From Candidatus Bathyarchaeota archaeon BA2 (GTDB lineage Archaea > Thermoproteota > Bathyarchaeia > Bathyarchaeales > Bathyarchaeaceae): a stretch of 52,557 bases of DNA. The translations under genes were made by a program, and so were the position numbers. The notes beneath the pieces were generated by a model. It had not been told where the DNA came from. It made no database searches and saw nothing but the letters and a program-made list of their open reading frames with translations. The DNA is taken from NCBI GenBank assembly GCA_001399795.1, contig LIHK01000054.1:375-52931 (forward strand), written 5' to 3'. Within the stretch, counting starts at the first letter, position 1; every line of letters begins with the position of its first letter. Shown here one piece after another: positions 1 through 52,557 of this stretch.

Positions 1-1
1 C

Positions 2-502
2 CTATTTTTTCTCAATTTTGTCGGCAATACTGTCTATAGAAGTAAATTTGTCTGCTAGGATTCTCAAGTCTCTACCAATCGTGTGTTCAAATGCTGCAAT
101 TTCTAATAGTATTCCTCTGTCCTTGACCACCTTCACGGCTTCTGCGAAATCGTTGTCTCCACTTACCAATATAGCAACATCATATACGTTCATAAAGGCA
201 AATTTTAGCATGTCCGTAACAAGTGCGACATCAACCCCCTTTTCAACCATTCCGCCTTGTCTGACTTTAAGTGGTCGAGTTACGACAGTAAAGCCCTGAA
301 ATCGTAAGCTGTCATGAAATCTTATTTGATCAGGATCAGGGGGAACTCCAATTGCACAATAAAAATAGGGTCTAACCAATCTTCGATTGCCGACAAGTTC
401 ATCTCTCAACTTTCCATAATCGATCTTGAAATCACCTCTGAATTTCTTGCATGCCCAAAAGAGATTAGAACCGTCAATGAACATCATAACTCTCTCTGCC
501 AT
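2..502 (-). CDS. NYN-domain (LabA/DUF88-like) PIN-fold protein
   Basis: 166 aa, complete, with its stop at the very edge of the window. The N-terminus MFIDGSNLF is the classic NYN start, carrying the first metal-binding aspartate. VEKGVDVALVTDM and VSGDNDFAEAV supply the further acidic residues, in the family's usual order and spacing. NYN proteins are PIN-like, predicted metal-dependent RNases acting in the cytoplasm. No additional RNA-binding domain is visible. It is transcribed away from the archaeosortase block and forms no obvious operon with it. The family call is firm, the substrate unknown. Confidence 0.85.
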   Translation of the reverse strand: MAERVMMFIDGSNLFWACKKFRGDFKIDYGKLRDELVGNRRLVRPYFYCAIGVPPDPDQIRFHDSLRFQGFTVVTRPLKVRQGGMVEKGVDVALVTDMLKFAFMNVYDVAILVSGDNDFAEAVKVVKDRGILLEIAAFEHTIGRDLRILADKFTSIDSIADKIEKK

Positions 503-652
503 CTTTGGTCGATAAACTAATTAGTCGATTCACCCTTTAAGTATTTACCACTCGATAAGTTAACGGAACCTGAACAAGCTTCAAAGAGAAGCATGGAGTC
601 CGACATAACAAGGATGGCATCACAGACACCCACCCAGCGGAGTGTAGAAAAA

Positions 653-1192
653 CTACGGTAGTACTTGCTGACGACCAGTAACTGAACGCAACTTTTGCCT
701 GATCAACTGAAACTTCTCAGATATGACCTGTCTTTTAGAGAATGTGTAGAAGAAGATTGCAAGCCACGCGATGAAGAGGACATAACCTATCGCGTAGTGA
801 ACTTTTGCTCCCACCTCATATCCATAGAAGTAGTCTGCCAAGAAAATTATGGTCACTCGAACTATGTTTAGAATGAATGTGCCTATTATGCCGATGAAGG
901 CCCAAGCCAATTTTGTTTGCAGAGTAGCAGATTCCTCAAACAATGTGACAACTAGTATTATGGAAAAGATCAGCATGCTGCTGACGCTGACACACCCCCA
1001 GACGAAAAACATAGGAAGGGGGCCCTTCACCGTATGTAATGTGATGAATTGGCCATGGGTTGTCACTTTTACTCCTAAAGTTTTTAGAATGCCTGCTATG
1101 AGTGAAACGAAGTTGGGGATGTAGGGGGTGAAGTGGGGTTCCAGCCAGTCTGATATGAAGCCACTTGAGGTTGCTGCGACGATTAGGAACAT
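653..1192 (-). CDS. Archaeosortase/exosortase family, C-terminal part (frameshifted)
   Basis: 179 aa with three or four hydrophobic segments. It carries the sortase-like catalytic triad of the exosortase/archaeosortase family: Cys in WGCVSV, Arg in LNIVRV and His in VHYAIGY. These membrane transpeptidases process surface proteins bearing a C-terminal tripartite sorting signal. The family is normally about 270-300 aa with some eight membrane spans, so this ORF is only the catalytic C-terminal half. The missing half lies immediately upstream in another frame (1210..1575). Reading across the A7 tract at 1226-1232 (T7 on the coding strand) with one extra base fuses the two parts through residues FFEISALREAFTP. 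No protein with an obvious sorting signal occurs in the window. Confidence 0.8.
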   Translation of the reverse strand: MFLIVAATSSGFISDWLEPHFTPYIPNFVSLIAGILKTLGVKVTTHGQFITLHTVKGPLPMFFVWGCVSVSSMLIFSIILVVTLFEESATLQTKLAWAFIGIIGTFILNIVRVTIIFLADYFYGYEVGAKVHYAIGYVLFIAWLAIFFYTFSKRQVISEKFQLIRQKLRSVTGRQQVLP

Positions 1193-1209
1193 GGGTGTGA
1201 ACGCCTCTC

Positions 1210-1575
1210 TTAGCGCTGAAATCTCAAAAAAATGAGGAATAAACCGAAAATGTATAAAGCGTAGTTTACTCCTCCGTAAAAGGCAGGAGACTTGAAGAAG
1301 GGAACTAAAGCGTAGTAAAGAAAGAAACTACTGACTACCACAAACACTCCTAAAGCTCTTTGAAAGCTATTGGCTTCACAGCGAAAGGACAGGTCACGCT
1401 TTTTTATTAGGAGAAGGATGAAACCGTAGATCGGAATAACCACCGGGAAAAGCCATCCCATGTAAGAGTACGTAACCAACAGAAGCGGAAGAAAAGCCAA
1501 AACGTAAAAGGAGTTTAGTCTGTTTCTAAGAAAAGAAGAAAAAGCTGTGTTTATTTTGTTCATAGTTTGCTTCAT
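1210..1575 (-). CDS. Archaeosortase/exosortase family, N-terminal part (frameshifted)
   Basis: 121 aa, mostly hydrophobic, with about four predicted membrane spans (LAFLPLLLVTYSYM, FPVVIPIYGFILLLI, GVFVVVSSFFLYYAL, YALYIFGLFLIFL). It has no catalytic motif. It matches the missing N-terminal half of the archaeosortase at 653..1192, and 121 + 179 aa gives the family's usual length. The frame is lost at a T7 run just before its stop. The start lies 3 nt after the aminotransferase stop, so the two genes look co-transcribed. The break may be a sequencing or assembly indel, a true pseudogene, or a -1 slip on U UUU UUG. Confidence 0.7.
   Translation of the reverse strand: MKQTMNKINTAFSSFLRNRLNSFYVLAFLPLLLVTYSYMGWLFPVVIPIYGFILLLIKKRDLSFRCEANSFQRALGVFVVVSSFFLYYALVPFFKSPAFYGGVNYALYIFGLFLIFLRFQR
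1226..1232 (-). other. Homopolymer at the archaeosortase frameshift
   Basis: A7 on the plus strand, T7 in the mRNA sense. In the upstream frame the mRNA reads AUU UUU UUG, which has the layout of a -1 slippery heptamer. A single extra base, or a -1 slip, joins the N-terminal and catalytic halves of the archaeosortase without an intervening stop. Confidence 0.6.
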
Positions 1576-1578
1576 TTT

Positions 1579-2709
1579 TCAACGTCTACTCACAGCTTTT
1601 CTCAATGCTGAGACCAAAAAATTCAAGTCGTTTCTGGTGAGTTGGGGAGAATTTGATACGTAGAAGCCTTTTTGGTGGGCGTTCCTGGCTACTGGATACT
1701 TGTTTGCGTCGTATTTATTCTGATAGGGGGGTTGTGCTGGTATGAAGGAGAGGAGGGGCCTTGTTTCTATTCCTTCTCTTTCCAAATATTCAACTGTTTT
1801 TTCTTTTCCGTTGTTTACAAGAATGTGGTAAACGTAGTACACGTTAAATGCGTAGTCTTCTTCGCTTGGAAGTTTGAGGTTTAAATCATTTAGTTTCTCG
1901 TTGAGGTAGGCTACGTTTTCTCTCCTTTTCGTTATATAGCTGTCCAACTTTTTTAGCTGGACAATGCCTATTGAGGCGTGGATATCGGACATTTTGTAGT
2001 TGTATCCTAACATTGGATGATAAAACTTTTTGTGCTTGTCCATTCCCAGGTTTCTAAGGGACCGCATTTTTTCGGCCAGTTCTGAGTCGTTTGTAACCGC
2101 GATGCCTCCTTCCACTGTTGTGATAAGTTTGTCAGCGTAGAAACTGAAGCAGGAGATGTGCCCAATGGAGCCCACTTTTCTGCCTTTGTATTTTGCTCCG
2201 TGGGCTTGGGCGGCATCTTCGATCACGTATAAGCCGGATGTTTCAGCGGTTTCCATGATTGGGTCTATGTCAGCGGGGTGTCCGAATAGGTGAACTGGGA
2301 CGATGGCTTTTGTTTTTTCGGTTATCTTTTTTTTGATGAGGGAAGGATTGATGTTGAGGGTTTTTGGGTCTACGTCTACGAACACTGGTTTTGAGTTGAG
2401 GTAGCGTATGGGGTTGGCTGTTGCTATGCATGAGAGGGGTGTTGTTATAACTTCGTCGCCTCTTTTTATTCCAATTGAGGCTAACGCTACGTGAAGAGCG
2501 GCTGTTCCTGTATTGACGGCGACGCCGTACTTGACTCCACAATACTTTGCAAAAGCCTTTTCAAACTCCTCAACCCTTTCGCCTTGGGTAACCCAACCGG
2601 TTCTCATCGTTTCTTCCACTGCTTCTATTTCTTCCCTTCCAATGTCAGGTTTTCCGATGGCTATTCTCACGCTTCGTGTCCTCATTTTAATTATCAACGC
2701 CTTTTGCAT
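1579..2709 (-). CDS. DegT/DnrJ/EryC1/StrS-family PLP aminotransferase
   Basis: 376 aa, usual length for the family. It reads IAIGKPDIGREEIEAVEE at the start, VNTGTAALHVAL (phosphate-binding), VIEDAAQAHGA (PLP aspartate) and FSFYADKLITTVEGG, whose lysine is the Schiff-base residue. The family transaminates nucleotide-linked keto-sugars, typically for surface glycans. The chosen ATG at 2709 gives a short extra N-terminus, and an in-frame ATG eight codons in (MRTRSVRIAIG) is an alternative. It is followed after 3 nt by the archaeosortase gene, which suggests a cell-surface or glycosylation role. The sugar substrate cannot be read from the sequence. Confidence 0.88.
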   Translation of the reverse strand: MQKALIIKMRTRSVRIAIGKPDIGREEIEAVEETMRTGWVTQGERVEEFEKAFAKYCGVKYGVAVNTGTAALHVALASIGIKRGDEVITTPLSCIATANPIRYLNSKPVFVDVDPKTLNINPSLIKKKITEKTKAIVPVHLFGHPADIDPIMETAETSGLYVIEDAAQAHGAKYKGRKVGSIGHISCFSFYADKLITTVEGGIAVTNDSELAEKMRSLRNLGMDKHKKFYHPMLGYNYKMSDIHASIGIVQLKKLDSYITKRRENVAYLNEKLNDLNLKLPSEEDYAFNVYYVYHILVNNGKEKTVEYLEREGIETRPLLSFIPAQPPYQNKYDANKYPVARNAHQKGFYVSNSPQLTRNDLNFLVSALRKAVSRR

Positions 2710-2796
2710 ATTTAAGAAATGTTACATTTTGGATCATATAGCGAAAAGGTATGTTGAAAACAGTATTTTCTAAGAAAAACTGTTCGCACTAAAAAA

Positions 2797-2826
2797 GGGA
2801 GAATTATTCTCATGTTTCTCCTTTTT
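2797..2826. terminator. Possible hairpin with T run
   Basis: GGAGAA and TTCTCC form a 6-bp stem around a 12-nt loop, followed by T5 on the plus strand and, read the other way, T6 on the minus strand. No gene clearly ends here, so its role is doubtful. The rest of the 346-nt gap between 2710 and 3056 shows no convincing gene. Confidence 0.2.
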
Positions 2827-3010
2827 GGTTTTTTCATTTGCCTGTGAGGATATCCAGATAAAAATGTATGCTCTTGTCCTCCTGGAATCAGCTTTAATAG
2901 AACCAAATATTCCGGCATTTTCGATTAACCATCCACAGCCTGTAGTTATCTCTTTCTAGCGAAAACATTGTGAAGTCGAAATCCATAGCTGAAGTCTGCA
3001 TCTAAAGGAA

Positions 3011-3024
3011 CTCTTAAATAATAT
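3011..3024 (+). promoter_or_regulatory. Putative TATA box for the gene at 3057
   Basis: CTCTTAAATAATAT is an AT-rich archaeal TATA-like element about 40 nt before the ATG. A GGTGA Shine-Dalgarno sits 7-8 nt before the start, so the predicted transcript has a short leader. Confidence 0.35.
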
Positions 3025-3056
3025 TTCCCTCGACAGCCAGTGTAGGTGAAATCGCC

Positions 3057-3833
3057 ATGTTGGCAGAAGTAGTTTTAACACCATCCGAATCCAAAAGACT
3101 CATAGGAAAAGCCGTAGCCTCCACGGAAGTCGTGAAGGAAGCCCTCAAATCAGGTCTCATTGTAATAATAAAGGGCACAACCAACAGCTACGTAGCCGAA
3201 GAAATACTAAAAGAGACAATTGAAAAAGAGAGGTACGGACGAGGCATCATTGTTCCTGGAATGCTAAGTTACTTGCCAGATGAAGAATCCATCCCAGACA
3301 TCATCATTGAAAAGGGCAAAGTAAGGAAGGACTTAAGCCTTGAAGAAGCCGTTAAAATGTTGAAAACCGGCGACGTGCTTATAAAGGGAGCAAACGCCCT
3401 AGACCCAGACGGCATAACAGGGGTCTTCTTAGCCCGCGCACCCACCACAGACGGCGGAACCATCGGACGATCCCTCGGAACAGTGGTGGGAAGAGGCGTA
3501 AAATTCATAATCCCTGTAAGCCTCGAAAAATTAATTCCCGTGCCAATCAGGGAAGTTGTCACCCAACTCAACGACAAAGAAATTAACCTGGCGATGGGAT
3601 TAACCGTAAACGTGATGCCCACCATGGGAAAGGTCGTTACAGAAATAGAAGCCTTTAAGATTCTAACTGGAGTCGAAGCCGTCAACATAGGAGCAGGGGG
3701 CGTAGGCGGAGCTGAAGGAGCCCGTGTATTCCTCCTAAAAGGAGACGAGGAAGCCGTCAAGAAAGCCTTCAACTTGGTACAGAGCATCAAAGGAGAACCA
3801 CCCTTCAAGCCAGCATCCTACTGGCACGAATAG
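3057..3833 (+). CDS. Conserved archaeal protein of unknown function
   Basis: 258 aa, complete, no signal peptide or membrane segment. I do not recognise a characterised family. Visible features are glycine-rich motifs (TTDGGTIGRSLGTVVGRG near residue 130, NIGAGGVGGAEGARVFLLKG near 210), IIIKG and LIKGANAL strands, and an acidic helix (DLSLEEAVKML). The pattern suggests a soluble alpha/beta protein that may bind a phosphate-bearing ligand. The ATG at 3057 follows a good Shine-Dalgarno (AGGTGA). It stands alone, with a pseudogene remnant downstream, so context gives no function. It is likely a real gene: unbroken frame, clear start signals and regular codon use. Confidence 0.7.
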   Translation: MLAEVVLTPSESKRLIGKAVASTEVVKEALKSGLIVIIKGTTNSYVAEEILKETIEKERYGRGIIVPGMLSYLPDEESIPDIIIEKGKVRKDLSLEEAVKMLKTGDVLIKGANALDPDGITGVFLARAPTTDGGTIGRSLGTVVGRGVKFIIPVSLEKLIPVPIREVVTQLNDKEINLAMGLTVNVMPTMGKVVTEIEAFKILTGVEAVNIGAGGVGGAEGARVFLLKGDEEAVKKAFNLVQSIKGEPPFKPASYWHE

Positions 3834-3984
3834 ACGAAACTCTACAATAGCTCAACCTTCCCCTCTTTCAACCTCTTGTTTCGCGCGCAGGTCTATGATT
3901 CATATGGGCACCCGACTAAACCAGAGTATGACAGAGAGTCACTGTTTTTAGCGCTTTTACCTACCCTAACCCACTCACTTTTTA

Positions 3985-4145
3985 GTCTTCGTACACGCTG
4001 ACACTGAAAGGAAAATTAGAGAATCTGAAGAGAAGTACCGGAATTTGTTCGAGAATGCATCAGATGTAATATTCATTAGGGTTATTCAAATGAAATCCTC
4101 GGAAAGAGCATGTTTAATTTTATCCCGAAAAATATTGGCCGATGA
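3985..4145 (+). pseudogene. PAS-domain remnant (sensor kinase fragment)
   Basis: One frame from 3985 encodes ERKIRESEEKYRNLFENASD followed by VIFI, the typical linker and start of a PAS domain in histidine kinases. A second frame from 4080 encodes GYSNEILGKSMFNFIP, the typical later part of the same domain. About 20 residues that should lie between them are missing, and the frame changes. There is no start codon or kinase domain nearby. This is a decayed scrap of a PAS sensor gene. The rest of the 3834-4212 gap shows nothing else I can support. Confidence 0.6.
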
Positions 4146-4212
4146 TTAGCAAGCAAGTTATGAGCTTGGCAGGGGGAAACCAGTTCGGAAGCAGCAACTT
4201 GTAAAATATAAA

Positions 4213-4398
4213 CTAACGTCTGCTTCGGCCCCGTCTGCCACCCAAGTTTTGTCCAGCATTCCGTTGAAGAATTATTCTTTTTTCGTAGTTTCGTCGAAAC
4301 CGTAATCTGGGGATTCGGCTTTTTTTGCGGGTGGCTTCGATTTTTGGGGTCTGTGACCTAACTTTCCCCGCTTTTGATAGGGACCCGTGGGTTGGCAT
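4213..4398 (-). CDS. rps30e: 30S ribosomal protein eS30
   Basis: 61 aa, very basic. It starts MPTHGSLSKAGKVRSQTPK, the diagnostic eS30 N-terminus (HGSLxxAGKVRxQTPK), followed by PRLRFRRNYEKRI and a Gly/Arg-rich tail. eS30 is a small-subunit ribosomal protein shared by archaea and eukaryotes, which supports the archaeal assignment. The archaeal protein is usually 50-60 aa, so this copy is complete, with a slightly longer RGRSRR tail. It appears monocistronic, convergent with the PAS remnant. Confidence 0.9.
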   Translation of the reverse strand: MPTHGSLSKAGKVRSQTPKIEATRKKSRIPRLRFRRNYEKRIILQRNAGQNLGGRRGRSRR

Positions 4399-4552
4399 TT
4401 TATTTCCCCACAGTTATAGATTTAGAAAGGTCTTTTAAGTATTTTCTCTTTAATTTTGGGACTTAGGGCAATTTCACCAGTTTTAGACAAAACAAGAAAT
4501 TAAAAAGAGGGAAATTGCGAGGGGATAATAAAGCGCGTTATCGAGGTTAAGC

Positions 4553-5119
4553 TCATTCTCTTTCTTTTGCAACCATGACTTCGGTTGCCTTGATGACGGC
4601 TTCGACGTTGTCTCCAGTCTTTATGTCTAATTCTTCTACGGCTTCTTTGGATATGATTGCGGTCACAACAATAGGTTTGTCTATGCTAATCTTAACCTTC
4701 GCTGTGATAACGCCTTTCTCCACCTCTTTTACAACTCCCCTCAGCCGATTTCTTGCGCTAATTTTCAATCCAACAGCCTCCCAATATTCTTCGTCGCCCA
4801 GAATCTCACCCACGTAGCTTTCAACTCGCCTGTACTCTTTTAGCAAGTTTTCTCCAAGCTTTGTTAGATGCGCTCCTCCTCCACCCTTCCTTCCACCACG
4901 GTAGGTTCGCACCACGGGCTCCTGCATGATTTTTTCGATTTTTGCTAGGTAATTCCATACGTATCGGTAGGACATTCCAAGTTCTTTGGCAGCCTTGGAG
5001 ATAGATTTCACTTTGTTTATTGCTTCTAAGATTTCCGCTCCGCCTTTTCCTAGTAGGGGGTCTCCTTTATATTCAAGCCAGACTTTGCATAATGGTCTAT
5101 GCTTGTTGTGGGTGAGCAT
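4553..5119 (-). CDS. modE: ModE-family regulator with TOBE/Mop domain
   Basis: 188 aa. The N-terminal winged helix (about residues 20-110) has the ModE/LysR-like segment KSISKAAKELGMSYRYVWNY followed by GRKGGGGAHLTKLGENLL. A TOBE/Mop oxyanion-binding domain follows (about 115-185; SARNRLRGVV, KISIDKPIVVTAIIS). ModE proteins sense molybdate or tungstate and repress uptake genes. It is divergently transcribed from the tungstate transporter 82 nt away, so that operon is the natural target. It has one TOBE copy, whereas E. coli ModE has two. The metal preference (W over Mo) is inferred from the neighbours. Confidence 0.88.
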   Translation of the reverse strand: MLTHNKHRPLCKVWLEYKGDPLLGKGGAEILEAINKVKSISKAAKELGMSYRYVWNYLAKIEKIMQEPVVRTYRGGRKGGGGAHLTKLGENLLKEYRRVESYVGEILGDEEYWEAVGLKISARNRLRGVVKEVEKGVITAKVKISIDKPIVVTAIISKEAVEELDIKTGDNVEAVIKATEVMVAKERE

Positions 5120-5131
5120 GGGCTTCGCTAG

Positions 5132-5190
5132 ATGCTTATACCGTTATGCTTATAAGGATATTTCGTCGATAGGTATGACCAAACATAACG
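5132..5190. promoter_or_regulatory. modE-tupA divergent promoter with repeated elements
   Basis: Two direct copies of ATGCTTATA lie at 5132 and 5146. A 7-bp inverted repeat, CGTTATG (5142-5148) and CATAACG (5184-5190), brackets the likely tupA TATA box (CTTATAAG around 5149-5156). CGTTAT/ATAACG resembles the half-site known for bacterial ModE. The arms are farther apart (35 nt) than in a classical ModE operator, so binding is inferred only. Confidence 0.45.
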
Positions 5191-5200
5191 ATGTGAAGGC

Positions 5201-6172
5201 ATGCGGAAAACATTACTTGTCTGGGTAGCTTTACTTGTCTTGGCTGTGATAGGTTCCGTTGCAGGAACCATGTACTATCTTGGAGCCTCTACGAAGAATA
5301 GATTGATTATCTCCACAACGACTAGCCTATACGACACTGGATTGCTGGACGCCATTGAAACTGAGTTTGAAGCAAAAAATTCCATAGACCTAAACTTCAT
5401 TTCGGTTGGAACGGGCATAGCCATTCAACACGCGCAGAGAGGCGACGCAGATTTGATACTGGTTCACTCGCCAACCGATGAGTTGACGTTTCTTACGGAC
5501 GGAACTGGAGTCAACAGAAAAATAATAGCGTACAACTTTTTCGCTATAGTCGGACCGGAAACGGATCCTGCACAAATTCGCGACACAACGCCATTCCAAG
5601 CTTTATCCAAAATTGTTGAAAGCGGCAGAGACGGAACCGCCAAATGGATTTCAAGGGGCGACAACTCTGGAACGCATGCCAAGGAAAAGAGCCTATGGAC
5701 AGCCGCTGGCTTGACGACTTTGACTAAAGAATCTTGGTACGTCAACGCTGGTTCAGGGATGGGAGAAACATTGAAGAAGGCTGATTATTTTTCAGCCTAC
5801 ACGCTCGCTGACGTTGGAACATATCTGAAATATTATAAAGACGGATTAATTTCGCTGAAAGTATTAGTGGAACAAGAGAAAGATCTGCTCAACGTATACA
5901 GCGCCATAGCTGTCAATCAAACACTGCATCCTAATGTAAACTTTGACGGAGCTATGACATTCATGAAATTTCTCATGTCAGACGAGGGACAACAGATTAT
6001 TGAGCAGTACGGCAAGGATGACTACGGACAAAGCCTCTTCTATCCGGCGGTGCGACTCCTCAAAGAAAACACAGAACCAACAATTGCACAGTGGATAAGA
6101 GAATACGCCTTCTTCAATGACACAGAATGCCCACCGGAATATCGAAAAGGCTACCCGGAACTCTACGATTAA
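5201..6172 (+). CDS. tupA: Tungstate ABC transporter substrate-binding protein
   Basis: 323 aa. An N-terminal hydrophobic segment (about residues 4-28) serves as signal or membrane anchor. The mature part starts ISTTTSLYDTGLLDAIE, the TupA-type TTTS motif for oxyanion binding, followed by VGTGIAIQHAQRGDADLILVH, SRGDNSGTHAKEK and YVNAGSGMGETL. The length suits TupA rather than a ModA-like protein. It captures tungstate outside the cell and delivers it to the downstream permease. It is first gene of tupABC, and the ATG follows GAAGG. Tungsten would feed the aldehyde oxidoreductase at 16.3 kb. Confidence 0.88.
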   Translation: MRKTLLVWVALLVLAVIGSVAGTMYYLGASTKNRLIISTTTSLYDTGLLDAIETEFEAKNSIDLNFISVGTGIAIQHAQRGDADLILVHSPTDELTFLTDGTGVNRKIIAYNFFAIVGPETDPAQIRDTTPFQALSKIVESGRDGTAKWISRGDNSGTHAKEKSLWTAAGLTTLTKESWYVNAGSGMGETLKKADYFSAYTLADVGTYLKYYKDGLISLKVLVEQEKDLLNVYSAIAVNQTLHPNVNFDGAMTFMKFLMSDEGQQIIEQYGKDDYGQSLFYPAVRLLKENTEPTIAQWIREYAFFNDTECPPEYRKGYPELYD

Positions 6173-6187
6173 AAAGGTGCGTAATGT

Positions 6188-6883
6188 TTGGGAAATGAAA
6201 TTATTGATGGTCTCATAAAGGCACTTCAACTGATATTCTCAGGAGACCCTACAGTCATGGAAATCAGTGGTAGGTCCATTTTGGTTTCTACCTCAGCGAC
6301 AATGCTCTCTGTTTTGTGGGGGCTTCCTGTGGCAACAATTTTGGGCTTAAAGAGATTTCGAGGCAGATTCATCCTAAAGGGATTCTTCAATGCTATGCTA
6401 GGCATACCAACTGTAGCGTTAGGGCTGTTTCTCTACCTCTTCTTCTCAAATGCAGGTCCAATAGGCTTTCTGCACTTGCTGTATTCACCACCAGCGATGA
6501 TAATAGGACAAGCAATCTTAATAACGCCGATAACCGTCAGTTTCATCACAAGCACCATCGAATCAATTGACCCAGAGATCAAGGACTTAGCCAAAACTTT
6601 GGGTGCGTCGGAAACCGAGGCATCCATAGCTGTTTTGAAGGAATCCATGAATGGTGTTGTCTTAGCGGTAACAGCGAGTTTCAATAGAGCCATAGCTGAG
6701 TTGGGCGTTGTTCTTATGGTAGGTGGAAACATAGCTGGCTTTACAAGTGTCTTGACAACTACAATAGCATTAGAAACCAACAAAGGGAATATAGAACTCA
6801 GCATTGCCTTGGCTATAATCTTGTTACTTATAGTGTCTGTTCTGAGCACCTCAATAAACCTGATTCAGAGGCGCAAAGAATGA
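6188..6883 (+). CDS. tupB: Tungstate ABC transporter permease
   Basis: 231 aa, with five or six membrane spans and the BPD permease coupling segment DLAKTLGASETEASIAVLKE near residue 135. The start is a TTG preceded by an AAGGTG Shine-Dalgarno. It lies 15 nt after tupA and overlaps the ATPase start by 4 nt (ATGA), a tightly coupled operon. Its role is as the membrane channel for tungstate uptake. TupB-type assignment rests on the TupA-like partner. Confidence 0.87.
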   Translation: MGNEIIDGLIKALQLIFSGDPTVMEISGRSILVSTSATMLSVLWGLPVATILGLKRFRGRFILKGFFNAMLGIPTVALGLFLYLFFSNAGPIGFLHLLYSPPAMIIGQAILITPITVSFITSTIESIDPEIKDLAKTLGASETEASIAVLKESMNGVVLAVTASFNRAIAELGVVLMVGGNIAGFTSVLTTTIALETNKGNIELSIALAIILLLIVSVLSTSINLIQRRKE

Positions 6884-7941
6884 AAACCATAATGGAACTT
6901 AAAAACATAGACAAAACTTACGGAAACATAACTGCCCTCAAACAGGTCAATCTAGGAATTCTAGAAGGTGAAGTACTCAGCATACTTGGTCCAAACGGTT
7001 CAGGAAAAACAACCCTACTAAGGATTATGGCGTGCATCGAAAAACCCACGAGTGGAGAGATGCGCTTCAACGGCGTGAAAGTTGACCAAGGAAACATAAA
7101 CAAAGTAAGGCTAAAGACCACCATGGTGTTTCAAAAAACCGCATTGTTTAACACCAGCGTCTACAAGAACATCGCTTATGGTCTACATCTCAGAGAATAT
7201 TCAAAAAAAGAAACGGATAAGAAGGTTAAGGAAGCTCTGAAGACGGTGCAGTTAGAAGGCTACGAAAAGAGACCAGCCAAAAAATTGTCTGGAGGCGAGC
7301 AACAGAGAGTGGCTCTGGCCAGGGCTCTGACACTAGATACAGATGTCTTGCTTTTAGATGAACCAACGGCAAATATTGATCCTAAAAACGTTTCCATCAT
7401 TGAAGAAGCGCTCACATGGCTCGGCAAGGAAAAAAAGACAACAATGGTCATAGCTACACACAACATGTTTCAGGCGGAAACCCTGACCACCAGAGTTGCT
7501 CTACTCCTTGGAGGCAAGATAGCTCAGATTGGCGCGCCTAAAGAAATCTTTAGAGGTCCACCAGAAAGCTTGGCAAGCTTTGCTAGGCTGGAAAATGTTT
7601 TCTCTGGCACTTCGAGAATTCTTCAGGAAGGAACTTCGGTCATAAACGTTGAAAACGGAGTACAGATAGAAGCCGCGCTGAGAAAGTCAGGGAAAGTCAC
7701 GGTTTTCGTTAGGCCAGAGGATATAATCTTGTCGAAGAAAACTGTGGCTTCAAGCGCCAGAAACGTGTTTAAGGGGAAGATAGTTGAAATTTCAGACTTT
7801 GGGCCGGTGGTGAAGCTGAAGGTTGATGCGGGAAAGGAAATTATTGTTCAAATTACAAAACGGTCTTTCATTGAAATGAAACTAAACGTTGGCTCCACAG
7901 TTTTCCTAACCTTCAAAGCTTCATCAGTTCACCTAATCTGA
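6880..7941 (+). CDS. tupC: Tungstate ABC transporter ATP-binding protein
   Basis: 353 aa. ABC ATPase with Walker A GPNGSGKTT (about residue 40), Q-loop VFQKTALF, signature LSGGEQQRVALARAL, Walker B DVLLLDEPTAN and switch histidine ATHN. A C-terminal TOBE-like region (about 285-353; NVFKGKIVEISDFGPVVKLKV) may sense the oxyanion and trans-inhibit transport, as known in ModC-type ATPases. It energises tungstate import with TupAB and is the last gene of the operon. Confidence 0.88.
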   Translation: MKTIMELKNIDKTYGNITALKQVNLGILEGEVLSILGPNGSGKTTLLRIMACIEKPTSGEMRFNGVKVDQGNINKVRLKTTMVFQKTALFNTSVYKNIAYGLHLREYSKKETDKKVKEALKTVQLEGYEKRPAKKLSGGEQQRVALARALTLDTDVLLLDEPTANIDPKNVSIIEEALTWLGKEKKTTMVIATHNMFQAETLTTRVALLLGGKIAQIGAPKEIFRGPPESLASFARLENVFSGTSRILQEGTSVINVENGVQIEAALRKSGKVTVFVRPEDIILSKKTVASSARNVFKGKIVEISDFGPVVKLKVDAGKEIIVQITKRSFIEMKLNVGSTVFLTFKASSVHLI

Positions 7942-7947
7942 CGAACT

Positions 7948-8205
7948 CTAAGTTTCTGCAGCTTTTTCGCCCTTGACTCCCGTTGACTCTTCAGATTTTT
8001 GTTTCTTAAGTTCGTAAAGAATGACTAAAGCCTCCCCTAGCGGTATGCCTAGTTTTGCCGCCAAGTCTCGGGCAGTCACGTCGGGTTGTTCGTGTAGAAC
8101 TATGTCCCTCGTGTAAGCCTTGTGATGAGTATACATGACCATGGCATGAACGGTTTCTACGAGAAGAGGCCAGAGAGGATTGCCTACGTATTCCTCAAAA
8201 CCCAT
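7948..8205 (-). CDS. Small helical protein with wHTH-like segment
   Basis: 85 aa, convergent with tupC (6 nt between stops). Residues about 43-70 (DVTARDLAAKLGIPLGEALV) look like a winged-helix or helix-turn-helix element, followed by a charged tail. The N-terminus is rich in aromatic and His residues (VHAMVMYTHHKAY). I do not recognise a named family. It could be a small DNA-binding regulator, though this is unproven. Good codon structure and a clean ATG support a real gene. Confidence 0.55.
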   Translation of the reverse strand: MGFEEYVGNPLWPLLVETVHAMVMYTHHKAYTRDIVLHEQPDVTARDLAAKLGIPLGEALVILYELKKQKSEESTGVKGEKAAET

Positions 8206-8341
8206 GCGAGTCCCATCCCTAATCTAACGATTTAGACACTCAATTAATTTTCCGTTGCTTTGCTCGTAGCCGCGAAACCGTAAACCATTTTATGAAGTCG
8301 ACAGCTTAATTCAGAATCAAAGTCGGCTGGGTTGATCCACA

Positions 8342-8458
8342 TTGACGATTAAGGCAGTAATCTTCGACCTCGACGGAACCATCACACCCTTCAACATCGA
8401 CTATATGGCCGCTAGGGCTGAAATTATATATAGTGCTAAACCGAAAGGAAATAACTGA
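8342..8458 (+). pseudogene. Truncated HAD-superfamily hydrolase (N-terminal stub)
   Basis: A TTG-started frame of 38 codons begins with IKAVIFDLDGTITPFNIDY, the unmistakable HAD motif I (DxDGT). It runs only to AARAEIIYSAKPKGNN and stops. HAD phosphatases are about 200 aa or more and need motifs II-IV, none of which follow. The next gene (V4R) begins 25 nt later, so most of the HAD gene has been deleted at or near its junction with that gene. Confidence 0.65.
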
Positions 8459-8483
8459 TTTATCAGAAGGAGTTTGTTAAAAA

Positions 8484-8939
8484 TTGCCAGAGAAAAGTTC
8501 CTCCTTCGAATTTGTGACATTCAATGACATGGCATCTGCTTTAGAACTGATTTTTTCTCCTTCAGCAGCTTCCGTGATTCTGTTTACAGCGGCAGTTAGG
8601 TGTGGTACACAATGGTATAACAGAATGAAGAAAAAATTTGGGACAAATGAGGAAGCTCTCCGTATTCTTTCCGAAGAGAAAAAAGAAGAGAATTGGGGGA
8701 AACTGTCTTTTCGGGATGTTGACTTTGTAAATGGGTCAGGAAAAATTATAGTTGAAGACGCTTTTGAAACCGTGGCACGTAAGGCAGGGAAAAGCCGAAA
8801 AGCCGGTCAGCCTTGCTGCAACTTTTTAAGAGGTTTCCTGTCGGGTTTCCTTTCAGAACTTTTTGAAAAATCCATAACGGTTACCGAAGAAAAGTGTGCT
8901 GGAATGGGAAACGAACACTGTGAATTCACATTTAAGTAG
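8484..8939 (+). CDS. V4R-domain protein
   Basis: 151 aa, TTG start preceded by AGAAGGAG. The C-terminal half has the V4R (4-vinyl reductase) signature: a helical GFLSGFLSELF segment, then TVTEEKCAGMGNEHCEFTF with its conserved C-x-G-x-x-x-C-x-F. The N-terminal part (LELIFSPSAASVILFTAAVRCGTQWYNRM) is the usual helical lead. V4R domains bind small hydrophobic ligands in bacteriochlorophyll, phenol-degradation and archaeal regulatory proteins. No effector domain is attached, so it may act as a ligand-sensing partner. It is a single gene next to a HAD stub. Confidence 0.75.
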   Translation: MPEKSSSFEFVTFNDMASALELIFSPSAASVILFTAAVRCGTQWYNRMKKKFGTNEEALRILSEEKKEENWGKLSFRDVDFVNGSGKIIVEDAFETVARKAGKSRKAGQPCCNFLRGFLSGFLSELFEKSITVTEEKCAGMGNEHCEFTFK

Positions 8940-9047
8940 AGAATAAAGGAAGGAATGCGTTCTTATAGTTTTCAACATCCCCTGCGCATTTGCGGCACAT
9001 AAAATTCAGACAAATATTCTTAAACCGACGGTGACTAAACTAATGCT

Positions 9048-9734
9048 ATGAAGGAGAAATTTGTTAGATTTGGTGAGTATGGGTTAGCGAGTGTGCTTCA
9101 TTCTCCTAATGAGAAGGCATCAGCCTGCGTTATTACCTGTCACGGTTTGTACAGCAGCAAGGACAGCGAAAAATATGTTAGTATTGGTCGTAGGTTTTGT
9201 GAAGAAGGCCTAGCGGTTTTGAGGTTTGATTTCAGGGGTTGTGGAGAAAGTGGAGGCGTGTTTGAAGAGACTTCTCTAACTGGCAGAATAGAAGATTTAG
9301 AATTGGCTCTGGACTTTGTGGAGGAACAAGGCTACGAAAGTGTAGGGGTGATGGGAAGCAGCTTAGACGGAACAGTCTCAATATTAGTGGCTGCAAAGGA
9401 TAAAAGAATTAAAGCCTTAGTGACTTGGGCTACTCCCTGCTATCTTAATGAATTGTTTCGAGGGGAAATAATCAAAGGTTTTGAGAAGCTTAGGCAGGAT
9501 GTTAACAACTATGATGTGGTTAAGGCTGTGAAAAATATGCATTGCCCTATCCTGATTGTTCACGGCAGCTCAGACGAACAGGTGCCTCTTTCTCATGCTG
9601 ATGTACTGTACGAAAATGCAAACGAACCTAAGGACATCCAGATAATTGAGGGCGCAGACCATAGGCTTACTAATCTACTCCATAGAGAGAAAGCTACTGA
9701 ACTAACTTTGAATTGGTTTAAAAAATATCTATGA
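9048..9734 (+). CDS. Alpha/beta hydrolase
   Basis: 228 aa, usual length. Oxyanion-hole segment TCHGLYSSKDSEKY near residue 27, RFDFRGCGESGG, nucleophile elbow GSSLDG (serine near residue 105), acid in HGSSDEQVPLSHAD and His in GADHRLT complete the catalytic triad. It resembles small serine esterases and acyl-peptidase-like hydrolases. The substrate is not predictable. It lies 46 nt upstream of the nuclease gene on the same strand and may be co-transcribed with it. Confidence 0.85.
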   Translation: MKEKFVRFGEYGLASVLHSPNEKASACVITCHGLYSSKDSEKYVSIGRRFCEEGLAVLRFDFRGCGESGGVFEETSLTGRIEDLELALDFVEEQGYESVGVMGSSLDGTVSILVAAKDKRIKALVTWATPCYLNELFRGEIIKGFEKLRQDVNNYDVVKAVKNMHCPILIVHGSSDEQVPLSHADVLYENANEPKDIQIIEGADHRLTNLLHREKATELTLNWFKKYL

Positions 9735-9780
9735 ATGATTATGGAGAATATAACTGAAATTAGGCGTGAGTTGAGGGATC

Positions 9781-10485
9781 ATGTCTGGAACAGAAACTTT
9801 ACTACCATATATTAAGGAACATAAAAAGGAAGAACAACCCACCATCATCGTGGACAGTCGTGAAGCGAGTACAGCTCCGAAAATTATCAAGGGACTAAAG
9901 GAGCATGGCGCCGAAATTAGCATACGAGCCCTTGAGAAGGGTGATTACATCATCTCAGACTTGTGCGCCTTTGAAAGGAAAACCGTTCATGATTTCGTCT
10001 ATACGCTTACTAGGCGATATCTATTTGAGCAGTTGTTCAAACTAAAAGAAGTCTACGCTAAGCCTTTCATCCTTATAGAGGGATACTTGCCCATCATCTA
10101 CAAATTCAGCAAAATCCAGCCAGCCTCGGTTTGGGGAGCCGTGTTCGCCCTAGCCAAGCAAGGAATCTTCATGGTCCAGACAACCAGCCACAAGGAAACA
10201 ATAGACTTCCTCTACACAGCTGCAAGACAAGAGCAGATAGTTGAGAAGAGAATTCCAGTCGTTCACCCAGTGAAGAAAATCGAAACCTTGGCTGAGGCTC
10301 AGATATTTTTTATGGCCAGCCTCCCAAACATAGGCAGAGAAAAAGCCATAGCCATCCTAAAATCTTATCAGGCTCCCCTAAACGCCCTAATAAACGTAGA
10401 TCAATGGCCAAGGGATGTCCACGGTTTGGGACCAAAAATCGCCGAGAAAGTGAAGCAAGTTATACACGAGCCTTATGAGAAGTGA
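9781..10485 (+). CDS. ERCC4/XPF-type nuclease with HhH
   Basis: 234 aa. The ERCC4 nuclease fold occupies about residues 15-150: VDSREAS, LEKGDYIISDLCAFERKTVHDF with the GDY...ERK..D active-site pattern, and a PFILIEG strand. A C-terminal helix-hairpin-helix region (about 175-230; LPNIGREKAIAILKSY, VHGLGPKIAEKVKQV) would bind DNA. This matches the helicase-free XPF/Mus81 nucleases of many Thermoproteota, which cut branched or flap DNA. Thermoproteal homologues usually work with PCNA, but no clear C-terminal PIP motif is visible. Confidence 0.88.
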   Translation: MSGTETLLPYIKEHKKEEQPTIIVDSREASTAPKIIKGLKEHGAEISIRALEKGDYIISDLCAFERKTVHDFVYTLTRRYLFEQLFKLKEVYAKPFILIEGYLPIIYKFSKIQPASVWGAVFALAKQGIFMVQTTSHKETIDFLYTAARQEQIVEKRIPVVHPVKKIETLAEAQIFFMASLPNIGREKAIAILKSYQAPLNALINVDQWPRDVHGLGPKIAEKVKQVIHEPYEK

Positions 10486-10984
10486 AGTGAAGCTAGAGTC
10501 CCAGATTCCTTTGGGTTATCCCCTTCCCATGACCGTTCCAGCTGGATTAATCTCAGTTCTATGACGTTATAAGAAGTAGAAAAGCTAAAATAAACGGTCT
10601 ATTTTGCGCCTGGAGATAATTTAAGTATTCGCTGTTCACGGTCGAGAGCTTGTTCTTTAATTCATTTACGTAGTCTACAAAGCTGTAGCTCCTCTTTGTT
10701 TTATAATCATTTACTTCAAATGAAACCTTAAACAGAATTACATCTTAAAAAATTCGCCTTCTACGGAAAGGAGTCCTTTTTACTTTTTCTGACATTTCAA
10801 CGCCTCACATTTTCCTTAATATACTCTCGACTATACTCAGCTGGGTAAACTCCTGTCGTAAACGTTCTGCTTCGTTTGGTTAATTCAGAGACGAACAGAT
10901 GTTTTTGCGCAAGAGTTTCGGTGGAAGAAGTTAAAGCGTTAAAACTGCTACCTGTTGATTGGTTTAAACGTTGAGGAAACCGGA
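10486..10984. other. Intergenic region without a supported gene
   Basis: About 500 nt, AT-rich. The minus strand has an open stretch of roughly 50 codons (ending EYSREYIKENVRR at about 10813) with no start codon and no recognisable family. It could be a gene remnant. No RNA gene or repeat seen. Confidence 0.3.
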
Positions 10985-12088
10985 ATGTCGCTTACTCAAA
11001 GTTTGGAGGAGTTACTCCACTTCTTAGAGAAGTTAAAGCCAGCAAAGAAGTTCAGCGTAGTTGTTATGCCTGACTTTTTCTTAGATCGCCTAGTGACATA
11101 CGAGGGAGACGTTAAGCATTTTTCTAGAGCCGTAGCTGAGGTTGCTGGGCGTAAGGGAGGAAGCATCCACGGTATTAAGCAACTTGAGCTGAGGGGTGGA
11201 AACGCAGCCAACACCGCGGCAGCTTTAGCTGCCTTGGGTGCCCAAGTTTACCCCATTCTTGATACGAGTCCGCTAGGGCTTCATTTGCTCAAGTTTTATC
11301 TCGGCCCTTTTGGGGTTGACCTTTCCCACGTGAAAACTAGTGGCAGGATGTCGCTAACCACGGCTATAGAGCTAAACCATGAAGGTGAAAGAGTTAACGT
11401 AATGATGAGTGATCTTGGGTCCCTTTCGGAATTCGGTTTAGACAACATTACCCCAAAGGATTTCCAAGTCTTGCGGGAAGCCAACTACGTATGTATTTTC
11501 CACTGGGCTGGAACTAGGCGTTGGGGAACCAAGTTGGCTGAAGGAATTTTTAGTTACGTTAGGAAGGAGGGAAAGGGCAAAACCTACTACGACACTGCAG
11601 ATCCAAGTCCAAAGAAAGAAGGCGTCTCAGAGCTTGTCGAGAAGATTCTCTCAGGAAAACTTGTTGACATCTTCAGCGTCAACGAGAGCGAAGCCTTTTG
11701 TTACGCCTGCCAGCTTGATAAAAAGGTAGGCAGCCTTCGAAAAACAATGAAACTCGACGAATTAGCCAAGGAATGCGCCAGAATCTTAGCAAAAAATCTT
11801 TCAGCCCGGATTGACCTTCACACAACAACCTTCGCTGGGTCACTCATCAGAGACTCGGAAGTCATGGTGCCAGCCTTTAAAGTTTCTGTTTTGAGGGCTA
11901 CCGGGGCTGGAGACGCTTGGAACGCTGGGAACATTTTTGGCGACGCCCTTGGTCTTCCAACCTCTTGCAGGCTGACTTTGGCAAACGCTGTGGCTGCGTG
12001 TTATATTTCGAGTCCGGTTGGTGAGCACCCCACATTACCCAAGTTAGTTGATTTTTGCTCCAAACAATTGCAGAAGATCAAAGGTTAG
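10985..12088 (+). CDS. PfkB-family carbohydrate kinase
   Basis: The track ORF starts at a TTG (10955), but ATG 10985 is preceded by GAGG at the right distance and is chosen here, giving 367 aa. The ribokinase/PfkB fold is shown by LRGGNAANTAAALAALGA (substrate side), the NESEAFCYA segment, and VLRATGAGDAWNAGN, whose GAGD aspartate is the catalytic base. The family phosphorylates sugars or nucleosides. It lies convergent with nagA, overlapping by 4 nt, and next to phosphohexomutase and nucleotidylyltransferase genes, so an amino-sugar or hexose substrate is plausible. This is inferred from context. Confidence 0.83.
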   Translation: MSLTQSLEELLHFLEKLKPAKKFSVVVMPDFFLDRLVTYEGDVKHFSRAVAEVAGRKGGSIHGIKQLELRGGNAANTAAALAALGAQVYPILDTSPLGLHLLKFYLGPFGVDLSHVKTSGRMSLTTAIELNHEGERVNVMMSDLGSLSEFGLDNITPKDFQVLREANYVCIFHWAGTRRWGTKLAEGIFSYVRKEGKGKTYYDTADPSPKKEGVSELVEKILSGKLVDIFSVNESEAFCYACQLDKKVGSLRKTMKLDELAKECARILAKNLSARIDLHTTTFAGSLIRDSEVMVPAFKVSVLRATGAGDAWNAGNIFGDALGLPTSCRLTLANAVAACYISSPVGEHPTLPKLVDFCSKQLQKIKG

Positions 12089-13251
12089 ACTTTGTACACA
12101 ACTTTTCCTTTCACTATGGTTACGTAAACGTTAACCTCACCGTCAATTATCACGATATCAGCATCTTTACCCGGCTCTAAACTTCCCTTTTTCTTGTCAA
12201 CGCTGATAGCCACCGCGGGGTTTATGGTCGCCATTTTTATCGCCGTTCTTAACGGTGTCCCAACAGATTTCATTGTGTTCCTCACGGCTTCATCCATGGT
12301 TAGGGTGCTTCCAGCAAGTTCACCTGATTCCAGTCTGCAAACACCCTTTTCCACGGTAACGTTCTGTTTACCAAGCTTGTATTTGCCGTTAGGCATGCCA
12401 GCGGCTTGGATAGCATCTGTTACTAGAACAACTTTATTCGTCCCTTTCGTTTTCACCAACAGTTTCATCGCAACTGGATGCATATGGATGTTGTCGGGAA
12501 TTAGCTCCGTCGTTAATTCGTCGTGGACAAGAACTGCGCCCAATATACCGGGCTCTCTATGGTGAAAACTTCTCATTTCGTTGAAGGTGTGGGCAGCATG
12601 TGTAACGCCAAGTTCGATTGCGTTCATGGCTTCTTGGTAAGTGGCGTTGGAGTGCCCTATCGAGGCCACTATACCAAGTTTTGCAAGTTGTTTTATCAAC
12701 TCTTCTGATCCATTAACTTCAGGAGCCAATGTTACAATCTTTATTGTACGATTCGCCACCTCCAACAATTCATCAACCTCGTCTAATGAAGGAGGTCTAA
12801 CATACTCTGCGTCGTGAGCCCCGCGTTTCTCAAGGTTAATGTATGGACCTTCCAAGTGGACTCCCAAAACCTCTGCGCCCTCGGTTCCCCTTTCCATTAC
12901 CGTCTTAACAGCCCTAACAGCCCTTAACAGATCACCACGCGATGCGGAAACCGTTGTGGGAAGAAACGCCGTGGTTCCGTGACTTGCCACAAATTTCGCT
13001 AGTTCGTTAATGGCCTCATAGGAGACCTCCATGACGTCTCTTCCTCTGCCGCCGTGAATGTGAATGTCGATAAAGCCTGGTGCCACAGTTTTGTCTGAAG
13101 CGTCTATCGCCTTTGCCTCTTTCGGCATTTTTACGTCGCTTTCTTTACCAACCGCAGTGATTTTTTTATCCTCAAAAATGACTACACCATTTTTTATTGT
13201 TTTAAACGGTGTTATTATCGTGCCATTTTTAATTACGGTAATCTTTCTCAT
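12085..13251 (-). CDS. nagA: N-acetylglucosamine-6-phosphate deacetylase
   Basis: 388 aa, typical length. Amidohydrolase fold with GFIDIHIHGGRGRD (metal-binding HxH), LGVHLEGPYINLEKRGAHD (catalytic-site Glu and substrate loop), IGHSNATYQEA and HTFNEMRSFHHREPG histidines, VTDAIQAAG with the catalytic Asp, and a C-terminal KGSLEPGKDADIVII. It removes acetate from GlcNAc-6-phosphate, giving glucosamine-6-phosphate for glycolysis or cell-surface sugar synthesis. Its 3' end overlaps the PfkB kinase gene by 4 nt on the opposite strand. It is divergent from the phosphohexomutase, about 155 nt apart. Confidence 0.92.
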   Translation of the reverse strand: MRKITVIKNGTIITPFKTIKNGVVIFEDKKITAVGKESDVKMPKEAKAIDASDKTVAPGFIDIHIHGGRGRDVMEVSYEAINELAKFVASHGTTAFLPTTVSASRGDLLRAVRAVKTVMERGTEGAEVLGVHLEGPYINLEKRGAHDAEYVRPPSLDEVDELLEVANRTIKIVTLAPEVNGSEELIKQLAKLGIVASIGHSNATYQEAMNAIELGVTHAAHTFNEMRSFHHREPGILGAVLVHDELTTELIPDNIHMHPVAMKLLVKTKGTNKVVLVTDAIQAAGMPNGKYKLGKQNVTVEKGVCRLESGELAGSTLTMDEAVRNTMKSVGTPLRTAIKMATINPAVAISVDKKKGSLEPGKDADIVIIDGEVNVYVTIVKGKVVYKV

Positions 13252-13407
13252 TTGGCCTCATCCCTACTTAGACTCAAAGGCGCAGTTTATACTAATCATT
13301 TACCCCCAAAAAATTGGAGATAGAAACAATGAAAGAATTGCTTACGCCAACACAAAGCATTATTTAAGTAATTCCTCAAGAATAAATCTGGGAAGTTGTG
13401 TGGCGGA

Positions 13408-14766
13408 ATGGTGAACTTTAACAAAATTTTTAGGGCTTACGACATAAGAGGCGTCTTCGGTGAAAACCTCACCGACAAAGTTGCAACTAAACTTGGAGCG
13501 GCTTTCGCAGCTTTTTTAGGAGAAAACAAAGAAGTGTTGGTTGCCAGAGACGTCAGATTAAGCGGAGAAACCCTTAGAAAAGCTCTGGTTTCTGGTCTAG
13601 TTTCTGGCTGCAACGTTACTGATATCGGCGTCGTCCCAACACCTCTACTCTATTTTTCAATAAACCGTCTTCAAAAGGATGCTGGGATCATCGTTACGGC
13701 ATCCCATAACCCACCGGAATGGAATGGCTTCAAGTTATTCTGGCAGAGGGGATGCATTTATGGAAATGACATGGAAAGAATCAAACAGATAGCTAAAAAA
13801 ATTGACCTTAAAAAGCTAGGCAGAAAAAGGGGCAAATTAACCAGGTACGAGGGGATAATCCAAGAATACATGAATTTTGTTCAAAATAAAATAAAAATTG
13901 AAAAAGAACTTAAGGTAGTGACTGACACGGCAAACGGCACGTGTGGATTGCTGGTTCCGTCCCTTTTTAAGCGGCTAGGATGTAAGGTTTTGACTTTGAA
14001 CGAAAATCCGGATGGCACATTTCCAGCCCACCTGCCAGAACCAAAGGAAGAGACCTTAGTTGAATTAAAGGAGGAAGTAGTAAAGAATGAGGCAGACTTT
14101 GGGGTAGGATACGATGGAGATGGAGATAGAGCAGTTTTCGTCGATGAAAAGGGAAACATAATCCCCGGCGATTTGGTTTTGCTGGTCTTTGCCAAGGATG
14201 TTCTTCAAAAAAGCAAAGGCGGAAAGATAGTTTACGAACTGAGTTGTTCCATGGCTGTTGAAGAATACGTGAAACGACACGGCGGAATTCCAATAGTTGA
14301 AAGGGTTGGCCACACGTTTATCATGGACAAGATGATTGAAGAAAATGCCCTGTTGGGAGGTGAAAAAAGCAGCCACTTCTATTTTTCTGAATGCTATGGA
14401 GTGGATGACGCAATTTTTGCAAGCCTAAGGATGGCTGAAATACTCTCCAAGAGCGAACTGAAACTCTCAGAGATCGTTGACTCCCTGCCTAAGTACCCTT
14501 CAATCTATGAGAAAAACTTTGACTGCCCGGATGACCTAAAATTCCTTGTCATCGAAAAGTTAAGATCCAAGTTTAAGGATTACGGCCTAAAGTTTCTGGA
14601 CATGGATGGAGTAAAGCTGTTAGATGAAGATGGTTGGGTTCTCTTGAGACCCTCCAACACCGAACCAATTATAAGAGTTACCGCTGAAGCGAGAACCGAA
14701 GAAAAACTTAAGGAACTCTACGAACTCGCGGAGAAAGAATTAAAGCAAGCCATGAAGGGTGGTTAA
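13408..14766 (+). CDS. Phosphohexomutase (phosphoglucosamine/phosphomannomutase)
   Basis: The track start is a TTG (13396). ATG 13408, giving MVNFNKIFRAYDIRG, is preferred and matches the family N-terminus; 452 aa. Domains in order: phosphoserine loop VTASHNPPEWNGFK, metal-binding loop GYDGDGDRAVF, sugar-binding GGEKSSHFYF and phosphate-binding RPSNTEPIIRV. It interconverts hexose-6-phosphate and hexose-1-phosphate. The neighbouring NagA and GlmU-like genes favour glucosamine phosphate (GlmM role), but archaeal members often accept several sugars. It is immediately followed by the nucleotidylyltransferase with no gap, so the two act in sequence. A TATA-like TTATTTAAG lies about 50 nt upstream. 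Confidence 0.9.
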   Translation: MVNFNKIFRAYDIRGVFGENLTDKVATKLGAAFAAFLGENKEVLVARDVRLSGETLRKALVSGLVSGCNVTDIGVVPTPLLYFSINRLQKDAGIIVTASHNPPEWNGFKLFWQRGCIYGNDMERIKQIAKKIDLKKLGRKRGKLTRYEGIIQEYMNFVQNKIKIEKELKVVTDTANGTCGLLVPSLFKRLGCKVLTLNENPDGTFPAHLPEPKEETLVELKEEVVKNEADFGVGYDGDGDRAVFVDEKGNIIPGDLVLLVFAKDVLQKSKGGKIVYELSCSMAVEEYVKRHGGIPIVERVGHTFIMDKMIEENALLGGEKSSHFYFSECYGVDDAIFASLRMAEILSKSELKLSEIVDSLPKYPSIYEKNFDCPDDLKFLVIEKLRSKFKDYGLKFLDMDGVKLLDEDGWVLLRPSNTEPIIRVTAEARTEEKLKELYELAEKELKQAMKGG

Positions 14767-16065
14767 TTGCAAACGGTTATACTTGCTGGCGGAACAGGAA
14801 AAAGGGTTTTTCCCTTAGCAGTGAACAAACCAAAACCCATGTTCAAAATTTTGGGAAAACCCCTAATTCAACACGTTATCGAAACCGTGAAAGAAGCTGG
14901 TTTAAAAGATTTTATAATCGTGATAGGCCACAACGGAGAGCAGATTAAAGACTACTTAGCAGATGGCAGCCAACTTGGGGTTAGCATAGAGTATACGGTT
15001 CAAAAAGAAGCCTTAGGAATGGCAAACGCCCTTGAAACCACAAAGGATTTAGTGAAAGACAATTTCTTCGTTGTTAACGCCGACGACATTTTTGAAAGTT
15101 CGCTGATAAAGGGAATGACCAAGCAATTCAAGAAAAGCGGCGCAGAAATAATTCTGTCCTGTAAACCTGTTGAAGAAACATGGAAGTTCGGTATAATTCA
15201 AATAGAGAATGACAAAGTAACAAAGTTTGTTGAAAAGCCGCCGAAAGGGCAGGAGCCAAGTAACATGGCTGTTGTCGGAGTGTACGTACTGACCAAGAAA
15301 ATCTTTGACTACTATAAAAAAATTCCAGTATCAGACCACCAATACGAAGACGCAATCCAAAGATTCATCGAAGACAAAAACATGGTTAGAGCCGTCAGCT
15401 ATGATGGGTTTTTCGCGGGCTACAAATACCCTTGGGACCTTTTCTCCATAAATGAGTATCTAATGGATACCCACGTAAAGAAACAGACTATTGAAGGTGG
15501 TGTGGATGTTTCGGAAAGGGCGCAGGTTGAAGGGAACGTTTGGATTCAACGGGGAACTAGAATTCTTGAGGGTGCCTGTATAAGAGGACCATGCTACATC
15601 GGTTCAAACAGCCTCATCGGAAACAACTCTCTGGTTCGAGATTATTCTTCCGTAGGCAACAATTGTGTCGTAGGTTTTTCAACAGAAATCAAACACTCCT
15701 TAATCGGCGACAACTGCTGGTTCCACACAAACTATATAGGCGATTCAGTAATCTCTGACAACTGCCTCTTCGGCGCCGGAACCATAACCGCAAACTTCAG
15801 GTTTGACGAGAAGAATGTCAAGTTGAGAATAGAAGGCAAGGAGGTAGATTCCGGCACAGACAAACTAGGCGCCATAGTAGGGGACAACTGCAAAACTGGT
15901 ATCAACGCTTGTCTTTCACCAGGCACAAGAATTGGCCCCCATAGTATTGTTGGGCCTGGGGTGAACTTGCAAGGCGATCTTGAACCAGGTAAAATAATTT
16001 TCATAGATAGGAAAAGTTACGTTGTGACGGAGAATAGGATAACAATTTCTTCCGAGAAGAAATGA
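14767..16065 (+). CDS. GlmU-like sugar-1-phosphate nucleotidylyltransferase/acetyltransferase
   Basis: 432 aa with a TTG start directly after the upstream TAA. The N-terminal nucleotidyltransferase (about 1-235) has VILAGGTGKRVFPLAVNKPK, VVNADDIFES (metal Asp) and VEKPPKG. The C-terminal half is a left-handed beta-helix of hexapeptide repeats (IRGPCYIGSNSLIGNNSLV, VIGD-type turns), ending GTRIGPHSIVGPGV. The layout is that of archaeal bifunctional GlmU-like enzymes that make UDP-GlcNAc or other NDP-sugars from the mutase product. Acetyltransferase activity is inferred from the family layout. Translational coupling with the mutase gene is likely. Confidence 0.9.
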   Translation: MQTVILAGGTGKRVFPLAVNKPKPMFKILGKPLIQHVIETVKEAGLKDFIIVIGHNGEQIKDYLADGSQLGVSIEYTVQKEALGMANALETTKDLVKDNFFVVNADDIFESSLIKGMTKQFKKSGAEIILSCKPVEETWKFGIIQIENDKVTKFVEKPPKGQEPSNMAVVGVYVLTKKIFDYYKKIPVSDHQYEDAIQRFIEDKNMVRAVSYDGFFAGYKYPWDLFSINEYLMDTHVKKQTIEGGVDVSERAQVEGNVWIQRGTRILEGACIRGPCYIGSNSLIGNNSLVRDYSSVGNNCVVGFSTEIKHSLIGDNCWFHTNYIGDSVISDNCLFGAGTITANFRFDEKNVKLRIEGKEVDSGTDKLGAIVGDNCKTGINACLSPGTRIGPHSIVGPGVNLQGDLEPGKIIFIDRKSYVVTENRITISSEKK

Positions 16066-16341
16066 GAATTGGTGAAAAAGTTGATGAAATATAAATGAAA
16101 TGGTACGAGTAGTGTCGGCACTGTCTTTTAGTATGCCCCTTCTTCAGTTTGTCCAAATACTCCTTAACATACAGGAAAATCTTATTTCGTGTTTTTTCAT
16201 GTGCTGGGCTTGTTCTGTTTGATAAGTTACTCAAAGGGCTCTATGTCAACTTCTAGCCGAAAACAACAAAACGCAAATTATAACTATCCTTATCTCATAT
16301 TCTCTCTTTAACCGTTAATCGTAATTGTTGGAGGAGCAAGA

Positions 16342-18198
16342 TTGAGTTACGCCAAACGAATACTACATCTAGACCTATCAACTGGAAAGACAGAAATCGA
16401 ACCTTTGAAGGACGAGATGACTAAAAAATACATTGGAGGCATAGGACTTGGAATACGCCTACTTCTCGACCATTCCAAGCCGGGCATGGACCCCTTCAGC
16501 CCAGAAATTCCCCTCATATTTGCGACGGGACCCCTCAGCGGCACCATGGCTCCCACCGCGGGAAACAGCTACGCGGTTGTTTCAAAGTCACCTGCGTCTG
16601 GGGGAGTAGGTGAAGCCAAATCTCATGGCTTTTTCGGCGCTGAGATCAAACGCGCTGGATACGACGTATTTATTTTTAAGGGTAAGGCGGAGAAGCCAGT
16701 TTACGTATGGGTTGATGACGATTCTGTTCAACTGATGGATGCAAAGCATCTTCTGGGCAAGTCACCAGCAGAAACGGAGGAGACCATCAGAGAGGAGCTG
16801 GGAGATCTCTATATTCGTGTAGCAGCCATCGGTCCAGCTGGAGAGAAACTGGTCAAAATCGCCTGCATATTGAATGATACCACCAGAGCTGCTGGAAGGA
16901 CAGGCATGGGTGCGGTGATGGGTTCAAAGAATTTGAAGGCCGTTGCTGTTCGTGGAACCAAGGATGTCACCGTTGCCAAGCCCGACGAATTCAGAGAGTT
17001 CGTGAAGATGCTTCACGAACGGATGAAGGGACCAGCTACAACAAAATACAGAACGCTGGGGACCCCGGAAAATGTTTTAGTTCTTAACTCCTTAGGAGCA
17101 TTGCCCACCAGAAACTTCACGAACGCTACTTTTGAAGGAGCCGAAAAAGTTAGCGGAGAATACCTAAACAAACGCTTTGTCGCAAAAATCATCGGCTGCT
17201 CCTCATGCGCCATGCGTTGCGAACACATAGCGGTGGTACCTGAAGGACCTTACAAAGGAACCACCAGTCGAATGGAGTATGAACCCCTTTGGGCCCTTGG
17301 AATAAACTGCGGAATCGACCGCCTAGATGCGATCATTAAGGCCATGAGCGTCTGCAACTACTACGGAATGGACGGTATTGGTGCTGGTGTGATCGTTGGC
17401 TTTGCCATGGATTGCTATGAGCACGAAATCCTTACCAAGAAAGATACTGACGGCTTAGATCTCCGATTCGGCAACTATGAGGCTCTGCTGGAAATGCTGA
17501 AGAAGATGGGCACCCGAGAGGGTCTGGGAGACATATTGGCGGAAGGTGTAAAGAGAGCCGCGGAAAAAATCGGAAAGGGTGCAGAAAAATACGCCAACCA
17601 CATTAAAGGACTGGAAATGACGGGCTATGACATTAGAGGCCTAAAAACAGCAGCCTTGGGATACGCCGTTTCCTTCCGCGGAGCCGACCACAACAGACAC
17701 GGAGCCTACGCCCCCGACGTGAAAGGGTCGGTCGATCGCTTCAAGGCTGAAAAAGGAAGAGGAAAACTCGTCAGAGAAATTGAAGACTTATACACGATAA
17801 TTGACTCCCTTATTCTGTGTAAATTTTCTAGGGGGGTATACTACGAAACGTTCAAAGATTTGGCGCAATATTACACGCTGGCGACAGGCATCGAGGTAAC
17901 TCCAGAAGAGCTTCAGGTAACTGGCGAAAGAATAAACAACCTGGCAAGAGTCTTCAATGTTCGAGAAGGCTTCTCGAGGAAAGACGACCACTTGCCAGCG
18001 AAAGTAATGAGCACGCCCATACCTGACGAAGTAGTTTCGAAGGGAAGCTACGTCAGCCAAAAGGAGCTGAACCTACTCCTAGATGATTACTATGAAGTTC
18101 GCGGATGGACGAAGGATGGTATCCCAACAATAGAAAAACTCAACGAAATTGGACTCAACGATCTCGCGTACATAGTGAAACCGAAAAAAGAAAAATGA
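16342..18198 (+). CDS. aor: Tungsten aldehyde:ferredoxin oxidoreductase
   Basis: 618 aa, TTG start with a strong GGAGGA Shine-Dalgarno. The N-terminal domain has the AOR pattern YIGGIGLGIRLLLDH, TGPLSGTMAPTAGNSYAV and SKSPASGGVGEAKSHGFFG. The [4Fe-4S] ligands are CSSCAMRC (about 292-299) plus the later Cys in LILCKFSRG. The tungstopterin region includes RGADHNRHGAYA. It oxidises aldehydes or other carbonyl substrates and reduces ferredoxin. The following gene is a four-cluster ferredoxin subunit, as in WOR5-type or BamBC-type enzymes rather than single-subunit AOR. The substrate is unknown. Tungsten supply is explained by tupABC in the window. Confidence 0.92.
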   Translation: MSYAKRILHLDLSTGKTEIEPLKDEMTKKYIGGIGLGIRLLLDHSKPGMDPFSPEIPLIFATGPLSGTMAPTAGNSYAVVSKSPASGGVGEAKSHGFFGAEIKRAGYDVFIFKGKAEKPVYVWVDDDSVQLMDAKHLLGKSPAETEETIREELGDLYIRVAAIGPAGEKLVKIACILNDTTRAAGRTGMGAVMGSKNLKAVAVRGTKDVTVAKPDEFREFVKMLHERMKGPATTKYRTLGTPENVLVLNSLGALPTRNFTNATFEGAEKVSGEYLNKRFVAKIIGCSSCAMRCEHIAVVPEGPYKGTTSRMEYEPLWALGINCGIDRLDAIIKAMSVCNYYGMDGIGAGVIVGFAMDCYEHEILTKKDTDGLDLRFGNYEALLEMLKKMGTREGLGDILAEGVKRAAEKIGKGAEKYANHIKGLEMTGYDIRGLKTAALGYAVSFRGADHNRHGAYAPDVKGSVDRFKAEKGRGKLVREIEDLYTIIDSLILCKFSRGVYYETFKDLAQYYTLATGIEVTPEELQVTGERINNLARVFNVREGFSRKDDHLPAKVMSTPIPDEVVSKGSYVSQKELNLLLDDYYEVRGWTKDGIPTIEKLNEIGLNDLAYIVKPKKEK

Positions 18199-18214
18199 AA
18201 TGGAGGAACAAAAA

Positions 18215-18712
18215 ATGGCTGTAAGACCTGCAAGAAAGTTTGTTTCCGCTGATCCCGAAAAATGCGTCGGTTGCGCTGTTTGTGAGTACGTATGCTCATT
18301 GGAAAAAGAGAAGGTCTTTAACCCTACTAAGTCTCGGATACGCGTCGTACGTTTGCATCCACTCATCAACTTGTCGGTGACCTGTAGGCTTTGCGAAGAC
18401 GCTCCATGCGTGGCCTCGTGTCCAAGAGACGCTTTAGAACAGTCTGAGGAAACAGGCGTCATCCTGATTGACGAGGAGAAGTGCAACGGTTGCGGCTGGT
18501 GCATCGAAGCATGCGACTACGGCGCCATCATGCTGCATCCTGAAACGAGAGTAGTGTTTACTTGTGATCTCTGCGATGGCGAGCCCAAGTGCGTGGAATG
18601 GTGTCCGGAAGAAGCACTGGACTTCGTGACAAGAGACATTCTCGCTCAAAAGGCGAGGATAACCGTCGTAAAGAAGCTGTTCCAAGAAGCCATGAAAACT
18701 GTACCAGGTTAA
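18215..18712 (+). CDS. Four-cluster ferredoxin subunit of the tungsten oxidoreductase
   Basis: The track starts at ATG 18200, but the GGAGG inside that stretch is the ribosome site for ATG 18215, giving MAVRPARKF and 165 aa. Four cysteine motifs can be read: CVGCAVCEYVC, CRLCEDAPCVASCP, CNGCGWCIEACD and CDLCDGEPKCVEWCP. This is the arrangement of polyferredoxin small subunits of multi-subunit tungsten oxidoreductases (WorS/BamC/HycB-like). It would shuttle electrons from the tungstopterin subunit to an external carrier. It lies 16 nt behind the catalytic gene. Confidence 0.88.
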   Translation: MAVRPARKFVSADPEKCVGCAVCEYVCSLEKEKVFNPTKSRIRVVRLHPLINLSVTCRLCEDAPCVASCPRDALEQSEETGVILIDEEKCNGCGWCIEACDYGAIMLHPETRVVFTCDLCDGEPKCVEWCPEEALDFVTRDILAQKARITVVKKLFQEAMKTVPG

Positions 18713-18830
18713 AGCAGATTCAAAGTTTCATTCCCCCTTTTCCTTTGTTTCAATGCTAGTTCTTAAGGTTAAGTAGTTCAAATCCCGACTAATTCCAATA
18801 TGGAACTGATGTAAAGTAAAATCTAGGATT

Positions 18831-19334
18831 CTATGGAAGAATCTTTGACAGAAGATTGGTCAATTTTACTGCAGTTTTCCTTAGTTCTGCCGTGAGGCCT
18901 TCTCCAAAGTCGGTGTCTTTTGGCTGTATTAGGAGTAAGGCAATCTTGGCGCTTGTTGTTTTTGCAAGGTATTCGCAGAATATTTGGAGAGGTAGGGCAT
19001 GAGTTGATATGGCGGTTTGCTTCATCATCTGGCCGGGCTCAATGAGTTTTGAGGAACCGAGGTCTATGGTTAACAGAGCGGCATCGATGATTAGTATGTG
19101 GGTGGGTTTGAATTCGGTTATTGATTCTATGAAGCTTTCTGGAACGGTTTCACATTCTATTAAATAGACGGATGGGGAGACTTTATTCCGTAATTTTCTT
19201 ACGATTTCAACTCCCACAGAATCGTCTTTTCGAAGCGGGTTTCCTATGCCTGCAATTACTACTTTTTGAGCGTTTGAAAGCCAGTTCTTCAACTTATCTT
19301 CGATGTCGTTCGTCTTGATTTTGGAACTAACCAT
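18831..19334 (-). CDS. [NiFe]-hydrogenase maturation protease
   Basis: 167 aa. Begins VVIAGIGNPLRKDDSVGVEIV, the family signature with the Ni-sensing Glu/Asp positions, then ILIIDAALL with the second Asp and STHALPLQIF with the conserved His. It removes the C-terminal extension of a hydrogenase large subunit once Ni is inserted. It is divergent from the group 3b operon (130 nt). The window has two large subunits with different tails (7 residues in HydA, 26 in MvhA) and only this one protease. Confidence 0.88.
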   Translation of the reverse strand: MVSSKIKTNDIEDKLKNWLSNAQKVVIAGIGNPLRKDDSVGVEIVRKLRNKVSPSVYLIECETVPESFIESITEFKPTHILIIDAALLTIDLGSSKLIEPGQMMKQTAISTHALPLQIFCEYLAKTTSAKIALLLIQPKDTDFGEGLTAELRKTAVKLTNLLSKILP

Positions 19335-19394
19335 ACGCGTCTCAACTTTAGATTATAGGCAATTTAAACCCATTTCTAATAGATTCAGATAAAT

Positions 19395-19410
19395 AGTTTT
19401 ATAAACCACT
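19395..19410 (+). promoter_or_regulatory. Putative TATA box of the group 3b hydrogenase operon
   Basis: AGTTTTATAAACC is a good archaeal TATA match about 70 nt before the hydB start. This would leave a leader of roughly 45 nt containing the AGGAG site. Assignment rests on sequence resemblance only. Confidence 0.35.
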
Positions 19411-19473
19411 CCATCCGCATTTCTTTTTCTAATCGTTTAAAATTATAGGAAGACTTGGATAGGAGTGGAAATT

Positions 19474-20481
19474 GTGAAATATGTAAAATTGCCTAAAGAA
19501 AACCTTGACGCTTTCGTGGAAAACTTGAAAACCCATGGAAAGGTTTATGGTCCAGTCAAAATCGGTGAATACTACTCTTTTCAGGAAATCAATAATTCAA
19601 AAGAAATGAGTCTCGAATACTCGAGAACGATGATTCCCCCTAAGAAATTCTTCTTGAAGCTTAAGGAAAGGCTATTCACCTTTAATGAAGAAAAGGGCGA
19701 ATACAAGGAAACGCTTGAAGAAGAAAAAATTGTTGTGTTTGGGATTCATCCATGCGACATCAATGCGCTGAAACTTATGGACAAAATCTACATAGATGAA
19801 ACTCCGGACAAATACTACAAAATGAGAAGAGAAAACGCGGTAATAGTAGGATACGGTTGCCACCCAGATGAATACTGCTTCTGCCATTCCTTGGGAACCA
19901 ATTATGCTGCGGACGGGTTCGACCTATTTCTCCACGAACTTAAAGACGGATTCTTTGTAAGGGTCGGAAGTGACAAGGGAAACGCCATTGTAAGCGAGAT
20001 TTCAGAGCTGATAAAGGATGTAGAAGGCAGTGACATAGAAGAGTTTAGGGCGGCTGAGAGAAAGAGGGAAAAAGAGTATACCCTTGAATTAAACATTCGT
20101 GGAATCACGGACATGCTGGCGCTAGCCTATGAAAGTGAAGTTTGGAAAGAATATGCTGACAAATGCTTCGGTTGCGGCAGTTGTAACCTAGTTTGCCCCA
20201 CTTGCAGATGTTATGATGTTGTTGACAATGTTAATTTAAATCTAAAAAGCGGCGAAAGGCTGAGAAGACTGGATTCTTGTATGCTTAGAAAACACGGTTT
20301 GGTCGCAGGGGGTTTAAACTTTAGACCCACAAGAATTGAGAGGCTTAGAAACAGATTTAACTGTAAGGGAAGTCTGAGAGAAGATACATTGAACTGCGTT
20401 GGTTGTGGGAGATGTACCGTCTATTGCCCCTCCCAAATAGATTATGTGGAAGTTCTCAAGAAGGTAAGAGGTGAGCTATGA
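19474..20481 (+). CDS. hydB: Group 3b hydrogenase beta subunit (4Fe-4S)
   Basis: The track starts at GTG 19465, which lies in the Shine-Dalgarno AGGAG (19461-19465). GTG 19474 (MKYVKLPKENL) is better placed, giving 335 aa. It matches the sulfhydrogenase beta subunit: FGIHPCDINALKLMD, YGCHPDEYCFC, then two ferredoxin motifs CFGCGSCNLVCPTCRC and CVGCGRCTVYCP. It carries electrons between the hydrogenase module and the flavin subunit. It is first of the four-gene hydBGDA operon and overlaps hydG by 4 nt. Confidence 0.9.
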   Translation: MKYVKLPKENLDAFVENLKTHGKVYGPVKIGEYYSFQEINNSKEMSLEYSRTMIPPKKFFLKLKERLFTFNEEKGEYKETLEEEKIVVFGIHPCDINALKLMDKIYIDETPDKYYKMRRENAVIVGYGCHPDEYCFCHSLGTNYAADGFDLFLHELKDGFFVRVGSDKGNAIVSEISELIKDVEGSDIEEFRAAERKREKEYTLELNIRGITDMLALAYESEVWKEYADKCFGCGSCNLVCPTCRCYDVVDNVNLNLKSGERLRRLDSCMLRKHGLVAGGLNFRPTRIERLRNRFNCKGSLREDTLNCVGCGRCTVYCPSQIDYVEVLKKVRGEL

Positions 20482-21359
20482 TGGAGAATGTTCTTCTTCC
20501 AAAATTGGCGAAGATTGTGAAAAGTGAAAAGATGACGGCGATAGAAAGATTTCTCCAAGTGGAAGTACTGGATAAAAAGTTCGCAGAAGTGTTTGATTAC
20601 CAGCCGGGACAGTTCATAGAAGTCAGCATTATGGGTGTGGGAGAAGCCCCAATTTCTACATGCTCCATACGAACCAAAAAGGGCGTCATAGATTTATGCG
20701 TCAGAAACGTGGGGCGAGTCACCAACGCAATTCACCACCTGAACATAGGATCATTAATTGGAATAAGAGGACCCTACGGAAACGGATTTCCAATGGAGGA
20801 AATGGAGGGAAGCAATCTACTGCTGGTAGCTGGAGGCTTAGGAGTCGCGCCCCTCCGATCTGTTCTTCAATACGCTCTAAAAAACAGAGCGAAATACAAG
20901 GACATAACCGTCTTCTACGGTATCAGAACTTATGACACCATGTTGTTCAGAGACGAATTCTATAATCTTCTCGCGGAAGGCGACAAGTTAGGTTGCAAAT
21001 TTTACCTATCTTATGAAGACTCGAAAGATAAACAATGTATTTCATTAGAAGCAGAGCATAGTGAAAGATGCATGTGCGGGGTCGTAACCAAGTTGTTTGA
21101 AAGAATAAAATTGTCTCCCGAAGATACGTATGCCATAATCTGCGGTCCCCCCATAATGTACCGATTTGTCGTGCAAGAACTTACAAAGAAGCAAGTTCCC
21201 CCAGAGAAAATATACATGACCCTTGAAAGAAGAATGAAGTGCGGAATAGGAAAATGCGGCCACTGCATAATCGGCGACGGAACATCCATAAAGTACGTCT
21301 GCAAAGACGGACCAGTGTTTACCTACTGGGACGCCCTTCATACGAAAGGCATGATCTAG
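20478..21359 (+). CDS. hydG: Group 3b hydrogenase gamma subunit (FAD/NAD(P), 2Fe-2S)
   Basis: 293 aa. FAD domain near residues 30-110 (PGQFIEVSIMG, STCSIRTKKG, GIRGPYGNGF), NAD(P) domain from LLLVAGGLGVAPLRS, and the C-terminal 2Fe-2S site CGIGKCGHC plus the later YVCKDGP cysteine. It exchanges electrons with NAD(P)H, so the complex can make or use H2 with pyridine nucleotide. It starts inside the end of hydB (ATGA overlap), and the delta-subunit start lies 12 nt after its stop. Confidence 0.9.
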   Translation: MMENVLLPKLAKIVKSEKMTAIERFLQVEVLDKKFAEVFDYQPGQFIEVSIMGVGEAPISTCSIRTKKGVIDLCVRNVGRVTNAIHHLNIGSLIGIRGPYGNGFPMEEMEGSNLLLVAGGLGVAPLRSVLQYALKNRAKYKDITVFYGIRTYDTMLFRDEFYNLLAEGDKLGCKFYLSYEDSKDKQCISLEAEHSERCMCGVVTKLFERIKLSPEDTYAIICGPPIMYRFVVQELTKKQVPPEKIYMTLERRMKCGIGKCGHCIIGDGTSIKYVCKDGPVFTYWDALHTKGMI

Positions 21360-21371
21360 GAGGCACATAAC

Positions 21372-22172
21372 ATAGCAAAACCAAAAATCGGTATTTACGG
21401 TCTAACTGGCTGCGCTGGCGACCAGTTGATGATTTTGAACCTTGAAGATGAATTGCTGGATCTACTGAGTAATTTGGACGTAAAATCTTTCATCATGGCA
21501 AGTAGTGCTCATGAGGAAACCGACTTGGATGTAGCATTTGTTGAGGGTTCTGTCAGTACCGAAGAAGGTTTGGAACGTCTGAAGGACATAAGAAAGAGAA
21601 GCAAGATACTAATCGCCATAGGAGACTGCGCGGTATGGGGATGCGTTCAAGCCATGAGAAACCAAGAGATGAGTATGAAAGAAAGGATGAGGAAAGTATA
21701 CGATAAAGAAGAAAACTTTTATGATGTGCTTGAGCCAAAAGGCCTTTCAGCCTATGTAGATGTCGATCTGGAGATACCAGGTTGCCCCATTGACAAAATT
21801 GAGTTTCTTAATGCTGTTCTTTCGCTACTGCACGGTGACTTACCAGAAGTAAAAGATTATCCAGTGTGCGTTGAATGTAAGCTCAACGAGTACCAATGTC
21901 TACTTGTAGAAAAGGGGATGCCCTGTCTAGGACCAATAATAGTTGCAGGTTGCAACGCATTATGCCCAGGATTAGGAGTAGACTGTATTGGGTGTAGAGG
22001 GCCTATCAGGGATGAAACAAATGCCGCAGAGGAGTTAAATGTTCTAAAAGAGAAGGGCTACGACGAAAAATACATTAAGAACAGACTGAAGTTTTTCGGA
22101 GCAAACTTTGGTGAAATAGCCAAATTATCCAAAATGCTAGAGAAAAAACAACCGGGAAAAGGAGGTAAGTGA
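21372..22172 (+). CDS. hydD: Group 3b hydrogenase delta (small) subunit
   Basis: The track ORF begins at 21426, which would remove the family N-terminus. The same frame is open upstream and encodes KPKIGIYGLTGCAGDQ, including the first proximal-cluster cysteine. The only start placed correctly is an ATA at 21372, 8 nt after a perfect GGAGG (21359-21363), giving 266 aa. Other cluster ligands are GDCAVWGC, IPGCPID, and a C-terminal set CVECKLNEYQC, CLGP, CNALCPG and CIGCRGP. It relays electrons from the Ni-Fe site through Fe-S clusters. The unusual ATA could be a real non-canonical start or an ATG-to-ATA change or error. It lies 3 nt before hydA. Confidence 0.85.
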   Translation: MAKPKIGIYGLTGCAGDQLMILNLEDELLDLLSNLDVKSFIMASSAHEETDLDVAFVEGSVSTEEGLERLKDIRKRSKILIAIGDCAVWGCVQAMRNQEMSMKERMRKVYDKEENFYDVLEPKGLSAYVDVDLEIPGCPIDKIEFLNAVLSLLHGDLPEVKDYPVCVECKLNEYQCLLVEKGMPCLGPIIVAGCNALCPGLGVDCIGCRGPIRDETNAAEELNVLKEKGYDEKYIKNRLKFFGANFGEIAKLSKMLEKKQPGKGGK

Positions 22173-22175
22173 AAA

Positions 22176-23465
22176 ATGAGTAGAGAAATAGTAGTAGAAC
22201 ATCTGGCCAGAGTTGAAGGCCACGGAAGAATAGAGGTCACGGTTGAAGGTGAAAAAGTAAAAGATGTCAAGATGGGAATTCTTGAAGGCCCAAGATTCTT
22301 TGAGGCATTCATTGAAGGCGTAAAGTACGACAAGGTTCCAGATGTAATGAGAAGAATCTGCGCAATATGCACCGCCGCCCATAGCCTTGCTTCCATTCGC
22401 GCTATTGAGAAGGCTTTCAAAGTCGAAGTTACCCCCCAGACAAAGTTGCTGAGGGACCTCCTCATACATGGAGAGATGATTGAAAGCCACGCATTACATG
22501 TGTTCATGCTCGCGCTTCCAGATTACTTAGGATATCCAGATGCAATAAGCATGGTTGACAAGTATGCCAAGGAAGTGAAGGCGGCGCTCCAACTAAAAAA
22601 AGCGGGAAACATGGTCCACATCCTTTTAAGTGGAAGAGAAGTCCACGGCATGAATGAACGCGTAGGAGGAATTTCAACCATACCCGAAGAGCAAGACCTG
22701 CTCGCAATCAGGAAAGCCATGGAAGGCTCCAAAGCAACAGCTGAACTTGCGGTAAAACTGTTCACAACCATAGATGTCCCTGATTTTGCACAATCCGAAA
22801 ATGCTCTCATGGCGTTGGATCCGGGAAAGAAATTTGGATATATCGGCGATTACGTGCTGATTTCCAATGGAGAAAGGAGAAGAGTTGAAGAGTACAGAGA
22901 ACTGACAAATGAAAAAGTGGTGAAGCACGCCCACGCAAAGCACTCTTCCTACAAGGATTCTCCCTTCATGGTTGGAGCCCTTCCCAGAATTTGTCTTTGC
23001 AAAGACAAACTCTACGGAACAGCTAAGGAGCTGTTTAAAGAGTATGAAGACAAACTGGATCACAGAAATTCTCTAAACAATAACCTAGCCCAAGCAATAG
23101 AGCTCGTCCACAGCGTAGACAGATGCATCGAAGACATAGACGAGCTTTTGAGCAACGGCCTCGAAAAAGAGGGGCTGGTGGAAATTGAGCCAAGAGAAAG
23201 CTCCGCAGTCGGCGCCGTAGAGGCTCCGAGGGGAATTCTCTACCACAACTATTCCTTCGATGAGAACGGTTGCATAACTAAAGCCAACGTGATAACGCCC
23301 ACAGCTATGAACTGCGCCAACATAGAGAAGGACTGTAGAGTTGCTGTTGAAAGGCTGGTCGCTGAGGGAAAGAAGAATTTAGAAGAGCCCTTGGAGCTAA
23401 TTGCAAGGGCCTACGATCCTTGCATATCCTGCTCGGTGCACCTAGTTAAAGTAAAGTTTCTTTAG
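22176..23465 (+). CDS. hydA: Group 3b hydrogenase alpha (large, NiFe) subunit
   Basis: 429 aa, ATG preceded by GGAGGT. Ni-Fe ligands are RICAICTAAH (L1) and DPCISCSVH (L2), all four cysteines present. A short tail of 7 residues (LVKVKFL) follows the L2 histidine. In known members the tail is cleaved after that His by a dedicated protease; such a protease is encoded at 18.8 kb. It is the H2-activating subunit of a cytosolic sulfhydrogenase-type enzyme and the last gene of hydBGDA. It is convergent with mvhA, with about 200 nt between them. Confidence 0.93.
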   Translation: MSREIVVEHLARVEGHGRIEVTVEGEKVKDVKMGILEGPRFFEAFIEGVKYDKVPDVMRRICAICTAAHSLASIRAIEKAFKVEVTPQTKLLRDLLIHGEMIESHALHVFMLALPDYLGYPDAISMVDKYAKEVKAALQLKKAGNMVHILLSGREVHGMNERVGGISTIPEEQDLLAIRKAMEGSKATAELAVKLFTTIDVPDFAQSENALMALDPGKKFGYIGDYVLISNGERRRVEEYRELTNEKVVKHAHAKHSSYKDSPFMVGALPRICLCKDKLYGTAKELFKEYEDKLDHRNSLNNNLAQAIELVHSVDRCIEDIDELLSNGLEKEGLVEIEPRESSAVGAVEAPRGILYHNYSFDENGCITKANVITPTAMNCANIEKDCRVAVERLVAEGKKNLEEPLELIARAYDPCISCSVHLVKVKFL

Positions 23466-23573
23466 AAGGGCTTCAGACAGACCGTAAACACGAGGTTAGC
23501 GGTAGTCTACATTGCCTTCATAATTTATGATTAGCGAAGCACATCCATGGTTATGCAGAAAGGAAACAATCTG

Positions 23574-23663
23574 TTATGTGTTAGCCAAAACGTATGTTAG
23601 GTAGCCTTCTTTCTCTCCAACGACTTTAACCTTACGAAACAACCTGAGGCTTTCAAGGCATAT
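23574..23663 (-). CDS. Possible 29-codon ORF after mvhA
   Basis: Downstream of the mvhA stop, one frame encodes CLESLRLFRKVKVVGEKEG followed by YLTYVLANT, which looks protein-like. AAGGTGA at the mvhA stop could serve as ribosome site. The first suitably placed triplet is ATA (23661-23663); an in-frame TTG occurs seven codons later. No family recognised. It may be a tiny gene or a remnant. Confidence 0.25.
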   Translation of the reverse strand: MCLESLRLFRKVKVVGEKEGYLTYVLANT

Positions 23664-23673
23664 CGCGCGTGTG

Positions 23674-25128
23674 TCACCTTTTCAAGGTTTTCAGCAACTT
23701 TTTGTTGTGGCTGTATATTTTCACTTCGAGGGGCATTTGACCTATTGCGAAGTGGGTTGCGCAGGCCCAGCATGGGTCATAGGCTCTGAAGGCCATCTCC
23801 ACCATGTTCAATATTCCCTGGCTCACTTCTCCGCCGTGTATAAGGCCTTTGGCTGCGTCTCTTATGGACATGCATATGGCGGAAGAGTTGTTTGTTGTAG
23901 CCACTATTAGATTGACCTTTTTTATTAGGGCGTCTTCGTCAAGTTGATAGTGATGTATCAGGGTGCCCCTGGCCGCTTCGATTATTCCGACTCCTTCTCT
24001 GGGGTTGCCTACCTCATTCCGAAGGTCTTTACTTGTTATCTCCTCGTCTCTGCTTAGTTCTAAGCATCTTTCTGCCGCGTATAGTAGTTCTATGAGTCTG
24101 GCCCAATGAAATGCAAGAGTTGAGTGTACCGGCTTTCCGCCCAGTGTTTCATACATTCTCTCATATTCTTGCTGTGCTAGAGGAGTTGCCATACCCTCTG
24201 AAGCGTTTAACCTACCGAGCGGTCCAACCCTGTAAACGCCACTTGCTGGACCGTCAACTAAGCCTTTCCATCCAACCTTTTTGAGGTACGTCAATTTCGT
24301 GTATGTCCAGTCTTCCACGCGTTCCTCGATGACATCCAAGTATTCGGAGGGGCCAAATTTCACAAACTCTTTGCCTTGAGGGTCAACCACCCTTACTTTA
24401 CCATCATAGAAGTTGACTTTGTTGTTTTGGTCAACCGTGCCCATGTAATACGTTTTGAGAGTGTACGGGGCACTCAGGATTATGTCTACGTACTTCTTGT
24501 TCTTCAACACAACATCATCAAATATTTTTAAGCTGAACTTTGCGAATTCAACGCTAGACTCCGCCATCTCTTCAATTTCCTGCCTCTCCTCCTCTGTGAG
24601 TCCTTTGGATATGCCCCCAGGTAGTCCACAGTTGGGGTGAGTTGCTTTTCCGCCAAACATGGCGGTGATTTTTTGTCCGTAGGCTCTGTGCTTTATTACC
24701 TCTTTCGCTATGTCTAAACCAACTTTTCGGATTACTCCAAGAATGTTTCTTTCCGCTGGTGGGGCATCTGGTCCAACAACAAAGTCTGGTGCCCCTAGAA
24801 AGTAGAAGTGAAGAGTGTGATCATAGACATAATAGCCACTATACATGAGTTCCCTAAGCTTTTTAGCTGCCGGAGGAGGTTCAACGTTAAATGCGGCGTC
24901 TAACGCTTTTGTTGAGGCAAAATGGTGCGCAACTGGGCAAACACCGCAGATTCTGGGCGTAATTATCGGTAAATCCTCGGCCCTTCTACCCTCGCAGAAC
25001 CTCTCAAACCCTCTCAGCTCTGGAACTTGGAAGTAAGCGTTCTCTACGTTTCCATCCTCATTTAGGAATATGGATATTTTTCCATGGCCCTCTAGTCTAG
25101 TGATGGGGTCTATGGTTATTGTTTTCAT
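23674..25128 (-). CDS. mvhA: Group 3c (MvhA-type) hydrogenase large subunit
   Basis: 484 aa. L1 motif RICGVCPVAH (about 60-69) and L2 motif DPCWACATH carry the four Ni-Fe cysteines. A 26-residue C-terminal extension follows the L2 histidine and would be cut off on maturation. The N-terminus ITIDPITRLEGHGKI is canonical. This is the H2-splitting subunit of the F420-non-reducing hydrogenase that partners HdrABC. It overlaps mvhG by 4 nt and is the last clear gene of the long hdr/mvh operon. Confidence 0.93.
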   Translation of the reverse strand: MKTITIDPITRLEGHGKISIFLNEDGNVENAYFQVPELRGFERFCEGRRAEDLPIITPRICGVCPVAHHFASTKALDAAFNVEPPPAAKKLRELMYSGYYVYDHTLHFYFLGAPDFVVGPDAPPAERNILGVIRKVGLDIAKEVIKHRAYGQKITAMFGGKATHPNCGLPGGISKGLTEEERQEIEEMAESSVEFAKFSLKIFDDVVLKNKKYVDIILSAPYTLKTYYMGTVDQNNKVNFYDGKVRVVDPQGKEFVKFGPSEYLDVIEERVEDWTYTKLTYLKKVGWKGLVDGPASGVYRVGPLGRLNASEGMATPLAQQEYERMYETLGGKPVHSTLAFHWARLIELLYAAERCLELSRDEEITSKDLRNEVGNPREGVGIIEAARGTLIHHYQLDEDALIKKVNLIVATTNNSSAICMSIRDAAKGLIHGGEVSQGILNMVEMAFRAYDPCWACATHFAIGQMPLEVKIYSHNKKLLKTLKR

Positions 25129-26111
25129 TCTTTTATGACCCTCCGTTTAAGAAGAGAAGCTGGCAACGAATACTTGTAAAAGGTTCCTAGGGGGTCTTTA
25201 ATCTGGGCAACCAGTTTTTCCGCGTCATACTCCGGCCCCCTTTCTCCACCAACTCCCAAAATTGATGAGAGGGCACTCATCATTGCTGCCCCCTGTTCCA
25301 CCTCATTTGGACATGGTCCTCCACATCCTGTGCATGGCATATTTGCGCTGACACACTGGGTCTCGCAGCCGCCACGAGTCGCAGGTCCCATACAGATTAT
25401 TCCTTGTTCCAGAAGGCATCTTTCTGGTTCTGGAGTAATCTCGTAGACTCTGTATATCTTGGAAATTTTCTTGTCTTCTTTTTTCCTAGGACATTCATCG
25501 CAGACAGACTTCACGGGAGCAAGCACAGAACCTTTCGGAGGCAACTCATTTTTAGCAATTGCCTCCACTGCCTTAGCTACTTGGGCGGATGGTGGAGGGC
25601 ATCCGGGCAGGTAGTAGTCTACATCCACGGTTTGATCGAGAGTTTTCACTGTGTCAAAGAATTCTGGCAGCTTCAACTCCCCTTCCGGAACCTTGAAAGA
25701 AGTCTTGGGGGTTCCGGAATTGGGGTTATTTGTAGAGGGGGACTGAAGGTATGCCCTTTCAAAGACCTCTTTTCTATTTGCAACGTTTGCGAGACCTGGA
25801 ACGCCGCCTAATTGGGCACATGAACCGAAGGCTAGTAGAACCTTAGATTTCTTTCTCAAGAGTTTGGCCATATATTCCTGTTCTTCGGTTCTAATGGCAC
25901 CGTTGAAGAAGCAGACATCTATGTATTTGTCGGGCATTGCCTCTACATCTTTATATTTGATGTCCATCGCCACTGGCCAAAAGACAATGTCAGCTATGGC
26001 AACGACATCGAGAATTTTCTCGTCTATATCCAAAACTGCGATTTCACAGCCTCCGCAGCTAGCAGCCCAGTAGAAGGCAAACTTCAGCTTTTCCTTTTCC
26101 ATAGAAATCAC
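25125..26111 (-). CDS. mvhG: Group 3c (MvhG-type) hydrogenase small subunit
   Basis: 328 aa. Proximal-cluster cysteines occur in AASCGGCE, FGSCAQLGG and LPGCPPP. A C-terminal ferredoxin-like set (CLLEQGIICMGP, GGCETQC, CTGCGGPCPN) holds two more clusters. It passes electrons from MvhA towards MvhD. A stretch of about 45 residues around YLQSPSTNNPNSGTP is the ordinary MvhG insert. It overlaps both neighbours by 4 nt (ATGA), so it is translated as part of one unit with hdrB and mvhA. In-frame ATGs at codons 1 and 4 are both possible starts. Confidence 0.93.
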   Translation of the reverse strand: MISMEKEKLKFAFYWAASCGGCEIAVLDIDEKILDVVAIADIVFWPVAMDIKYKDVEAMPDKYIDVCFFNGAIRTEEQEYMAKLLRKKSKVLLAFGSCAQLGGVPGLANVANRKEVFERAYLQSPSTNNPNSGTPKTSFKVPEGELKLPEFFDTVKTLDQTVDVDYYLPGCPPPSAQVAKAVEAIAKNELPPKGSVLAPVKSVCDECPRKKEDKKISKIYRVYEITPEPERCLLEQGIICMGPATRGGCETQCVSANMPCTGCGGPCPNEVEQGAAMMSALSSILGVGGERGPEYDAEKLVAQIKDPLGTFYKYSLPASLLKRRVIKE

Positions 26112-26983
26112 AGGAGACTCACAAGTTCAGAGGCGTCGACCCTAAGGTCTTTAAAGGCTAATTCATCGGGGCTCATGCCCATAGCTAGCCCCAATAGCTG
26201 TGAATAGTGAAGCACGGGGATGCGGAATTTTTCATTGAAGGTTCTTTCTATTCTGGATTGGTTAAGGTCATACATCATGTGGCAGAACGGACACACGGTG
26301 ATCATCGCCTGTGCCCCTACCGCCCTAATGTGATCAAGTTTTTCTCTAGCCAACTGAAGTGGAATTTCAGCGTTTACACCGATTATTGGGGCGCCGCAGC
26401 ACTCCGTTTCATCCATGTAGTCCAAGCATTTTGCGCCAGTTACTTTGATTAGGGTTTTGAGAGCTGTGGGGTTTTCCGGGTCATCAAAGCCTACGACCTT
26501 TCCGGGACGAATGACGTGGCATCCGGTATGCTGCGCTACGCGGAGCTGAGTGAGCGGCTTTTGAACGTTATCCTTTATCTTTTCAAAGCCAACGTCTTTC
26601 GCGAGCACGTAGATAAGATGTTTAACAGTTATTGTCCCCTTGAATTCCATGCCTATTTCCTTTAAGTATCCATTAACCCTCTCCCTGAGTTTCCTATCTT
26701 CCTTGAGTTCTTTGTTTACGTGGTTTAGGGTACCGAAACATCCGTTGCATAATGCCACGATATTTAGGTTTTGTTGCTCTGCCAAACAGAGGTTTCGCGC
26801 CGCTAGGGTGAGCATCATGTCGTGGTTTACTGGATCCAGTGGTAATCCACAGCAATTAAACTCCGGCATTTCCACTACTTCTACTCCAAGTTTGTCGAGG
26901 ACTTTTCTTGTGGAAATCTCGTAACTGGAGATTCTGTACGGGATAACGCATCCCATAAAGAGTAAGTACTTTAGCTCCGGCAT
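26108..26983 (-). CDS. hdrB: Heterodisulfide reductase subunit B
   Basis: 291 aa, with two complete CCG repeats. In the first, an N-terminal Cys in GCVIPYR is followed by FNCCGLPLD and LCNGCFG. In the second, GCHVIRPG is followed by ECCGAPI and CPFCHMMYD. In methanogen HdrB these bind the two noncubane [4Fe-4S] clusters that reduce the heterodisulfide CoM-S-S-CoB. No methanogenesis genes are in the window, so the substrate here may be another disulfide or thiol-type acceptor. Both cluster sites are intact, implying a working catalytic subunit. It abuts hdrC and overlaps mvhG by 4 nt. Confidence 0.92.
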   Translation of the reverse strand: MPELKYLLFMGCVIPYRISSYEISTRKVLDKLGVEVVEMPEFNCCGLPLDPVNHDMMLTLAARNLCLAEQQNLNIVALCNGCFGTLNHVNKELKEDRKLRERVNGYLKEIGMEFKGTITVKHLIYVLAKDVGFEKIKDNVQKPLTQLRVAQHTGCHVIRPGKVVGFDDPENPTALKTLIKVTGAKCLDYMDETECCGAPIIGVNAEIPLQLAREKLDHIRAVGAQAMITVCPFCHMMYDLNQSRIERTFNEKFRIPVLHYSQLLGLAMGMSPDELAFKDLRVDASELVSLL

Positions 26984-27535
26984 TTAGGTTCCCACCTTTT
27001 CAAGTATCTTGGAAAGACCTGTGATGTCGAAAAGTTTTGCAACGTTTTCCAGGTTAGCTTTTGGGAGGAGGGGCAGCCCTTCCTCTGCCCTCTTTTTGAG
27101 GCGCAGTTCCGGAATCATGTATGCGTAGCCTGTTTTTAGAATGTTAGAAGCCAACTCTTTAAAGACGACAGGCATATCCCTTTCTCTCACAGATAGGTTT
27201 CGAAGAGCCCGTATAATGTCGGCGATTCCCACGTCTTGCGGACAATGGTCGATGCATGTAAAGCAGGTAGAACAGAGCCAGATGACGTCGCTTGAAAGAA
27301 GTCTGTCTTTCAGACCTAGTTGCGTCATTCGGATGAGTTTTCTGGGTCTGTAGAAGTCGCTGAATCGCGCGATGGGGCAGTCAGCTGTGCAGGTGCCGCA
27401 TTGGAAGCACAGCATGACCTTTTCTGCGCCGGGAATTTTGCTGATCTCGTATTTGAATCTGGGATCTACATCGGTGATTTTGAGCACCATTCTTTGTTCA
27501 GTTTCCTTAGCTTCTCCTTTTTCAGTCTCAGCCAT
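26984..27535 (-). CDS. hdrC: Heterodisulfide reductase subunit C
   Basis: 183 aa. Two [4Fe-4S] motifs, CFQCGTCTADCP (about residue 43) and CSTCFTCIDHCP (about 87), in a helical protein of normal length. It transfers electrons from HdrA to HdrB. The start overlaps the end of mvhD by 8 nt, and the stop abuts the hdrB ATG. A charged N-terminal tail (about 15 residues, Glu/Lys-rich) precedes the conserved part. A paralogous HdrC-like domain is fused to a GltD-type flavoprotein at the head of this operon. Confidence 0.92.
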   Translation of the reverse strand: MAETEKGEAKETEQRMVLKITDVDPRFKYEISKIPGAEKVMLCFQCGTCTADCPIARFSDFYRPRKLIRMTQLGLKDRLLSSDVIWLCSTCFTCIDHCPQDVGIADIIRALRNLSVRERDMPVVFKELASNILKTGYAYMIPELRLKKRAEEGLPLLPKANLENVAKLFDITGLSKILEKVGT

Positions 27536-27965
27536 AGATTAAACCCTCCACTTGCACCTTCAATGGGCTTGGTCCAAGTTTCTTTATTTCCTCCGTCATA
27601 TCCTTAATAACTGTTGCGAATTTATCTCCTTCCGACGCAGAGACCCATTCTATCCTAAGCCTTTCGGGCTCGATACCAAACTGGAGTAAAAGCTTCTTCA
27701 ACATCATGATCCTTCGATGTGCTTTGAAATTGCCTGAGATGTAGTGGCAGTCGGATGGGAGGTGGCATCCAGCGACCAGAACCCCGTCTGCTCCGCTTCT
27801 AAATGCTTCGAGGATGAAAACTGGGTCCACCCTTCCACTGCACATCACCCGCACGATCCTGATGTTTGGAGGATACTGAATCCGGCTTACGCCAGCTAGG
27901 TCCGCCCCTGCATACGCGCACCAGTTGCACAGGAAACCAACGATTTTTGGCTCAAACTCAGTCAT
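27528..27965 (-). CDS. mvhD: MvhD-type 2Fe-2S subunit
   Basis: 145 aa, normal MvhD length. All five expected cysteines are present: LCNWCAY, VMCSGRV and GCHLPSDCHY. MvhD binds a [2Fe-2S] cluster and connects the hydrogenase MvhAG to HdrA. It sits between hdrA (8-nt overlap) and hdrC (8-nt overlap). A second, longer MvhD lies at 30969..31745, so the operon has two versions; this one lacks the extra DNA-binding-like tail. Confidence 0.92.
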   Translation of the reverse strand: MTEFEPKIVGFLCNWCAYAGADLAGVSRIQYPPNIRIVRVMCSGRVDPVFILEAFRSGADGVLVAGCHLPSDCHYISGNFKAHRRIMMLKKLLLQFGIEPERLRIEWVSASEGDKFATVIKDMTEEIKKLGPSPLKVQVEGLIYG

Positions 27966-30900
27966 GTTTCTTCTCCCTCAACGCTGCTCTGACTTGAGCA
28001 AGTATTTCATCATCTGTGAAATGAAGCATGCTTATAGCTCCTGTGGGACAGGAGGAACCGCAAACACCGCAACCTTTGCACAGAGCCTCAAGAACAGTTG
28101 ACACCAACTTTCCGTCTTTCCCTTCCATTTTGATGGCGCCGTACTCGCAAAGGGCTTCGCAGATTCTGCACCCGCTGCACAAGTCTTCGTTGACGCTCGC
28201 GATAGCCCCCTCCACTTCTAAAGCCTTTTTGGAGAGAATTGTGATTGCGCGAGCCGCGGCTCCACACGCTTGCGAAATACTTTCTTCAATTAGCTTCGGT
28301 GAATGCGCCAACCCGCATAGAAACACGCCTTCAGTCGCGAAATCAATAGGGCGAAGCTTCATGTGAGCCTCCAAGAAAAATCCGTCCTTGGTGAGGGGAA
28401 CCTTCAACATTTCTGATATTCTTTGGTTGTCAGGATTTGGAATTGTAGCTGCGCTCAGCACCAAGAGATCTGGCTCGATTGGGAGCCATGTTTTTAAAAC
28501 GGGCTCCATTGCCAAAACTTTGAGGGGCCCATTTTCTCTTGAAACCCTAGGTTTGTTTTCATCGTCATATCGTATGAACAAAATCCCTCTACTCGCAGCC
28601 TCACGGTAATAGTCCTCATTTAACCCGTATGTTCTTACATCCTTATAAAAAACGTAAACATCTGTTTCCGAGCTTAATTCCTTAATTTTCAATGCGTTTT
28701 TAACAGCTTGTACGCAGCATATTCGTGAACAGTTGGGACGTTCCTCATTTCTTGATCCGACGCATTGTATCATCGCCACCGTCTTCGCGTTGAACTCGCC
28801 CTTAGCCAGTCTTTCCTCCAGTTCACGCTGCGTCAACACTCTTTCATCTTCCTTATACAGATATTCAGTTGGCTTATATTCAATGGCTCCAGTTGCCACT
28901 ATTACGATACCGTGGTCGATCTCCTTTTTTTCACCGTTGTGGTTCAGTGTAGTTTTGAAGTTTCCGACGTATCCCTCTATGTTGGCAATTTCCGCGCCTA
29001 GATAAACATGAATCTTCTCGTTTTCAGAAACTTCTTTAACAATCGAGCTTAGCCGCTCCTGTGGGTCTTCACTTCCCAGCACATAATGGATGTGGCGCAG
29101 GTTCCCTCCAAGCTCCTTCTCCTTTTCCACCAAGTGAACATCAAAGCCTTGTTTCGCCAGTTCCAACGCAGCAGTCATGCCGGATAAGCCACCGCCTATG
29201 ACTAAGCCCACGGGAACAACATTAATCATGGGCTTTTTCAGGGGTTTCAACAAGCGAGCCTTGGCCACAATCGACCTTACCAAGTCTTTAGCCTTCTCTG
29301 TTGCTTTCTCGTGCTCGTGCATGTGCACCCACGAGCATTGGTCCCGGATGTTGGACATCTCGAAGAGGTAGATGTTGAGCCCGGCCTCTCGTATGGTCTC
29401 TCTGAAGAGGGGCTCGTGGGTTCTCGGGGTGCACGAAGCCACGACTACACGGTTTAGGTTGTGCTCCTTGATCTTCTCCCGTATCCTCTTCTGCGTGTCT
29501 TGCGAGCACGTGTAGAGGTTTTCCTCTGCGTACACGACGTTTGGCAGAGTCTTAACGTACTCCACGATCTCTGGCACGTTCACTACTCCGCCGATGTTGA
29601 TGCCGCAGTGACAGATGAACGCTCCGATGCGGGGTTCTTCACCGGACACGTCTATCTCTGACGGAAGCTCCTTTATGACCGTGAGTTTACCCCTCTCCGT
29701 GGCGATGATGCTAGCAGCCTTCGCCGCGGCTCCGCTCGCTTGAGCCACGCTTTCCGGTATGTCCTTGGGGGCGGCAAATGTGCCGCAGACGTAGATTCCT
29801 GGTCTGGAGGTTTCTAGGGGTGAGAAAGTTTCGGTAGAGCAGAAGTTATACTTGTTGAGTTTGATGCCGAATGCTTTGGCGAGTCCCTCGACCCCCTTGG
29901 GCGGTCTCATACCCACCGACAGAACTACGAGGTCGAATTCTTCGTCTTTCGGCTCCTCCTCCACCACATGTCTCACGATAAGATTTTGTGACTCCGGAAC
30001 CTCCTCCACGCGAGAAACCCTGGATCGGACAAACCTTACCCCGTACTCTTCCTCAGCCCGACTGTAATAAGCGTCAAACTCTTTCCCGAAGGCGCGCATG
30101 TCCATGAAGAAAATGGTGCATTGGAGGTCTGGATTGTGCTCCTTGGCTATGATTGACTCCTTGATGGCGTACATGCAGCAAGCGAAGGAGCAGTAGTTGT
30201 TTCCGAGCTTGGCGTCTCGTGAACCAACGCATTGGATAAAGGCTACTCTTCGTGGGACTTCGCCGTCAGAAGGTCTTAAAACCATTCCGCCGTAGGGTCC
30301 TGAGGCGCTTAGAATGCGCTCAAACTCGATGCTGGAGATCACGTTTGGATATCGGCCGTAACCGTACTCGCTCTTGAGGCTGGGGTCAAACTCCTCGAAA
30401 CCCGGCGCTAGGACGATTGATCCAACGTTTAGTACGATTTCTTTCTCCTCTTCATCGTATTCGATTGCGCCTGCCTTACAAACCTCTTGGCATGTTCCGC
30501 ACCCAATACATTTGTCTCTGTCGATAGCGAAGACCAAGGGAACCGCTTGTGGATACTTGACGTAAATTGCGCATCTTTCACTTAGACCCTGATTGAATTC
30601 GTCTATTGCCTCAACAGGGCACTTCTGAGCGCATACGCCACAACCAGTGCACTTCTCTTCATTGACACGCCTAGGCCTCCTTATCAGTTTAACTTTGAAG
30701 TTTCCCTCTTCACCCTCGACGCTCCTTATCTCCCCACCCATCACCAGCTCAATGTTAGGATGCCTTCCAGCGGTAACAAGTTTGGGCGCGAGAATACACA
30801 TTGCACAGTCGTTGGTTGGGAATGTTTTGTCCAGTTGGGTCATAGTGCCCCCTATGGTTGGCGATTCGTCCAGTAAGTAGACTTTAAATCCTGAGTCTGC

Positions 30901-30972
30901 TAGATCGAGGGACGCTTGTATTCCTGCTATTCCGCCGCCGACGACTAGTACGGCTCCTACCTTGTCTTTCAT
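27958..30972 (-). CDS. hdrA: Tandem HdrA fusion (HdrA'-HdrA)
   Basis: 1004 aa, far longer than a usual HdrA of about 650. Residues about 1-430 form an FAD domain (VVGGGIAGIQASLDLA) with an inserted double ferredoxin (CTGCGVCAQKCP, CIGCGTCQEVC). Residues about 445-1004 form a complete HdrA: N-terminal CHCGINIGG domain, second FAD site VIGGGLSGMTAALELA and a C-terminal double ferredoxin (CSGCRICEALC, CKGCGVCGSSCP). It should be the flavin core for electron bifurcation between MvhD, HdrC and ferredoxin. The neighbouring paralogue encodes the same two parts as separate genes. Two FADs in one chain is the main oddity. Confidence 0.9.
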   Translation of the reverse strand: MKDKVGAVLVVGGGIAGIQASLDLADSGFKVYLLDESPTIGGTMTQLDKTFPTNDCAMCILAPKLVTAGRHPNIELVMGGEIRSVEGEEGNFKVKLIRRPRRVNEEKCTGCGVCAQKCPVEAIDEFNQGLSERCAIYVKYPQAVPLVFAIDRDKCIGCGTCQEVCKAGAIEYDEEEKEIVLNVGSIVLAPGFEEFDPSLKSEYGYGRYPNVISSIEFERILSASGPYGGMVLRPSDGEVPRRVAFIQCVGSRDAKLGNNYCSFACCMYAIKESIIAKEHNPDLQCTIFFMDMRAFGKEFDAYYSRAEEEYGVRFVRSRVSRVEEVPESQNLIVRHVVEEEPKDEEFDLVVLSVGMRPPKGVEGLAKAFGIKLNKYNFCSTETFSPLETSRPGIYVCGTFAAPKDIPESVAQASGAAAKAASIIATERGKLTVIKELPSEIDVSGEEPRIGAFICHCGINIGGVVNVPEIVEYVKTLPNVVYAEENLYTCSQDTQKRIREKIKEHNLNRVVVASCTPRTHEPLFRETIREAGLNIYLFEMSNIRDQCSWVHMHEHEKATEKAKDLVRSIVAKARLLKPLKKPMINVVPVGLVIGGGLSGMTAALELAKQGFDVHLVEKEKELGGNLRHIHYVLGSEDPQERLSSIVKEVSENEKIHVYLGAEIANIEGYVGNFKTTLNHNGEKKEIDHGIVIVATGAIEYKPTEYLYKEDERVLTQRELEERLAKGEFNAKTVAMIQCVGSRNEERPNCSRICCVQAVKNALKIKELSSETDVYVFYKDVRTYGLNEDYYREAASRGILFIRYDDENKPRVSRENGPLKVLAMEPVLKTWLPIEPDLLVLSAATIPNPDNQRISEMLKVPLTKDGFFLEAHMKLRPIDFATEGVFLCGLAHSPKLIEESISQACGAAARAITILSKKALEVEGAIASVNEDLCSGCRICEALCEYGAIKMEGKDGKLVSTVLEALCKGCGVCGSSCPTGAISMLHFTDDEILAQVRAALREKKHD

Positions 30973-31745
30973 CTTCCCACCTCCAGCGCAGTGTATAATG
31001 GAGATGTCCCCTCGACTCTGTCAACCGTGATCAAGCCTCTTCGTCTCATAACCACTACGTGACGTAGCACCGTCTTGGAATCTAAGTCCAGACGCTCGGA
31101 CAACTCCTTGACGGACAAGGGTTTCTCCTTAACCAAAAGATAAATTCTGTTGCGCACAAATTCAGTGTCGATAACTTCGTTCAGGATTTTATCAAGCTCT
31201 TCCTCTGAGACTTTTTCTCCATACACGTTTCCATCATCAATCATCGTTTTCTCTCTGCCCACCAATAGTCGCAGTCTAAAGTCTTCTGCCGCTGCCTTGG
31301 CTGCTAATACACCTGCCAGTATGTTCTTGTCTGGTTTGTCTCCAGCCAACGGAGATGGACCCAGAGCTTTTATTTGTTCTACAAAATCCTTGACAAGTTC
31401 CGCAAATCGCCCACCCTCCGAGGCGGAGACCCATTCAAGACGTAGACGTCCCACCTCCAAACTAGTTCGCGCCAGAAGTTTTTTCAACACATTTATCTTA
31501 CGCTCAGCATAAAGGTTGCCAGATATATAGTGGCAGTCGCCAATATGGCAACCCATCACCAGGACGCCGTCGGCGCCTTGGGCCAGCGTTTCCAGAACGA
31601 TGACTGGCTCAACCCTCCCGCTGCACATCAACCTTATTATCCTTATGTTTGTCGGGTAGGATATTCTGCTAACTCCCGCTAAGTCAGCGCCAGCATAAGA
31701 ACACCAATTGCAGAGGAATCCAACTATTCTTGGTTCAAACGTCAT
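30969..31745 (-). CDS. mvhD: MvhD subunit fused to a winged-helix domain
   Basis: 258 aa. Residues 1-140 are a full MvhD with LCNWCSY, LMCSGRV and GCHIGDCHY. A linker follows, and residues about 195-258 read PLSVKELSERLDLDSKTVLR then RRRGLITVDRVEG, a winged helix-turn-helix with wing. Such an add-on could let the redox subunit bind DNA, or the fold may have been reused for protein contacts. It overlaps hdrA genes by 4 nt on each side, so it is expressed with them. The 2Fe-2S site looks intact. Confidence 0.88.
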   Translation of the reverse strand: MTFEPRIVGFLCNWCSYAGADLAGVSRISYPTNIRIIRLMCSGRVEPVIVLETLAQGADGVLVMGCHIGDCHYISGNLYAERKINVLKKLLARTSLEVGRLRLEWVSASEGGRFAELVKDFVEQIKALGPSPLAGDKPDKNILAGVLAAKAAAEDFRLRLLVGREKTMIDDGNVYGEKVSEEELDKILNEVIDTEFVRNRIYLLVKEKPLSVKELSERLDLDSKTVLRHVVVMRRRGLITVDRVEGTSPLYTALEVGR

Positions 31746-33451
31746 GCGGATGTCCTCCCTAAAGCAGCGAGAGCCTGGGCCATCACCTGTTCGCTGGTAA
31801 AGTGACGCATTTCAATAGCCCTTTCAGGGCAAGTTGCCGCGCAGACTCCGCATCCCTTACAAACAACTTCCGTCACCCTAGCAACGCCCTTCTCATCCTT
31901 CTCTATGGCGCCGTACGGGCAAAGTTTCACGCAAGTTCCACAGCCGCTACACAAATTCTCGTGCACTACAGCCGTTATCGCCTCGGTTCGTAAACGTTTA
32001 AGAGCCATGGGAATAGCCGCCCTGGAAGCAACCCCAAAAGCTTGCGATACGCTTTCCGGCGTGTCTTTGGGGCTGTGAGCCGTGCCACAAACATAAATTC
32101 CGTCGGTCGCGAAGTCTATGGGCCTTAACTTGACATGAACCTCAAAAAAGAAACCATCTGGACCAAGTGGCACCTTAAGTATTTGAGACAGCTCCCTCGC
32201 GTCTTCATGCTGGATAAGGGGCGTCGACAATACTACTAGGTCGCTTCCGATTTTAAGTTCCTCATTGAGGAGTGCATGATAAACGTTGACGGTTAGTTCT
32301 CCGTTTTTTCCAGAAACAACTCTTGGAGATTTTTCTTGGAGGTATTTAACGAACTTAACTCCTTTGTCTTGGGCCGTTCGATAATGTTCTTCATAATGTT
32401 TTCCATAGGTTTGGAGCTCTCGGAAAAGGATGTAGACATCGGTGTCTGGATGCAAATCCTTTATGAGCAGGGCATTTTTGATGGCGGTCATGCAACATAT
32501 TCTAGAACAGTAAGTCCGGCCTTCTTTCTCCCTAGCCCCAACGCATTGAATCATGACTACACTTTCCGGCTTCTTCAACTGACCGTCCTTAAGAAGCTGC
32601 TCAAGCCTAAGCTGAGTTATTACGTTGTCGTATTCACCGTATCCATACATGCCAACGGGCTCAAAAATGGGGGCTCCTGTGGCCACGATTATGGTGCCTG
32701 CCTCAAAGTTTGCAGTTTCGTCGTTTGCCTTTTGAACCGTGACCTCAAAGTTTCCTATGAACCCTTTAACCTGCTTGACAACTGTTGACGTTAACACCTC
32801 TATACTTTTGTTCGACTTCACGGAGTTGACGACATGGTTTAGGCTTTCGGAAGCATCTTGCATGGTTGGATACAACTTGTACAGATGTCCAAGCATCCCG
32901 CCGAGTTCCGGTTCTTTCTCGACTATGTGAACCTTAAAACCTTGGTTGGAGAGGCAAAGTGCGGCGGTCATGCCTGAAATGCCGCCGCCGATGACTAGGG
33001 CTGAGGGCGTTACGTCTATTTCTGGTTCTTCCAGAGGCTTGAGTAAACGAGACTTGGCAACAGCCATGCGAACAAGGTCTTTTGCCTTTTCTGTAGCCCC
33101 TTCAGGTTCATGCATGTGCGCCCATGAACATTGATCTCGGATATTCGCCATCTCAAAAAGGTACTTGTTTACTCCAGCTTCTTCACAAGCGCCTCTGAAA
33201 AGTGGCTCATGGGTTCTAGGCGTGCAAGAAGCCACGATAACCCTGTTAAGATTGTACTTTGCTATACCTTCCTTTATCTTGCTTATACCCTCTGAGGAAC
33301 ATGTGTAGAGATTTTCCTCTGCGTAGACGACACACGGCAACTTTTTGGCGTATTCCACCACTTCAGGTACGTTAACAACGCCGCCTATGTTGATGCCGCA
33401 GTGGCAGACGAAAACACCAATTCTAGGAGTTTCCTCTTCCATACTTTCCAT
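31742..33451 (-). CDS. hdrA: HdrA (separate C-terminal-type subunit)
   Basis: The track begins at 33475, but ATG 33451 follows a GAGGAG ribosome site and does not overlap the upstream gene, so MESMEEETPRIG is preferred (569 aa). It has the HdrA N-terminal domain (VCHCGINIGGVVN, SCTPRTHEP), FAD motif VIGGGISGMTAALCL and a C-terminal double ferredoxin (CSGCGTCVKLCP, CKGCGVCAATCP). It lacks the ferredoxin insert in its FAD domain. That part is provided by the upstream HdrA' gene. Together they match the 1004-aa fusion. Confidence 0.9.
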   Translation of the reverse strand: MESMEEETPRIGVFVCHCGINIGGVVNVPEVVEYAKKLPCVVYAEENLYTCSSEGISKIKEGIAKYNLNRVIVASCTPRTHEPLFRGACEEAGVNKYLFEMANIRDQCSWAHMHEPEGATEKAKDLVRMAVAKSRLLKPLEEPEIDVTPSALVIGGGISGMTAALCLSNQGFKVHIVEKEPELGGMLGHLYKLYPTMQDASESLNHVVNSVKSNKSIEVLTSTVVKQVKGFIGNFEVTVQKANDETANFEAGTIIVATGAPIFEPVGMYGYGEYDNVITQLRLEQLLKDGQLKKPESVVMIQCVGAREKEGRTYCSRICCMTAIKNALLIKDLHPDTDVYILFRELQTYGKHYEEHYRTAQDKGVKFVKYLQEKSPRVVSGKNGELTVNVYHALLNEELKIGSDLVVLSTPLIQHEDARELSQILKVPLGPDGFFFEVHVKLRPIDFATDGIYVCGTAHSPKDTPESVSQAFGVASRAAIPMALKRLRTEAITAVVHENLCSGCGTCVKLCPYGAIEKDEKGVARVTEVVCKGCGVCAATCPERAIEMRHFTSEQVMAQALAALGRTSA

Positions 33452-33452
33452 T

Positions 33453-34784
33453 TCAATTCTCCTCACTAGCCACAAGTGCTATTACTTCGGCGGCTCTAGC
33501 AGCCGCTCCACTGGACTGCGCGACTGATTCTGGGATGTCTTTGGGGCCTTGAGAGTATCCGCATATAAAAATGCCGGGAACATTTGTGTCGACTGGTGCG
33601 AATAGCGGGTCTTTAGATTTGAAGAAACCGTGTTCATCAAGCTCTGCTCCAAGGATTTTCTCCAACTTGGTATTACTGTCGTTAGGAATCAAAGCTGGAC
33701 AGAGCACAACTAAGCCCACTTTTAACTCCTTTACTTTTCTGTCCAGTGTATCTTCATATCGGACTATGAGATCCCTTGTTTTCGGGTCTTCTATAATTTC
33801 GTCTGGTCGCCCCCTGATGTACTCTACGTCCCACTCTTCTCTCGCCCTCGTAACGAATTCTTGGAAGCCCTTTCCAAAGACCCTAAGCTCTATGTAAAAT
33901 ATGTAAACTTCAACTTCAGGCTTATGCTCTTTTAAGATGATGCTCTCCTTTGTAGCGTACATGCAGCATACGCTAGAGCAGTAGGGGAAACACTTCTTTC
34001 TCTGGCTCCTTGAGCCGACGCATTGTATGAAAGCTATTTCATTCGGCTCTTTGCCGTCTGATGGCCTTAAAAGCTTGCCACCGGTGGGGCCGGATGCGTT
34101 AACTAGACGCTCAAGCTCTAGAGACGTTATAACGTTCTTGTATTGTTTGTAGCCGTATTCTCCAATTATGGACGGATTGAAAAGGTTGAAACCTGTGGCG
34201 ATGATTATAGCTGAGACGTTAATTGTGAGTTCTTCTGGTTTCTTGTCAAAGTCTACGGCGTTGGCTTGACAGAACTTTTCGCATATTTTGCACACGCCTT
34301 TCTGGAAGTATAGGCAGTTATCTTTGTCAATTGTTGCAACCCTAGGTACGGCTTGTGGGAAAGGCAGATAAATGGCCCTTCTCATTCCTAGCCCCATCTC
34401 AAATTCGTTAGGCACCTTTATTGGGCATTTTTGCATACATGTACCGCAGCCTGTGCATTTACTCTCGTCAACGAACCTCGGATTCCTCAAAACTTTCACA
34501 GTGAAATTTCCGGCTGAGCCGCTGACCTCTTCTACTTCAGAGTAGGTGAGCAACTTAATGTTCGGATGGCGGAAGCATTCGATCATCTTGGGCGCGAGGA
34601 TGCAGATTGAACAGTCCATTGTTGGAAAGGTTTTGTCCAGTTGAGCCATCCTTCCGCCAATGCTCGGAGTTTTCTCCACTAGGTAGACCTCTAGTCCTCT
34701 GTCGGCAAGGTCTAGGGATGCCTGTATCCCCGCGATGCCACCGCCAATGACCAAGACAGAACTTTTCTCTCTCAATAGATCCAC
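33453..34784 (-). CDS. HdrA' (FAD domain with inserted ferredoxin)
   Basis: 443 aa. FAD motif VIGGGIAGIQASLDLADRG, redox-site segment TFPTMDCSICILAPKM, inserted double ferredoxin (CTGCGTCMQKCP; CLYFQKGVCKICEKFC) and C-terminal IFICGYSQGPKDIPESVAQ closing the FAD fold. It lacks the HdrA N-terminal domain. It matches the first 430 residues of the 1004-aa fusion. The layout recalls QmoA-like partners of HdrA/QmoB. It is translated 3 nt after the HdrC-GltD gene and 1 nt before the HdrA gene. Confidence 0.88.
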   Translation of the reverse strand: MDLLREKSSVLVIGGGIAGIQASLDLADRGLEVYLVEKTPSIGGRMAQLDKTFPTMDCSICILAPKMIECFRHPNIKLLTYSEVEEVSGSAGNFTVKVLRNPRFVDESKCTGCGTCMQKCPIKVPNEFEMGLGMRRAIYLPFPQAVPRVATIDKDNCLYFQKGVCKICEKFCQANAVDFDKKPEELTINVSAIIIATGFNLFNPSIIGEYGYKQYKNVITSLELERLVNASGPTGGKLLRPSDGKEPNEIAFIQCVGSRSQRKKCFPYCSSVCCMYATKESIILKEHKPEVEVYIFYIELRVFGKGFQEFVTRAREEWDVEYIRGRPDEIIEDPKTRDLIVRYEDTLDRKVKELKVGLVVLCPALIPNDSNTKLEKILGAELDEHGFFKSKDPLFAPVDTNVPGIFICGYSQGPKDIPESVAQSSGAAARAAEVIALVASEEN

Positions 34785-34787
34785 CGC

Positions 34788-36260
34788 TTATACGATTTCA
34801 TTAACTGGCTTTCCACCTTTCAGATACTGACTAATCGAATCAGCAACCATTTTCCCGGCAGCGATGGCCTCAATAACGGTCGCTGGCCCCGATATCACGT
34901 CTCCCCCGGCAAACACACCCGGCAAACTCGTTTCTAAAGTAACCGGGTCTACCAAAACGGTATTTCTGCGAGTAACCGCAACATCTTTGGGAAGAAACGA
35001 GAGGTCCGGTGTTTCACCAATAGCTGGTATCACCGTATCAACAGTCATAGCATATTCAGAGCCTTTGATTGGTATTGGCCTCCTTCTCCCAGTCTCATCA
35101 GGCTCTCCCAACATCATCCGGATGCACTCTATAGCGGCGACGTGTCCGTCTTCGCCTAAGATTCTACTCGGAGACACCAAAAACTGAATGTTCACTCCCT
35201 CTTCCTCCGCCTCTTTCACTTCCCAAGGATTCGCCGGCATCTCCTCCCTTGACCTTCTATACAAAACACATACCTCTTTTGGTCCAAGTCGAAGAGCTGT
35301 TCTCGCTGCATCCATGGCGACGTTGCCGCCCCCAATTACTGCAACCTTAGCTCCAAGTCTAACTTTTCTCCCCCTGTTTGTTTCACTGAGCAGGTCAAGA
35401 GCGTGAATAACACCTTTCAGCTCTTCACCTTCAATGCCGAGTTTTCCACTTTTGTGGGCTCCAACGGCGATAAGAATTGCTGCATGCTCACTTTTTAAAA
35501 GATCGTCAAATGTGAGGTCTTTGCCAATAGCCGTATTTGTTCTGATCTCTATTCCCAAGTTCTTTATGTATCGTATTTCAGCGTCTAGCACCTCTTTGGG
35601 AAGCCGATACTGGGGTATTCCCACCCTCAACATTCCACCGGGCTCGGGCAACGACTCAAAAACTGTAACAGGAAATCCCATCCTAGTTAAGTCGTAAGCA
35701 GCTGTAAGTCCCGCTGGGCCAGAACCAATTATAGCTATTTTTTCCTTACGTGTTTTAGGTATAGGCGCTGTTTTTTCCTTCTCATAATCGCCAACAAAAC
35801 TTTGAATAGTATCAAAAACCAGTTTGTCAACCTTGCTGCGCTTAAGTTCCTCTTCGCAAGGACGAAGGCAGAGCCAACTATAAGTTGCAGCGAAAGGAAA
35901 TTCCTGTCTGAGTAGATTTAACGCTTCCCTCAGTTTACGGGGTGCATCTAGCAAATAATCTTTTTCAACAGCCAATTCTCTTACTAACACGAAAATCTCT
36001 GGTAGCTTCAACTCCTGGGGGCATCTATCGTAACATCGGTAACACCTTGCGCATAACCAAAGTCCAACTTCTCCCAGGACATCCTCCAGATCAAGAAAGA
36101 ACTTTTGAAAAAAAACTCTTGGGTTATAATGTCTTGGAAAAACTCTTACAACTGGACAGGTTGAAGTGCAGGTTCCGCATTCATAACAGTATCTTAACTT
36201 ACTAGCGTCTAATGATCTCTTTGAAAGTTCTTTTGATATTTTTGTCGTTTGAAAGCTCAT
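34788..36260 (-). CDS. HdrC-like ferredoxin domain fused to GltD/NfnB-type flavoprotein
   Basis: 490 aa. Residues about 20-110 carry two HdrC-type [4Fe-4S] motifs, CYECGTCTSTCP and CARCYRCYDRCP. Residues about 165-490 are a pyridine-nucleotide oxidoreductase of the glutamate-synthase small-chain type: [16 protein letters not shown] (FAD), [35 protein letters not shown] (NAD(P)) and GVFAGGDVISG. No glutamine amidotransferase partner is present, so a glutamate synthase role is unlikely. It probably joins NAD(P)H to the Hdr system. It is first gene of the 12.6-kb operon, ATG 36260. Confidence 0.88.
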   Translation of the reverse strand: MSFQTTKISKELSKRSLDASKLRYCYECGTCTSTCPVVRVFPRHYNPRVFFQKFFLDLEDVLGEVGLWLCARCYRCYDRCPQELKLPEIFVLVRELAVEKDYLLDAPRKLREALNLLRQEFPFAATYSWLCLRPCEEELKRSKVDKLVFDTIQSFVGDYEKEKTAPIPKTRKEKIAIIGSGPAGLTAAYDLTRMGFPVTVFESLPEPGGMLRVGIPQYRLPKEVLDAEIRYIKNLGIEIRTNTAIGKDLTFDDLLKSEHAAILIAVGAHKSGKLGIEGEELKGVIHALDLLSETNRGRKVRLGAKVAVIGGGNVAMDAARTALRLGPKEVCVLYRRSREEMPANPWEVKEAEEEGVNIQFLVSPSRILGEDGHVAAIECIRMMLGEPDETGRRRPIPIKGSEYAMTVDTVIPAIGETPDLSFLPKDVAVTRRNTVLVDPVTLETSLPGVFAGGDVISGPATVIEAIAAGKMVADSISQYLKGGKPVNEIV

Positions 36261-36710
36261 CGCCTCGACAAACCCCTTTCAGACGGTTTCGTCTATTTTT
36301 AACTTTTTAGAGTTTTTACGTAAGTAAACTGCCTTATTAACATAATGCCAGCCCACAGATGGTTTTCCTTCATGGCAGAAACCTTATCACCGCTACGCCA
36401 GATCAGGTTGTTCAAGGCTGATCTCTCCTTTAGAAACTACGTGTAGCATATTTTTCCAGTATAAATCTTTCTTTAACTGGAGCTAAGCCAGTATCTCAAA
36501 CCTAATTACTGATGCTGCGTGGCGCAAAGTTGAAGGAATAACGAAGCCTTTTGGGAGCGCTCATATAGACAGGGCGGCGGGACCATGCAAACGATGCCTA
36601 ATATCCACGCTGTTAGCAAAATACACTCGTTTTAACCGAACGACATTAAAAATGTAGAGAGATTAAAGAAATTGAACGAATTCGCAGAGCCATTTAGTGA
36701 TTTTAGGGGT
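36261..36710. other. Intergenic region upstream of the hdr/mvh operon
   Basis: 450 nt without a gene I can support. It should contain the promoter of the long minus-strand operon. AT-rich stretches near 36300-36320 are candidates, but no clear TATA/BRE pair stands out. No tRNA or repeat seen. Confidence 0.3.
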
Positions 36711-36848
36711 TTAAACGAAACTTCTCCACTTTTCTGGTTCTATGCAACAACAAGCGCAGTTGAGGCAACGGCAAGGATCGGAGTCAACCCACTTTTTGCC
36801 GATACGAACTTGATAAAAAATTCCACATTTGTTACATAGCGCGGTCAT
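36711..36848 (-). CDS. Cys-rich zinc-binding-like microprotein
   Basis: 45 aa, absent from the ORF track. The sequence has LCNKCGIFYQVRIGKKW, then DPCRCLNCACCC, i.e. CxxC followed by a dense CxCxxCxCCC cluster. This resembles a zinc ribbon or other metal-binding knuckle. The ATG at 36848 overlaps the end of the preceding ORF by 17 nt and follows AAGGT closely. The opposite strand is also open here (about 60 codons), so the assignment rests on the cysteine pattern. Confidence 0.45.
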   Translation of the reverse strand: MTALCNKCGIFYQVRIGKKWVDSDPCRCLNCACCCIEPEKWRSFV

Positions 36849-37002
36849 ATACCTTCGCTCTCATTAACAAATTGTCATAGTCCCTGCGATCAGAAACATT
36901 GATCGTCTTCATCACCTTTTCTTTTTTTATGTTTATTGTTTTGTCGCAGATTTCGCACAATCTTTCGGTTATCAACGTAACTTCAAAATCCTTGTTTTCC
37001 AT
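36832..37002 (-). CDS. Small protein with CEIC motif, possibly the C-terminal part of the AbrB ORF
   Basis: 56 aa from ATG 37002 (MENKDFEVTLITERLCEICD), the plausible part of a longer 88-aa track ORF. One CxxC is visible, then a basic helix and RRDYDNLLMRAKVYD. It overlaps the AbrB-type ORF by 31 nt in another frame. A single base gain at GAAAAAGG near 37030 would fuse the AbrB domain to this tail, so it may be one frameshifted gene rather than two. Confidence 0.4.
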   Translation of the reverse strand: MENKDFEVTLITERLCEICDKTINIKKEKVMKTINVSDRRDYDNLLMRAKVYDRAM

Positions 37003-37220
37003 TTCCCGAACTTCACAGTCTGCAACGCCTTTTTCAACGCTTTTAAACTTTGTAGACTTTTTTCTATGAGAATTTTTCCATCTTTCATCGGGATCCACCT
37101 TAAGGAATCGCCATCTTTGAGCTTCAACAATTTGAATATCTTGGCTGGGACAGTCGTTCTGTGCTTATACTTTCTGACCGTGACCTTCGTTTCTTCTATG
37201 TAGAGGGCATCTTCTAACAT
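36972..37220 (-). CDS. AbrB/SpoVT-type DNA-binding protein
   Basis: 82 aa. Residues about 9-55 form a swapped-hairpin AbrB domain: VTVRKYKHRTTVPAKIFKLL and LKDGDSLRWIPMKDGKILIE. The following 27 residues are basic and uncertain, because the alternative frame (see 36832..37002) looks more conserved there. AbrB proteins are dimeric DNA-binding regulators or antitoxins. No PIN toxin follows. The gene is divergent from a PstS fragment, with a palindrome in between that could be its operator. Confidence 0.65.
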   Translation of the reverse strand: MLEDALYIEETKVTVRKYKHRTTVPAKIFKLLKLKDGDSLRWIPMKDGKILIEKSLQSLKALKKALQTVKFGKWKTRILKLR

Positions 37221-37328
37221 TTTAACCCCTGAATTAATTATTGAACCGTCATAATTATTTTGGGTATGCTAGAACATTAAATATTTACTACTAAATTAGA
37301 GTAACTTTGAATATTGGAAGATAATGAT

Positions 37329-37349
37329 GTTTTGGTATACTACCAAAAC
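37329..37349. promoter_or_regulatory. Operator-like palindrome
   Basis: The core TTTTGGTATACTACCAAAA, extended by a G and a C at the ends, gives perfect 9-bp arms around a 3-nt centre. It lies in the divergent region between the AbrB gene and the PstS/TauE stretch, a likely repressor site. The binding protein is unknown; AbrB is the nearest candidate. Confidence 0.5.
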
Positions 37350-37430
37350 TAATCAAGTGGACGTAGAAGGTGAAAAAAATGATGTGGGAAGATTTCATAG
37401 CCCTTGTGGTTGCAGGATTGGGCTTGAGAG

Positions 37431-37604
37431 GTGGTTAACGTAAACGGAAAAGTTGTAACCATCGCTGTGGTAATTATCATAGTAGCTATTGTCGTATACG
37501 GCTATTTTGGTAGTCCAGGCGAAACGATAAAAGTGTCAGGTGCATGGGCCCTCTACCCGATGATGGTCAAGTGGGCCGAAGAATACCATAAGATCCGTCC
37601 ATAA
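37431..37604 (+). pseudogene. Truncated phosphate-binding protein (PstS-like) N-terminus
   Basis: 57 codons from a GTG. A membrane segment or signal (VVTIAVVIIIVAIVVYGYF) is followed by IKVSGAWALYPMMVKWAEEY, the start of the mature PstS-type phosphate-binding domain, and then a stop. A functional PstS is about 300 aa. No further pst genes follow; a TauE-type transporter begins 21 nt later. This is a stub left by deletion. Confidence 0.65.
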
Positions 37605-37625
37605 GGTTTTGAGGAGTTTACTAAA

Positions 37626-38393
37626 ATGAATTTAGGATTAGAACTACTCATATTTTTATTTGTAATGGCGTTTATTTGCGAGCTAATAGATACTTCGATA
37701 GGAGGAGGATATGGAACTATTTTGACTCCAGTAGCTATATCCATAGAGATACCTCTAGTAGTAATAATTCCGGCGATACTATTCTCTGAGATATGCACAG
37801 GGTTTGGAGGAGGATTATGTCATCATAAGTTTAAAAATGTAGATTTCAAAGTGGTTGGGTTAGACTTTCTTCTAGGATTTGTCGGAATTACATCAGGCAT
37901 TTTAACCGGCATAAGTATTCCTCCATTCTGGTGGAGATTCTGGATAGCTACGATAGTTCTAGGATGTGGAATCCTAATGTTATTTACTTTGAAAGAACGT
38001 TACATAGTGAAAGGAGAATTTAGACTAAGAAATGATATACCGCTCACCATTGTATGCTCTTTTAATAAAGGAATTTCGGGGGGAGGATATGGACCAGTAA
38101 GTACTGCTGGTTTAATCGCCATCAAAGCAAACCCTAAGAAAGCTGTTGGCTCCACGATATTATCTGAAGGATTAGTTTGTTTCATAGGTTTTGCAATATT
38201 TGTATTACTTGGTAAGGCGTCATGGCAATTAAATCCATTAACATTTTGCATCACTATTGGAGCTCTATTGGCTACATATCCAGCAGCATGGATTACTGCT
38301 AAGCTGGGCGCATATAAACTAAAGGCTTTAGTAGCCGTTCTAATCATATTTCTAGGCATCTGGTCATTCATTAAGTTGTTTAAGTTGGTTTAG
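37626..38393 (+). CDS. TauE/SafE-family membrane transporter
   Basis: 255 aa, seven or eight hydrophobic segments. It has the duplicated family motif: DTSIGGGYGTILTPV in the first half and GISGGGYGPVSTAGLIAIKANPKKAVG in the second. The family exports sulfite, organosulfonates or other small anions across the cytoplasmic membrane. The substrate is unknown here. The start ATG follows GAGG. A second, broken copy of the family lies just downstream, so this is the intact survivor. Confidence 0.85.
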   Translation: MNLGLELLIFLFVMAFICELIDTSIGGGYGTILTPVAISIEIPLVVIIPAILFSEICTGFGGGLCHHKFKNVDFKVVGLDFLLGFVGITSGILTGISIPPFWWRFWIATIVLGCGILMLFTLKERYIVKGEFRLRNDIPLTIVCSFNKGISGGGYGPVSTAGLIAIKANPKKAVGSTILSEGLVCFIGFAIFVLLGKASWQLNPLTFCITIGALLATYPAAWITAKLGAYKLKALVAVLIIFLGIWSFIKLFKLV

Positions 38394-38477
38394 GAGATAG
38401 AAAAGATTACTTGAATACAGAAAGAAAATTTAATTTTTAATGTAGGAATTCACTGGCACTAGGAGATTTTAGTCATC

Positions 38478-38796
38478 GTGATCAGAAGAGAAAAGTTATT
38501 CGAGGAAAAACTTGCTGTACTTGGATTCTTCAGGTGGTGGATGGGGTCCAATACTCATGCCAGCTTTCGTAGCAACGGGTTCGAATCCCAGAAAGGCTGT
38601 GGGAACAGTGGAGTTTACTGAGCCAATAATCTCTGTAGCTACGTTTGTAACCTTCGGCCTCATTATAGGGTTTGAGAGTTTTCTGTGGAGCATAGTCCTT
38701 CCCATGGTGATAGGGGGAATTATCCTATCTCCAGTAGCCGCTTACGTATGTTCAAAGATACCTCGAAGACTGTTAGGAATACTCGTTGGATTGTGA
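38478..38796 (+). pseudogene. Broken TauE/SafE-family gene (C-terminal half)
   Basis: Frame one from GTG 38478 encodes REKLFEEKLAVLGF. A second frame from 38512 encodes DSSGGGWGPILMPAFVATGS, then NPRKAVGTVEFTEPIISV and two more membrane spans to the stop. The first half-repeat is absent, and a few residues are lost at the frame change. It is not an exact copy of the upstream gene, so it is an older paralogue in decay. Confidence 0.6.
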
Positions 38797-38858
38797 ATTG
38801 CGGCTCTGAATACTCGAACGTTGATAATGGTGCTACTATGAAAGTGGAGGAACGTTGA

Positions 38859-39122
38859 ATGCGAAAGCCTTATATGCGTGCGCAAGTGCAGGAGGATAAA
38901 ATAGCTCAAAAACGTTCTCATCAATTAATACTGGAATCTCTTGGAATGATTGTCAGCATGCATTCGGCCACTTCCTCGAAATTAGCAGTTGTTGCTGGGA
39001 TCGTAGTCATGGCCATAGCCGATGGCTTATCTGATTCTATAAGCTTACGTACTGCTGAGGAGGCGGAAGTTGAGAAAGGGGGAGGCAAACTATCAGACTC
39101 CCTAATCGCACCACAGCAGTAG
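38859..39122 (+). pseudogene. Partial VIT1/CCC1-like membrane protein
   Basis: 87 codons. SSKLAVVAGIVVMAIADGLS and the following SDSISLRTAEEAEVE resemble the first membrane helices of archaeal VIT1/CCC1-like proteins (ADxLSDxxGxxxSEE). The frame meets TAG at 39120, but continues in frame with TTLTGFFLSPLLFLPPL, similar to a later helix of the same family. It therefore looks like a gene with a premature stop and other losses. Family call is tentative. Confidence 0.4.
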
Positions 39123-39349
39123 ACCACACTAACTGGATTTTTCCTGTCTCCCTTGCTTTTCTTACCGCCTTTAAATAAACCTCTTCCTTTAGCCTAAAGC
39201 CATGTTTTTACCAACCCGCTTAAAACATCCAAAACTCGCAGATTAATTTCGTTCGATCGATAGTTTTCATGGATTCATCCATCCTATCCAAGAAATAATC
39301 AGCTAAATATTTATAACGCTTGACAACATCCTTCTCCTAGTGAACATAT

Positions 39350-39745
39350 TTGGGGCATACCTACGTAAAGGCTACATTCTATAATACTGTTGACTACGTC
39401 CAATACTTAGAAGGGAAGCGCAAATTGGGCGAGGTTAAGAAGGCTGAGGTAAAAGCCCTTGTCGACACTGGGGCAACTTTTCCAGCCCTACCCAAAGAAA
39501 TAATCAGTGAACTTGCATTGCCAAACTTAGGTGAACACCCAGCTGAAACAGCTGAGGGAACTGGAAAAGTGGAGCTTTCAGCCAACGCCATAATAAAAAT
39601 AGAGGATAGAATAGCTCAATCCCCCATCATCATAAGACCCAAAGGCACAACACCACTCATAGGCGTGGTAGCCCTAGAACAAATGGGCTACAAAGTGGAC
39701 CCAACAACAGGAAAACTGATCAAAGGACTACCGTTGATGCTCTAA
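39350..39745 (+). CDS. Retropepsin-like (clan AA) aspartic protease domain protein
   Basis: 131 aa, TTG start. The catalytic motif ALVDTGATFPALP (about residues 36-48) is typical of clan AA, with the partner strand TPLIGVVALEQMGYKVDP near residue 105 ending the fold. No membrane segment. Single-domain archaeal versions act as dimers like retropepsins; substrates are not known. It stands alone between decayed genes and the Nfn pair. TATTTATAA about 40 nt upstream could be its TATA box. Confidence 0.75.
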   Translation: MGHTYVKATFYNTVDYVQYLEGKRKLGEVKKAEVKALVDTGATFPALPKEIISELALPNLGEHPAETAEGTGKVELSANAIIKIEDRIAQSPIIIRPKGTTPLIGVVALEQMGYKVDPTTGKLIKGLPLML

Positions 39746-39859
39746 ACATTTCTGCTGTTTTTTGCCATTGCCTTGGGGATGCTACTTCTCGTTCTTCTTA
39801 ATTTTTACATTGCCAAGATCAAGAAGGAAAATCCAATAAAACTTATCTCTGGGCATGTC

Positions 39860-42125
<2,266 letters not shown>

Positions 42126-42250
42126 AGACCGTTACCCTTTTTCTCGTTCCCGTGTAGATAACAGACCACTGTGTTCTTCTCTGAAGGAGAGTAGTTCACT
42201 TTTTAATTTGAAACTTAAATCTTTCTCTCAACTCCTATAAACGTAGGGAA

Positions 42251-43204
42251 TCATGCTTTGTAGTAGTAGGGTCTTTTAATATAGCCGAACGCTTCGCTGG
42301 CCGCGATTATGGCTTGTCCAACAGCAGTTCCAATCTGTTTTACAGTGCCATTAGTCACGTCGCCAGCAGCGTAAACTCCGCTAATGTTTGTTCTCTGACG
42401 ACTATCCACAACGATATAGCCAGCCTTATCCACTTCTATTCCAGCCTCTTCGGCGATCTGGCTGTTTGGCGCCTCGCCGACTTGAACGAATACGCCGTCT
42501 ACGCTTATTTCTTTGGTTTCGCCTGTTCTGTTGTTTACTAAGACAACCCCTTTTACTCTGGTGTCTCCCTTTACTTCTTTGAGCTCTGTGTTCCACATAA
42601 TTTCCACCCCTTGCGCGATCAAGTCCTCTACAAGGGCTTGTTCTGCCCTTAGTTGATCTCTTCGGTGAGCCAGCTTGACACTGGACGCTACATTTGCGAG
42701 GTATCTGGCAGAAACTACGGCTGAATTTCCACCGCCCACCACAAGCACGTTTCTCCCCTTAAAGAGGGTTCCGTCGCACAATGTGCAGTAACTAACTCCC
42801 CTCCCTCGAAATTCGGCCTCACCAGGCACTCCGAGGGTTCTATGGTGGCTTCCAGAGGCGATGATCACTGCCGAGGCTGTGTAAACCGCTCTAGTCGTCT
42901 TAACACTTTTCTTTTCACCCTTAAGGTCGAGTTCAACGACTCTTTCCAACTCATTGATATTTGCCCCAGCTTTCTTGCAGTGTTCAGCCATTTTGTCAGC
43001 TAATTCGCTGCCACTAATGGCTCCGAAACCTGGGTAGTTTTCAACCAACGGAGCGTCAGCGACCGCTCCACCGGGCATTTTCTCGTCCAGAACTAGAGTT
43101 TTAAGTCCGCTGCGGGCACCGTAGAGACCAGCCGTTAGACCTGCCGGCCCAGCGCCTACAATAATTAAGTCCCAACGCTCCATAGTCATCACCATACGTG
43201 ACAA
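42251..43204 (-). CDS. trxB: Thioredoxin reductase family protein
   Basis: 317 aa. FAD motif IVGAGPAGLTAGLYGARSG, redox-active pair in SYCTLCDGTLF (CxxC), NAD(P)-binding VVGGGNSAVVSARYLA, and C-terminal GVYAAGDVTNGTVKQIGTAVGQ. It reduces thioredoxin or a glutaredoxin-like protein using NAD(P)H, though some archaeal members use other donors. It has the same orientation as the Nfn pair (126 nt downstream) and could share its transcript. ATG choice: the track start MSRMVMTMERWD has three possible ATGs; MERWDLIIVG is the conserved beginning. Confidence 0.88.
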   Translation of the reverse strand: MSRMVMTMERWDLIIVGAGPAGLTAGLYGARSGLKTLVLDEKMPGGAVADAPLVENYPGFGAISGSELADKMAEHCKKAGANINELERVVELDLKGEKKSVKTTRAVYTASAVIIASGSHHRTLGVPGEAEFRGRGVSYCTLCDGTLFKGRNVLVVGGGNSAVVSARYLANVASSVKLAHRRDQLRAEQALVEDLIAQGVEIMWNTELKEVKGDTRVKGVVLVNNRTGETKEISVDGVFVQVGEAPNSQIAEEAGIEVDKAGYIVVDSRQRTNISGVYAAGDVTNGTVKQIGTAVGQAIIAASEAFGYIKRPYYYKA

Positions 43205-43400
43205 TTCGCATTAGCTCTTATGAATGTTATTTGCTGAAACCAAGGTAAGAAAGTAGCTGTTTTGGGTTAAGAAAAATAGTGTTAGCCATTTCGTTAATAT
43301 GTTTAGGTGCTTTTAATATTACGAAGCGTTGTTGCGATGTACCGCAGCTAAGCTGGCAACATATAATTTAACTAGTCGCTTTCACAAAAGTGTTGTAGAG

Positions 43401-44240
43401 ATGTTTGTGATGCAACCTATCGAGGATCTAGCAGCTAAGTTAAAAAAAGTAGTCAGGGCCGACAAAGAGGTTTTACTTGCCTATCTATTCGGCTCACGTG
43501 GTGAAGGGAGAGTAGCCAAGCACAGCGATGTTGATATCGCGATTTTACATTGCGGCGACGAGTTGATGAAGGCTGGCGAAGTCAAAGAGAAGGCTGCTAG
43601 GGAGCTAAAGCTTGATGAGGATAGGATTGATGTTGTCGATATCTCTAAGGCTCCACTCACGCTCAAGCTTAGCATAGTTAAAGGGTTAAAGCTTATTGAC
43701 AGAGGTAATTATGAGAAAGCGCTCATTGATGAGTTAAACAAAAAGTTTCCCGAAACACGTATAATAATAAATTCGTCGGTGCGGGAAGCTATAGAATGCA
43801 ACGCTTTTAGCTTAAGGCGCGACGTTCTATATTCAAGGCTTCAAAAAGTTAGAGAGGAGGCAACATACCTAAAAGAAGAGATATTAGTGAGAGGGGTTGA
43901 AGCTGTCGTCCTAGACGGAACCACACGTAGGGCTATGGCTAGGTCTATCCATGAGCTAATTGAGGCCATGCTTGATATATGTCGTCATCTGGTCTCCGTA
44001 AAGGCCCTTGGCCCGACTGAAACATACACCGACTTCCCACGCCTGTTAAGTGAGCACAACCTAATACCTCCTTCCCTAGCTGAAGCACTTGAAGAAGTCG
44101 CAAGGCTAAGGAATGTACTTGTTCATAGATACATTGAGGTTGACTACGGTAGATTACTCAGTAAGGCTCGCGAAATTATAGATCGTGTTGTACCAAAATT
44201 TGAAGAATGGGTTCTGGGACTTCTAAGGGAGAGCAAGTAG
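43401..44240 (+). CDS. MNT nucleotidyltransferase fused to HEPN domain
   Basis: The track starts at TTG 43329; ATG 43401 (MFVMQPIEDL) is the more likely start, giving 279 aa. The N-terminal MNT domain (about 1-110) has LFGSRGEGRVAKHSDVDIAIL, the GS..[10].DxD nucleotidyltransferase motif. The C-terminal DUF86/HEPN domain (about 125-275) has the RNVLVH catalytic motif (Rx4H). MntA-HepT pairs normally are separate antitoxin and toxin, where MntA modifies and silences HepT. Here they are one polypeptide, so inhibition may occur within the chain. It is divergent from trxB. Confidence 0.82.
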   Translation: MFVMQPIEDLAAKLKKVVRADKEVLLAYLFGSRGEGRVAKHSDVDIAILHCGDELMKAGEVKEKAARELKLDEDRIDVVDISKAPLTLKLSIVKGLKLIDRGNYEKALIDELNKKFPETRIIINSSVREAIECNAFSLRRDVLYSRLQKVREEATYLKEEILVRGVEAVVLDGTTRRAMARSIHELIEAMLDICRHLVSVKALGPTETYTDFPRLLSEHNLIPPSLAEALEEVARLRNVLVHRYIEVDYGRLLSKAREIIDRVVPKFEEWVLGLLRESK

Positions 44241-44281
44241 AGTGTGGCCAATCAAAGAAATATGACGATTTTATAACCCTT

Positions 44282-46657
44282 TTACGACCTTGCAAGTTTT
44301 TCTTTGACGTCCTCCCGAGTTTTCCCTGGAAGCGGCCCCATCTTTGAAATTCTGGAGTTAAATGTTTCGAATGTTTCGGTTACCTTTCCGTATTCCGGAA
44401 GCGTTGTAGAAAACGACATTAGGCGGAGGGGTTCGATGCCATAAGCCCTTAACTCCTTTTTCATTTGGATGACGTGTTCCCTTAGGGCTTCCTCAGTGAA
44501 CACGCCGCCGTGGTCCTCAAGCAATATGACGCCGTCAGCTCCGGAAGCGAATGCTTGTAGCACGTGTTTCAAGCCAACGCGTCCTGTGCTGGGAACGCCA
44601 ATTATCCTAACGTTTGGAGGGAAAGAAACTCTGCTTTGCCCAGCCAAGTCTGCAGAGCCGTAAGCTATTTCCTTTTCAAGGAAGGCAATGATCTTCGGGG
44701 GTTTGCCGCCTTCACTTACCCCGCGGATTTGAGCCATCAACTGGGCTTCGGTGGAGTTTTTAAGGTCAATGGCTTCCCTTGGGCATCTTGGCACGCAAAT
44801 TCCACACCCGACACAAGAGATCGGGTTGATTGTTATGGCCTCCGGAGACTTTTCCACCGCTGCCACGGGACACACCTTGATGCATATTTCACACATGTCG
44901 CATTTCTCTTGAATGATGTAGACCACTTCTGGCGAAACAGAAATCTCGCCTTTCCCTACAAAGGTTGCTACCCTTGAGGCAGTAGCCATTGCTTCTAGAG
45001 TTGTTTCCCTGACATCCTTCGGACTTAGGGCGCATCCGGCAACAAACAATCCCTCGCGTTGGCTGTCAACCGGTCTAAGCTTGTAGTGCCTCTCCAAGAG
45101 GAAGCCATCAGAGCCAACCTGAATGCCTAATTTTTTTGCTAATTCCTCGGTGCCAAAATTAGGAACGATCCCCAGAGCGAGCACCACTAGGTCAAACTTT
45201 CCTTCAACTTGTGCTCCAATAAGGGTGTCCTCTGCCTTCACAAGTATTCCATCGTTATTTGATGGAACAATTTCCGCTACTCGTCCCCTGACAAATCGCA
45301 CCTTATGATCTTGAGCCGTGGCGTAAAATTCTTCATATCCCTTTCCATCAGCTCTTATATCCGTGTAAAAAATCCAAGGTTCAGCATCAGGCACAACCTT
45401 CTGAAGTAACATAGCCTGCTTAATAGACGCCATGCAACCTATCTTGCAACAGTGTTCAACCCCCTCTTCCTTGTTCATCGTTCGACTGCCCACGCAAAGT
45501 ATGAAGGCCACTTTTTTCGCCACCTTCCCATTGGACGGCCTGCGTAATCCTTGCCCGATGAGTCGCTCGAACTGCAGGTTAGTTACGATATCTGGATGTA
45601 AACCGAAGGCATACTCCTCTGGGATTTTCGGGTCTAATTGCTGGAATCCGGTGCAAGCAACGATTACACCCACATCTAGCTCAATGGTTTCTTCTTTCTG
45701 TTCGAAATCGACGGCTTTGCCCTTGCAGATTTTTTCGCAAAGCCTACAAACCCCTTTATTAAAGAATAAGCAGTGATCTTTGTCTATAACGTATGTCTTG
45801 GGAACCGCCTGCTTAAAAGGAGTGTAAATAGCCTTTCGCGGAAGCGTGGCGGCTTCAAATTCGCTTGGGACTTTGACAGGGCAGACTTTTTCGCATTCCC
45901 CGCAAGCTGTACATTTGGCTGCGTCCACGAATCTAGGTCTCTTCTTGATTAAGACTCTGTAGTTGCCGGGTGACCCTTCGGCGGCCTCTGGTTCTGCCAT
46001 GCTGATGATCTTTATATGTGGATGTTGCGAGGTAGACACCATTTTTGGTGTCAGAATGCACTGGGAGCAGTCTAGGGTGGGAAAAGTTTTGCTAAGCTGA
46101 GCCATGTGCCCGCCTATGCTCGGGCTTCTCTCAACTAGGTATACTTGATAGCCTTTATCAGCCAATTCTAGAGAGGTGATAATACCCGCGATTCCTCCCC
46201 CGATAACCAGAACATCCTGATTCACAGGCGTGGTCTTAACCTCTAAGGGTTCAAGGTAACGAGTTCGCTCCACTGCCCCGCGGATAAGGTCGATTGCCTT
46301 AGATGTTGCGGCCTCTATGTCGTCGTGAACCCAGCTACACTGTTCCCTAACGTTAGCCATTTCAAGGAAGTAGGGGTTCAAACCAGCCGATTCTAAGGTT
46401 CGCCTAAAAGTGTCAAGGTGCATCCGCGGTGAACACGAAGCCACTACAATTCTGTTAAGCCCGTGCTCTTTTATGCCCTCCTGTATCATCTCTTGCCCAG
46501 GGTCGCTACACACATATTCATAAGTTTTTGCAACCTTCACTCCTTCCATTTTGGAAGCAGCTTCTCTAACCTTTTCCACATCTACTGTATCGCTTATGTT
46601 TCCTCCACAATGACAAATGTAAACTCCGATCTTAGGTTCTTCTTTCGCCAATTTCAA
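44282..46657 (-). CDS. hdrA: HdrA with degenerate MvhD domain
   Basis: 791 aa. HdrA N-terminal domain (YICHCGGNISD, SCSPRMHLDTFRR), FAD motif VIGGGIAGIITSLELADKG, inserted ferredoxins (CTACGECEKVCP; CLFFNKGVCRLCEKIC), and C-terminal double ferredoxin (CDMCEICIKVCP, CVGCGICVPRCP). Residues about 650-770 align with MvhD (YGSADLAGQSRVSFPPNVRI), but none of its five cysteines remains: the CNWC, MCSG and GCH..DCH positions read EKEI, PSTG and LEDHGG. It cannot hold the [2Fe-2S] cluster. It is a stand-alone gene divergent from hypF, apart from the main hdr operon, so it may serve another electron donor. Architecture recalls QmoB. Confidence 0.9.
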   Translation of the reverse strand: MKLAKEEPKIGVYICHCGGNISDTVDVEKVREAASKMEGVKVAKTYEYVCSDPGQEMIQEGIKEHGLNRIVVASCSPRMHLDTFRRTLESAGLNPYFLEMANVREQCSWVHDDIEAATSKAIDLIRGAVERTRYLEPLEVKTTPVNQDVLVIGGGIAGIITSLELADKGYQVYLVERSPSIGGHMAQLSKTFPTLDCSQCILTPKMVSTSQHPHIKIISMAEPEAAEGSPGNYRVLIKKRPRFVDAAKCTACGECEKVCPVKVPSEFEAATLPRKAIYTPFKQAVPKTYVIDKDHCLFFNKGVCRLCEKICKGKAVDFEQKEETIELDVGVIVACTGFQQLDPKIPEEYAFGLHPDIVTNLQFERLIGQGLRRPSNGKVAKKVAFILCVGSRTMNKEEGVEHCCKIGCMASIKQAMLLQKVVPDAEPWIFYTDIRADGKGYEEFYATAQDHKVRFVRGRVAEIVPSNNDGILVKAEDTLIGAQVEGKFDLVVLALGIVPNFGTEELAKKLGIQVGSDGFLLERHYKLRPVDSQREGLFVAGCALSPKDVRETTLEAMATASRVATFVGKGEISVSPEVVYIIQEKCDMCEICIKVCPVAAVEKSPEAITINPISCVGCGICVPRCPREAIDLKNSTEAQLMAQIRGVSEGGKPPKIIAFLEKEIAYGSADLAGQSRVSFPPNVRIIGVPSTGRVGLKHVLQAFASGADGVILLEDHGGVFTEEALREHVIQMKKELRAYGIEPLRLMSFSTTLPEYGKVTETFETFNSRISKMGPLPGKTREDVKEKLARS

Positions 46658-46707
46658 CCATCTCCATCGGCATGTAATCGTTCAGAGCCCAATTTTAGAG
46701 TGGTATT

Positions 46708-46732
46708 AGTGTAACTTTACACTTTTAAATAT
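46708..46732. promoter_or_regulatory. Palindrome beside TATA in the hdrA-hypF promoter region
   Basis: AGTGTAA CT TTACACT has perfect 7-bp arms with a 2-nt centre, directly abutting CTTTTAAATAT, a TATA-like element. Placement in the divergent 168-nt gap suggests an operator controlling one or both genes. The regulator is unknown. Confidence 0.5.
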
Positions 46733-46825
46733 CTCGATAAAAGACGTTTAGAACAATCCCAGAAAGTGCTCATTTATTAGTTACGATTAGAAGAATTTAA
46801 TTTCCGTTAGGAGTTCGACTAACCT

Positions 46826-49087
46826 TTGCATGCAGAAATCAAAGTCAGCGGCATCGTTCAAGGCGTGGGTTTCCGACCTTTTGTCTACCGAGTTGCCGTA
46901 GAAAATGGACTAGTTGGCTATGTGCGAAACCGAGGAGACGCAGTCGTGGAAATCGTCGTTGAGGGAAAGAAAAAAGACGTTAAACGGTTCCTCAAAAATT
47001 TGAAAGAGAAAAAGCCTCCTCTCGCTCGAATCTACGATATGACAACCAATTACACCGAAGATAAGAACAAATTTAAACAATTTACGATTCTGAAGAGTTC
47101 CGAGAATGTTGAACTCTCCGGGTCTGTTATCCCACAAGACGTTTCGATCTGCGACGAATGTTTAAGCGAACTTCGAGACCCGAAAAATAAACGTTACAAC
47201 TATTTTTTCATCACGTGTACAAACTGCGGTCCTAGGTACACGATTATTGAGAAACTTCCCTACGATAGGCTGAACACCACCATGCAAGACTTCTTTATGT
47301 GTGACTTCTGTTTCAAAGAATACAACGATCCGTCAAACAGAAGGTTTCACGCTCAAACAGTTGCTTGCCCTAAATGTGGCCCAAAAGTCTACCTCACCAC
47401 AAATAACGACGAATCCATAAAGCATGAAGATCCCATAAGAGAAGCAGGCAAACTCTTGGAGGAAGGCTACATTGTTGCCATCAAGGGAAATGGAGGCTTC
47501 CACATCGCAACATCCACCACCAAGTCTGAACCCATTGCCAGATTGAGAAAGGTCAAGTATAGAGCCCAGAAACCTTTTGCAATAATGGCACGCGACATAG
47601 ATACCACAAAATCCTTCGCGGAGGTGAATATGAAAGAGGCCGAGCTGTTAACTTGCTATATTAAGCCCATAGTTTTGTTAAAGAAAAGGGATGACTACTA
47701 CCTTTCAGAACTCATCTCTCCCGGTTTACACAACATTGGTGTGATGCTTCCGTACACGGGCTTGCATGCAATGCTTTTTGACAAGGTACGGGAACCCGCC
47801 TTTGTTATGACTAGCGCAAACCCTCCCAACGAACCAATAGTCACGGAAAATGTTGAAGCCATGAAAAAGCTTGGTTCCGTGGTGGACTTCTTTCTTTTCC
47901 ACAACAGAACAATCGCCCATAGATGCGACGACTCTGTTGTTCGTCTCCACGGTGAAGATCAGAGTATAATTCGTAGATCAAGGGGGTACGCTCCTGAGCC
48001 TGTTCATCTGAAACGTTTGGCGGACAGTTATGTCTTAGGAGTTGGTGCAGAGTTCAACGTAACTTCATGTGTGCTTCTGCGGAACAAGGCTTTCATTTCA
48101 CAGCATGCCGGAGATGTTGATAACTTAGAGACGCTTGGCTTCTTGAAAAGTGCCATAAATCATTTGATAAAATTGACGAACAGCAAGGTTGAAGTTATAG
48201 CCTGTGACCTGCATCCAAAATTCACCACGACAAGGCTGGCTCAAAACCTAGGAGAAAAACTTGAATGTTCAGTGGTTCCAGTTCAACATCACCACGCTCA
48301 CATCGCCTCTCTCATGGGTGAACACGATGTTGACGAAATGATAGGCATAGCCTGCGATGGCTTCGGTTACGGTTCAGACGGCAACGCTTGGGGCGGAGAG
48401 ATACTCTACTGCAACCATGACGGTTTTCAGCGTTTGGGGCACCTTCAAGAGCAACCTATGGTGGGAGGCGACCTAGCCACGCTTTACCCATTAAGAGTGG
48501 CTGCCGGAATACTTTATGGCGAGGCTGATATTGAAGAATGGCTGCTGTTAAACAGCGACCGCTTCCCACACGGCAGAAGGGAAGTTGAAGTAATCGTTAA
48601 ACAGTTGGGAAAAGGATCAACACCCAAAACCACGAGTTGCGGGAGAGTACTAGACGCCGTGTCAGCAATACTAGGCATATGTTACGAGCGAACCTACGAG
48701 GGCGAGCCAGCGATGAAGTTAGAGTCTGCTGCCCTGAAGGGAAAAGACGTTTTAAAATTGACGCCAGAATTCAGGGGAAACGCCATCGACACCACACTTC
48801 TTGTTCATGAAATCTTCAATCAGAGAGGGAAACATTCGGTCGCTGACTTGGCTTGCTCAGCCCAGTCCTACCTTGCAAGGAGTTTAGCTGAGTTGGCTGT
48901 AGAGGAGGCGGAGCAACTTAACGTTGACTTTATCGGTTTTTCTGGGGGAGTTGCCTATAACGAGTACATCACAGTAACGATTAGAAAAATTGTTGAGGAA
49001 AACGGTTTCAAGTTCCTTGTTCATAATCAAGTTCCGCCTGGAGACGGAGGAATTTCATTTGGACAAGTCGTCGCTGCAGCCTTCTAA
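46826..49087 (+). CDS. hypF: Carbamoyltransferase HypF
   Basis: 753 aa, TTG start. Acylphosphatase domain (about 1-90; VQGVGFRPFVYRVA), two zinc knuckles (CDECLSEL..CTNCGPRYT; CDFCFKEY..CPKCGP), YrdC-like domain (IKGNGGFHIATST, SANPPNEPIVT), and Kae1-like C-terminal domain (VQHHHAHIASLMGEH, GIACDGFGYGSDGNAWGGE). It makes the thiocarboxamide on HypE that becomes the CN ligands of [NiFe] hydrogenase. First of hypF-C-B-A. HypE itself is not in this window. Confidence 0.93.
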   Translation: MHAEIKVSGIVQGVGFRPFVYRVAVENGLVGYVRNRGDAVVEIVVEGKKKDVKRFLKNLKEKKPPLARIYDMTTNYTEDKNKFKQFTILKSSENVELSGSVIPQDVSICDECLSELRDPKNKRYNYFFITCTNCGPRYTIIEKLPYDRLNTTMQDFFMCDFCFKEYNDPSNRRFHAQTVACPKCGPKVYLTTNNDESIKHEDPIREAGKLLEEGYIVAIKGNGGFHIATSTTKSEPIARLRKVKYRAQKPFAIMARDIDTTKSFAEVNMKEAELLTCYIKPIVLLKKRDDYYLSELISPGLHNIGVMLPYTGLHAMLFDKVREPAFVMTSANPPNEPIVTENVEAMKKLGSVVDFFLFHNRTIAHRCDDSVVRLHGEDQSIIRRSRGYAPEPVHLKRLADSYVLGVGAEFNVTSCVLLRNKAFISQHAGDVDNLETLGFLKSAINHLIKLTNSKVEVIACDLHPKFTTTRLAQNLGEKLECSVVPVQHHHAHIASLMGEHDVDEMIGIACDGFGYGSDGNAWGGEILYCNHDGFQRLGHLQEQPMVGGDLATLYPLRVAAGILYGEADIEEWLLLNSDRFPHGRREVEVIVKQLGKGSTPKTTSCGRVLDAVSAILGICYERTYEGEPAMKLESAALKGKDVLKLTPEFRGNAIDTTLLVHEIFNQRGKHSVADLACSAQSYLARSLAELAVEEAEQLNVDFIGFSGGVAYNEYITVTIRKIVEENGFKFLVHNQVPPGDGGISFGQVVAAAF

Positions 49088-49142
49088 ATGCCGTAAACCA
49101 GAACCGATTTATTTTAGGCACTCATCTTATAGGTGATATGAA

Positions 49143-49361
49143 ATGTGTCTCGCAATCCCGGCTAAGGTCCTAAAAGTTCAAGGAGACGTTGCAAAAGTCG
49201 ATTTTGGGCAAGGGGTTGCCCGAGACGTAAATGTCATGCTTGTAGAAGCCCGTGTGGGCGAATATGTTTTGGTTCACGCGGGATACGCCATTCAAGTTAT
49301 CGACCGAGAGGCGGCTGAGGAAACCCTCCGATTATGGGAAGAAATCCTCAAATATGAATGA
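49143..49361 (+). CDS. hypC: Hydrogenase maturation chaperone HypC
   Basis: 72 aa. Starts MCLAIPAKVLKVQGDVAKVDFG with the essential Cys2, and ends YVLVHAGYAIQVIDREAAEETL, all typical. HypC works with HypD to build the Fe(CN)2CO unit and brings it to the large subunit. It overlaps hypB by 4 nt and lies 55 nt after hypF. Only one hypC is present for two hydrogenases. Confidence 0.94.
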   Translation: MCLAIPAKVLKVQGDVAKVDFGQGVARDVNVMLVEARVGEYVLVHAGYAIQVIDREAAEETLRLWEEILKYE

Positions 49362-50062
49362 AAGTTGGGAGGCATTACGCTTTGACTCGTTTGAAGGAAG
49401 CTGTCAAGGCTGAGGAAGGAGAAATCTACGACATAGAGCTTGATGCGGATCTTCTGAAAGTCAACGAAGAACTAGCAGCAAAAAATAGGGAGCTTTTACG
49501 GAAACATAATGTAACAGCAATTGATGTCATGGGAGCCATCGGATCGGGAAAAACCACCCTCATTGAAAAACTTGTTCAAGCGTTAAAGGGAAAGTATAGG
49601 ATCGCGGCTTTCAAGGGCGATTTGACAACAACAATAGACGCGGGGCTTATTGGAAAACACGGCGTAGAGGTTGTTCCCATTAACACTGGAAAAGAATGTC
49701 ATCTGGACGCAAACTTGGTGAGAAAGGCGTTCAAAAGAATTAACTTAGCGGAAATCGATCTCCTCTTTATTGAAAACGTTGGAAACCTCATTTGCCCCGC
49801 AGACTTTCCACTAGGCTCTGAGAAACGCATCGTTGTAGTAAGCGTCACCGAAGGACCCTACATGGTTGTTAAGCACCCGTTCATCTTTATGAGAGCAGAC
49901 GTAGCGGTTATAAACAAGAAGGATTTGGCCCAAGCGATGGGAGTTGATGTTAAGAAACTGGAGACGGATGTTAAGGAGATAAATCCAAACGCAAAAGTTG
50001 TGGCGACGAACTGCAGAAGCGGAGAGGGCGTCATAGAAGTGGTCTGTGCGTTGGGACTCTAA
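49358..50062 (+). CDS. hypB: Hydrogenase nickel incorporation GTPase HypB
   Basis: 234 aa. P-loop GAIGSGKTTLIEKL near residue 63, switch region FKGDLTTTIDAGL, metal-site segment NTGKECHLDANLV (Cys/His pair at the dimer interface), ENVGNLICPADF, and NKKDLAQ guanine motif. It lacks the histidine-rich nickel-storage tail seen in some bacteria, as usual in archaea. It delivers Ni with HypA. ATG overlaps hypC. Confidence 0.93.
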   Translation: MKVGRHYALTRLKEAVKAEEGEIYDIELDADLLKVNEELAAKNRELLRKHNVTAIDVMGAIGSGKTTLIEKLVQALKGKYRIAAFKGDLTTTIDAGLIGKHGVEVVPINTGKECHLDANLVRKAFKRINLAEIDLLFIENVGNLICPADFPLGSEKRIVVVSVTEGPYMVVKHPFIFMRADVAVINKKDLAQAMGVDVKKLETDVKEINPNAKVVATNCRSGEGVIEVVCALGL

Positions 50063-50088
50063 TCTAAACCTAGTGGAGCTACGGAAAA

Positions 50089-50460
50089 GTGCATGAATTT
50101 TCCATGATAACGCAAATCGTGGAAAACGTTCTTAAAGAGGCTGAAAAACATAGGGCAAAGAAGGTCACGGAAGTTAATCTTGTTATAGGAAAGCTGACGT
50201 TTCTAGGTCTCGAACAGGTTCGCTTCTCCTACGACGTACTGGTGAAGGGCACCATAATGGAGGGTTCAAAGCTTTACATAGAAGAGAAGAACGGTGTTGT
50301 CAAGTGTTCCAGTTGCGGCTACGAAGGAGACTTCATGTATGAAGACGATCCGATGTTTCACGTTCCAACCCCTACGCTTCACTGTCCTAAGTGTGAAGGC
50401 GTAGTCGACATCGTTAGAGGAAGAGAGTGCACGATAAAAAGCGTAAAACTCATAGTATAG
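50089..50460 (+). CDS. hypA: Hydrogenase nickel chaperone HypA
   Basis: 123 aa from a GTG start (read as Met) preceded by GGAG. Starts MHEFSMITQIVENVLKEA, where His2 is the Ni ligand. A C-terminal zinc site has CSSCGYEG and CPKCEG, with a longer spacer (about 23 residues) between the two CxxC pairs, as in archaeal HypA. It hands Ni to the large-subunit precursor together with HypB. It lies 26 nt after hypB. Confidence 0.93.
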   Translation: MHEFSMITQIVENVLKEAEKHRAKKVTEVNLVIGKLTFLGLEQVRFSYDVLVKGTIMEGSKLYIEEKNGVVKCSSCGYEGDFMYEDDPMFHVPTPTLHCPKCEGVVDIVRGRECTIKSVKLIV

Positions 50461-50552
50461 AAAGCCCAAGAATGTCGGCACTTATACCCAAATGAAACTT
50501 TATAAGGGAATATTATTTAATTGTGGGCAATAAATCGATTTGGTGGGAATAT

Positions 50553-50777
50553 ATGACGGTTGTGACGTTGAGTTCGAAGGGTAGATTAACGCTTCCAGCC
50601 GAGGTAGGGACTAAAATTAAAGCAGCAAGGTTTTTGGTTGTTTTGGAAGGCAATTCCATTAGGTTGATTCCGCTTTCAGACCCATTAAAATTAAAGGGGT
50701 CGGTTAAGATCCCTTGGAGCATCGAGGAGCTTGAAGAGGCTGGCGAGGAATTTGTATCCAAAAGAGTTGAAGGGTAG
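50553..50777 (+). CDS. vapB: AbrB-type antitoxin of a PIN toxin pair
   Basis: ATG 50553 (MTVVTLSSKGRLTLP) is the conserved start; the track ORF adds ten residues from a TTG. 74 aa with an AbrB swapped hairpin and an acidic C-terminal tail (SIEELEEAGEEFV) that usually neutralises the toxin. Its stop overlaps the start of a PIN-domain frame. The pair is inserted between hypA and hypD. Confidence 0.75.
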   Translation: MTVVTLSSKGRLTLPAEVGTKIKAARFLVVLEGNSIRLIPLSDPLKLKGSVKIPWSIEELEEAGEEFVSKRVEG

Positions 50778-51199
50778 ATTCCTCTTAGACTCTGATGTTT
50801 TATATCGTATATTAGAGGGAATATAAGCTTGCAGACCATGCGGAGGTTGTTGTAAAATCAATAGTTGAAGGCATGGCAGAAGTGTTTGTATCATCTATGT
50901 TATATGATGATGTGATTTCTGGACTACGCTCAAAGGGCATGGAGCTCGCAGATGTGATGCAGGTTCTCACAGCTATAGCGTCAATACCTCATACACCTCT
51001 TCCCGTAACTCCAGCAATCGCTATAAGCGCTTTAACACTTTACATGCAGCATGGCGGTCCAAGAAAAATCCATTATTTCGATACGTTTCATGTGGCAACG
51101 GCTAGACTTCATGAATTGCCGATGATAACAAGCGACATTTACATAAACGAACATCAAAGGAACCTAGGTATAACAGCGGTTGACCTGAAAAAGTTATGA
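50767..51199 (+). pseudogene. vapC: PIN-domain toxin (VapC-like), frameshifted
   Basis: The first frame from TTG 50767 encodes GRFLLDSDVLYRILEG (first catalytic Asp) and stops at 50827. The next frame continues YKLADHAEVVVKSIVEGMAE and onward, with FDTFHVATARLHELPMITSD supplying the later acidic residues. Removing one base near 50824 joins the two with no residue missing. So the toxin is either broken by a one-base insertion or affected by a sequence error. The ORF track shows only the second part (50873..51199). Confidence 0.7.
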
Positions 51200-51240
51200 A
51201 GCCCATTTATTTCACAGCTCTAATGGTAAATGTAGTGGGG

Positions 51241-52356
51241 GTGAGGCTGGCGTCAATTTCTAGGTTTAGAGATCCAAACCTAGTTCGGAAAACAGCAGAA
51301 CACATCAAAAAACTAGCAGAAAGAAGTAAATTCACGTTCATGCATGTGTGTGGAACGTATTTAGCAACCTAGCTAGATACGCACAAGACACATGAATGGA
51401 CGATAGCCCGCTACGGTCTTCGAGCTCTTCTTTCCGACACTGTGGATGTTATTGCTGGGCCGGGCTGTCCCGTCTGCATCCTCCCCGCAGCTGAAATCGA
51501 CGAGGCGATATCGTTAGCCCTAAACGAAGTAACTGTTGTAACCTTCGGCGACGTTATTCGGGTTCCTGGCTCTGAATCGTCGCTTCAGGAGGCAAAGGCT
51601 TCTGGTGGGGACGTTAGGATTGTGTATGGCGTTGGGGATGCTGTGAGAATGGCGGAGAAAGAGCCAGACAAGGATTTTGTTTTCTTTGCTATTGGGTTTG
51701 AAACCACGGCGCCGTCTACTGCCATTGAAATCCTTAACAAGCCGCCCCAAAACCTTAGCTTTCTCGTCTCCCATAGGTTGATTCCGCCAGCCATGGAACT
51801 GCTCCTCGGTGTAGGAAACCTTCACATAGACGGCTTCATCGCACCTGGCCACGTTTCCACCATCATCGGAATGAAGCCCTATGAAATATTTCCCAATGCC
51901 TATCGAATGCCTACTGTGATAGCCGGATTCGAGCCTCTGGATGTTCTTTTCGCCATCTCCATGCTGCTCCAGCAGTTAAAGGACGGGGAAGCCAGACTTG
52001 AGAATGAGTATAAGCGTTCTGTCACGTGGGAGGGCAACGTCAAAGCGCAGCGGCTCATGGAGCAAGTGTTCAGTGTGGTGGATGGATGCTGGAGGGGACT
52101 TGGAAAACTTCCCCTATCAGCGCTGGCATTAAAGGAAGAATTCCTAGAGTACGATGCGAGGAAAAAATACGACTTACAGATTGAACGTCCCAGAGACCTG
52201 ATGCCTGGTTGCCTTTGCCACCTAGTCATGATTGGAAAGATAAAGCCTCCAGAATGCCCTCTCTACATGAAGGCTTGCACGCCTCAGACTCCTAAGGGAG
52301 CGTGCATGGTTTCAATTGAAGGCACTTGCAGAATATGGGCCAAACATAAGCTATGA
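51241..52356 (+). CDS. hypD: HypD, interrupted by a predicted 33-nt BHB intron
   Basis: Predicted exon 1 is 51241..51354 (GTG start, 38 codons, SRFRDPNLVRKTAEHIKKLA ... FMHVCG). Predicted exon 2 is 51388..52356 (THEWTIARYGLRALL ... to stop), 360 aa in total, normal for HypD. The genomic frame has TAG at 51367-51369 between them. Spliced, it gives the invariant CGTHEW motif around catalytic Cys37, then GPGCPVCI, FFAIGFETTAPSTA and the C-terminal [4Fe-4S] cysteines (PGCLCHLV, CPLYMKAC). HypD with HypC makes the Fe(CN)2CO unit. The ORF track shows only the part from 51442. Upstream in-frame ATGs (51196, 51223) are possible but lie outside the conserved N-terminus. Confidence 0.88.
51355..51387 (+). 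other. Predicted archaeal bulge-helix-bulge intron in hypD
   Basis: Outer helix CATGTG (51343-51348) with CACATG (51389-51394). Central 4-bp helix TGTG (51349-51352) with CACA (51382-51385). Three-nt bulges GAA (51353-51355) and AGA (51386-51388) on opposite strands. Inner helix CGTATTTAGC (51356-51365) with GCTAGATACG (51372-51381), ten pairs including one U-G, closing a 6-nt loop. Cutting each bulge after its second base, as the tRNA splicing endonuclease does, removes exactly 51355..51387 and joins GGA to ACA CAT GAA TGG. Confidence 0.85.
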
Positions 52357-52557
52357 CTTATACAGAACTTTGCCTTTTTCGACGACTTCTACAATGAACG
52401 GGTTCTTTTTTCGCTTCATGTCTTGAAACTCTTCTGGTGTGTAGCCTACGGGTTCGATGGGTATTTTAAAGGTGTTTATATCCATCAGGGTTCTTATTCT
52501 GTTTAGAAAGTCTTCTTTGAAATCGGCGACAACCAAGATGTCGATGTCTGAGCCTTC
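52351..52557 (-). CDS. MNT-type nucleotidyltransferase (partial at window end)
   Basis: Runs off the right edge. The visible frame reads EGSDIDILVVADFKEDFLNR then TFKIPIEPVGYTPEEFQDMK, so the GSxxxxSDxD motif of minimal nucleotidyltransferases is only partly in view. The track ORF starts at an internal ATG (52536), which would omit the catalytic aspartates. It is convergent with hypD, stops overlapping by 6 nt. It is probably the nucleotidyltransferase half of another MNT/HEPN-type pair. Confidence 0.7.
   Translation of the reverse strand, partial: EGSDIDILVVADFKEDFLNRIRTLMDINTFKIPIEPVGYTPEEFQDMKRKKNPFIVEVVEKGKVLYKS

Follow-up and report, generated by a model that had tools for sequence, protein, structure and literature searches.

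An HdrA–MvhD fusion protein encoded in the window, by which we mean the whole stretch of 52,557 nucleotides analyzed here, belongs to a single clade of Thermoproteota HdrA proteins that has lost the [2Fe-2S] ligands of its MvhD domain. On balance, we favor the reading that this clade is ancient, that the cluster was lost once, that the domain stayed folded and constrained, and that hydrogenase was exchanged for other, often flavoprotein, donors, with the cluster-less domain serving as a scaffold or docking element. The gene (44282..46657, minus strand) is an open reading frame of 791 codons with a TTG start, from a metagenome-assembled genome of 1.46 Mb that is 92.5% complete. Domain searches identified FAD/NAD-binding, Fer4, and PF02662 (FlpD/MvhD) domains in the protein, the last spanning residues 656 to 774 (44336..44692, minus strand) and reaching a score of 88.6 bits (cut-off 22.3). 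The HdrA part can be aligned over its full length with solved HdrA proteins (5odc_A and 8rvu), and its core is 41 to 46% identical to, and superposable on, the HdrA structures in the PDB. The thioredoxin-reductase-like FAD-binding domain, the N-terminal cysteine domain, and the inserted and C-terminal ferredoxin domains are all present. HdrA–MvhD fusions are already known as type Ia, or HdrA2, proteins (PMC12054007 and PMC5296606). A C-terminal MvhD domain fused to HdrA, as in type Ia, is supported in the query by PF02662, the structural model, and the fold match, whereas the [2Fe-2S] ligands of that type are absent; the HdrA2 family model NF040770, aligned over residues 9 to 775, scores 873.2 bits, below its curated cut-off of 1100. 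Because the HdrA features other than the CSxxCC motif are all found, we class the query as a variant HdrA rather than a nonmember.

Residues 653 to 791 contain no cysteine. LEKEI replaces CCNWC (residues 660 to 664; 44666..44680, minus strand; codons CTTGAAAAGGAAATA read in the DNA), PSTG replaces MCSG (residues 689 to 692; 44582..44593, minus strand; codons CCCAGCACAGGA read in the DNA), and EDHGGVF lies at the expected GCHxxDCH site (residues 714 to 720; 44498..44518, minus strand; codons likewise read in the DNA). The codons confirm the claim of an earlier note on this DNA that the MvhD cluster cysteines are all lost, with EKEI and PSTG at the first two sites and no cysteine at the third. 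The motifs used for comparison (CCNWC or LCNWC, MCSG, and GCHxxDCH-type) are present in both separate MvhD proteins of the main operon and in another fusion on contig C15 of the query genome. This genome carries three further FlpD domains, all Cys intact, two of which are separate proteins of the main operon; the separate MvhD of the mvh-hdr operon at 27528..27965 (minus strand), Cys intact by domain search and motif alignment, provides an internal contrast. Across relatives, the MvhD domain contains no cysteine in 15 of 23 query-type and all 19 ETF-type proteins and a single one in the remainder, which rules out replacement cysteines at shifted positions, an objection the earlier note had anticipated. 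Its other anticipated objection, read errors at the motif codons, fares no better. An error in sequencing, frame, or assembly is a vanishingly improbable cause of the missing cysteines, because independent genomes share the residues and the loss spans the whole clade: the frame is intact, dozens of independent genomes carry identical residues, and two of them, L009 and L010, which encode proteins 82 to 83% identical to the query, are identical to it at the motif sites. Also in the main hdr-mvh operon, a gene at 30969-31745 (minus strand) encodes a protein in which an MvhD/FlpD domain that keeps its cysteines is joined to a winged helix-turn-helix domain. Homologues occur in L133 and L152, and this protein could be a redox-linked regulator.

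The retrieved homologues separate cleanly. Query-type proteins (55 to 83% identical) and ETF-linked proteins (about 45 to 49%) lack the MvhD ligands, and the remaining fusions retain CNWC or CSEC/CAEC-type motifs. Trees were built from the HdrA core only, with the MvhD columns excluded, and Cys status was taken from the aligned motifs. A classifier based on fixed residue numbers mislabeled L140, L141, L145, L192, and L199, probably owing to their longer N termini, and L237 was flagged as partial on account of two cysteines further along, its motif positions being Cys-free. In the HdrA-core tree the Cys-free fusions (38 of 38) all fall on one side of one branch (SH-aLRT 99). With added Thermoproteota lineages the clade comprises 45 HdrA–MvhD fusions, again with an SH-aLRT of 99 on the HdrA core, which answers in the affirmative the earlier note's question of whether the loss is shared by a clade. 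A bootstrapped tree of 40 rows likewise places 23/23 Cys-free fusions together (bootstrap 100, SH-aLRT 99). The clade includes Bathyarchaeia and other Thermoproteota lineages and families, among them Nezhaarchaeota (L052). Independent recent losses among relatives of the query are ruled out by this single branch, and the tree argues for one old event across many archaea rather than a peculiarity of the query gene. Separate MvhDs encoded beside neighboring HdrA lineages retain their cysteines, which makes a Cys-containing ancestor probable, although the tree has no fixed root. Outside the clade, a second HdrA of Thermoplasmata (L046, L047, and L050) is also an MvhD fusion that has lost most of its cysteines and, like query-type fusions, occurs in a run with hdrCB, but unlike the query it keeps two; its partial loss is possibly an independent event. 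The L046 run that contains this second HdrA also holds mvhGA, two hdrCB pairs, and a separate MvhD whose cysteines are intact. At L130 (genome G044), a Cys-containing separate MvhD lies beside HdrA, HdrD, and ETF genes.

The domain appears to have retained its fold. An AF2 model of the query MvhD domain (pLDDT 90.7) matches solved MvhD structures with TM scores of 0.77 to 0.81 and E values down to 4e-12, the best match being 5odc_D (TM 0.81), and the full-length model (pLDDT 91.5) matches HdrA; with the MvhD fold present in the model, a new fold for the domain is ruled out. Every complete member of the clade has a full-length MvhD domain. One might suppose that the domain is a vestige with no partner role, kept only since its loss would destabilize the protein, and it does evolve slightly faster than the core, with a domain-to-core rate ratio of 1.16 to 1.18 in the Cys-free set and 1.04 in Cys-containing fusions. 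Several lines of evidence make this unlikely. The domain persists at full length across an old, multilineage clade and is under purifying selection: for L009/L010, the most closely related pair whose dS is not saturated, dN/dS is about 0.05 for the domain and 0.10 for the core. Moreover, HdrA homologues without an MvhD domain are common, and therefore losing it is possible. The retained fold in the model, a rate near that of the core, and a set of invariant residues in the Cys-free proteins (domain numbering F14, Y21, D25, G28, R31, P44, A59, G61-A62-D63-G64, E69, R100, and R136) all disfavor decay. The same conservation could be taken to mean that the domain now carries a different redox cofactor (a flavin, a nucleotide, or some other metal site) and continues to pass electrons on. 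Indeed, the new residues are highly conserved within the clade (F, Y, D, G, R, P, GADG, E, and R), an invariant glutamate occupies the former GCH position, and the fold is alpha/beta. However, many of the conserved positions are common to Cys-containing MvhD and look structural, and the structure search returned no clear nucleotide- or flavin-binding fold, the matches beyond MvhD being weak and lumazine-synthase-like (E about 1e-3); we therefore judge a substitute cofactor improbable. The earlier note had proposed that the domain is kept for structure or docking. The fold, purifying selection, and clade-wide conservation bear out a function beyond cluster binding, of which docking would be one form.

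The remainder of the HdrA part retains the residues associated with bifurcation. By alignment to 5odc_A, E364 (45566..45568, minus strand) and K413 (45419..45421, minus strand) are the equivalents of E356 and K409, which are named as the bifurcation residues of HdrA in PMC12054007, and both positions are nearly invariant among the homologues. As the earlier note had it, both C-terminal ferredoxin clusters remain: the two 4-Cys motifs, C586/589/592/596 and C615/618/621/625, are intact (residues 586 to 625; 44783..44902, minus strand), and their cysteines are conserved among the homologues. A further change, missed by that note, lies in the thioredoxin-reductase-like domain, where the cluster motif reads C388...C403-C404-K-I-G-C408 (45434..45496, minus strand), with CCKIGC in place of CSxxCC. 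Compared with the FAD-proximal motif C(x)n-CSxxCC, one ligand position is lost and one cysteine gained, so that four cysteines remain in total. By the ligand numbering of 5ODC, we take this site to hold the [4Fe-4S] cluster near the FAD that leads to HdrC. CCKIGC is found in every query-type member in which the motif was located (CCNIGC in L018), and ETF-type members retain CSxxCC. This is a second change in cluster ligands, fixed in the query-type subclade.

Gene context sets the Cys-free fusions apart from their hydrogenase-linked relatives. Fusions linked to mvhG-mvhA, which carry CSEC/CAEC-type motifs, keep their cysteines in five of five cases, all in the order mvhG-mvhA-hdrA-hdrC-hdrB. 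No mvhD, mvhG, or mvhA is present in the operon run of any Cys-free fusion, the query included. Instead, query-type genes have hdrC-hdrB downstream in the run or as a divergent operon at 16 loci, with HdrB partners scattered over several HdrB lineages. At 13 Cys-free loci of the ETF type, etfB-etfA lies in the same run, together with an acyl-CoA dehydrogenase at several, and an HdrD-like protein is encoded divergently or adjacently at nearly all loci of this type. At the query-type loci L148 and L189 an FrhB gene follows, and a TfrA-like (fumarate-reductase-like) flavoprotein accompanies hdrCB beside Cys-free HdrA in L181, L183, L186, L238, and L240, the last two from other Bathyarchaeia. These five loci also encode a small ferredoxin-like protein and a flavoprotein resembling fumarate reductase or L-aspartate oxidase with about 90 extra N-terminal residues. 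All of these are candidate partners, co-occurrence in an operon not being contact. At some Cys-free loci (L142 and L143; hypF/hypB/hypA in the window), the opposite strand carries hydrogenase or hyp genes nearby, so that Cys-free HdrA may have a tie to H2. A separate Cys-containing MvhD, such as that of the main operon, might also supply the missing cluster in trans. The query genome has the means, in its three other Cys-intact FlpD domains, and in Methanothermococcus a single MvhD is believed to work with two donor modules (PMC12350162). Nevertheless, the fused domain should fill the very site at which such a subunit would bind, and with no separate mvhD in the operon of any Cys-free locus, supply in trans seems very unlikely. 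On contig C74 of genome G005 (L138), Cys-free and Cys-containing fusions lie about 3 kb apart.

In the query genome, hdrA is unlinked to hdrCB and etf. The earlier note's description of the gene as standing apart from the main operon holds for this genome, yet the gene has a neighborhood of its own and its relatives are usually found with hdrC-hdrB or etfBA. Downstream lie genes for a thioredoxin reductase (trxR, 42251..43204; TIGR01292, 352 bits against a cut-off of 343), an NfnA-like FAD/NAD-binding subunit (41283..42125; PRK06222), and an NfnB/GltA-like subunit (39860..41290; TIGR01316, 620 bits), all on the minus strand, and hdrA and trxR overlap in the closest relatives, G008 and G015. 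Between hdrA and trxR in the window, a single open reading frame on the plus strand (43329-44240) combines MntA-like antitoxin and HepT-like toxin sequences. Contig C13 carries an hdrCB pair without hdrA, whose HdrB falls in the tree with those linked to Cys-free HdrA (SH-aLRT 97); the pair has no close counterpart (best 41 to 43%) in G008 or G015, the genomes nearest to the query. By this grouping, which gives partial support, the orphan pair on C13 is the likely disulfide-side partner of the query. Contig C43 (L244, 1-4017) holds an HdrD-EtfB-EtfA operon without hdrA. Since the contig starts inside hdrD, a divergent hdrA next to it could be hidden by the gap; however, this hdrD-etfBA(-acd) operon, likewise lacking hdrA, also occurs in the near-complete genomes G008 and G015, and the homologues listed for either include no HdrA of the ETF type. 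The C43 operon is one candidate donor for the query HdrA. HdrD-EtfB-EtfA(-acyl-CoA dehydrogenase) operons without HdrA recur in the query family (C43, L268, L269, and L271), and their homologues elsewhere adjoin Cys-free HdrA. Neither FrhB nor the fumarate-reductase-like flavoprotein of the L238 type had a match in the query genome, in a search that had no positive control, so that their absence is weakly indicated.

All MvhD cluster ligands are gone, and other electron donors, often flavoproteins, are therefore probable. In the reading we favor, the relay was lost once, as this branch left [NiFe]-hydrogenase for other, mostly flavoprotein, input partners, which would include ETF with acyl-CoA dehydrogenase, a fumarate-reductase-like flavoprotein, and FrhB; the disulfide side would be served by HdrCB or an HdrD-like protein. 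Electrons would enter HdrA either at its own C-terminal ferredoxin clusters or straight at the FAD, the MvhD position being left out of the path, and the MvhD-like domain would form a scaffold or docking part of a mobile donor arm. PMC12350162 describes such an arm in Elp-Hdr and Fdh-Hdr, in which the donor subunits swing together with MvhD/ElpC and the terminal domains of HdrA; there the MvhD/ElpC [2Fe-2S] cluster is proposed to be the final carrier ahead of the FAD, with transfer "by an unknown mechanism" over 25 Å in one state. The earlier note had argued that electrons must enter by a different path. The usual [2Fe-2S] route is indeed inoperable, and operon partners other than mvhDAG fit another donor, although the actual route is our inference. 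A bolder proposal, which we put forward tentatively, is that the cluster-less MvhD is a docking platform from which flavoproteins (ETF, fumarate-reductase-like, or FrhB) feed HdrA directly, defining a separate Hdr class without a [2Fe-2S] step. If so, an ETF-HdrA-HdrD system, for example, would link the oxidation of acyl-CoA with the chemistry of ferredoxin and disulfide, and a step regarded as indispensable for supplying the bifurcating FAD would never be used in that class.

Among known systems, HdrA2 of Methanosarcina acetivorans (HdrA2B2C2, type Ia) has the same domain order and length as the query, and it requires no hydrogenase, using F420H2 and ferredoxin (PMC5296606); unlike the query, it has a predicted [2Fe-2S] cluster in its MvhD domain. 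The HdrABC-MvhADG, Fdh-Hdr, and Elp-Hdr complexes of methanogens (5ODC, 7BKB-E, and 8RVU/8RVY) contain an HdrA core and an MvhD fold like those of the query, but in them MvhD/ElpC is a separate subunit with a [2Fe-2S] cluster, whereas in the query it is fused and cluster-less. ElpA, which lost its Mo cofactor yet remains in the Hdr donor arm, and other inactive molybdopterin-oxidoreductase subunits offer a parallel (PMC12350162 and PMC12054007), in that the cofactor was lost and the arm component kept. ElpA is, however, a different protein, and in the query clade the component without its cluster is the MvhD connector. No mention of a Cys-free MvhD domain was found in the passages searched of open-access papers on HdrA classes, Bathyarchaeia, and Hdr structures. 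An old, conserved clade that has the arm domain and the bifurcation residues without the cluster is a natural experiment on the final step of feeding the FAD: either the FAD can be fed without a [2Fe-2S] cluster, or the Cys-free enzymes work differently. The clade also suggests that Bathyarchaeia, abundant archaea of sediments, have an ETF/acyl-CoA-linked Hdr system, and it calls for caution in annotation, as the domain name alone would mislabel Cys-free fusions as hydrogenase-linked HdrA2.

Two further observations concern related loci. Between trxR and nfnA in L124 (12922-14127), a gene encodes a protein with several ferredoxin motifs and an FlpD domain, and similar genes occupy this place in L192, L193, and others. 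In bacterial loci including L049, L054, and L059, the HdrA frames break at the DCSxC site, between the positions of query residues 198 and 201, and breaks of this kind are what a selenocysteine TGA codon would produce.

Follow-up and report, generated by a model that had tools for sequence, protein, structure and literature searches.

A putative 33-nt BHB intron in the CGTHE motif of hypD, one of at least six candidate pre-mRNA introns in a Bathyarchaeial genome

A pre-mRNA intron in the cbf5 gene of Crenarchaeota was reportedly described by Watanabe in 2002. As characterized by Yokobori et al. (2009), this intron forms a BHB motif in which both bulges are cut between bases 2 and 3, and it is placed in codons of the catalytic motif; very short forms occur (36 bp in Staphylothermus), and the intron has been linked to hetero-oligomeric EndA (PMC2738675). 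BHB introns of archaeal tRNA and rRNA share their motif and endonuclease with the case presented here, which differs in residing in an mRNA. In Haloferax, the HVO_1309 mRNA is cut by EndA at a BHB in its 5' UTR, and a 2020 study stated that, among archaea, the only additional BHB intron to have been reported was that of the cbf5 mRNA (PMC7714728). We describe a hypD gene whose 33-nt insert resembles the crenarchaeal cbf5 intron in motif and cutting rule. It differs from that intron in its gene, in its lineage (Bathyarchaeia, not Crenarchaeota), and in being predicted from sequence; it differs from HVO_1309 in that the BHB is inside a conserved coding motif. Within the open-access literature, with subscription papers and preprints outside this scope, we found no BHB intron in hypD, gatE, tyrS, infB, or pcm and none from Bathyarchaeia, in line with the statement of an initial sequence-only reading that such an intron in hypD is not known to have been reported.

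The window analysed here, a stretch of 52,557 nt (C22:375-52931), runs to the end of its contig and belongs to a 1.46-Mb Bathyarchaeial metagenome bin (G000; completeness 92.5%, contamination 3.5%). The nearest relatives of its hypD are from Candidatus Bathyarchaeota MAGs, at amino-acid identities of at most 84%. Between hypA and hypD (window 50523-51199), a PIN-domain gene accompanies a small AbrB-like ORF, the two resembling a toxin-antitoxin pair; in several relatives, hypA is directly 5' of hypD without this pair in between.

The hypD frame contains a single TAG, located within 33 nt that separate MHVCG from THEWT, base for base as the sequence-only reading had claimed. Flanks and insert read, in order, CATGTG-TGTG-GAA-CGTATTTAGC-AACCTA-GCTAGATACG-CACA-AGA-CACATG, and would pair into an outer helix of 6 bp, a central helix of 4 bp, and an intron helix of 10 bp, with two 3-nt bulges on opposite strands (Table 1). 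All elements of the claimed geometry are found as described, and the motif has the polarity of archaeal introns, with the 5' arm of the central helix in the exon and the 3' arm in the intron. Cuts after the second base of both bulges remove exactly 51355-51387 and leave CAT GTG TGT GGA ACA CAT GAA TGG (HVCGTHEW), recovering the proposed regeneration of GGA-ACA-CAT-GAA-TGG. The spliced HypD matches the Pfam HypD profile over residues 14-358 (profile positions 2-350 of 351; E = 5e-142). Translation of unspliced hypD would give a peptide of 43 residues from the GTG at 51241, one more than the 42 first stated, or of 49 residues from an alternative in-frame ATG at 51223.

Table 1. Features of the hypD locus and of the candidate introns in other protein genes of the same genome. 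Locations refer to the window unless a contig is given.
Feature	Location	Strand	Remarks
[NiFe]-hydrogenase large-subunit genes (n = 2)	22176-23465 and 23674-25128		same window as hypD; Pfam
hypD	51241-52356	+	3' of hypF, hypB, hypA (Pfam)
hypD exon 1	51241-51354	+	GTG start, ends ...MHVCG; Pfam HypD
Outer exon helix, 5' arm CATGTG	51343-51348	+
Central helix, 5' arm TGTG, exonic	51349-51352	+
5' bulge GAA, cut GA/A	51353-51355	+	predicted 5' splice site 51354/51355
Candidate 33-nt BHB intron ACGTATTTAGCAACCTAGCTAGATACGCACAAG	51355-51387	+	in-frame TAG at 51370-51372
Intron stem-loop, 10 bp + 6-nt loop	51356-51381	+
Intron helix arms, 10 bp including one G-U	51356-51365 (CGTATTTAGC) and 51372-51381 (GCTAGATACG)	+
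Intron loop AACCTA	51366-51371	+
Central helix, 3' arm CACA, intronic	51382-51385	+
3' bulge AGA, cut AG/A	51386-51388	+	predicted 3' splice site 51387/51388
hypD exon 2	51388-52356	+	begins ACA CAT GAA TGG (THEW), runs to stop
Outer exon helix, 3' arm CACATG	51389-51394	+
Junction peptide of spliced HypD			FMHVCGTHEWTIAR
gatE candidate intron, 35 nt	C31:22891-22925	-	LVEA/DEEPPH
infB/aIF5B candidate intron, 32 nt	C12:5238-5269	-	P-loop GHI/DTGKT
tyrS candidate intron, 34 nt	C19:9431-9464	-	CSGL/MHIG; relaxed motif without outer helix
pcm candidate intron, 30 nt	C47:5042-5071	+	GQTISAP/HMV
cbf5 candidate intron, 18 nt	C38:14533-14550	-	GGTL/DPKVTG

A BHB motif by itself proves little, because simulated sequence contains weaker BHB-shaped motifs at least as often as the genome does. 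The weight of the hypD case is that the motif coincides with a junction defined by homology. In a scan of the whole genome (1.46 Mb), only one strict motif ranks above that of hypD, which leads all those that re-open a long frame, and no short-intron motif in 12 Markov-simulated genomes reached its score. Shuffling the 33 nt between the real hypD exons produced an equal motif in 0 of 500,000 trials and any 4+4-bp motif in register in 0.07% of the shuffled inserts. The z-score of the fold is -5.6; as a mild caveat, the predicted minimum-energy fold, in which 7 exon bases pair and an internal loop remains, is more stable than the exact motif by 1.4 kcal/mol. The strongest BHB-like hairpin genome-wide, with an 80-nt interior (C13:90508-90587), is in apparently non-coding DNA and is possibly a processed small RNA.

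A hypD match above the family cut-off is present in 132 of the 163 genomes of the order (131 besides our own). No stop or split occurs at the intron site in the other hypD genes of the order (131 other genomes, with a few fragments missing the site). Relatives read FCHVCGTHE, the contiguous motif having been read directly in the fetched loci, and two genomes (G041 and G156) have one TAA each inside the hypD match with the CGTHE motif unbroken. The search for the same insertion in related HypD genes, suggested alongside the original claim, was thus run across the order and encountered it in no other hypD; among the genomes compared, the insert appears private to our genome. Being confined to one genome, it offers no compensatory changes in hypD to compare, and it resembles no other sequence in the genome, including the other introns and the tRNAs. 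We infer that it is a recent gain.

The spliced hypD frame has a dN/dS of 0.104 against one related locus (L033) and 0.098 against another (L034), and is under purifying selection. These values bear on the alternatives of a hypD pseudogene and of an insert created by faulty assembly or sequencing, a suspicion fed by the origin of the contig in a metagenome bin (92.5% complete, 3.5% contamination) and by a second hypD-like C terminus at a contig edge. Such an account sits poorly with a single interruption in 360 codons and a dN/dS of about 0.10, and with an exact splice geometry that 500,000 shuffles did not equal. Like inserts in five other genes, among them tyrS, infB, and cbf5, and disruption of pcm at one site in 90 of 123 separate genomes (both described below) argue further against it, and we consider decay or error very unlikely.

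The machinery required by a BHB intron is encoded in the genome, which has two EndA-type genes. In the first subunit, Tyr, His, and Lys are retained at the catalytic positions, and its closest PDB entries are 3p1z and 3ajv, which we take to be the Aeropyrum pernix enzyme. The second lacks the catalytic His and looks structural. The splicing endonuclease of this genome is predicted to be of the (alpha-beta)2 type, and endonucleases of this type cut canonical as well as relaxed BHBs (PMC6379350). An RtcB ligase gene is also present, and the tRNA genes Ser-CGA and Glu-CTC contain strict BHB introns of 16-17 nt.

hypD, which had been seen as an isolated case, turns out to have company, with predicted introns of this kind in at least six protein genes of the genome, hypD included (Table 1). 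The inserts in gatE, tyrS, and infB were found by comparing the ORFs of a related genome (G008) with our own, and those in pcm and cbf5 by the motif scan, the latter two genes being named from their own motifs and from matches in relatives. Bulge cuts restore conserved sequence in all five, shuffled inserts are as good in at most 2 per 100,000 trials, and family models match GatE, TyrS, and IF-2 across their spliced junctions, as for HypD. The cbf5 insert splits the catalytic Asp codon after its first base, and Yokobori et al. place the crenarchaeal cbf5 intron at precisely this site, for which spliced cDNA was obtained (PMC2738675). The scan was not aimed at cbf5 and therefore recovered independently the site of the one known case of archaeal mRNA splicing. 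No further convincing introns emerged when the proteins of our genome were compared with 800 kb of G008 and the other fetched loci. Candidates at C32:12935, C13:30015, C13:109257, C12:27994, C4:26700, C1:7481, and C12:41061 proved to be neighbouring genes, intact frames, or spurious, and what looked like disruptions in o887, o234, and o1024 came from start-region noise, frameshifts, or antisense frames and not from BHB introns. As separate observations, cbf5 on C38 also has an intein-like insertion of about 500 residues, which starts CVPGDTEI and ends VVSN before C, and a short frame at C4:17253-17366 (minus strand) is similar to TyrRS residues 7-44 (61%), is close to exon 1 of the split tyrS, and is perhaps a partial duplicate of that gene.

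Short in-frame hairpin inserts are a hallmark of programmed bypassing elements, and the hypD insert is a short hairpin inside a frame. A ribosome might therefore skip the hairpin on unspliced mRNA, as in phage T4 gene 60 or the yeast mitochondrial byps, but the insert lacks matching take-off and landing codons, with GGA before it and none at its end. The cut points, moreover, fall within 3-nt bulges whose polarity is exactly that of an EndA substrate, and the cbf5 insert occupies a site for which spliced cDNA has been shown in Crenarchaeota (PMC2738675); bypassing is highly improbable. The 33 nt also preserve the frame and contain a single TAG, as would suit readthrough, for example with pyrrolysine, into a HypD with 11 extra residues. 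Those residues would fall inside the invariant CGTHE motif and are seen in no relative, and readthrough cannot rescue the frame-shifting inserts of gatE, tyrS, and infB (35, 34, and 32 nt), leaving it scarcely credible as an account of hypD.

Several of the candidate introns outside hypD have counterparts in relatives. Across the order, 90 of the 123 genomes with a pcm match, about three quarters, have the gene disrupted at the residue interrupted in our genome, and 31 have it intact; in 20 of the disrupted genes there are in-frame stops and about 30-36 extra nt, and in the other 70 the gene is split into two matches or the match starts there. In the family, 11 other genomes have cbf5 disrupted around residue 77 and five have it intact. 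For tyrS, a split at residues 43-48 occurs in G015, G019, G020, and G025, and probably in G160 as well. Matches to infB begin at residue 44 in G001, G023, G024, and G025, and the disruption of this gene probably recurs in those four relatives. For pcm, cbf5, infB, and tyrS, a BHB motif in the relatives is what we infer from position and coordinates only. For gatE, the motif was read directly: the gatE of G023 (locus L260) is split at the same place by the same motif, 91% identical, and the intron helices of the two genomes differ by one structure-neutral G-C to G-U change. In this pair, the resemblance is closer over the intron and the upstream exon (EGYKDTTCLVEA) than over the downstream exon (identity 81% for exon 1 and 68% for exon 2), which hints at local transfer or co-conversion of the intron plus its flank.

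The sequence-only reading had further proposed that HypD, and hence both hydrogenases, need splicing. A 33.4-kb contig of the genome (C15) opens with the final 22 codons of a further hypD-like gene, truncated by the contig edge and 87% identical over 62 bases to the hypD of the window and 90% identical to that of G025 and G026. The intron could thus be real and spliced while an intact second hypD supplies HypD, so that splicing is not required for hydrogenase maturation. This reading concerns the consequence only and is compatible with a BHB intron in hypD. It has the 22-codon end at the edge of C15 in its favour, but those 22 codons are all that is seen, and they may come from another, related strain that was binned here or be left over beside an insertion; an intact second copy is unlikely, though well short of negligible. 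The dependence of both hydrogenases on splicing is left a weaker claim, because it assumes that there is no second hypD. Around this edge (C15:1-1569, L002), the hypD-like end gives way to further ORFs, to a leftover hypD end, and to 228 bases that are 93% identical to the end of C22, the contig of the window.

We conclude that hypD very probably carries a 33-nt archaeal BHB pre-mRNA intron that would be cut out by EndA, with RtcB joining the exons into an mRNA reading MHVCGTHEWT. The BHB-intron reading is upheld by the geometry and polarity of the motif, the restored frame, the absence of the insert from relatives, purifying selection, the EndA and RtcB genes, and an intron at the classic cbf5 position elsewhere in the genome. 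Once transcribed, hypD RNA would fold into a motif whose outer helix is built from the codons around HVC and THE, and the (alpha-beta)2 splicing endonuclease would cut both 3-nt bulges after the second base. RtcB would then join the exons into the mature mRNA, which would be translated, and the 33-nt intron would be released, probably as a circle. Splicing of hypD in the cell, and its efficiency, are presumed here from these features, and an on/off switch, as the sequence-only reading suggested, or any other regulatory role is speculation. By every testable feature, the predicted hypD intron belongs to the cbf5 kind.

Novelty lies here in the gene and the lineage and, most of all, in how many introns there are. 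The intron claim is directly testable, because Bathyarchaeum tardum is kept in enrichment culture (PMC10477458) and G012, apparently its own genome, shows the pcm and cbf5 disruptions. Intron gain is likewise open to test, with single-genome (hypD), family-level (tyrS, cbf5), and order-wide (pcm) cases to compare; the introns compared all lie in codons of conserved motifs, and their exons help to build the BHB motif. Standard gene callers would break such genes and label them pseudogenes. It is likely that Bathyarchaeales are a lineage with recurrent pre-mRNA introns, in at least six genes, 18-35 nt long and in codons from highly conserved motifs, some old (pcm) and others newly gained (hypD), and that splicing of mRNA by the tRNA enzyme is routine there and still spreading, not a lone oddity of cbf5. 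If this is true, pre-mRNA splicing would be a regular feature of a widespread archaeal class.
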